This document shows positions 1-32,239 of a stretch of DNA of 32,239 bases, in pieces. The notes under the pieces were generated by a model. The model was not told where the DNA came from and ran no database searches. It saw only the letters and a list, made by a program, of their open reading frames with translations. Position numbers and translations under genes: made by a program. The DNA is from Campylobacteraceae bacterium (GTDB taxonomy: Bacteria; Campylobacterota; Campylobacteria; Campylobacterales; Campylobacteraceae): the NCBI GenBank assembly GCA_031257555.1, contig JAIROK010000023.1:1-32239 (forward strand), in the 5' to 3' direction. The stretch's first letter is position 1, and each line of letters starts with the position of its first letter.

Positions 1-789
1 ATGATATTTGAAAAGAGTTCCACAAGAACAAGAGTGAGCTTTGAAGTCGGAATTCATCAGCTTGGAGGCAAAGGACTGTTTTTATCGACAGATGATATAC
101 AGCTTGGACGCGGAGAGCCATTAAAAGATACGGCAAGGGTTTTAAGCCGAATGGTAGATATGGTAATGATAAGAACTTTTGGACAAGAGAGACTTGAGGA
201 GTTTGCAAAGTACTCGACGATTCCTTTGATAAGCGGACTTAGCGACACTTATCACCCAATGCAGCTTTTGGCTGATTATATGACTATTTGTGAATATGGT
301 AAAAATAAAGACTTGATAGTGGCATATGTAGGAGATGGCAATAATATCGCGAATTCATGGTTGATGCTCGCTTCAAAGATAGGGTTTGAATTTCGCATAT
401 CGACACCAAAAGGATACGAAGCAGACAAAAATGTTTTAAAAGATGCGTATGAGTTTGCAAAAAAAAGCGACTCAAAAATAGTTATATGCGAAAACCCCAA
501 AGATGCCGTCAAAGATGCCGGCGTTGTTACGACAGATACATGGGTATCTATGGGGCAAGAGAGTGAAAAGGAGAGGAGGATAAGGGACTTTGAAGGATTT
601 ATGGTTGATAGCAAGATGCTGGCTTTGGCACAAAAAGATGCAATGTTTTTGCACTGTTTGCCGGCATATAGAGGATATGAGGTGAGTGATGAAGTTTTTG
701 AAGAACATGCTAATGAGATATTTGACGAAGCTGAAAACAGACTGCATGTACAAAAAGCTGTTATGGTTTGGTTGGACGGGCAGAGGTAA
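1..789 (+). CDS. argF: Ornithine carbamoyltransferase, 5'-truncated by window edge
   Basis: This is the C-terminal roughly 260 residues of ornithine carbamoyltransferase, which joins carbamoyl phosphate and ornithine to give citrulline in cytoplasmic arginine synthesis. The carbamoyl-phosphate loop STRTR lies at about residues 7-11 of the visible part. In full-length enzymes of about 300-310 residues it lies about 45 residues from the N-terminus, so the true start is probably upstream of the window and the first ATG is internal. Further family marks are the SMGQE motif before the ornithine loop and the [10 protein letters not shown] signature with the catalytic Cys. The stop is followed 25 bases later by the start of a UPF0763 gene, and the hemN block follows. 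This order is familiar from Campylobacter. Function is near certain; only the start is missing. Confidence 0.95.
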
Positions 790-814
790 AATTAATAAAA
801 AACGGATTGAAGAG

Positions 815-1321
815 ATGGACGAGAATAAAAATGAAATAGCACTGTATGATAAAATCGATACTATCTCCAAAAATATAGGTATTGGAGATAAAGATGATAA
901 AACAATACTTGAAGTGGAGCTTACGGAGAATCCAGATGTCAAATCTTTAAACCTTAAGAGTGGTAGTTGGGAAGCCAAAGAGCCGTGGTTTGTAATAGAT
1001 GAAAAGAAAAAAATACATACGCTTGTATCGTTGGACACACTGACAAAAATGGTAAATAACCTCAAAAATTTAGGGCAGGAAAATTTTGAATTAAGACTTG
1101 AAAAGACTATTTGGAAACATTTGCCTGTAGATTTTGGAGACGTTTGGGTGGTGGCTATGGACGAGATAAAAAATATGGCTAAAGAGAGTGATAATGCTCA
1201 AGCAGTCAGAATAGATATCGAAAGGCTTGTTGGAAATATCAAGAAAAAGTACCCGTCTTTATTTGTTGACTTAAAAGGGATTTATAACAATTTTATGCCA
1301 AATAGAGATTTGGGCAATTAA
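815..1321 (+). CDS. UPF0763 family protein of unknown function
   Basis: This is a 168-residue soluble protein without signal peptide or membrane segment, rich in Lys, Glu and Asp. It resembles the UPF0763 family found in Campylobacter and Helicobacter, where it commonly sits between argF and hemN. Its biochemical role is unknown to me. The reading frame is open further upstream into argF, but I chose the ATG at 815: it follows the argF stop directly, is preceded by a purine-rich GAAGAG stretch, and starts an acidic MDENKNEIALYDK segment. The central part carries a SWEAKEPWFVID segment. It ends 9 bases before the hemN ATG and is probably co-transcribed with argF and hemN. The family assignment rests on remembered synteny and composition. 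Confidence 0.8.
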   Translation: MDENKNEIALYDKIDTISKNIGIGDKDDKTILEVELTENPDVKSLNLKSGSWEAKEPWFVIDEKKKIHTLVSLDTLTKMVNNLKNLGQENFELRLEKTIWKHLPVDFGDVWVVAMDEIKNMAKESDNAQAVRIDIERLVGNIKKKYPSLFVDLKGIYNNFMPNRDLGN

Positions 1322-1330
1322 GAGATTTTG

Positions 1331-2698
1331 ATGATTGATTTTGAACAATTTGTAAAATATTCGAAACCAGGACCTCGTTATACAAGCTATCCGACGGCGC
1401 CTGAATTTAATGACAGTTTTGGTCTAAAAGAGTATGAAGAGATACTTAAGAACCAAAATAAAAACAAGAAATTATCACTGTATGTTCACATGCCTTTTTG
1501 CAGGTCTGCATGCTATTTTTGCGGCTGTAGCGTAGTTTATACCAGCAAAGAAGAGAAAAAAGAGCGATACATTGAATATCTTAAAAAAGAGCTTGCTATA
1601 CTTTCGCGTTTTCTTGATACTTCAAGAGAAGTTTTGCAATTGCATTTTGGCGGCGGAACACCAACTTTTTTTGATGCTTTACAGCTTGAAGATATCATCA
1701 AAACTATATGGAAAACATTTCCTAACTGTGCTAAAGATGCCGAGATAAGCTGCGAGATAGATCCGCGGTTTTTTACGGAAGAACAGATGAGGGTTTTAAA
1801 ACAGGGTGGATTTAATCGCATAAGTTTTGGAGTACAAGACTTTAACTTAAAAGTGCAAGAGGAGATTCATCGCATACAACCTTTTGAGATGACTGAAAAT
1901 GCTGTTTATATCGCACGGAAAGCAGGAATTGATTCTATAAATATGGATTTGATTTATGGACTTCCGTATCAAAGCCTTGAAACTTTTAAAGATACTTTGC
2001 AAAAATCTTTAAAGCTTGATATAGACAGATACGCCATTTTTAATTATGCGCATGTACCATGGATGAAAAAAACGATGAGAAAATTCGATGAAACTACGCT
2101 GCCCTGTCCAAAAGAGAAGTTGTTGATTATGCGCCATACTATCGATTTTTTAGAGTCAAACGGATATGTGATGATAGGCATGGATCATTTTGCAAAGCCA
2201 AAAGACGAGCTTTTTTTGGCTATTGAAAAGGGAGAACTTCATAGGAATTTTCAAGGATATACTACAAAAGGCGGAGCTGATTTGATAGGTATCGGACTTA
2301 CAAGTATAGGTGAAGGCGATAGATATTATGCGCAAAATTTTAGAGAGATGAGTGCTTACGAAAAGGCTATAGATGATGAGAGACTACCTGTTATGAGGGG
2401 ATTGATATTGAACGATGATGATGTAATTAGAAAAGCTGTGATTATGGAGATGATGAGTAATTGTAAGTTAAATATATCAAATATACAAGAACGTTTCCAT
2501 ATAGATTTTTTTAGTTATTTTAAAGATGAAGTGAAAGCTTTACAATCTTTTATTGATGAAGGAGTTGTGACTTTTGATAAGGATTTTTTACACGTAAGCA
2601 AGACGGGAACACTTCTTATACGAAATATCTGTATGCCCTTTGACGCATATCTAAAAATAGTGCCTGAAGAACTGCGCCGCTTCAGTAAAACAGTATGA
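1331..2698 (+). CDS. hemN: Oxygen-independent coproporphyrinogen III oxidase (radical SAM)
   Basis: The 455-residue protein matches the usual length of HemN (about 455-460). HemN oxidatively decarboxylates coproporphyrinogen III to protoporphyrinogen IX without oxygen, using S-adenosylmethionine and a [4Fe-4S] cluster. The cluster motif C-x3-C-x2-C-x-C is at residues 57-66 (PFCRSACYFCGC), the radical-SAM GGGTPTF glycine motif at about 107-113, and the N-terminal GPRYTSYPTAP segment is typical of true HemN rather than HemW. A TTG three bases earlier is possible, but the ATG at 1331 has an AAGAG ribosome site at 1320-1324 at normal spacing. The stop overlaps the next start as ATGA, so the two are translationally coupled. 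An oxygen-independent haem step fits a microaerophilic or anaerobic cell. Confidence 0.95.
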   Translation: MIDFEQFVKYSKPGPRYTSYPTAPEFNDSFGLKEYEEILKNQNKNKKLSLYVHMPFCRSACYFCGCSVVYTSKEEKKERYIEYLKKELAILSRFLDTSREVLQLHFGGGTPTFFDALQLEDIIKTIWKTFPNCAKDAEISCEIDPRFFTEEQMRVLKQGGFNRISFGVQDFNLKVQEEIHRIQPFEMTENAVYIARKAGIDSINMDLIYGLPYQSLETFKDTLQKSLKLDIDRYAIFNYAHVPWMKKTMRKFDETTLPCPKEKLLIMRHTIDFLESNGYVMIGMDHFAKPKDELFLAIEKGELHRNFQGYTTKGGADLIGIGLTSIGEGDRYYAQNFREMSAYEKAIDDERLPVMRGLILNDDDVIRKAVIMEMMSNCKLNISNIQERFHIDFFSYFKDEVKALQSFIDEGVVTFDKDFLHVSKTGTLLIRNICMPFDAYLKIVPEELRRFSKTV

Positions 2699-3975
2699 AT
2701 TTTGATTTTACAAAAACAAGCGAAGCTTGTGTAAAGTGCGGCAAGTGCGTTCCAAGCTGTACAATACACAAGATAAACAGCGATGAGGCTACAAGCCCAA
2801 GGGGATTTTTAGAGCTTGTCGGAGCACATCAACGCGGTGAATTAGAGCTTGACAAAAATGCCAAAGATATATTTGAAAAGTGTTTTTTATGCACCACATG
2901 TGTAAATATCTGTCCCACTTCTTTGCCGACTGATTTGGCTATAGAAAACATCCGTTTTAAAATAGCTGATCAATTTGGTATAGCATGGTTCAAAAGAGTT
3001 TACTTTTTTCTTTTAAGACATAGAAAAATTATGGATTTTTGTCTCTCTTTTGCATCTGTTTTTTTACCTGTTTTATTTAAAATAGACCACGAAGGGCAAT
3101 CGATGAAACCACGCTTTTCATTGCCTTTTGTTGGGAAAAGAGTATTTCCGCTTTTAAATAAGAGAAGCTTTTTACAGCGCCACAAAGAGGAGATAAAAAA
3201 TGGCTCTGATGCCAAAAAGGTTGCTTTATTTGTGGGTTGCTTTTCAAATTATCATTATACAAAAACAGCTGATAGCCTTCTTGAAATATTAAAAGCTTTA
3301 AAAATTAATGTTTTTATCCCAAATAAACAGCGTTGTTGCGGCGCGCCTGCTTTTTTTACGGGTGATTTTAAAACTGTAGACACCTTGATAAAGCAAAATG
3401 TGGAGCATTTCGAAACTTTTATAGATGATGTGGATGCTATCATAATACCTGAAGCCACATGTGCGGCTATGATAAAAGAGGATTGGGGACGTTTTATGCA
3501 AGAACAGCCCGAATGGCTAAAAAGAGTCGAGAAGATAACCTCAAAAGTATTTATGGCAAGCGAGTGGCTATATAGCAGGACAAATCTTTTAGAGTTTCTT
3601 AAAAATTTACATGTGAACAAAAAAGAGAGCATTACTTATCATGACCCGTGTCACGCAAGAAAAGTTCTGAAAATCTTTAAAGAGCCGCGCGGACTTTTGG
3701 CTGAAAATTATGAACTTGTAGAGATGAGCGATTCTAATCAATGCTGTGGTTTTGGTGGTGTTACGATACAAAGTGAAAAGTTTGAATTGGCTAAAATGGC
3801 AGTAAAACCAAAAGTAGAGATGATAAAAGAGACCAAAGCGAAAGTTCTTAGTGCCGAATGCGGTGCGTGCCGAATGCAGCTTACAAATGCTTTGGATTGC
3901 GATGGGGCAGATGTGAAATTTAAACATCCGCTGGAGTTGATAGCCAAAGCAATACGAGAATGCAAAAAAAATTAA
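2695..3975 (+). CDS. GlcF/GlpC-like Fe-S protein with two 4Fe-4S and two CCG domains
   Basis: This 426-residue soluble Fe-S electron-transfer protein belongs to the family of glycolate oxidase GlcF, GlpC and LutA. Two ferredoxin-type [4Fe-4S] motifs are seen: C12-x2-C15-x2-C18-x3-C22 and C63-x2-C66-x2-C69-x3-C73. They are followed by two cysteine-rich CCG domains, with CCG at 214-216 and 350-352. The second CCG domain has its full set (C319, CCG, C389-x2-C392). In the first, the final CxxC reads C256-A-A-M, so one ligand is absent. It overlaps hemN by 4 bases (ATGA). A similar protein follows hemN in Campylobacter as I recall it. The physiological substrate and partner dehydrogenase are not evident here, and no FAD subunit is adjacent. 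Confidence 0.85.
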   Translation: MNFDFTKTSEACVKCGKCVPSCTIHKINSDEATSPRGFLELVGAHQRGELELDKNAKDIFEKCFLCTTCVNICPTSLPTDLAIENIRFKIADQFGIAWFKRVYFFLLRHRKIMDFCLSFASVFLPVLFKIDHEGQSMKPRFSLPFVGKRVFPLLNKRSFLQRHKEEIKNGSDAKKVALFVGCFSNYHYTKTADSLLEILKALKINVFIPNKQRCCGAPAFFTGDFKTVDTLIKQNVEHFETFIDDVDAIIIPEATCAAMIKEDWGRFMQEQPEWLKRVEKITSKVFMASEWLYSRTNLLEFLKNLHVNKKESITYHDPCHARKVLKIFKEPRGLLAENYELVEMSDSNQCCGFGGVTIQSEKFELAKMAVKPKVEMIKETKAKVLSAECGACRMQLTNALDCDGADVKFKHPLELIAKAIRECKKN

Positions 3976-4062
3976 AAATTGATGAATTTTTGTTTTTGTA
4001 AAAATGAGACAAATAAGCAATTTTGATATAGTGTTTGTATTGTTCCGCCTTTAGTTTTTTAT

Positions 4063-4085
4063 TTAGGGGGAGTTGCTCTCCCTAA
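4063..4085. terminator. Stem-loop between the hemN block and the response regulator
   Basis: TTAGGGGGAG and CTCTCCCTAA form a 10-bp stem (one G-U pair) around a TTG loop, 87 bases after the stop of the Fe-S protein gene. No clean T-run follows on either strand, so it is a weak intrinsic terminator at best. It is placed where the plus-strand operon and the converging response-regulator transcript would both end. Confidence 0.45.
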
Positions 4086-4183
4086 CCGCATTTTGTATGA
4101 TAGTTTGATGCAAATCAAAAGGCGATATTTGCATATATTGAAAAATACCAATCCAAAGTTTAGATTACGGGATAATTGCACAT

Positions 4184-4870
4184 TTATTGCAATTTATTTT
4201 TATCAAAAAAGTATTTTTTATTTTGAAGTTTGACTAATATACCGTTGTCTAAAAGTTGCCTAAATATATTTCCGACCGTGTTTTTATCTACATTTACATG
4301 TTTGGCAACATCATCATAAGAGCGGTTTAAAACGCTATACTCATCAAGGTTTTTCATGATAAAGAATACGACTTCTATTTGTTTGTTGTTTGTTATCGTT
4401 GTTACCGTTTTAACTGTATTGTGAAAGTGCCCTATCTCTTTTTGCTGAATTTTTGGTAGCAATGTATCGTATAGGCAATTTAAGAGATTTTTTGCATTTA
4501 TTGGTTTTACAATATAACTTTCAGCATTTAGTTTTATTGCATCAAGCATGATATTGATATCACTAAAAACACTCGTGAGAATAATGGGAGTTTCTAATTT
4601 AAGATTAAAACGCATGTGTCCTAAAAAATCTAAAGAATTTTCATCTTTTAGCATTATATCTGATATTATAGCATCTATATTTTCATTATTTATTATATTG
4701 TAAGCTTCTTTTGTATTTAATGCACCATAAACTTTTTTGACAAAATCACTTAAAATATTAGAAGTATGCTTAAATAGATTTAACTCATCTTCTATATATA
4801 ATACATTAAATTGTCCCAATAGATTGTAGTCGCGTTTATGTTTATCATTTTTTAGAACAGTATTCTCCAA
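4184..4870 (-). CDS. Orphan response regulator, receiver plus helix-turn-helix-like C-terminus
   Basis: This is a 228-residue two-component response regulator. Residues 22-135 form a receiver domain: acidic pair E27-D28, phosphoacceptor D71 (IISDIMLKD), switch T99 (IILTS) and K122 (YIVKPIN). The C-terminal part (about 150-228) contains a probable winged helix, with YDDVAKHVNVDKNTVGNIFR resembling a recognition helix, so it is probably a DNA-binding regulator. It is not clearly of the OmpR or NarL type. The start is a TTG, chosen because AAAGGAG lies 7 bases upstream and no ATG is close by. No histidine kinase gene is adjacent. It is the nearest regulator downstream of the urease operon on the same strand, but 1.2 kb of AT-rich DNA separates them, so a link to urea metabolism is only a guess. 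Confidence 0.8.
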   Translation of the reverse strand: MENTVLKNDKHKRDYNLLGQFNVLYIEDELNLFKHTSNILSDFVKKVYGALNTKEAYNIINNENIDAIISDIMLKDENSLDFLGHMRFNLKLETPIILTSVFSDINIMLDAIKLNAESYIVKPINAKNLLNCLYDTLLPKIQQKEIGHFHNTVKTVTTITNNKQIEVVFFIMKNLDEYSVLNRSYDDVAKHVNVDKNTVGNIFRQLLDNGILVKLQNKKYFFDKNKLQ

Positions 4871-6050
4871 GTTTTTGCTCCTTTAATATACAAATTTGCT
4901 TAAGTCAAAATAGCACCTAAATATCGAATTTATGCGAGCAACTATATATCATTAGGCATAATTTTTAGATTAAACGAAAAGATTATATCTTAATTTAACT
5001 TAATATTATATTTGATTACAATAATTTGAATTTGGATTAATAATTAAAGGATAATTGTTTATTATTATTGCTGATACATTCATTATGCACTTTAAAATTA
5101 TATATTTGTATTATCGATATTTTTATTTTTAATGATATTTGAAACTTATTTTTTATTTTGTTTTTAATTTTTTCTATTTTCATATCTTTTTTTAAGCATT
5201 CTTTTTGTTTTCATATCATGATTTATTAATTAATATCTATTAATTATTATCTTTGTTAATTTTAGTAAATACTAAAGACACATGAATTAATTATAATTAT
5301 GATTAATTTTATTATTATAATATTTTTGTTAATAACTAATAAAATTAATATTAAATAATACTCCAATGTTTTTCAATACTATGTGATAGTAAATGCAGAT
5401 GATACATTTCTTAAGAGCCATTATTTAAAAGGCAAACCCTTTTATTTATTTAAAAATTTTAAAAAAACTTTTATATTAAATATTTAAGAAAATATACAGT
5501 AAAAATTATTTCTTTTTTTATCGCAAAGGAATGGAAATTTGCAAAATATATTTTTAAGCATGCGATTGATTGCATGAGATATATTTTAAAAAATTTAAAA
5601 CAGCTGTTTTTGTTGTTTGTAAATTATGTATCATATTTGTATCAAGGCGATGAAATATTTTTATTATTGAACGAAATGGTATTGTGCAATGTGATACAGT
5701 TTAAGATAAGATTGGTAGTTATGAATTTGCGTTTTTTTTAGACGGTATTCTATTTTAGTGAAATCACAAGAACGGTTTATAGGAAAGCCAATCTTTAAAT
5801 TATTTTGCACGGACAAAATGAAATCTATTGCCTAAAATACATCAAAAAACAAAACAATCATGCCAAGCTTTATCATTGTATCCGGCTATTGTAAAAATGC
5901 TGTCTTTTTAAAATCGCAAAAACAGCCGCAAATCTATACTTTGTAAGTTTTGCGTACAAATATATATCGCTACTGTTTATTTTAAGCTTTAAATTATCTA
6001 TTTTTTTGATTATGCTGCCCACAAACAAGAGACATAGGGCTTCGAAGAAA
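4871..6050. other. AT-rich intergenic stretch without convincing genes
   Basis: These 1180 bases lie between the response regulator and ureG and are strongly A+T-rich, especially about 4970-5520, where runs of TTAATTATTA-like sequence dominate. I find no protein with a ribosome site, no tRNA and no long exact repeat. On the minus strand next to ureG (about 5890-6050) a frame stays open for about 60 codons but has no ATG start or recognisable motif, so it may be a remnant. The stretch presumably carries the promoter of the response regulator and the end of the urease transcript. Confidence 0.5.
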
Positions 6051-6641
6051 CTAACTCAAAGCCTCCACCCACTCTTTTATCTGCAAAAGCGAATTTGGTT
6101 CTTTTTTTGAGACAAATACAAAAGGTCTGTTTTGTCTGGCATTTTTGACGTCTTGTAACATAAGGTTCAAATCAACATCCACAAACGGCGCTAAATCTGT
6201 TTTGTTTACGACAAGCAGGTCGCAAAATGCAAGCCCCGCTCCTTTTTTGCGCGGTATATCACCTCCTTGCGCTACGTCTATCACGTACATGTAAAAATCC
6301 ACAAGTTCATATGAAAATGTGGTTGAGAGATTGTCCCCGCCGCTCTCTACAAAAATTATTTGAGGGCTAAACGCTCTTTCAAGCTCTTCGCACGCTTTTT
6401 TATTCATGGATATATCATCCCTGATAGCAGTATGCGGACAGCCTCCGGTCTCCACGCCTACTATCATTTCGCTTGGTATGTCAAGTCTGCTTTTTAGATA
6501 ATTGGCATCCTCTTTTGTGTAGATATCGTTTGTAACTATGGCTATTTTAAATCTTTCTTGAAGTATTTTTGCAAGCTCTTCAATGATAGACGTTTTGCCG
6601 CTGCCAACAGGTCCTGCCACACCGATTTTAATCGCGTTCAT
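6051..6641 (-). CDS. ureG: Urease accessory GTPase UreG
   Basis: This is a 196-residue SIMIBI-class GTPase that hydrolyses GTP to drive nickel delivery into apo-urease, working with UreF, UreD/H and UreE. The P-loop GPVGSGKTS is at residues 10-18. The metal-binding Cys-Pro-His motif (GGCPHTAIRDD) is present, followed by the FVESGGDNL switch segment and the VNKTDLAP guanine-specificity motif. Length is normal for the family. The ATG at 6641 follows an AAGGAG site 5 bases upstream and lies 8 bases after the ureF stop. It is the last recognised gene of the urea operon; no nickel transporter gene follows in the window. Confidence 0.96.
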   Translation of the reverse strand: MNAIKIGVAGPVGSGKTSIIEELAKILQERFKIAIVTNDIYTKEDANYLKSRLDIPSEMIVGVETGGCPHTAIRDDISMNKKACEELERAFSPQIIFVESGGDNLSTTFSYELVDFYMYVIDVAQGGDIPRKKGAGLAFCDLLVVNKTDLAPFVDVDLNLMLQDVKNARQNRPFVFVSKKEPNSLLQIKEWVEALS

Positions 6642-6649
6642 TTTGCTCC

Positions 6650-7336
6650 TTAAGTCATAAATAGTCTTGGTTCGACACTTTTGTGCATATAAACCACAAA
6701 ATCAAAAATCGGATTGAAATTTGACAAATCCGTATCAATATCTTTAATCTGCCGTCTTAAAAAATCGTCCATTGAAAAAAGTATCTGCTGTATTTGAGAG
6801 GGTTTGATTTTGGAGATTTTAAGAGATGAGGCGGCTATATTTATCAGATTTTTTTTACTCCAAAACAGCATAAAATCCTCTTTTGCCATACCCAAATCAT
6901 AAGCCAAAAGAGACAGCAACACTATCTCATTGCACGGCGTTTGTTCTGTTTTTACGCTTTCAAAGTAGAGTTTCGTGATTTTTTTCTTTGGCTTTAAATG
7001 CTCCAAATGTGAAAAATAGTTTTTGCCGATAGTTTTATAAGCTTTGGCAAAAGCGTGAGAGTACATGGAGGAAAATTTAACGTCAAGTCTTAAAAGCGGG
7101 TTTAAAGAGCCGCTTTTGGCGTATTTATAGACTTTCAAAATCGTTGGAAATTCCATCTTTAAATGTTGATATATGACGATATTTTCCAAAAACCTTTTTA
7201 AATCTTTAGCGTTTTTTACAATCCCCATATGTGGTTCTAGCCCAAACGAATGCGCAAATGTGCCCGAAGGAAAAGAGGAGTCAAAGATTTGGATAAACTT
7301 TAGTAACGCTTCAGTGCGCGTGGTGTGACATGGCAT
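6650..7336 (-). CDS. ureF: Urease accessory protein UreF
   Basis: This 228-residue UreF is an all-helical partner that joins UreD/H and UreG in the urease activation complex. The segment FDSSFPSGTFAHSFGLE near the N-terminus is the family hallmark, and a TEQTPCNEIVLLSLLAYDLG-like stretch lies in the middle. Length is typical (about 225-255). The start codon lies 26 bases inside ureE in another frame, so the two are coupled; no better start is seen downstream. Sequence divergence is high, as usual for UreF, and the identity rests on the N-terminal motif plus position between ureE and ureG. Confidence 0.93.
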   Translation of the reverse strand: MPCHTTRTEALLKFIQIFDSSFPSGTFAHSFGLEPHMGIVKNAKDLKRFLENIVIYQHLKMEFPTILKVYKYAKSGSLNPLLRLDVKFSSMYSHAFAKAYKTIGKNYFSHLEHLKPKKKITKLYFESVKTEQTPCNEIVLLSLLAYDLGMAKEDFMLFWSKKNLINIAASSLKISKIKPSQIQQILFSMDDFLRRQIKDIDTDLSNFNPIFDFVVYMHKSVEPRLFMT

Positions 7337-7745
7337 TTTGACGAAATACTCCGGATACTTTTTCTATGCTTACATTTTCATTGTATGAAAGCGAATGTAT
7401 GATGTCCCCAAGCGACGAGTCGTTTAAAACGGTGATGCTAAGTTCTTCTATATAGACAGGCTGATGGCGGTTGCCTATCTCATATGCCGTTTTTGCATAG
7501 TCTAATATATTTTTAAATTTCAATACAAAAAGCTCATCTTCTTTTATATTGATTTTGATTTTATAACCGTCTTCGGATATGAGGATATCGCCGTTATTTA
7601 GACTGTGCGGCTGTGTTTTCAGTATAAACTCTACTCCTTTTTCGCTTATTGCCGAGAGATTTGGCTTTCTTATATCAAACCATGAGAGCAAAACGGTATC
7701 GTCTGCGCTTTGTAAGTTTTCAATTTTAACTATCCTTTTTATCAT
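7311..7745 (-). CDS. ureE: Urease accessory protein UreE, nickel metallochaperone
   Basis: This 144-residue UreE is a cytoplasmic nickel chaperone that hands Ni2+ to the UreG/F/D complex. The N-terminal peptide-binding domain includes SWFDIRKPNLSA, and the C-terminal metal-binding domain carries the family segment AYEIGNRHQPVYI, with the conserved His at the dimer interface. The C-terminus ends in a short SHHAH rather than the long polyhistidine tail of Klebsiella UreE, so storage capacity is probably small. The ATG is preceded by AAGGAT. It lies 11 bases after ureC and overlaps ureF by 26 bases. Confidence 0.93.
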   Translation of the reverse strand: MIKRIVKIENLQSADDTVLLSWFDIRKPNLSAISEKGVEFILKTQPHSLNNGDILISEDGYKIKINIKEDELFVLKFKNILDYAKTAYEIGNRHQPVYIEELSITVLNDSSLGDIIHSLSYNENVSIEKVSGVFRQNAMSHHAH

Positions 7746-7756
7746 TTGCCGTATCC

Positions 7757-9457
7757 TTATAGAAAATATTTTCTTGCCAAAGATACGCTTGCGGCAAAAG
7801 CAGACGTTATAAGTTTGCCGTTTATAAAAACGTCATAAGTTTCAGGATCTATTTTGATATCTCCGATGAAGTCGTTTAGCTTCATATCTTTTTTGGTAAT
7901 ACTTCGCGTATTTTTGACTGCTAAAAAGCGTTTATCGGATTTTGGCAGGCTTTTTGCACTGTTTTCAAATGCATATTTTGAGACAAAAATCGCACTCGTT
8001 GCCGCTGCGGCTTTGCCTAAAGAGCCAAACATGGGTCTGTATAAATTGGGTTCAGGCGTGGGGATAGAAGCGTTAGAATCGCCCATTATGCTAAGTGCGG
8101 CGAAACCTCCTTTGATGATAATTTCAGGCTTTACTCCAAAAAACGCTCTGTTCCAAAGTACCAAATCCGCCATTTTGCCGACTTCCACACTGCCTACATA
8201 TTCATCTATGCCACATGCAATTGCGGGATTTATCGTATATTTGGCGATATATCTCTTAATGCGGTTGTTGTCGTCTTTATCGCTGTCTCCTTCCAAAGCT
8301 CCGCGCTGTTTTTTCATACAGTCTGCCACTTGCCAAGTTCTTATGATAACCTCTCCAACACGTCCCATAGCCTGCGAATCCGAACTTGTTATAGAGATAG
8401 CTCCTATATCGTGCAGTACGTCTTCTGCGGCTATCGTTTTGCCTCTTATCCTGCTCTCTGCAAAACTTACGTCTTCGGGGATTTTGGGACTTAAGTGATG
8501 ACAGACCATAAGCATATCAAGATGTTCTTCAAGTGTGTTTTTTGTATAGGGCAGGGTGGGATTTGTGGAAGAGGGCAGTATGTTTGAAAGCCCCGCTACT
8601 TTCATGATATCGGGTGCGTGTCCGCCGCCGGCTCCTTCGGAATGAAATGCGTGTATAGTGCGTCCTTTGAAAGCGGCTATCGTATTGTCTATAAAGCCCG
8701 CTTCGTTTAATGTGTCCGTATGAATAGCAGTTTGCACGTCAAAATCATCTGCAACTTTTAAGCACATATCTATAGCGTTTGGTGTTGAACCCCAATCTTC
8801 GTGAAGTTTCAATCCCATAGCGCCTGCCATTATTTGCTCTTGCAAAGCGTAATAGGAGCTGCAATTTCCCTTGCCCATAAAGCCGAAATTTAAAGGACTG
8901 TCATTTACAGACTGCATCATTTTATGAATATTCCAGCCCCCAGGCGTGCATGTAGTTGCATTTGTTCCTGTATTTGGTCCCGTGCCTCCGCCTATCATAG
9001 TAGTAATGCCGCTTGCAAATGCCGTATCGATTTGCCCTGGGGATATGAAATGGATATGAGTATCTATGCCGCCTGCGGTGATTATCTTCCCTTCGGCTGA
9101 TAAAATTTCAGTATTTACGCCTATCTCCAAGCCCTCTGTGATATCGTTTGTGATGTTTGGATTGCCGGATTTGCCGATAGCTGAAATGATGCCGTCTTTT
9201 ATGCCTATATCGGCTTTATAAATGCCTGTGTAGTCTATGATGATAGCATTTGTGATGACAAGATCGGGAGAGTTTATCGCCGTTGGCGATTGGCTCATGC
9301 CGTCTCTTATCGTTTTTCCGCCGCCAAATTTACTCTCTTCGCCGTAAAGCGTGAAATCTTTCTCTATTTTCGCGACAAGCGAAGTGTCGGCAAGTCTAAA
9401 TCTGTCGTTTGTCGTAGGTCCGTACATGGAAGCGTATTTTGATTTGGATATTTTCAT
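7757..9457 (-). CDS. ureC: Urease catalytic (alpha) subunit
   Basis: This is the 566-residue catalytic subunit, called UreB in Helicobacter and UreC elsewhere. It splits urea to ammonia and carbamate at a two-nickel centre. All active-site residues can be located: H134 and H136 (IDTHIH), the carbamylated lysine K217 (GLKLHEDWG), H246, H272, the mobile-flap C319-H320 (MVCHHL) and D360. Their numbering is offset by two from H. pylori UreB as I know it. There is no truncation. The ATG overlaps the ureAB stop as ATGA. The intact site and full set of accessory genes argue for an active enzyme. Confidence 0.98.
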
Positions 9458-10134
9458 CGTTTATCCTTTAAAAATTTATCTAACTTTTCGTAAGCCTCTT
9501 TTTTTGTCTCCTCTTCGTCTAAAAACCCCTCAACCAAACCGTTAAATCCGCTCACAAATCTCTTTCCGCCGTATGGGATAAGAGAGACTTTTTTGTGAGA
9601 GCCCGGCTCAAACCTCACGGAAGTTCCCGCGGGGATATTCAGCCTTTTGCCGTAAGCTTTGTGTCTATTAAAATCCAAAAAGCTATTTGCTTCAAAAAAG
9701 TGAAAATGAGAACCTATCTGTATCGGACGGTCGCCCGTATTTTTTACCTCTATTTGCGTCTCTTTTGCTTTTTTGTTTAACTCTATCTCTCCTTCTTCGA
9801 TGATGTATCCGCCTATCTCGTTAGAGTTTTCATCTAAAATCGGATTGTGCACGGAGACAAGCTTTGTACCGTCGTCAAAAACAGCTTCTACCTGCACAAG
9901 ACTAAGCATACTCGCAACGCCCTCGATAACATCGTCTTTTGTCAAGACTTTTGCTGCTTCCACCATAAGTTCGGCTACATTTTTGCCGTCCCTTGCTCCC
10001 TCAATGATAAAAGAGCTGATAAACGCCACAGCTTCGGGATAGTTTAGTTTAAGCCCTCTATTTTTGCGCTCATGAGCTAATTTAGCGGCGGTATAGATAA
10101 GCAGCCTCTCTTTTTCTCTTTCCGTTAGAAACAT
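9454..10134 (-). CDS. ureA: Fused urease gamma-beta subunit (Helicobacter-type UreA)
   Basis: This 226-residue fusion combines urease gamma (about 1-100, starting [20 protein letters not shown]) and beta (about 105-210, with [42 protein letters not shown] and [11 protein letters not shown]). In most bacteria these are two genes; the fusion is the arrangement known in Helicobacter. The frame is open 15 codons further upstream, but the ATG at 10134 has GGAG six bases before it and begins the conserved gamma sequence, whereas the upstream extension reaches into ureD. It lies 10 bases after ureD and overlaps ureC by 4. Confidence 0.96.
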
Positions 10135-10144
10135 TTTTACTCCT

Positions 10145-10894
10145 TTACCTTTTGCCCAAATCAAATCTGTTTTTGCCAAGCATATTTCTGTACAGTTCCC
10201 ATATGAGGTTTATTGTCGATTTTATTTTGGAAATTTTATCTGCTAAGACGATACACATCAAAAACGCTTCGTTTTGCGTTTTTTCAAAGCTTTTGATGCC
10301 GGCTCTTAAAAGCAGTTCGCCAAAAGCCTCGTTGTCTTTGGTTTTTATATATATTTTAGCAAAAAGCCTATTTTGCGCTTTGTGCCTTTTTAGATACTCT
10401 TTAAATTCAAAACCGCTGATTTTAAACTTTTCAAGATACTCAATCTTTTTGTTACATGAAAATCTGTTTCGTGCCGTATACTCTCCAAAATCATACTCTT
10501 CAAAGCTTCTGCCCGCACTAAAAAGGTCGCTGTAAAAAAATGTGGAATTTTCGTCAAAATCCAAACTAAAAAGCTGTAAAAGGCGGGAGTTTTTAAACAT
10601 AATAGTCTCGTCGTTCAAAAACTCCAGATTGGAACATTTTAGATTGAAAACATATCTGTTCACGGCAAATTTACCGCTGCTTGGATAAACCTTAAGTGCC
10701 GATTCGCTTGCTAAGATGAGGTTTGAATTTGTCATATTAAGCTCTGTATGGATTTTATCATCAGGAAACAATCCCTCTCCAACGTTAAGCAGCTTGACAT
10801 AATTTTCACCCTCTCTAAAAAGATAATATCTGCTTGGAAGCGTCAATTTTTCTAATGATATATTGTTGTTTTTTAATTCAAGCTTCAAACTCAT
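10145..10894 (-). CDS. ureD: Urease accessory protein UreD/UreH
   Basis: This 249-residue scaffold protein (UreH in Helicobacter) binds apo-urease and recruits UreF and UreG for nickel insertion. The middle segment with [20 protein letters not shown] corresponds to the family's conserved PGR...E.F.....R.R block, and the N-terminal half has the beta-rich pattern including a [14 protein letters not shown] stretch. The family is weakly conserved; identification rests on this block and on position directly before ureA. The ATG at 10894 has no strong ribosome site and lies 7 bases after urtE, so re-initiation from urtE is likely. Confidence 0.9.
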
Positions 10895-10901
10895 AATGCA
10901 A

Positions 10902-11597
10902 TTATACCGATAAATACTGCTTTATGATTTCATCGCTTAAGTCCTTTATCTCTCCGTTTGCCGTTACGCTTCCTCTATCAAGTATATAAAAATCATCTCC
11001 GTGCCGTCTTGCAAACGGAAGTTTTTGTTCTATCAAAAGAACCGTTATCTGTTTTTCTTTAGTCAGATAATCTATAACGTCTCCTATCTGCCGTACGATA
11101 TTTGGCTGTATGCCTTCGCCGGGCTCATCAAGTATCAAAAATTCAGGCTCCAAACATAAAGCCCTTGCTATGGCTAATTGCTGCTGCTGACCGCCTGATA
11201 AATCGCCGCCTTTTCTGTTTTGCATCTCTTTTAAGACGGGAAAGAGTTTGTATATGATCTGCGGTGCTTTTTTGATTTTGTTTCTGTTGCCCAGTATTCC
11301 TATTTGGATATTTTCCTTGACTGTGAGAGAGGAGAATATCTCGCGTCCTTGCGGTACGTAGCCTATAGCTATGGAGGCTCTATCGGAGGGCGGCAGTTTG
11401 GTTATATCTTTGCCTTTAAATATTATCTTGCCGCTTTGAGTGCCAAGAAGCCCCATGATGACTTTGCTAAGAGTTGTTTTGCCAACCCCGTTTCTGCCCA
11501 TTATACAAGTGCATCTGCCTTTTTTGCATTCCAGATTGATATCTCTTAATGTATGACTTTGCTTGTAGTATTGATTTAAGTTTTCTATTTTTAACAT
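10902..11597 (-). CDS. urtE: Urea ABC transporter ATP-binding protein UrtE
   Basis: This 231-residue ATPase of the LivF type is one of two nucleotide-binding subunits of the urea importer. Walker A GRNGVGKT is at 34-41, a Q-loop lies within GYVPQGREIF, the signature is LSGGQQQQLAIARA, Walker B is FLILDEPGEGIQP, and an H-loop-region EQKL follows. An upstream TTG is in frame, but the ATG at 11597 is preceded by GGTGAG at good spacing and starts just after the urtD stop. It lies within the urtABCDE order typical of urea transporters, directly before the urease genes. Confidence 0.95.
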   Translation of the reverse strand: MLKIENLNQYYKQSHTLRDINLECKKGRCTCIMGRNGVGKTTLSKVIMGLLGTQSGKIIFKGKDITKLPPSDRASIAIGYVPQGREIFSSLTVKENIQIGILGNRNKIKKAPQIIYKLFPVLKEMQNRKGGDLSGGQQQQLAIARALCLEPEFLILDEPGEGIQPNIVRQIGDVIDYLTKEKQITVLLIEQKLPFARRHGDDFYILDRGSVTANGEIKDLSDEIIKQYLSV

Positions 11598-11598
11598 G

Positions 11599-12375
11599 TT
11601 ACTCACCAAGATATACTTTTCTTACTTTTTCATTGTTTTGAATATTTTGCATCGAACCCTCAGCCAGCACGGAGCCTTCATACAAAACGGTAACTTTTGA
11701 AGCAAGGCTTCTTATAAATTCCATATCGTGTTCCACGACGATAACGGAGTGCTCCTTTGCAAGTTCTTGTAAAATCTCGCCCGTTTTTTCAACCTCTTGG
11801 GGTGTCATGCCGGCTACGGGTTCATCGACAAGCATGATTTTAGGATTTTGCATGATGAGCATTCCAATCTCCAGCCACTGTTTTTGTCCGTGAGAGAGAG
11901 TACCTGCCTCTTTAAAAGCATAATCATGCAAGCCTGTAAGTTTCATAGTCTCTTCAATCTTATCTTTTTGAAAACTTTTGAGTTTTGCAAAGAGCGTTTT
12001 GAAAAATCTTTTGTCCTCCTGCATGGAGAGTTCGAGGTTTTCAAAAACAGTGTGATTTGCAAATACGGTAGGTTTTTGAAATTTTCTGCCTATGCCAAGT
12101 TCCGCTATGGATGGTTCGTCAAGCTCCAATAAATTTACCGCTTTGCCAAAAATGACCTGCCCGCAGTCCGGTTTTGTTTTGCCTGTTATCACATCCATCA
12201 TCGTGGATTTGCCAGCTCCGTTAGCTCCTATGACACATCTTAACTCTTTGTAGTCGATAGTCAAAGAGAGCGAATTTAACGCCTTAAATCCGTCAAAACT
12301 TACAGTTACGCCATCAAGCAAAAGTATCCTGTTTCCTTTTTCGATACTGCCTATGAAGTCGGGATTTATATTCAT
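11599..12375 (-). CDS. urtD: Urea ABC transporter ATP-binding protein UrtD
   Basis: This 258-residue ATPase of the LivG type is the second nucleotide-binding subunit of the urea importer. Walker A GANGAGKST is at 50-58, the signature is LSHGQKQWLEIGM, Walker B is IMLVDEPVAGM, and the switch histidine is in VVEHDMEF. LSHGQKQWLEIGM in place of LSGGQ is characteristic of UrtD as opposed to branched-chain amino-acid LivG. The ATG overlaps the urtC stop by 4 bases, and the stop almost touches the urtE start. Confidence 0.95.
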   Translation of the reverse strand: MNINPDFIGSIEKGNRILLLDGVTVSFDGFKALNSLSLTIDYKELRCVIGANGAGKSTMMDVITGKTKPDCGQVIFGKAVNLLELDEPSIAELGIGRKFQKPTVFANHTVFENLELSMQEDKRFFKTLFAKLKSFQKDKIEETMKLTGLHDYAFKEAGTLSHGQKQWLEIGMLIMQNPKIMLVDEPVAGMTPQEVEKTGEILQELAKEHSVIVVEHDMEFIRSLASKVTVLYEGSVLAEGSMQNIQNNEKVRKVYLGE

Positions 12376-13481
12376 CTTCCAAGCCTTAGTTTTTTAAGCA
12401 TTTTAAATTTTATTCCGGCTACTCCTTTGGGCAAAAACAAAGTTACCAAAACAAACAGTCCGCCAAGCGCGTACAGCCATATCTCGGCAAACGTTGAAGT
12501 AAAATACGTACTTGCGAAATTTACGACAAATGCCCCGATAACAGCCCCATAAAGCGTACCGCGTCCCCCTATGGCAACCCAGATGACAAGCTCTATAGAA
12601 AACAAGGGTGCAAAAACATTCGGATTTATGATGCCAACCTGCGGCACATATAAAGCTCCCGCAACTCCTGCCAATACAGCTGATATAACAAATATGAAGA
12701 TTTTATAGCTTACTACCCTATAGCCTAAAAAGCCTACGCGGTCTTGGGAATCTCTTATGGATATCACTATGCGTCCCAATTTTGAGTTTATGATAAATCG
12801 GCAGAGTGTATATCCTAAAGCTAATGCTATAAATGAGGCGGCAAGAAGCGACACTTTTGTGTATTTGCTTTGCAGGTCAAATCCAAATATATCCTTAAAG
12901 TCATTCAGTCCGTTATTGCCGCCAAATCCCATATCGTTTCTAAAAAATGCAAGCATTAAAGCGTATGTGAGAGCTTGCGTGATAATGGAGAGATAAACGC
13001 CGTTCACTTTTGATTTGAAAGCAAAAAAACCGAATATAAAAGCTAAAAGAGCAGGCGCTGATATAACAATCAAAACGGCAAAAAAGGGATTGTCAAATCC
13101 ATACCAAAACCAAGGCAGCTCTTTATAATTCATGAACACCATAAAATCAGGCAAAACAGGATCGGCATAAACTCCGCGGTCTCCGATTTGACGCGTAAGA
13201 TACATGGCAAATGCGTATCCACCGAGTGCAAAAAACGCTCCGTGTCCCAAACTCAAAACTCCAAGATAACCCCACAACAAGTCTAATGAGAGCGCTAAAA
13301 GTGCGAATGCCAAGTACTTTCCTATCAATGAGACGCTAAAAGATGATATATGAAAGATAGAACCCTCGGGTATAAGCAGATTTGAGACGGATACGATAAT
13401 AACAATCGCCAAAAGAGACGACAATACTATTTTCCCGCCTTTGTCATTTTTAAATATTTTTACAAGTATCGGTTCTCTCAT
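12372..13481 (-). CDS. urtC: Urea ABC transporter permease UrtC
   Basis: This 369-residue inner-membrane permease of the LivM type pairs with UrtB to form the urea channel. It has about nine to ten hydrophobic segments. Family marks are SLDLLWGYLGVLSLGHGAFFALGGYAFAM near 70-95 and a C-terminal VWVAIGGRGTLYGAVIGA segment. Two ATGs are possible: the one at 13481 has GGAGG six bases upstream inside the last codons of urtB, while the one at 13496 has only a weak site and would overlap urtB. I prefer 13481. Its stop overlaps urtD as ATGA. Confidence 0.94.
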   Translation of the reverse strand: MREPILVKIFKNDKGGKIVLSSLLAIVIIVSVSNLLIPEGSIFHISSFSVSLIGKYLAFALLALSLDLLWGYLGVLSLGHGAFFALGGYAFAMYLTRQIGDRGVYADPVLPDFMVFMNYKELPWFWYGFDNPFFAVLIVISAPALLAFIFGFFAFKSKVNGVYLSIITQALTYALMLAFFRNDMGFGGNNGLNDFKDIFGFDLQSKYTKVSLLAASFIALALGYTLCRFIINSKLGRIVISIRDSQDRVGFLGYRVVSYKIFIFVISAVLAGVAGALYVPQVGIINPNVFAPLFSIELVIWVAIGGRGTLYGAVIGAFVVNFASTYFTSTFAEIWLYALGGLFVLVTLFLPKGVAGIKFKMLKKLRLGR

Positions 13482-13482
13482 C

Positions 13483-15051
13483 TCAATCCTCCGCATCTCT
13501 GCCCTTTTGAGGGAAAAGTCCCCGCGGGTGTTTTCTGATAAACAGTATTACTATAACAAGTATGATTACTTTTGCAAGAACGGCGCCTGAAAGCGGTTCT
13601 ATAATCTTATTTACCTCACCCAGCGTAAACGCCCCTATGAGCGTTCCCCACAAATTTCCAACGCCTCCGAATACCACAACCATGAAAGAGTCCACTATAT
13701 AAGCTTGTCCCAGATTTGGTCCTACATTTGTAAGCTGACTTAAAGCAACTCCCGCAACTCCGGCAATCCCTGCGCCTATACCGAAAGTCAAAGCGTCCAC
13801 AAAGCTTGTTTTTATCCCCATAGCCTGCGCCATGCTTCTGTTTTGCGAGACTGCGCGCACTTTCAATCCAAGCGAAGTTTTTTTCAAAATAAACAGCGCA
13901 AATGCAAAAACAAGCAGAGTGAAGATAATGATATAAAATCTATTGTATGTGAGTGAGAAAATACTGTTTATCTCAAACGAACCGCTCATCCATTCGGGCG
14001 TTTTTACCTCTTTATTTAGCGGCGAATAGATAGTGCGCACGAGTTGTTGGAGTATGAGGCTTATTCCAAATGTAGCAAGCAGCGCTTCAAGGGGTCGTGA
14101 GTAAAGATGTCTTAACACCAGTCTTTCTATCAAGATGCCAACCAAAGCGCTTACTAAAAACGCTATGGGAATGGCTATAATCACAGAGTATTCTATAAAA
14201 TTTGGCATAATCTGCTGAATCGTATATGTCGTATATGCTCCTATCATTATGAGTTCCCCATGAGCCATATTGATAACTTTCATAACGCCAAACGTTATGG
14301 CAAGCCCCATCGCCGCCAAAAGCAGTATGGAGCCAGCGCTCAAGCCAAAATAGAGCGTTTCCAAAACAGAGTAAAATCTTTTGGCATTTTCTATTTTTTT
14401 AATGGAGGCGGTTATCTCTTTTTTGTATGAGATGCCCTCGATATCGTTTAACTCATTTAGTGTTTGAAGCGCTATAGGAGAGAGCGAATCTCCAAGGGCG
14501 TTTATGGCTTTTTGCTGTTCGCCGCCGCTTTTAAATTTAGCGTCTAAAACAGACAAAGACTCGTTTAAAATCTCTTTTATCTTTTTATTGTCCTCTTTTG
14601 CTAAGAGTTCATACAAAAGAGCATAATCTTTCTCTTCAACATTTGAAAGCAGCTCTTTTGCGGCATTTAGTCTTATTTTTGCGTCTTGTGAGACTAAGTT
14701 TACCGCGGCAAGTTCGGAGCGCAGGATAGTTCTTAGTCTGTTGTTTATCGTGATTTTGCTAATTTCGCTTTCGTCGATTTCGAGTTTTTTGCCGCTTAGG
14801 ATATCTACAATATCCGATTTGTCTTGATACACAAGAGAGTTTTGCGCGCTCTTATAAAGGTTCCCCGATAGCATTTGCGAAAATACAAAAGGCAGTCTCT
14901 CATCATTTTTATATCCGCTTGACAACTCTTTTATGGCGTCCTCTTTTTGCGCAAAATTTTCAGCTTCGGACAGTTTTACCAAATCATCTTCAAAACTTGC
15001 GCCAAAAGCCGCCATGGCTATCAACAGCAAAGTTATACAGACTCTCTTCAT
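13483..15051 (-). CDS. urtB: Urea ABC transporter permease UrtB with extracytoplasmic N-terminal domain
   Basis: This 522-residue LivH-type permease has a signal peptide (MKRVCITLLLIAMAAFGA, likely cut after residue 18). A helical periplasmic region of about 200 residues follows, with HEAT-like helical pairs such as DAKIRLNAAKELLSNVEEKD. From about residue 225 there is the permease domain with roughly eight membrane segments. The long N-terminal extension is normal for UrtB and separates it from amino-acid permeases, which are about 300 residues. Motifs include AMGLAITFGVMKVINMAHGE and VFGGVGNLWGTLIGA. It is preceded by a 1.57-kb repeat region instead of by urtA directly, and its stop lies 1 base before urtC. 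Confidence 0.94.
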   Translation of the reverse strand: MKRVCITLLLIAMAAFGASFEDDLVKLSEAENFAQKEDAIKELSSGYKNDERLPFVFSQMLSGNLYKSAQNSLVYQDKSDIVDILSGKKLEIDESEISKITINNRLRTILRSELAAVNLVSQDAKIRLNAAKELLSNVEEKDYALLYELLAKEDNKKIKEILNESLSVLDAKFKSGGEQQKAINALGDSLSPIALQTLNELNDIEGISYKKEITASIKKIENAKRFYSVLETLYFGLSAGSILLLAAMGLAITFGVMKVINMAHGELIMIGAYTTYTIQQIMPNFIEYSVIIAIPIAFLVSALVGILIERLVLRHLYSRPLEALLATFGISLILQQLVRTIYSPLNKEVKTPEWMSGSFEINSIFSLTYNRFYIIIFTLLVFAFALFILKKTSLGLKVRAVSQNRSMAQAMGIKTSFVDALTFGIGAGIAGVAGVALSQLTNVGPNLGQAYIVDSFMVVVFGGVGNLWGTLIGAFTLGEVNKIIEPLSGAVLAKVIILVIVILFIRKHPRGLFPQKGRDAED

Positions 15052-15583
15052 TTTTTACCTCTTATCGGCACTGGCAATGCGCGATTTGTTTTTGCCGCTT
15101 TTACAGAAAAAAACATGTGGGCGAATTTTTCACTGTTTTCATATCCTTTAGCGGCAAATAGTTTTAATAAATCCGTACAAACCATTTTCATCTCCTGCAT
15201 CCAAGTTTTTATCACGATACCCGCAGTGTGCAAGTATCATTGTTTGTTTCAATTTTTTCACCGCTTAAGCACATTTCATTTTATGTGCAAAAATCATTAA
15301 TTTCTATGCTCTTTTTACGCAAAATCTGATTTTGACAAATCATCAAAAATATATCCTCCCTCATTTCTTACCTCTGCAAGCGATAAATTGTCTTCGTTTG
15401 AGATATTACCGCCTGTATCAAAAGTGATTTTTGATAATTTTTCATCATCTATTCACACTCTTGCGTTCAAATCTTTTATCGCAACAGTGTGCGAATTGAT
15501 TTTGATAAATATCAAAAATCTACTTTTTTCATTTGCCACTTTCCTGCCACGACGATAGCAATATATAACTGCTCCTTAGTTTT

Positions 15584-15602
15584 AAATGAGAATATCTCAT
15601 TT
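15584..15602. repeat. Perfect 8-bp inverted repeat in the urtA-urtB gap
   Basis: AAATGAGA-ATA-TCTCATTT is a perfect 8-bp palindrome with a 3-base loop. A degenerate relative (ATATCCCATTT region, near 16465-16477) occurs in another unit of the array. Whether it acts as an RNA hairpin or a protein site is not visible. Confidence 0.6.
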
Positions 15603-15816
15603 GTTTTAATTTTCAGCTTCTTGAATGAACAAGAGAGTTTTTTGCAAAATTAGCTCAAAAAATGCATGAAACTCTCATTTTTTTTACAAAATTTATGACA
15701 ACAATTGCAAATCTTTCTGCATCAAAGAGACTTTTGCTTTGGATAATTTTGACAAATCATCATCTATTTATCAAACCTGCATTCAAGTCTTTTATCACGA
15801 TACCCGCAGTGTGCGG

Positions 15817-15860
15817 ATTGATTTTGATAAATGTCAAAAACCTGCAAACTTTTTCCATTT
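15817..15860 (-). repeat. 44-bp exact repeat, copy 1
   Basis: Identical over 44 bases to 16396-16439, 579 bases away, in the same orientation. It contains TTGATAAATGTCAA and the conserved CCTGCAAACTTTTTCCATTT end. Similarity continues imperfectly to the left (CAGTGTGCG, then GCATTCAA). Such length of identity between otherwise diverged units suggests recent duplication, gene conversion or constraint. Confidence 0.9.
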
Positions 15861-16395
15861 TTACCGTTTTTCCGTCGATACCCGCAATGTATGGCTAACA
15901 TTTATAAAGTCCGCTATAGACAAGAGGGCTTTTTGTAAAAACCATTGTCGCCTCTATGTTCTTTGCGCAAAGTTTGATTTTGACAAATTATCAAATCTTA
16001 TGTGTGGCTCATTTGTGCCAAAATTACTTACAAGCCTTTGTTTTACAGTATGACCTGTACAAAAAGATGCTTTGATTTTAAGCAATTTTGACAAATCATC
16101 ATCCATATGAACCATTTCTTGCATTCAAGTCCTTTGCCGCTCCAAGCGCATTTTATTTTACACGCAAAAGAGTTTCTTGCAAAAACTGTGCAAACTCATT
16201 TTCATACAAAGTCAGGTTTTGATAAATCGCCGCCTTGTTCATTTTCTGCTCTTTTTGCCTTTTAGGGCAATGAGCTGTTTAGAAAACCGCTGCCGTCTTT
16301 GTTTAGACAAATTACCGTTTACATCAAAAGTGACTTTGACTTTTGATAATTATTCACACTCTTGCATTCAAATCTTTCATCGCGGCAGTGTGCGA

Positions 16396-16439
16396 ATTGA
16401 TTTTGATAAATGTCAAAAACCTGCAAACTTTTTCCATTT
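16396..16439 (-). repeat. 44-bp exact repeat, copy 2
   Basis: Second copy of the 44-base element at 15817-15860. A third, less conserved version lies at about 15496-15534, with ATTGATTTTGATAAATATCA followed by diverged sequence. Confidence 0.9.
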
Positions 16440-16598
16440 CACCGCTTGTATTCGCAAAGTTGAAAATATCCCATTTCAAATTTTTAGCCTCTTGAATGCG
16501 CTTTGTTTTATATGTAAGAGAGTTTTTTGCAAAACTGCTCAAATTTGCGCAAAGGCAACTCTTTTTAGCCTCTTGCAATGCGTGAAAATACCCTCTTG

Positions 16599-16617
16599 GT
16601 GCGGATAGTCTCCGCAC
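16599..16617 (-). terminator. Stem-loop directly after urtA
   Basis: GTGCGGA and TCCGCAC form a perfect 7-bp GC-rich stem with a 5-base loop, starting 6 bases after the urtA stop on the transcribed (minus) strand. No T-run follows at once. It may be a partial terminator or an mRNA-stabilising element that lets the binding protein be made in excess over the membrane parts, as is common in ABC operons. Confidence 0.5.
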
Positions 16618-16623
16618 TAAAGA

Positions 16624-17889
16624 TTATTTCAGGCACTTTTTTGTTTTGGTGTTGTAATTGCCGCAGTTGACAGGCTTTGTCCAGTCAGCTTCCAAATCTT
16701 TGCTGCCGTCTAAAAAGTCGCTCCAAGCGTCGCCCTCAACCAAACCTTTTGTCTGCCAAACGGTTTCAAATTGACCGTTGGCTTGAATTTCGCCTATAAG
16801 AACAGGCTTTGTTATATGGTGGTTTTTAAGCATTACAGCCGTACCACCGGTAAGATTGGGCACGCTTATACCGATAATCGCTTCAGAGACTTTGCCGACA
16901 TTTGTGCTTTTGGCTTTTTCTACGGCTTTCACCCACATGTTAAATCCTATGTATGTAGCCTCCATAGGGTCGTTTGTGACTCTTTTATTGTCTTTTATAA
17001 ATGCTTTCCATGATTTGATAAAAGCGTCGTTTGCGGGAGATTTCACGCTTTGAAAATAGTTCCATGCAGCCAAATGTCCGACAAGAGGCTTTGTGTCTAT
17101 GCCGGCAAGCTCTTCTTCTCCTACCGAAAATGCAATAACGGGAATGTTATCCGCGCTCACGCCCTGATTTGCAAGCTCTTTGTAAAACGGCACATTTGCA
17201 TCTCCGTTGATAGTTGAGACAACCGCCGTTTTTTTGCCTGCACTGCTAAATTTTTTGATATCGCTTACTATGCTTTGCCAGTCAGAGTGTCCAAACGGCG
17301 TGTAGTTGATCAAAATATCCTCGCTTTTGACGCCTTTTGATTTCAGATAAGTTTCCAAAATCTTATTTGTGGTGCGCGGATATACATAATCCGTTCCGGC
17401 AAGCACCCATCTTTTGACACCAACCTCATTTGCCAAGTAGTCAATCGCGGGAATTGCCTGCTGATTTGGAGCAGCACCCGTATAAAAGATATTTTTAGAC
17501 GACTCTTCGCCCTCATATTGCACGGGGTAGAAAAGCAAGCCGTTGTTTGCTTCAACCACAGGAAGAACCGCTTTTCGCGATACGGACGTCCAACATCCGA
17601 ATATAACGTCAACCTTGTCTTTGGTCAAAAGTTCGCCCGCTTTTTCAGCAAAAAGCGGCCAGTCGGATGCGGGGTCAACCACTACGGCTTCAAGCTTTTT
17701 GCCAAGAAGCCCGCCTTTTTTATTTTGTTCGTCTATCAACATCAAAACCGTATCTTTTAATGTTGTTTCAGAGATTGCCATTGTTCCTGAAAGCGAATGC
17801 AAAACGCCCACTTTGATAGTATCGGCAGCTTCAATCGACATACAAGCAAAGGCAATCAATACCGCCGCGGCAAGTTTTGAAATCCTCAT
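16624..17889 (-). CDS. urtA: Urea ABC transporter periplasmic substrate-binding protein UrtA
   Basis: This is a 421-residue type-1 periplasmic binding protein with a signal peptide cut near residues 21-22 (SIEA before ADTIKVG). It captures urea for the UrtBCDE importer. Characteristic parts are TIKVGVLHSLSGTMAISET at the mature N-terminus, DPASDWPLFAEKAGELL, the VIFGCWTSVSRKAVLPV segment and LLFYPVQYEGEESS, which distinguish UrtA from branched-chain amino-acid binding proteins. The C-terminus ends in WTKPVNCGNYNTKTKKCLK with two cysteines. The ATG has AAGGAG at 17896-17901 upstream. It is the first gene of the urea operon, and is followed by a stem-loop and the repeat array. Confidence 0.97.
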   Translation of the reverse strand: MRISKLAAAVLIAFACMSIEAADTIKVGVLHSLSGTMAISETTLKDTVLMLIDEQNKKGGLLGKKLEAVVVDPASDWPLFAEKAGELLTKDKVDVIFGCWTSVSRKAVLPVVEANNGLLFYPVQYEGEESSKNIFYTGAAPNQQAIPAIDYLANEVGVKRWVLAGTDYVYPRTTNKILETYLKSKGVKSEDILINYTPFGHSDWQSIVSDIKKFSSAGKKTAVVSTINGDANVPFYKELANQGVSADNIPVIAFSVGEEELAGIDTKPLVGHLAAWNYFQSVKSPANDAFIKSWKAFIKDNKRVTNDPMEATYIGFNMWVKAVEKAKSTNVGKVSEAIIGISVPNLTGGTAVMLKNHHITKPVLIGEIQANGQFETVWQTKGLVEGDAWSDFLDGSKDLEADWTKPVNCGNYNTKTKKCLK

Positions 17890-17909
17890 CGTCTGCTCCT
17901 TAGACTTAA

Positions 17910-17915
17910 ATTATA
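17910..17915 (-). promoter_or_regulatory. Probable -10 element of the urea operon
   Basis: Read on the minus strand this is TATAAT, 20 bases upstream of the urtA ATG. No good -35 hexamer is seen, which is usual for sigma-70 promoters in Campylobacterota. The implied leader would be only about 10-15 bases long. No convincing sigma-54 GG-N10-GC element was found by eye nearby. Confidence 0.5.
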
Positions 17916-18442
17916 GGAGAGAGTGTAACAAAATAGTGGTTATTGTATGGAACAAAAATTGCATAAAAAATAATCAATAAAATTAAAAACATATAAAATT
18001 AAAATAATGGTATTTTTGATATCTATGATAAATATATTTTTTGGCAGTTTAAATTTTGCCATCAACAAACAAAGCAGGATTTACATAAATACAGACAGAA
18101 TGGCTATTGAGATGTAAATATATTTTTTGGCGACAAAGACAAATTTTTCATCTGTATTTGTTGCAATCAACCATTTTTTGTTTTTTGCCATTGGAAGCAT
18201 GATTTGTAGATAGGTTTTGCGCTAATGTCGCTTAAGCAAGTGCAATGAGAGTTTCATTGATTGATTTTTTACTGTTTTTGATAATATAAATTTAAAAACT
18301 TTCCATACTAAGCATGTTTTTTCATAGTTTTGTATATTTATAGCATCGTTTTTTATGATTTTTTGCTATACATGTAGTTATTAATAAGCAAAACAGGGAT
18401 TAAGGCATAATGCTATTTTAAGAAAAACTTGGCATAATTTCA
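17916..18442. other. Intergenic region between urtA and cadC
   Basis: This AT-rich stretch between divergently transcribed operons has no protein gene or tRNA. A 16-base direct repeat, AAATATATTTTTTGGC, occurs at 18030-18045 and 18116-18131. The first copy continues into an imperfect palindrome TTGGCAG...TTTGCCA. Several further TTTTTGGC/TTTTTGCC words follow up to about 18195. Confidence 0.55.
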
Positions 18443-18460
18443 GTTGAACAATTGCTCAAC
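18443..18460. promoter_or_regulatory. CadC/SmtB-type operator before cadC
   Basis: GTTGAACAATTGCTCAAC is an 18-base palindrome with one mismatched pair. It fits the ArsR/SmtB operator form TGAACANNTGTTCA. It overlaps a TTGAAC -35-like hexamer (18444-18449), and a TATTAT -10-like hexamer follows at 18466-18471 with a 16-base spacer, so a bound repressor would block RNA polymerase. It implies autoregulation of the repressor gene starting at 18484. Confidence 0.75.
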
Positions 18461-18483
18461 TATTTTATTATAAGAGGTTTTTT

Positions 18484-18849
18484 ATGGCAGTATTTGATAA
18501 TATCGACAGGTGTGATTGTAATATCATACATGAAGATACTGTGAAAATGGTCAAGGATTTGTTGCCAAAAGAGGAGGCTTTGTTTGACTTAGCAGAGCTT
18601 TTTAAAGTTTTTGGAGATTCGACAAGGGTAAAAATACTCTATGCATTGTTTCAAAGTGAAATGTGCGTATGTGATATAGCGGCTCTTTTTGGTATGACAA
18701 AGTCGGCTATTTCACATCAGCTTCGCGTATTAAAGCAATCAAAACTTGTCAAATTCAGAAGAGATGGCAAAGTTGTATATTATTCGCTTGATGATGAGCA
18801 TGTTAAAAATATTTTTGACCAAGCTTTTATACATGTGAGTGAAAAATAG
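18484..18849 (+). CDS. cadC: ArsR/SmtB-family metal-sensing repressor, CadC-like
   Basis: This is a 121-residue winged-helix repressor that leaves DNA when it binds Cd, Pb or Zn. Length and sequence match CadC. The alpha3 metal-site segment SEMCVCDIAALFG carries C61 and C63 and the N-terminus carries C10 and C12, which together would form a thiolate cadmium/lead site. The alpha5 site residues D104, H106, H117 and E120 are also present. The helix-turn-helix is MTKSAISHQLRVLKQSKLVKFRRDGK. The ATG follows AGAGG, and an operator palindrome lies just upstream. The next gene is a matching P1B-type ATPase with its own operator, so the pair is a metal-efflux cassette. Confidence 0.92.
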   Translation: MAVFDNIDRCDCNIIHEDTVKMVKDLLPKEEALFDLAELFKVFGDSTRVKILYALFQSEMCVCDIAALFGMTKSAISHQLRVLKQSKLVKFRRDGKVVYYSLDDEHVKNIFDQAFIHVSEK

Positions 18850-18892
18850 TATTGTTTTGAATTAGTGCTAGTATATTTTAATAATTTTTTAG

Positions 18893-18908
18893 TTGAATAT
18901 ATGTTCAA
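18893..18908. promoter_or_regulatory. Second CadC/SmtB-type operator, before cadA
   Basis: TTGAATATATGTTCAA is a palindrome with matched TTGAA/TTCAA arms. It matches the operator before cadC (TTGAACAATTGCTCAA) in 11 of 16 positions, including both outer arms. It ends 26 bases before the cadA ATG. A second regulated promoter for the pump is likely. Confidence 0.72.
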
Positions 18909-18934
18909 TTATTCATTTAAATGGAGATATAAAG

Positions 18935-20854
18935 ATGGGTTTTGACAATAGATGCTGTAGTAACCGCTGTGGACACAGCCACAAAGAGAGTCACAAGGGA
19001 AATTTTGAAAAGATAAAGATGATTTTGGGTATTTTGCTTTTTGGAGCAGGGGTAGCATTTTCTTTTGCGCCGCCTTTTGAATTTGGTATCTTTTTTATGA
19101 GTTATATATTATTAGGAAGCGATATTTTGCTTTTGACATTGAAAAATATTTTAAATTTGAAAAAGAGCGGGATATACGGAATATTTGATGAGAATTTTTT
19201 AATGAGTATCGCTACTTTGGGAGCATTTGCTGTAGGTGAATATCCTGAGGGCGTTGCTGTTATGCTATTTTATAAAATAGGTGAGGGATTACAAGAAAGA
19301 GCTGTTGAAAACTCTAAAAAATCGATATCTTCACTTTTGGATTTAAATGTAGAGTCTGCAAATTTGCAAAAAGGAAAAAGGGTAGTAAAAGTTCCGGTGC
19401 AAAATGTGAAAACAGGAGACATCATCGTCATAAAAGCCGGTGAAAAAGTACCGCTTGATGGAGTTGTAGAAGATGGAAAGTCTTTTTTGGATACAACTGT
19501 CATAAGCGGTGAATCAATGCCAAAAGAGGTAATGGAGGGTTCCAAAATCTTGTCTGGCTGCATAAATCAAGGCGGAACATTGCATGTTAGGGCAACTTGT
19601 GAATTTAAAGATTCTACCATCTCAAAGATAGCAAAATTTGTCGAAGAAGCAGGGCAAAAGAAGTCTAAAACAGAACATTTTATAAGAAAATTTGCCAAAA
19701 TCTATACCCCTATAGTGGTTTTTATTGCACTTATTTTGGCATTTTTACCGCCTCTTTTTATAGAAAATGCCGAATTTAGCGAATGGTTTTATAAAGCTTT
19801 AGTGTTTTTGGTTATCTCTTGTCCTTGCGCGCTTGTCGTGTCCATACCTCTTAGTTTTTTTGCAGGACTTGGCGGGGCATCAAGGCGCGGCATATTGATA
19901 AAAGGCGGTAACTATCTTGAAGCTTTAAGTCATGTAAGCACTGTGGTATTTGATAAAACAGGCACTTTAACTAAAGGCGAGTTTGGTGTGAGCAAGATAA
20001 AACCAAATGGTAGCTTTAGCGAAGAAGAGCTGCTTTTTTATGCTGCTCACATAGAGAGTTTTTCACAGCATCCGATAGCTTTGTCTATACTAAAAGAGTA
20101 TGAGGGTGAGATTAAGAATGAGGTTAAAAACCATGAAGAGCTTTTTGGTTTTGGAGTAAAAGCTGAAATTTTAGGTAAGTTGGTTTTAGCAGGAAATGAA
20201 AAATTGATGGAGCTAAACTCTATCGTTTGTGAAAAACCGGATGTTGCAGGAAGCGTAGTACACGTGGCAGTAGATAATATTTATGCCGGATATATCGTAG
20301 TTTGCGATACAATAAAAGATGAGAGTAAACAAGTCATACAAGAGTTAAAAAATATCGGCGTTAAAGATATGGTTATTTTAACAGGGGACAGTGACAAAGC
20401 GGCAAAAGAGATTGCAAAAGAGCTTGGTATAAACAAGGTTTTTTCACAGTTGTTGCCCCTTGGGAAGGTAGAAAAGCTTGAATTGTTATTAAAAAATATA
20501 GCAAAAGGCAAAAAACTTGTATTTGTCGGTGATGGGATAAATGATGCGCCATCTCTTGCAAAAGCCGATATTGGTATGGCTATAAGTACGCTTGATATAA
20601 CAACACAGTCTGCTGATGTAGTTTTAACTGACGGTAATCTTCAAAAAGTGCCTGCGGCAATCAAAATAGCCAAGAAAACATCTGCCATAGCAAAACAAAA
20701 TATAATTTTTGCACTAAGCGTAAAAGCGCTTTTGATGGCATTGGGGGTTGTTGGAATAAGCGGTATGTGGGAGGCTGTTTTTGCAGATGTCGGCGTGACA
20801 ATACTTGCCGTTTTGAATGCTTTGAGGATTGTTGGTAATGATATAAAATCATAA
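18935..20854 (+). CDS. cadA: P1B-type heavy-metal ATPase (Zn/Cd/Pb exporter)
   Basis: This is a 639-residue inner-membrane P-type ATPase that exports Zn2+, Cd2+ or Pb2+. Seen are the actuator loop SGES (about 191-194), the membrane metal motif CPC at 296-298, phosphorylation site DKTGT with D340, the SQHP nucleotide-binding motif, GDGINDAP, and the final-helix ADVGVTILAVLNALRI, whose Asp is typical of the Zn/Cd/Pb subgroup. The usual N-terminal GMxCxxC metal domain is absent. Instead the first 20 residues are Cys/His-rich (C7, C8, C12, H14, H16, H20). The ATG at 18935 has GGAG 8 bases upstream; the frame extends upstream to a TTG inside the operator, which I reject. A CadC-like repressor lies directly upstream. 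Confidence 0.93.
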   Translation: MGFDNRCCSNRCGHSHKESHKGNFEKIKMILGILLFGAGVAFSFAPPFEFGIFFMSYILLGSDILLLTLKNILNLKKSGIYGIFDENFLMSIATLGAFAVGEYPEGVAVMLFYKIGEGLQERAVENSKKSISSLLDLNVESANLQKGKRVVKVPVQNVKTGDIIVIKAGEKVPLDGVVEDGKSFLDTTVISGESMPKEVMEGSKILSGCINQGGTLHVRATCEFKDSTISKIAKFVEEAGQKKSKTEHFIRKFAKIYTPIVVFIALILAFLPPLFIENAEFSEWFYKALVFLVISCPCALVVSIPLSFFAGLGGASRRGILIKGGNYLEALSHVSTVVFDKTGTLTKGEFGVSKIKPNGSFSEEELLFYAAHIESFSQHPIALSILKEYEGEIKNEVKNHEELFGFGVKAEILGKLVLAGNEKLMELNSIVCEKPDVAGSVVHVAVDNIYAGYIVVCDTIKDESKQVIQELKNIGVKDMVILTGDSDKAAKEIAKELGINKVFSQLLPLGKVEKLELLLKNIAKGKKLVFVGDGINDAPSLAKADIGMAISTLDITTQSADVVLTDGNLQKVPAAIKIAKKTSAIAKQNIIFALSVKALLMALGVVGISGMWEAVFADVGVTILAVLNALRIVGNDIKS

Positions 20855-20924
20855 AGCAAGATGCAAGGCTATGCAGTTTTATATCAAATATCTTCATTTT
20901 TTAAAATAATGATACTTTTTGCGT

Positions 20925-20943
20925 GCAAGTTTTCAAAACTTGC
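20925..20943. terminator. Inverted repeat after cadA
   Basis: GCAAGTTTTCAAAACTTGC has an 8-bp perfect stem and lies in the gap between the convergent cadA and ftsI genes. There is no T-run right after it on either strand, so terminator function is only suggested by position. Confidence 0.4.
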
Positions 20944-20975
20944 TGCTTAGGGGGCGATATGCTTTTTATCTTAAT

Positions 20976-22733
20976 TTAAAGGGATTTTTTCAAATATCCC
21001 TTTTCAATCATATCAAGAGCTATGTCTCTAAAAATAGGTGCGGCACTTTGAGAACCAAAGTAACTGCGAGATAATGGTTCTATAACCAAAACCCCTATAG
21101 TATATTTAGCTCCTTTATCATCATTTGTAAAACCTATAAAAGAGCTGTCGTATCCGGATATTTTACCGTCTTTTTTTATCTCTGCCGTGCCTGTTTTGCC
21201 GCCGACTGTTATGCCTTCAACTTGAGCTTTTAAACCTGTACCTGTAGTTACTGCTTTAATTAGTGTTTTTTGAACGGTTTTGGCAATATTTTCAGATATA
21301 ACTGAAACTTTGGGATCATATCCTATCTCATGTTTTTTGCCGAATCTATCTATGATAAAAGAGGCTATTTTGGGATTTACGATAAAACCGTCGTTATTAA
21401 ATACATTAAATGCTTTTATAAGCTGCATAAAATTTACATGCAGTCCATACCCGTACCCAACACTTCCTTTGTAAACTTCGCCGTTTAGACTTCTTATATA
21501 TCCAATTTTTTCATGTGATAAATCTATTTGTGTTTTTTGAGTAATACCAAAGTCAGTAAGTCCTTTGTAATACGAAATACTATCAAGCCTTTGAGCCAAT
21601 TGCGCCATGCCCACGTTTGACGAATGCACTATAATGTTTTCAGCGCTGACCCAATTTGATTCGAATATATGTTCGTCTTTTATCCAAAATGAACCTAATT
21701 TATATTTGCCGCCATATACGTTTACCAAATCGTCCGGTTTTACTTTTTTCTCTCGCAGTAAAATTGCATAAACAATGGGTTTCATAACCGAACCCGGCTC
21801 ATATTCGTATTCTACCGCATTTACATTCATAAGAGCGATATCTTCCATACTGTTTCTTTCATATCTGTTGCTTGTTGCGATTGATAAAATATCACCCGTA
21901 TCGCTTTTCATTACGACAGCTATGACTTCTTTTGCTTCAAGTTTTTTTTTGTATCCGTCAAGTATATTTTCCACTGCTTTTTGAAATTTAAGCGGTATGG
22001 ATATTTGAATGTTTTGCCCGTCTATTCTCTCTTTGGCTTGTATATTTCTGTTCAATATAATGGTATTTGACATATCGCGGGAACCTACAAGATATGAATC
22101 TTGTATCGATGCCAATCTGTCGTCATAATAATGCTCTATGCCTTTCAAACCTATTCTTTTTATAACACGTCCGGTATTTGTTTTATTGGTATATCCAATC
22201 AACGGCTCAAGCGTATCTTTATACGGATATATGCGCATCTCTCCGCTCTCTTTTATATCCATTCCATTAAAGATTACCTTGTTGTCTTTTGGGTTTTGAT
22301 AACTTTTAAAAACACCAAGTCTAAGAAATGTTTTGGCAAGAGACCTTAAATGTTCGGCTTGTTTTGAGTCTATTTTGTATGAAAGCGTTACGCTTCCGCT
22401 TCTTTTCTCTATAGCAGATTTGACACTTTGTTCGCTGTCTCCGCTATATATCGAATATAATTTAATAAAAAGATTTTTTTTATCAGGATCCAAACTTCTT
22501 GTATCTATACTTACTTCATAAAGAAGTTTTGTTGCGGCTAATGTGTAATTATCTTCGCTTAAAATAGTACCCCTTAAAGCAGTTTTTATCTCGCTTGCTT
22601 TAAGATTTGGAAGGTTTCTGTCTATATTTGACCATACAAACAGCATAGCAATAAAAATAACAAATCCCAAAATAACTAAGAAAAAAAATGCGGCAAATTT
22701 ATTTTTGATTTGCTTGTTGCCACTCATGTTCAT
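20976..22733 (-). CDS. ftsI: Penicillin-binding protein, septal transpeptidase FtsI
   Basis: This is a 585-residue class B penicillin-binding protein that cross-links septal peptidoglycan. One membrane anchor lies at about 13-35, then the dimerisation/pedestal domain, then the transpeptidase domain with active-site S315-x-x-K318 (EPGSVMKP), S371-S-N373 and K513-T-G-T516. The start at 22733 is followed two codons later by another ATG (22727); an AGGAT lies 11 bases before the first. It diverges from ftsW-murG across 113 bases, which supports FtsI over the elongation enzyme PBP2. PBP2 is the main alternative. Confidence 0.88.
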   Translation of the reverse strand: MNMSGNKQIKNKFAAFFFLVILGFVIFIAMLFVWSNIDRNLPNLKASEIKTALRGTILSEDNYTLAATKLLYEVSIDTRSLDPDKKNLFIKLYSIYSGDSEQSVKSAIEKRSGSVTLSYKIDSKQAEHLRSLAKTFLRLGVFKSYQNPKDNKVIFNGMDIKESGEMRIYPYKDTLEPLIGYTNKTNTGRVIKRIGLKGIEHYYDDRLASIQDSYLVGSRDMSNTIILNRNIQAKERIDGQNIQISIPLKFQKAVENILDGYKKKLEAKEVIAVVMKSDTGDILSIATSNRYERNSMEDIALMNVNAVEYEYEPGSVMKPIVYAILLREKKVKPDDLVNVYGGKYKLGSFWIKDEHIFESNWVSAENIIVHSSNVGMAQLAQRLDSISYYKGLTDFGITQKTQIDLSHEKIGYIRSLNGEVYKGSVGYGYGLHVNFMQLIKAFNVFNNDGFIVNPKIASFIIDRFGKKHEIGYDPKVSVISENIAKTVQKTLIKAVTTGTGLKAQVEGITVGGKTGTAEIKKDGKISGYDSSFIGFTNDDKGAKYTIGVLVIEPLSRSYFGSQSAAPIFRDIALDMIEKGYLKKSL

Positions 22734-22761
22734 TCTTTTGCAAATCCTGATTTTTTGCGAA

Positions 22762-22767
22762 AGTATA
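22762..22767 (-). promoter_or_regulatory. Probable -10 element of ftsI
   Basis: The minus strand reads TATACT 28 bases upstream of the ftsI ATG, in the shared divergent region with ftsW. No -35 is obvious. Confidence 0.4.
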
Positions 22768-22811
22768 TCAGCAAACTGCTTACAAAAAGGTATTTTTTAA
22801 ACCATTTTAAG

Positions 22812-22817
22812 TAAAAT
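22812..22817 (+). promoter_or_regulatory. Probable -10 element of ftsW-murG
   Basis: TAAAAT lies 29 bases before the ftsW ATG, and about 45 bases from the opposing ftsI -10, so the two promoters are back to back. The assignment is by eye only. Confidence 0.35.
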
Positions 22818-22846
22818 ATCTTTCCAAAATCATATCAAGAGGACAG

Positions 22847-24010
22847 ATGTCAACAGATAAAACACTATTTATTCTTTGCTCTTTATGTGTGTTTATTGGC
22901 ATAATAGCCTCTTTCTCACTTTCTGCTTATGCTATTTTGCGGTACAACATAGAGTATCCCTATTATTTTTTTATTCGTCAATGTACAGCCGGATTTTTAG
23001 GTATTTTTGCTATGTGGCTCATATCGCAGTTAAACCCTGAAAAGCATCTTGTAATTATAGGTTTTGGCATATTTTTTATTTGCTTGTTTACTATGGGTTT
23101 CATGCACTATTTGCCTGAAAATATGGCAACTTCAGCAGGTGGTGCCAAAAGGTGGATAAGACTTCCCGGATTTTCATTTGCGCCTGTTGAGTTTTTTAAA
23201 ATAGGCTTTGTATTTTTTTTGGCATGGAGTTTTGCAAGAAGAATAAATCAAGAAAAAAAACCGCTTAAACAGGAGGTTTTGCTTTTACTGCCATATTTTG
23301 CAGTATTCGCCGTTTTTGTTATATATTTGATAGCCGTTATGCAAAATGATATAGGGCAAGTTATAGTTTTAGCTTTAACATTTTCGGTTATGGCGTTTTT
23401 TGCCGGCACAAGTTTTAGATTTTTTTCATTGGCAATACTTCTTAGTGCCATAGTTGCAACATTTGCTGTTATAAACTCGGAAAACAGAATCATGCGTGTA
23501 AAGATTTGGTGGTCAACTGCACAAAATGCCGTTTTATCATTTTTGCCCGATAAGATAGCAAATGCACTAAGGGTAGAAAACACTCCAGAACCCTATCAGC
23601 TTTCACACTCGTTAAATGCCATAAATCATGGCGGATTTTTTGGAGAGGGCATTGGAAATGGCATAGTAAAACTCGGATATTTAAGCGATGTTCATACGGA
23701 TTTTGTGTTGGCTGGGATAACAGAAGAGATAGGAGCCGTTGGCACTGCTTGTATTACTGCTATTTTTTGCGTTATTGTTTATAGGATTTTTAAAATTGCA
23801 AGCAGGTCTCAAAATCGTACACATTCGCTATTTGCACTTGGTATAGCAATGCTTATAGTATTTTCTTTTTTGATGAATGCATACGGCGTTACTTCTATTA
23901 CGCCTATTAAAGGTATTGCGGTGCCGTTTTTAAGTTACGGCGGAAGTTCGCTGCTTGCCACATGCATTGGAGTCGGAATGGTTTTGATGATTAGTAAAAA
24001 GGTGGATTAA
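22847..24010 (+). CDS. ftsW: SEDS-family peptidoglycan polymerase FtsW
   Basis: This 387-residue membrane protein has about ten membrane segments and belongs to the SEDS family of glycan polymerases. FtsW makes septal glycan strands together with FtsI. Family motifs include GAKRWIRLPGFSFAPVEFFK, DIGQVIVL and the C-terminal TPIKGIAVPFLSYGGSSLLA signature. It sits directly before murG (1-base gap) and divergent from ftsI, which favours FtsW over RodA. GAGG lies just upstream of the ATG. Confidence 0.9.
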   Translation: MSTDKTLFILCSLCVFIGIIASFSLSAYAILRYNIEYPYYFFIRQCTAGFLGIFAMWLISQLNPEKHLVIIGFGIFFICLFTMGFMHYLPENMATSAGGAKRWIRLPGFSFAPVEFFKIGFVFFLAWSFARRINQEKKPLKQEVLLLLPYFAVFAVFVIYLIAVMQNDIGQVIVLALTFSVMAFFAGTSFRFFSLAILLSAIVATFAVINSENRIMRVKIWWSTAQNAVLSFLPDKIANALRVENTPEPYQLSHSLNAINHGGFFGEGIGNGIVKLGYLSDVHTDFVLAGITEEIGAVGTACITAIFCVIVYRIFKIASRSQNRTHSLFALGIAMLIVFSFLMNAYGVTSITPIKGIAVPFLSYGGSSLLATCIGVGMVLMISKKVD

Positions 24011-24011
24011 A

Positions 24012-25034
24012 ATGATAGTGATAACAGGCGGCGGGACAGGCGGACATCTTAGTATAGCTAAAGCAATAGCTGTGGAGTACAATAAAATCGGCATAAAACC
24101 GCTTTATATAGGCTCTACAAACGGACAGGACAAGAGTTGGTTTGAAAATAGTCCGCTTTTTTACAAAAGCATCTTTTTGCCCTCGTACGGAGTTGTAAAT
24201 CAAGGTTTTTTAGGTAAGATAAAGTCTCTTCTAAACATCATAAAACTCTCTTTTAAAGTGAAAAAAATATTAAAACAAGAGGGTATCACAAAAGTTTTTT
24301 CTGTTGGCGGTTACTCATCGGCTGCCGCGTCATTTGCGGCGATTTTGGGCGGTGTGCCGCTTTTTATACATGAACAAAACGCTTATATGGGAAGACTAAA
24401 TAGATTAGTTGCATTTTTTGCAAAAGAGATTTTCAGCTCTTATGACAAGAACTCAAAAGTCAAAGATTATCCCGTGAGCGATGAGTGGTTTGGCTTTCAA
24501 AAAAAGTGCGGTAAATTAAAAACCATAGCTTTTTTAGGCGGTTCTCAAGGGGCAAAATTTATCAATGCTTTGGCGTTGGAGGCGGCTTCATGGCTTAATG
24601 AAAACGGCATAAAGATAGTACATCAAACAGGCAAAAACGAATATGAAAAGATAAAAGAGTTTTATGAGCAAAATGGTATCGAGGCTGATGTTTTTGCATT
24701 TTATTCGCCTTTGTGTGATAAACTTAAAGATGTTGATTTTGCCGTTGCGCGTTCGGGGGCTGGTAGTATGTGGGAGCTTGCTGCGGCTAAAATCCCCGCT
24801 CTTTTTATACCCTATCCGCATGCTGCGAACAATCACCAATACTTTAACGCCAAAGTATTGGAAGATAAAAACGCCGCCATCGTTATAAAACAGAACAATA
24901 TGGACGCAAAGACTCTCATATCTATCTTGTGCAGTGCGGATATAGCCTCTTTAAGCAATGCGCTGGACGGCACGATAGAGCCAAACGGTGCAAAGAAAAT
25001 AGTAGATATAGTAGAGAGTTATGATAGGGTTTGA
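24012..25034 (+). CDS. murG: UDP-GlcNAc:lipid I N-acetylglucosaminyltransferase MurG
   Basis: This 340-residue GT-B glycosyltransferase converts lipid I to lipid II at the inner face of the membrane. The N-terminal glycine motif GGGTGGHLSIAKAIA is at about 6-20, SVGGYSSAAAS and HEQNAYMGRLNRL follow, and the C-terminal domain has FLGGSQGAKFINA and the donor-binding ARSGAGSMWELAAAKIPALFIPYPHAANNHQ segment. Slightly short for the family (about 350-360) but complete. It follows ftsW with no gap, so lipid II supply and its polymerase are co-expressed. The last 14 bases overlap the next gene. Confidence 0.95.
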   Translation: MIVITGGGTGGHLSIAKAIAVEYNKIGIKPLYIGSTNGQDKSWFENSPLFYKSIFLPSYGVVNQGFLGKIKSLLNIIKLSFKVKKILKQEGITKVFSVGGYSSAAASFAAILGGVPLFIHEQNAYMGRLNRLVAFFAKEIFSSYDKNSKVKDYPVSDEWFGFQKKCGKLKTIAFLGGSQGAKFINALALEAASWLNENGIKIVHQTGKNEYEKIKEFYEQNGIEADVFAFYSPLCDKLKDVDFAVARSGAGSMWELAAAKIPALFIPYPHAANNHQYFNAKVLEDKNAAIVIKQNNMDAKTLISILCSADIASLSNALDGTIEPNGAKKIVDIVESYDRV

Positions 25035-25656
25035 CACATTTTGGCTTTTTTTGCTAACCTCTATAGCGCTGGCGTTAGCTCCCGGACCCGATATACTTTT
25101 TGTTATCACGCAAGGAGTTACAAGAGGCGCTAAAGCCGCCGTTACTTTGGCATGCGGACTGTCTTCGGGCGTTATCGTTCATACTGCTCTTGCCGCGCTT
25201 GGTGTTTCTGTTATATTTAAAACTTCATCGACGGCATTTTTCATTTTAAAAATCATCGGCGCGGCGTACCTGTTTTATCTGGCATTTCAAACTTTTGTTC
25301 ATAGAAACGAGCTTGTGCGCGTTGAAAATAAAAAAGACAGAAAAAGTTTGAGCGCAAAAAAGCTTTTCATAAGAGGCTTTTTTATGAATGTGCTAAATCC
25401 AAAAGTCATACTTTTTTTCTTAGCTCTATTTCCGCAGTTTGTCAAAGAGCAAAACGGACTTGTGGCATTTCAAATGGCGCAGTTGGGAGCTATTTTTATG
25501 CTAAGCACACTTGGTGTTTTTATAGTTGTCGGCACTTTAGCCGACAAAGCATCAAAGACGCTGATGAATAATCCTAAATTTGCAAAATTTGCAAACATTT
25601 TAACATCTTGTATATTTGCGGCTATCGCGGTAAAATTGGCGTTTTCTCAAGCTTGA
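25021..25656 (+). CDS. LysE/RhtB-family amino-acid exporter
   Basis: This 211-residue membrane protein with about six hydrophobic segments resembles the RhtB branch of LysE exporters, which expel amino acids such as homoserine or threonine. The hallmark ALAPGPDILFVITQGVTRGAK lies near residues 19-40, and MNVLNPKVILFFLALFPQF is the second family motif. The actual substrate cannot be told. It starts 14 bases inside murG, so it is probably coupled to the cell-wall genes by transcription only. It converges with the MATE gene and their last 10 bases overlap. Confidence 0.9.
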   Translation: MIGFDTFWLFLLTSIALALAPGPDILFVITQGVTRGAKAAVTLACGLSSGVIVHTALAALGVSVIFKTSSTAFFILKIIGAAYLFYLAFQTFVHRNELVRVENKKDRKSLSAKKLFIRGFFMNVLNPKVILFFLALFPQFVKEQNGLVAFQMAQLGAIFMLSTLGVFIVVGTLADKASKTLMNNPKFAKFANILTSCIFAAIAVKLAFSQA

Positions 25657-26987
25657 TTTATAATTTTACGCGATTTGATGATTTTGTCAAATAAAAACAT
25701 TTCCACAAAAAATATGATAAATTCCGATGCGGGCATGGCAAGCCAAACGCCGTAAACTCCGACATAAGAGGGCAAAAGTAAAATCATCGGCACGATAAGC
25801 CCGAAAGTTCTTATAAATGCGATGAGAGTAGAGATTTTGCCTTTTGAAAAAGAGGTAAAAAGGACTGATATCAGGATATTTGCACCGCTTAAGAGATATT
25901 TGAAGGCGAAAATTATAAAGCCTGTGAGCGCGATGTCGTATAAAGCGGTGTTGTCTTGACTAAAGATTTTTACTATATCAAACGAAAAGGACAGCATCAT
26001 AAAAACAGTCAAAAGCGATAAAACGGCTATCGTGATAAAACCTTTTTTTAAGATATGCTCTATTTTTCGCCGCTCTTTGGCTCCAAAATTAAAACTTATA
26101 ATCGGCGCGATGCCGACACAGTAGCCAAGAAAAAGAGAGTTAAAGAGATACTCCGTGTAGGCTATGATTGTAACTGCCGCTACTCCAAGTTCACCCAAAA
26201 GCCTTAACATGGCGTGGTTTAGCAAAAATGCTATGACGCCTGTGGCTAAAAAATTTACCAATGCCGACGAGCCGTTTATACTGCTTTGTGCGATGATTTT
26301 AAAATTCCATTTTGGAAGTGTGAAACTAAGTGTTCTTTTGGGGTTGGAAAAAAATGCAATTCCTATAACGGTTGGGATAGCACTGCTTATTACAGTCGCA
26401 TACGCCGCTCCCTCTATCCCCATGCCAAACCATGCTATAAATATATAATCTAATATTATATTAGTAAACCCTGCGCTCAAAACCGCAATCAAGCCCATTT
26501 TAGGCTCTCCTGCTACGATAAAGAAGCTTTGAAACAAAAATTGCCCCATGAACACCAAGAGTCCGAACAGTATAATTTGAAAGTAGCTTTTTGCATAAGG
26601 CATCAAAATCTCTGTCGCCCCAAGCCACTCCAATATCTCGTCCATGAATACAAACCCTATCAATATATCAATGAGCGATATAACTAAAAGCACGATAGTT
26701 ATCACCGAAAAATCACTGTTAGCCTCTTTGTGTCTTTTTTCACCCATTTTTTTGGCTATGATAGCGCTGCCTCCAACGCCAAACATCGTGCCCGTTCCCA
26801 TGAAAAACAAGATGGCAGGCATAACAATATTTATCGACGCGAAAGCATCTATATTGACAAGGCGGGCTACAAAGATACCATCTACTATTGAATACAAAGA
26901 CTCAAAGAGCATCATTATCATTGTGGGTAGTGCAAACAAAAATAGTGTTTTGGCATTAAAATTTTTTGCTAAATTATTTTCAGTCAT
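25647..26987 (-). CDS. MATE-family multidrug/Na+ efflux transporter
   Basis: This 446-residue membrane protein with about twelve hydrophobic segments in two related halves belongs to the MATE (MatE) family. These exporters use Na+ or H+ gradients to expel cationic compounds. Typical parts are the N-terminal FALPTMIMMLFESLYSIVDGIFVAR and the matching second-half LGYCVGIAPIISFNFGAKERRKIEHILK. The ATG at 26987 lacks a strong ribosome site. It appears to be a single-gene unit reading toward lysE, with a 10-base convergent overlap of the coding ends. The substrate is unknown. Confidence 0.92.
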   Translation of the reverse strand: MTENNLAKNFNAKTLFLFALPTMIMMLFESLYSIVDGIFVARLVNIDAFASINIVMPAILFFMGTGTMFGVGGSAIIAKKMGEKRHKEANSDFSVITIVLLVISLIDILIGFVFMDEILEWLGATEILMPYAKSYFQIILFGLLVFMGQFLFQSFFIVAGEPKMGLIAVLSAGFTNIILDYIFIAWFGMGIEGAAYATVISSAIPTVIGIAFFSNPKRTLSFTLPKWNFKIIAQSSINGSSALVNFLATGVIAFLLNHAMLRLLGELGVAAVTIIAYTEYLFNSLFLGYCVGIAPIISFNFGAKERRKIEHILKKGFITIAVLSLLTVFMMLSFSFDIVKIFSQDNTALYDIALTGFIIFAFKYLLSGANILISVLFTSFSKGKISTLIAFIRTFGLIVPMILLLPSYVGVYGVWLAMPASEFIIFFVEMFLFDKIIKSRKIINQA

Positions 26988-27089
26988 GTTGGTACTTTAT
27001 TGATTATATATAGATATTGTAGCGCAAAACAGCAGAGATAAAAATAAAAAAGTTAGGATAAAACGTCTGTTCGTGTTAAATTAAACGAG

Positions 27090-27166
27090 TGGTGCGCTCG
27101 AAGAGATTCGAACTCATGACCTTCTGAACCGCAATCAGATGCTCTATCCAGCTGAGCTACGAGCGC
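27090..27166 (-). tRNA. tRNA-Arg (GCG)
   Basis: A 77-nt cloverleaf with the CCA end encoded. The acceptor GCGCTCG pairs with CGAGCGC, the anticodon stem TCTGA/TCAGA encloses loop TTGCGGT, giving anticodon GCG (reads CGC), and the T arm contains GTTCGAATC-like sequence. It stands alone on the strand opposite to the other tRNAs. Confidence 0.93.
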
Positions 27167-27553
27167 ACAAATTTTAAGGGTGGTATTATAACGGCTATTT
27201 CCTTAAAATTACGATATTTTGAAAATAATCCACATGTATATTTGTCAAATCTTTCATATCTTTTATATTATTCACAAGCTGTAAAATTGTCGTATCGTTA
27301 TCTCTTTTGGTGTTCAATAATAATGGAATATAAAAATTTTTTTATCGTTTTATAATTTTTTGTCTCATTGTGAAGCATACATTTAAGTAGATAATATAAA
27401 AATGCGTATATATTAATAAAAACAGTGTATAAGTCTTGACAAAAGCAGGCGTTTTGTGTAAACTTTCAACCTTGTTTTTATTTGTGAATATTTAAAAACC
27501 TTGACTGTTTTTAGGTTTTTGCAGACAAAATCAAGACTATAATAGTGTTTTAA
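27167..27553. other. Intergenic region with the tRNA-cluster promoter
   Basis: No protein gene is supported in these 387 bases between tRNA-Arg(GCG) and tRNA-Pro. The 3' end carries the promoter of the plus-strand tRNA cluster; the rest is AT-rich without obvious repeats. Confidence 0.5.
27538..27543 (+). promoter_or_regulatory. -10 element of the tRNA cluster
   Basis: A perfect TATAAT lies 10 bases before the first base of tRNA-Pro. A TTGACT at 27501-27506 is too far away (31 bases) to be its -35 partner. Confidence 0.6.
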
Positions 27554-27630
<77 letters not shown>

Positions 27631-27641
27631 TTTTTTAGCAT

Positions 27642-27719
27642 GGTGAGTTTAGCTCAGTCGGTTAGAGCATCAGATTGTGGTCCTGAGGGTCGTGGGTTCG
27701 ATTCCCATAACTCACCCCA
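27642..27719 (+). tRNA. tRNA-His (GTG)
   Basis: 78 nt counting the extra 5' G (position -1) that is typical of tRNA-His and faces C73. Acceptor GTGAGTT/AACTCAC; loop TTGTGGT gives GTG; the CCA is encoded. Confidence 0.95.
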
Positions 27720-27728
27720 TTTGAGTAT

Positions 27729-27805
27729 GCGCTCGTAGCTCAATTGGATAGAGCAACAGACTTCGGATCTGTGGGTTGTAGGTTCGACTCCTATCGAGCG
27801 TACCA
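27729..27805 (+). tRNA. tRNA-Arg (TCG)
   Basis: 77 nt with encoded CCA. Acceptor GCGCTCG/CGAGCGT (first pair G-T); anticodon stem ACAGA/TCTGT with loop CTTCGGA gives TCG. Its acceptor 5' strand is identical to that of tRNA-Arg(GCG) at 27090-27166. Confidence 0.95.
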
Positions 27806-27881
27806 TCAGAGAAGCTCCAATTTTTTGGCTTATCTGAAGTAAAAAGTTGCATGACAGATTTTGTCAGGCATAATTTAATAT

Positions 27882-27958
27882 GCGCTCATAGCTCAGCTGG
27901 ATAGAGCAACGGCCTTCTAAGCCGTAGGTCAGAGGTTCGAATCCTCTTGGGCGTACCA
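27882..27958 (+). tRNA. tRNA-Arg (TCT)
   Basis: 77 nt with encoded CCA. Anticodon stem ACGGC/GCCGT with loop CTTCTAA gives TCT (reads AGA/AGG). Acceptor GCGCTCA/TGGGCGT includes G-T pairs. Confidence 0.95.
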
Positions 27959-28062
27959 TTTATCGGCAAAGTTATCTTTGCGAATATAAACCCCGTGTAG
28001 CAGGGTGAATGTTTTTGACATTTACGTAAAAGCGCTTGCTAAATTGGGCAGAGTTTGAATTT

Positions 28063-28068
28063 TATACT
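28063..28068 (+). promoter_or_regulatory. Possible -10 element before tRNA-Leu
   Basis: TATACT lies 29 bases before tRNA-Leu, in a gap of 139 bases after tRNA-Arg(TCT). The wider gap suggests that tRNA-Leu may have its own promoter. Confidence 0.35.
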
Positions 28069-28097
28069 ATAAGCGTAAGTCTTATAACGTTTTTTGT

Positions 28098-28182
28098 GCG
28101 GATGTGGTGAAATTGGTAGACACACCAGACTTAGGATCTGGCGCCGCGAGGCATGGGAGTTCGAGTCTCTTCATCCGCACCA
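28098..28182 (+). tRNA. tRNA-Leu (TAG)
   Basis: 85-nt class II tRNA with a long variable arm and encoded CCA. Acceptor GCGGATG/CATCCGC; anticodon stem CCAGA/TCTGG with loop CTTAGGA gives TAG. A run of broken genes begins about 190 bases downstream. Confidence 0.95.
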
Positions 28183-28374
28183 TCTAAATTATTCACCAAA
28201 ACATAATAACATGCACATCAATAAGCATATCAAATCAAAATTATCATTAAAAATTAAAATAGACAATTTTCACGCTTTTTAAGCCAAGTTTGTTTTAATC
28301 ATGCCGGAACACTTAGGGCTATTGGAGTAAGCAATCCATCAGAGTGTGTTATAACTATTAATTTGAAGGTTTTT

Positions 28375-29715
28375 ATGCTAAAAATTTCAAATTTATCTTT
28401 CTTATATTTATCGCAGATTATTTTTGAAAACATCAATCTTTCTATAGATGAAGGAATGAGGGTTGCGCTGATCGGAGATAATGGGAGCGGAAAAACTACA
28501 TTATTAAATCTAATCGCAGGAGAACTGAACCTGAGAGCGGCAATGTTTTTGTATCGGGAAATGTTGCTTATTTGAAGCAGGATAATTATGAATTGTTTCC
28601 GAAACTTTCGGGCGGACAAAGGACGCAGGAGGCGTTGGAGCGTGTATTTTGTGCAGAGGTAAATTCAAATATTTTGCTGCTTGACAAACCTACAAATAAT
28701 CTTGACCGGTAAGCCGTCTCTTGACTTGAGAGATTCTTGCTTTGTTTTAGCGGAGTGGTTTTTTCGCCAGTCACGATAGAGCATTTATCGATAAAATCGC
28801 AACGCATATTGTCATAATAAAGACAAAAAACTTATTTTGTATGCGGGGAATTATTCGACATTTCTTTTGCGAAAAAAGCAGACTCATGACGAGCAAACTG
28901 CGCGCTACAAAAAAGCAGAAAATGAAAAACGAAAGCTAACTTCAATGCTAAAAGCTACAAAAGATGTCAGCCATAAAGCAGATAATTCGCGTTTTGATAA
29001 AAAGGCTTCGGGGCGTTTTAAGGGGGTGTTCAACACCTATAAAATGCGGCGCAAGCAAATGTCGGCAGGCAGATTGGTGCTATAAATACGGAAATTTCAC
29101 GAATAGAAAAAATCAAAAAACCAAGAGAAAAGAAGATTTATCAAGCAATGATTGGTTTGGCCGGGGCAAACCATAAAAGGCTGCTTTATGTCGAAGAACT
29201 TTTGAAACAGTTTGGAGAATTGAGCGTTTTTTCAAGGGTTGGCTTTGATGTTTTTGCGAAAGAACGAATCCATCTTTTGGGAAAAAATGGGTCTGGAAAG
29301 TCGACACTGCTAAGGATTATTGCCGGAGAACTTAAAGCTGATGCCGGGATAGTAAAAATCGGGTATTTATCGCAGGATTTGAATAATCTTGATTTTGAAA
29401 AAACGGCACTGGATAATTTGCTTGATGGATTTTCGGACAAAACAACCGTGATAACGCGAGCAACGACGATGGATTTAAATAAGCCTATTGAAAAGTTATC
29501 GCGTGGGCAGCAGACAAAAGTGAGTTTTTTTAAAGCTTTTGCTCGGAAGTTATGACTTGTTGATCCTTGATGAGCCGACAAATCACATTGATATCAGGGC
29601 AAAAGATAACGTCGAAACGGCACTTGAAGGATATGAGGGGGCGATTTTGATTGCGAGTCATGATAGATATTTTGTCGAAAAACTAAAAATCGATCGTGTT
29701 GTTGAACTTTCTTAG
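28375..29715 (+). pseudogene. ABC-F ATPase pseudogene (multiple frameshifts)
   Basis: A broken two-domain ABC-F protein, a soluble family that acts on ribosomes and includes antibiotic-resistance members. The ATG at 28375 has GAAGG upstream. First domain: Walker A GDNGSGKTT, then a frame change near 28540, then LSGGQRTQEAL and ILLLDKPTNNLD, where K replaces the catalytic E, and a stop at about 28710. The remains of FASHDRAFIDKI are frame-shifted (about 28765-28800). Linker: a charged helical stretch 28837-29085. Second domain: GKNGSGKST (about 29283), LSRGQQTKVSFFKAF, a frameshift near 29553, then LLILDEPTNHIDI, SHDRYFVEKL and the stop at 29713-29715. At least four breaks are seen, and parts of the first domain look deleted, so no working protein is expected. 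Confidence 0.85.
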
Positions 29716-30186
29716 GCATTTTATGGCTGAAAGGCTTTGCAAAATCTATTTTAAACTCTACTGCTTTTAGTTTGATTTGTACAAGATGGGATTTTATTTT
29801 TTCTGATTAGTAACTTTTAGAATTTTAAACAATTTACAGTACTCTTTTGTGCTCTCTAATAATTTGGCTTTTTGTACATAAGAGATCTAATCATAGATGC
29901 TACAAGAAACATTAAATAAAACTGATAATAGACAAACATTATAAAAAGCCTGCAAATATCACCCTTACAAGTGATAGCCGACGAAGGGGTCAATGTCAGT
30001 TTGGTGTTGGTTTCATTTTTTTGTTGTGTTTTCTCTCTCATTACTATGAAAGTAGTTCAAAATTAACTAAAAATTGTAAAAGTGAAAAAAATTGAAATTT
30101 TATAATCTTGAATTGAAATAGCAAAAATCAAATCAGCAATGTAAAACAGTTGATATGACTGTTCTTAATCGGCGATCTACTTTAAT
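29716..30186. other. Intergenic stretch between two pseudogenes
   Basis: No gene is supported. A 61-codon frame on the minus strand (29856-30041), with a hydrophobic middle, lacks a ribosome site and any recognisable domain. The rest is AT-rich. Confidence 0.4.
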
Positions 30187-30777
30187 ATGTGTCTTTTCAT
30201 ATCTTTAAGTGTTCTTTTTCTGTTTGTTCTAATGGTAGTTTTTGCGCAAAGGAGTATACCTTCAGCGTTGATGCGTTTTATGATAGCAACACGAAAACCA
30301 TGCGAGATGCCTGGGGCAAACCGCTGACGGGTTTGGTCAAAAGTTATTACAAGAGCGGGAAAATATGGAGAGAAACGCCTTATAAGAATGGTGAGCAAGA
30401 AGGGCTTAAGAAGTGGCATTATGAGAGCGGGGGAATAAAGTCAGAAGCGTATTATAAGAACGGCTTAAAGGAATATACTTATGACGTTGACGCGTTTTAT
30501 GACGATGATACGGAAACCATGCGGGATTCTAGGAATCAACCGCTGACGGGTTTGGTCAAAAGTTATTACGAGAACGGGAAAATAAAGCGTTAATAAGAAT
30601 GGCAAGGTAGATGGGCTTGTGAAATCCTATCTTCAAAATGGTGCCGCCGTGGAGTTTCAATATAAAAATGACAGGGCTGTAAGCTGTGTTTGCACAGGTG
30701 TAATTAGGAAGAGAACCCCACTCACAGGTCCTGAAATAATCTATTGGAATAACGGAGAACGCATTACCTGCGAATAA
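30187..30777 (+). pseudogene. YwqK/MORN-2-type repeat protein, frameshifted
   Basis: This is a remnant of an exported repeat protein of the kind annotated as YwqK-family antitoxin. A signal-peptide-like start MCLFISLSVLFLFVLMVVFA begins at 30187, but the frame changes near 30245-30250 before the repeat part (KEYTFSVDAFYD...). Repeats follow: LTGLVKSYYKSGKI, YKNGEQEGLKKWHYESGGI, then a second LTGLVKSYYENGKI. A stop at 30591-30593 and a frame change interrupt the next repeat, which continues as NGKVDGLVKSYLQNG to ITCE and a stop at 30775-30777. Two copies of a 219-base unit begin at about 30273 and 30492. No partner toxin is seen. Two breaks make a working protein unlikely unless they are sequencing errors. 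Confidence 0.72.
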
Positions 30778-30833
30778 GTTGTAAATGGTGTTGACTTAGT
30801 CGCTTTAATATTGACGATAAGATAGTTGTTATG

Positions 30834-31158
30834 CTATATTTTATTTAGTGTGTTGGAGTATTGCTTTTTGGCGGTTAAAGCCGATATAGTTTTATCTGCT
30901 GATAGAAGCAGGCGATAAACGCTTTCATTTAGCGGTATGTTATTGCCGTAGTTTTGCTTTGACAATAAAAATCGCTTAATTTTTGCAGTTTCCAAATCTT
31001 TATATTGATGGCTCTTTTGTAGATTTTCTCATCGCTTCATCCAAATATCAAATCGTAAGCTTTGCAGTCAAATTTTTTACTCTCTTTTTTATGTCCAATA
31101 ATTTAATGTATTTTGCCGCTTCAAACACATAAAATTTACCGTCTTTTTTAAGTATCAT
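30834..31158 (-). pseudogene. YiiX-like NlpC/P60-type hydrolase remnant
   Basis: Read on the minus strand, fragments of a YiiX/YebB-like papain-fold hydrolase can be recognised in three frames. They are LKKDGKFYVFEAAKYIKLLD (from the ATG at 31158), KAYDLIFG-stop-SDEKIY (near 31055-31000), and LSKQNYGNNIPLNESVYRL (near 30955-30895), ending at a stop at 30834-30836. The family motif around the catalytic Cys (WSDEKIYCSEL) is broken: the Trp codon is now TGA and the CSEL part is missing. The N-terminus with the catalytic His region is also absent. Its ATG overlaps the miaA stop (ATGA), suggesting it was once, or by deletion became, joined to that gene. Confidence 0.6.
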
Positions 31159-32048
31159 TGTGCCAAAAGATGTCTCATTATCGTATTTTCCATCTCATCA
31201 AGCGGTTTTTTGACGATAGGCTGGGTAAACTGGGTTTTATTGAAAGTTCTTTGTCTTTTTGCTAGCTTGGAAGTGTTTATGATAATTTTTTCCTCCATCT
31301 GCTCAAGAGAGTAGAGTCCGTCAAAATAGTCTATGACCTCTTTGATGCCTATCGCTTTCATGCAGTTTGGCTCTCTTGTGTATTTTTTCTCAAGCCTTGC
31401 CGCTTCGTCCACTAAGCCCTCTTTTATCATCTTTTTTGTGCGCAGGATTATTCTTTGCTGCAAGATATCTTTATCGGTGTCTATCTCAAAAATCGGCAAA
31501 TCTTTAATGAGCGGCTCTTTTTTTGTCTGCCGTAAAAAATCGCTTGGGATTTTACCCGTTTCAAAATAGACTTCATACCACTTTTCTATGCGATATCTGT
31601 CGTTAGCTTCTATGTTCATTGACGGGTCTGTTTGCGTTATATACTCATATGCTTCTTTTATATCTCTTAACACTCTTGTAATCTTTTTTTGATTTTCTAC
31701 GCTCACAAGAGGTTTATCGCTAAGACCGGAAAGCATTGCTTTTAGATAAAAACTTGTTCCGCCTACGATAATAAGAGGAACATTTTTAAGCCGCGCCTCT
31801 TCTTTGGCAATCCTGTACAAATCAAAAAAGATAGTTACGTTAAAGCTCTCGTTTGGCGCTATCACATCTATGCCGAAATGTTTTATGTCGTTCATTTGTT
31901 CGTGTGTGAGCTTTGCGGACGCTATATCTATCTCCTTGTAAACGCAAAGAGAGTCAAGGGAGAGTATTATGGAGTTTGTTTGCTTGGCTATACTTAGGGC
32001 TAAATCGCTTTTACCCGAAGCTGTTGTCCCAATAATGGCAATTTGCAC
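31155..32048 (-). CDS. miaA: tRNA dimethylallyltransferase MiaA
   Basis: This 297-residue enzyme transfers a dimethylallyl group to A37 of tRNAs reading codons that start with U. The P-loop GTTASGKSD is at 7-15, followed by SLDSLCVYKEIDIASAKLT, the counterpart of the DSxQVYrxmdIgtAKp substrate motif, and GGTSFYLKAMLSG. KAIGIKEVIDYFDG and a C-terminal TSKLAKRQRTFNKTQF segment are also family marks. The start is GTG at 32048, supported by AGGAG six bases upstream; no ATG is near. Length is close to normal (about 300). It lies between tRNA-Glu upstream and a pseudogene overlapping its stop. Confidence 0.95.
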   Translation of the reverse strand: MQIAIIGTTASGKSDLALSIAKQTNSIILSLDSLCVYKEIDIASAKLTHEQMNDIKHFGIDVIAPNESFNVTIFFDLYRIAKEEARLKNVPLIIVGGTSFYLKAMLSGLSDKPLVSVENQKKITRVLRDIKEAYEYITQTDPSMNIEANDRYRIEKWYEVYFETGKIPSDFLRQTKKEPLIKDLPIFEIDTDKDILQQRIILRTKKMIKEGLVDEAARLEKKYTREPNCMKAIGIKEVIDYFDGLYSLEQMEEKIIINTSKLAKRQRTFNKTQFTQPIVKKPLDEMENTIMRHLLAQ

Positions 32049-32123
32049 GTTTTCTCCTAATCATTTTTGAAAACTTAATTATATCGATATTTTTTATCCA
32101 AAATGCGAAGTGAAAATAAAAAG

Positions 32124-32198
32124 TGGTGACCCATACGAGATTCGAACTCGTGTTACCGCCGTGAAAGGGCGATGTCCTAACCGTTAGACGAATGGGCC
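32124..32198 (-). tRNA. tRNA-Glu (TTC)
   Basis: 75 nt with encoded CCA on the minus strand. Acceptor GGCCCAT pairs with ATGGGTC (one wobble), anticodon stem TCGCC/GGCGG (outer T-G pair) with loop CTTTCAC gives TTC. It lies 75 bases upstream of the miaA start. Confidence 0.95.
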
Positions 32199-32239
32199 AA
32201 GCAGAGTAAAATCGTTAAGATTTCACGAAATATTGAAAA

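What the first reader, a model, noticed from the sequence alone, without database searches (positions are those of the whole stretch)
15052..16598. Diverged tandem-repeat array inserted between urtA and urtB
The sequence shows about five units 243-342 bp apart, with shared cores and a 44-bp exact repeat, in a gap that is normally short in urt operons. Minus-strand translation of different units gives similar peptides (INPHTAGIVIKDLNAG, INSHTAAMKDLNARV, INSHTVAIKDLNARV; also DDLSKSDFA, DDDLSKLLKIK), interrupted by stops. It could be a decayed repeat-protein gene, or a non-coding array whose operon placement would strongly affect urtBCDE expression. Coding ancestry and any function are inference.
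Basis: partly seen in the sequence, partly recalled or inferred. Interest (0 to 1): 0.65.

Follow-up and report, generated by a model that had tools for sequence, protein, structure and literature searches.

The report
Decayed copies of urtB's start
The repeats between the urea-transporter genes urtA and urtB look like about five old, broken copies of the first ~80 codons of urtB itself, piled up by repeated duplication and left to decay; this is an unusual piece of genome debris, not a new gene or system.

Summary
The repeats are real. The urtA-urtB gap is 1572 bp, against 76, 205 and 226 bp in three congeners and 47-59 bp in two members of the order. It holds about five diverged units, including a 44-bp exact repeat (longest in 200 randomised sequences: 15). 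On the urt (minus) strand the units line up with the 5' end of urtB: ribosome-binding site, start codon and codons 1 to ~75. The landmark AAAACTCTCTTG, codons 70-74 of urtB, recurs at 16534, 16184, 15940, 15649 and, in degraded form, 15307, so real urtB is the next unit. urtB 5' ends of all seven species score in the top 5% of 1653 control windows, two in the top 0.1%. Stops, frameshifts and a later palindrome mark the copies as decayed. One relative (G002) has two shorter urtB-start fragments in its gap; contigs of three relatives break within 35 bp of the urtB start. Most likely this is neutral debris: a tandem duplication spanning a gene's start leaves one intact copy downstream. A conserved hairpin after urtA and a 47-aa ORF overlapping urtB's ATG leave a small regulatory possibility.

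The parts
13483..15051 (-). urtB, intact (522 aa, permease); its first ~225 bp are the parent sequence and the last unit of the repeat family
   Evidence: Pfam BPD_transp_2 2.6e-45; orthologues 73-88% identical in the genus; urtB5 matches to the array
16624..17889 (-). urtA, intact (421 aa, substrate-binding protein)
   Evidence: 93-96% identical in congeners
16596..16620 (-). stem-loop just after the urtA stop; present with different sequence but kept pairing in all seven urt loci folded
   Evidence: fold z -4.8; relatives fold at -18.6 to -26.8 kcal/mol
16509..16590 (-). unit 1, partial: tail of a urtB-start copy with landmark AAAACTCTCTT (16526-16516)
16159..16508 (-). unit 2 (350 bp): urtB-like start ATGGAAAAAGTTTGCAGG (ATG 16437-16435), peptide MEKVCRFLTFIKINSHTAAMKDLNARV then stop; ends with the landmark at 16184
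15915..16158 (-). unit 3 (244 bp): two DDLSK/FAQ segments (MDDDLSKLLKIK at 16103; FDNLSKSNFAQR near 15990); landmark at 15940; start segment lost
15624..15914 (-). unit 4 (291 bp), best preserved: start ATGGAAAAAGTTTGCAGG (ATG 15858-15856), GATGATGATTTGTCAAAATTATCCAAAGC (15764-15736, 23/29 identical to urtB 61-89), AAAACTCTCTTGT (15641-15629, identical to urtB 209-221)
   Evidence: SW z 5.0 to own urtB5 and 7.4 to that of G002
15282..15623 (-). unit 5 (342 bp): start ATGAAAAAAGTA (15532), frameshifted; IFDDLSKSDFA stop (15344-15309, ATTTTGCGTAAAAAGAG vs urtB ATTTTGCGCAAAAAGAG)
15420..15527 (.). quasi-palindrome inside unit 5 (self-complementary at 79% over 108 bp)
   Evidence: own-genome search E 5e-14 on the opposite strand; fold z -5.1
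15052..15281 (-). unit 6 prefix: degraded start, stem-loop at ~15205-15240, and a further urtB-like start leading into real urtB
15048..15191 (-). 47-aa ORF MKMVCTDLLKLFAAKGYENSEKFAHMFFSVKAAKTNRALPVPIRGKK whose stop overlaps the urtB start (ATGA); AGGAG 6 nt before its second ATG
   Evidence: read directly; its first 26 nt match the G006 urtB start

Best explanation
The array is a stack of about five decayed tandem copies of the start of urtB: a short upstream stretch with the ribosome-binding site, the ATG and roughly the first 75-80 codons, about 240-350 bp per unit. Repeated tandem duplication across the urtB start built it (inferred mechanism: replication slippage or unequal recombination). 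Such a duplication is nearly harmless, because the last copy always stays joined to the rest of urtB with its own ribosome-binding site, so the upstream partial copies are free to collect stops, frameshifts, internal duplications (about 108 bp in units 3 and 5, probably unit 2) and palindromes of the template-switch type. Shown: the array, the similarity to urtB's 5' end, the broken frames, the intact flanking genes and the absence of the array in congeners. Inferred: the duplication mechanism, and that the array has no selected function beyond lengthening the urtA-urtB spacer.
For: Ungapped matches of the gap to urtB(-20..+240) exceed expectation in every species tested: own 8 vs 1.8, G007 14 vs 1.8, G011 14 vs 0.9, G002 11 vs 1.4, G006 5 vs 1.4, G010 5 vs 1.5, G001 3 vs 1.0, and they sit at recurrent homologous points, namely the start, codons 21-30, codons 32-37 and codons 70-74. 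Summed over five units, the urtB 5' ends rank in the top 0-4.7% of 1653 control windows from the same loci, unit 4 reaching z 7.4 against G002. Of the real genes with long upstream regions tested, own urtB has the strongest match to its upstream DNA, z 4.7. The match is strand-specific: 17 hits on the urt strand against 4 on the other, 13 of the 17 in the first 400 bp of urtB. Units align from ATG to the landmark without forcing. G002 repeats the theme: its gap ends in a segment with 17 bp identical to its own urtB, GCTTTTGGCGTAAGTTT, and holds a second partial copy. Contigs of G002, G011 and G010 end 24 bp inside, 35 bp before and 12 bp before the urtB start, as repeats there would cause in short-read assembly.
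Against: Copies are old: single alignments are weak (best nhmmer hit in the gap E 0.025; best whole-gap DNA alignment 58 against a shuffle maximum of 60), and no tblastn match is significant alone. Some repeated stretches (KINSHTAAIKDLNARV, TFDTGGNISNEDN) have no counterpart in present urtB. The 205- and 226-bp gaps of G007 and G006 show no clear urtB copies. No strain of the same species was available to see a young copy.
Confidence: 0.8

Rival explanations
1. The array is kept because it tunes the operon: hairpins and short translated cistrons between urtA and urtB lower expression of urtB and the genes behind it relative to the binding protein UrtA, as intercistronic stem-loops do in other transporter operons.
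For: A stem-loop after urtA is kept, with changed sequence, in all seven loci folded. Two hairpins in the array fold far better than shuffles, z -5.1 and -4.1. The 47-aa ORF next to urtB has an AGGAG and overlaps the urtB start.
Against: The conserved stem-loop lies outside the array and exists without it. Congeners do with 76-226 bp. The equivalent hairpin of unit 2 folds no better than shuffles (z 0.2), so the hairpins are not kept across units. No Rfam match reaches threshold.
Confidence: 0.12
2. A decayed gene for a repeat protein, unrelated to urtB.
For: Units share peptides in minus-strand frames, partly absent from UrtB.
Against: No Pfam match for any unit peptide apart from one sub-threshold hit to DUF3772. 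No intact relative of a composite unit peptide in 13 congeners, only weak matches to pyrB-type genes. Repeated ribosome-binding-site-plus-ATG blocks like those of urtB are not expected inside one repeat gene, and the urtB signal would be coincidence.
Confidence: 0.05
3. Dispersed mobile hairpin elements (MITE- or REP-like) that happened to insert several times here.
For: Palindromic core in unit 5.
Against: No second copy elsewhere in the assembled 1.48 Mb, about 63% complete, nor a convincing one in 60 relatives (only 28-37 bp matches, E 4e-5 to 6e-4). The palindrome differs between units.
Confidence: 0.03

Closest known systems
Partial tandem gene duplications leaving truncated pseudogene copies (general bacterial phenomenon; own knowledge)
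   Same: Copies of one end of a gene lie head to tail beside the intact gene and have lost their reading frames.
   Different: About five successive copies of the same start region inside a conserved transporter operon, with nested internal duplications; to my knowledge usually one or two copies are seen.
Quasi-palindrome template switching (E. coli, PMC7202029; origin of RNA hairpins, PMC8794818; abstracts only read)
   Same: Long near-perfect hairpins arise by copying one arm from the other; would explain the palindrome in unit 5.
   Different: Here inferred from one sequence only; it is a secondary event on top of the duplications.
Intercistronic stem-loops after binding-protein genes in ABC-transporter operons, for example REP between malE and malF (own knowledge)
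   Same: A stem-loop follows urtA and its pairing is kept across the genus and order.
   Different: The stem-loop is separate from the array; no expression data.

Membership tests
Partial tandem duplication array of urtB | Units in head-to-tail order on one strand | tested here: met
Partial tandem duplication array of urtB | Units more similar to the urtB 5' end than to other sequence | tested here: met
Partial tandem duplication array of urtB | Intact full-length gene at one end, order of segments as in the gene | tested here: met
   urtB intact; start, codons 21-30 and codons 70-74 in order in unit 4; other units carry deletions or an extra internal copy
Partial tandem duplication array of urtB | A younger, near-identical copy seen in a strain of the species | not testable with these tools
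   no second genome of the species; G002 has only partial copies
Repeat-protein gene | Open frame or recognisable repeat family | tested here: not met
   stops in all frames; no Pfam hit above cut-off
REP/MITE-type dispersed element | Copies elsewhere in the genome | tested here: not met
   (assembly only about 63% complete)
Rfam structured RNA | Match at gathering score | tested here: not met
Regulatory intercistronic element | Effect on urtB expression | not testable with these tools
   needs RNA-seq or reporter fusions

The most novel reading that the evidence does not exclude
In this genus the urtB start is a recurrent duplication hotspot, and the stack of truncated start copies, some still with ribosome-binding sites and one whose stop overlaps the urtB start, acts as a dispensable, evolvable brake on translation of the urea permease genes relative to the binding protein.
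Probability: 0.08. Interest if true: 0.55.

Novelty: new variant of a known kind. Interest (0 to 1): 0.28.

Why it matters
It shows how a long, apparently structured intergenic array can arise from a simple rule: tandem duplications across a gene's start are tolerated because one intact copy always remains downstream. It is a caution against reading diverged intergenic repeats with peptide-like translations as new repeat proteins or regulatory arrays. If the urtB start is a true hotspot in the genus, it offers a natural series of ages for watching partial duplicates decay.

Tried and rejected
Whole-gap Smith-Waterman against urtB with shuffles gave only a suggestive score, and nhmmer with a urtB 5' profile gave E 0.025; short ungapped matches and unit-wise scores against real windows of the same loci were decisive. 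The unit boundaries used were chosen after seeing the landmark shared with urtB, so its ranks are somewhat optimistic; searches do not depend on them. tblastn of UrtB against the gap: no single significant hit. Pfam on unit peptides: nothing above cut-off. Composite unit peptide against the genus: only pyrB-type genes at E 0.03-0.2, taken as chance. Resemblance of KINSHTAAIKDLNARV to flagellin N-termini was considered from memory; the Pfam scan gave no flagellin match. Rfam: no match at threshold. Other copies in own genome or relatives by DNA: none convincing. A dN/dS test was not done: units 2 and 5 differ by only about 5 bases over the ~20 comparable codons (my count: 3 changed residues, 2 silent changes), too few to be informative. 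Literature searches found no description of this gap.

Full report
WHAT IS THERE. The window is a 32-kb contig of an incomplete genome bin (G000; 1.48 Mb in 136 contigs, 62.75% complete). A same-genus locus, JAISNG010000073.1, is titled a Campylobacteraceae MAG. On the minus strand lie urtA (17889-16624), a 1572-bp gap, urtB (15051-13483) and further genes in an order that suggests urtCDE and urease genes; those last names are from gene order and size, not tested here. urtA and urtB are intact and 93-96% and 82-88% identical in most congeners that have them, with one urtB at 73%.

The gap contains a 44-bp exact direct repeat (15817-15860 and 16396-16439), a 72-bp pair at 92% and a 55-bp pair at 98%. 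Randomised gaps never gave an exact repeat longer than 15; strong self-matches number 30 against 1.4 expected. Landmark spacings are 350, 244, 291 and 342 bp. Congeners have 76, 205 and 226 bp between the same genes and two more distant members of the order 47 and 59 bp. Among about 80 other urt loci most gaps are 50-380 bp, with one of 807 bp.

THE SOURCE OF THE UNITS. Reading the minus strand, the units begin with blocks such as GGTAAAAATGGAAAAAGTTTGCA (the G007 urtB start reads GGTAAAAAATGAAAAAAATTTGCA), continue with GATGATGATTTGTCAAAATTATCCAAAGC (own urtB codons 21-30: GAAGATGATTTGGTAAAACTGTCCGAAGC; G011: GAAGACGGTTTATCAAAATTATCAGAAGC) and ATTTTGCGTAAAAAGAG (urtB: ATTTTGCGCAAAAAGAG), and end with AAAACTCTCTTGT (identical in urtB, nt 209-221). 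The excess of such matches over other windows of the same loci is 3- to 15-fold in all seven species' urtB starts. A joint score over five units places every species' urtB 5' end in the top 5% of 1653 control windows, G011 above all of them and G002 above all but one. The match is confined to the correct strand and concentrated in the first 400 bp of urtB. Own urtB is the real gene with the strongest resemblance to its own upstream DNA among those tested (z 4.7). A multiple alignment of units with urtB starts of four species runs from ATG to the landmark. I conclude that the units are decayed partial copies of urtB's start. Because each copy is short and old, single alignments are weak; the case rests on the joint tests.

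HOW IT LIKELY AROSE. A tandem duplication covering the upstream flank and first part of a gene leaves a truncated copy upstream and a complete gene downstream, so it is tolerated and can be repeated. Nested offsets of about 108, 320-350, 580-600 and 870-910 bp point to duplications of duplications. Units 3 and 5, and probably unit 2, carry an extra internal copy of the codon 21-37 segment. Unit 5 has a 108-bp quasi-palindrome (79% self-complementary; fold z -5.1) that is not conserved as a stable hairpin in the homologous part of unit 2 (z 0.2), as expected of a later template-switch event (a known mechanism: PMC7202029, PMC8794818, abstracts only). These mechanistic steps are inferred.

RELATIVES. 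G002's gap (at least 329 bp, cut by a contig end) ends in a segment with 17 bp identical to its own urtB and holds a second partial copy. It also contains 42 bp, inverted and 90% identical, of a gene that reads like ribosomal protein S1 (gene name from my reading of the translation). Contigs of G002, G011 and G010 stop 24 bp inside, 35 bp before and 12 bp before the urtB start. Together these hint at a recurrent hotspot, but G006 and G007 show no clear copies.

FUNCTION. I found no sign that the array is selected. A stem-loop immediately after urtA is present, with changed sequence, in all seven urt loci folded and is a better candidate for regulation, but it is outside the array. A 47-aa ORF (15191-15048) with an AGGAG site and a stop overlapping the urtB start could couple translation; this is only a possibility. 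urtB keeps its own AGAGG site (read). Neutral debris is the best reading.

NOVELTY. Partial tandem duplication followed by decay is a known kind of event (own knowledge). What is unusual is the number of copies over one gene start and the hint of recurrence in the genus. That makes it a new variant of a known kind, of modest interest.

Noticed in passing
16596-16620 (minus strand) and the urt loci of G001, G002, G006, G007, G049, G055: A stem-loop follows the urtA stop codon in every locus folded, with different sequence but kept pairing; a likely terminator, attenuator or mRNA stabiliser of the urt operon.
   Followed up: partly
L044 (G002:C79) 1-329, minus strand; L171, L170: The urtA-urtB gap of relative G002 contains a 42-bp inverted fragment, 90% identical, of a ribosomal protein S1-like gene: a gene scrap captured in an intergenic region.
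   Followed up: partly
L166 (G011:C27), L167 (G002:C183), L168 (G010:C12): Contigs of three congeners end 35 bp before, 24 bp inside and 12 bp before the urtB start, as if repeats there broke the assemblies.
   Followed up: partly
4871-6050: A 1.18-kb AT-rich stretch without an ORF of 80 aa or more, downstream of the putative urease genes, with weak scattered matches elsewhere in the genome (best E 2e-4) and short AT-rich tandem repeats.
   Followed up: partly
27004-28298: A 1.3-kb stretch without any ORF of 80 aa or more.
   Followed up: no
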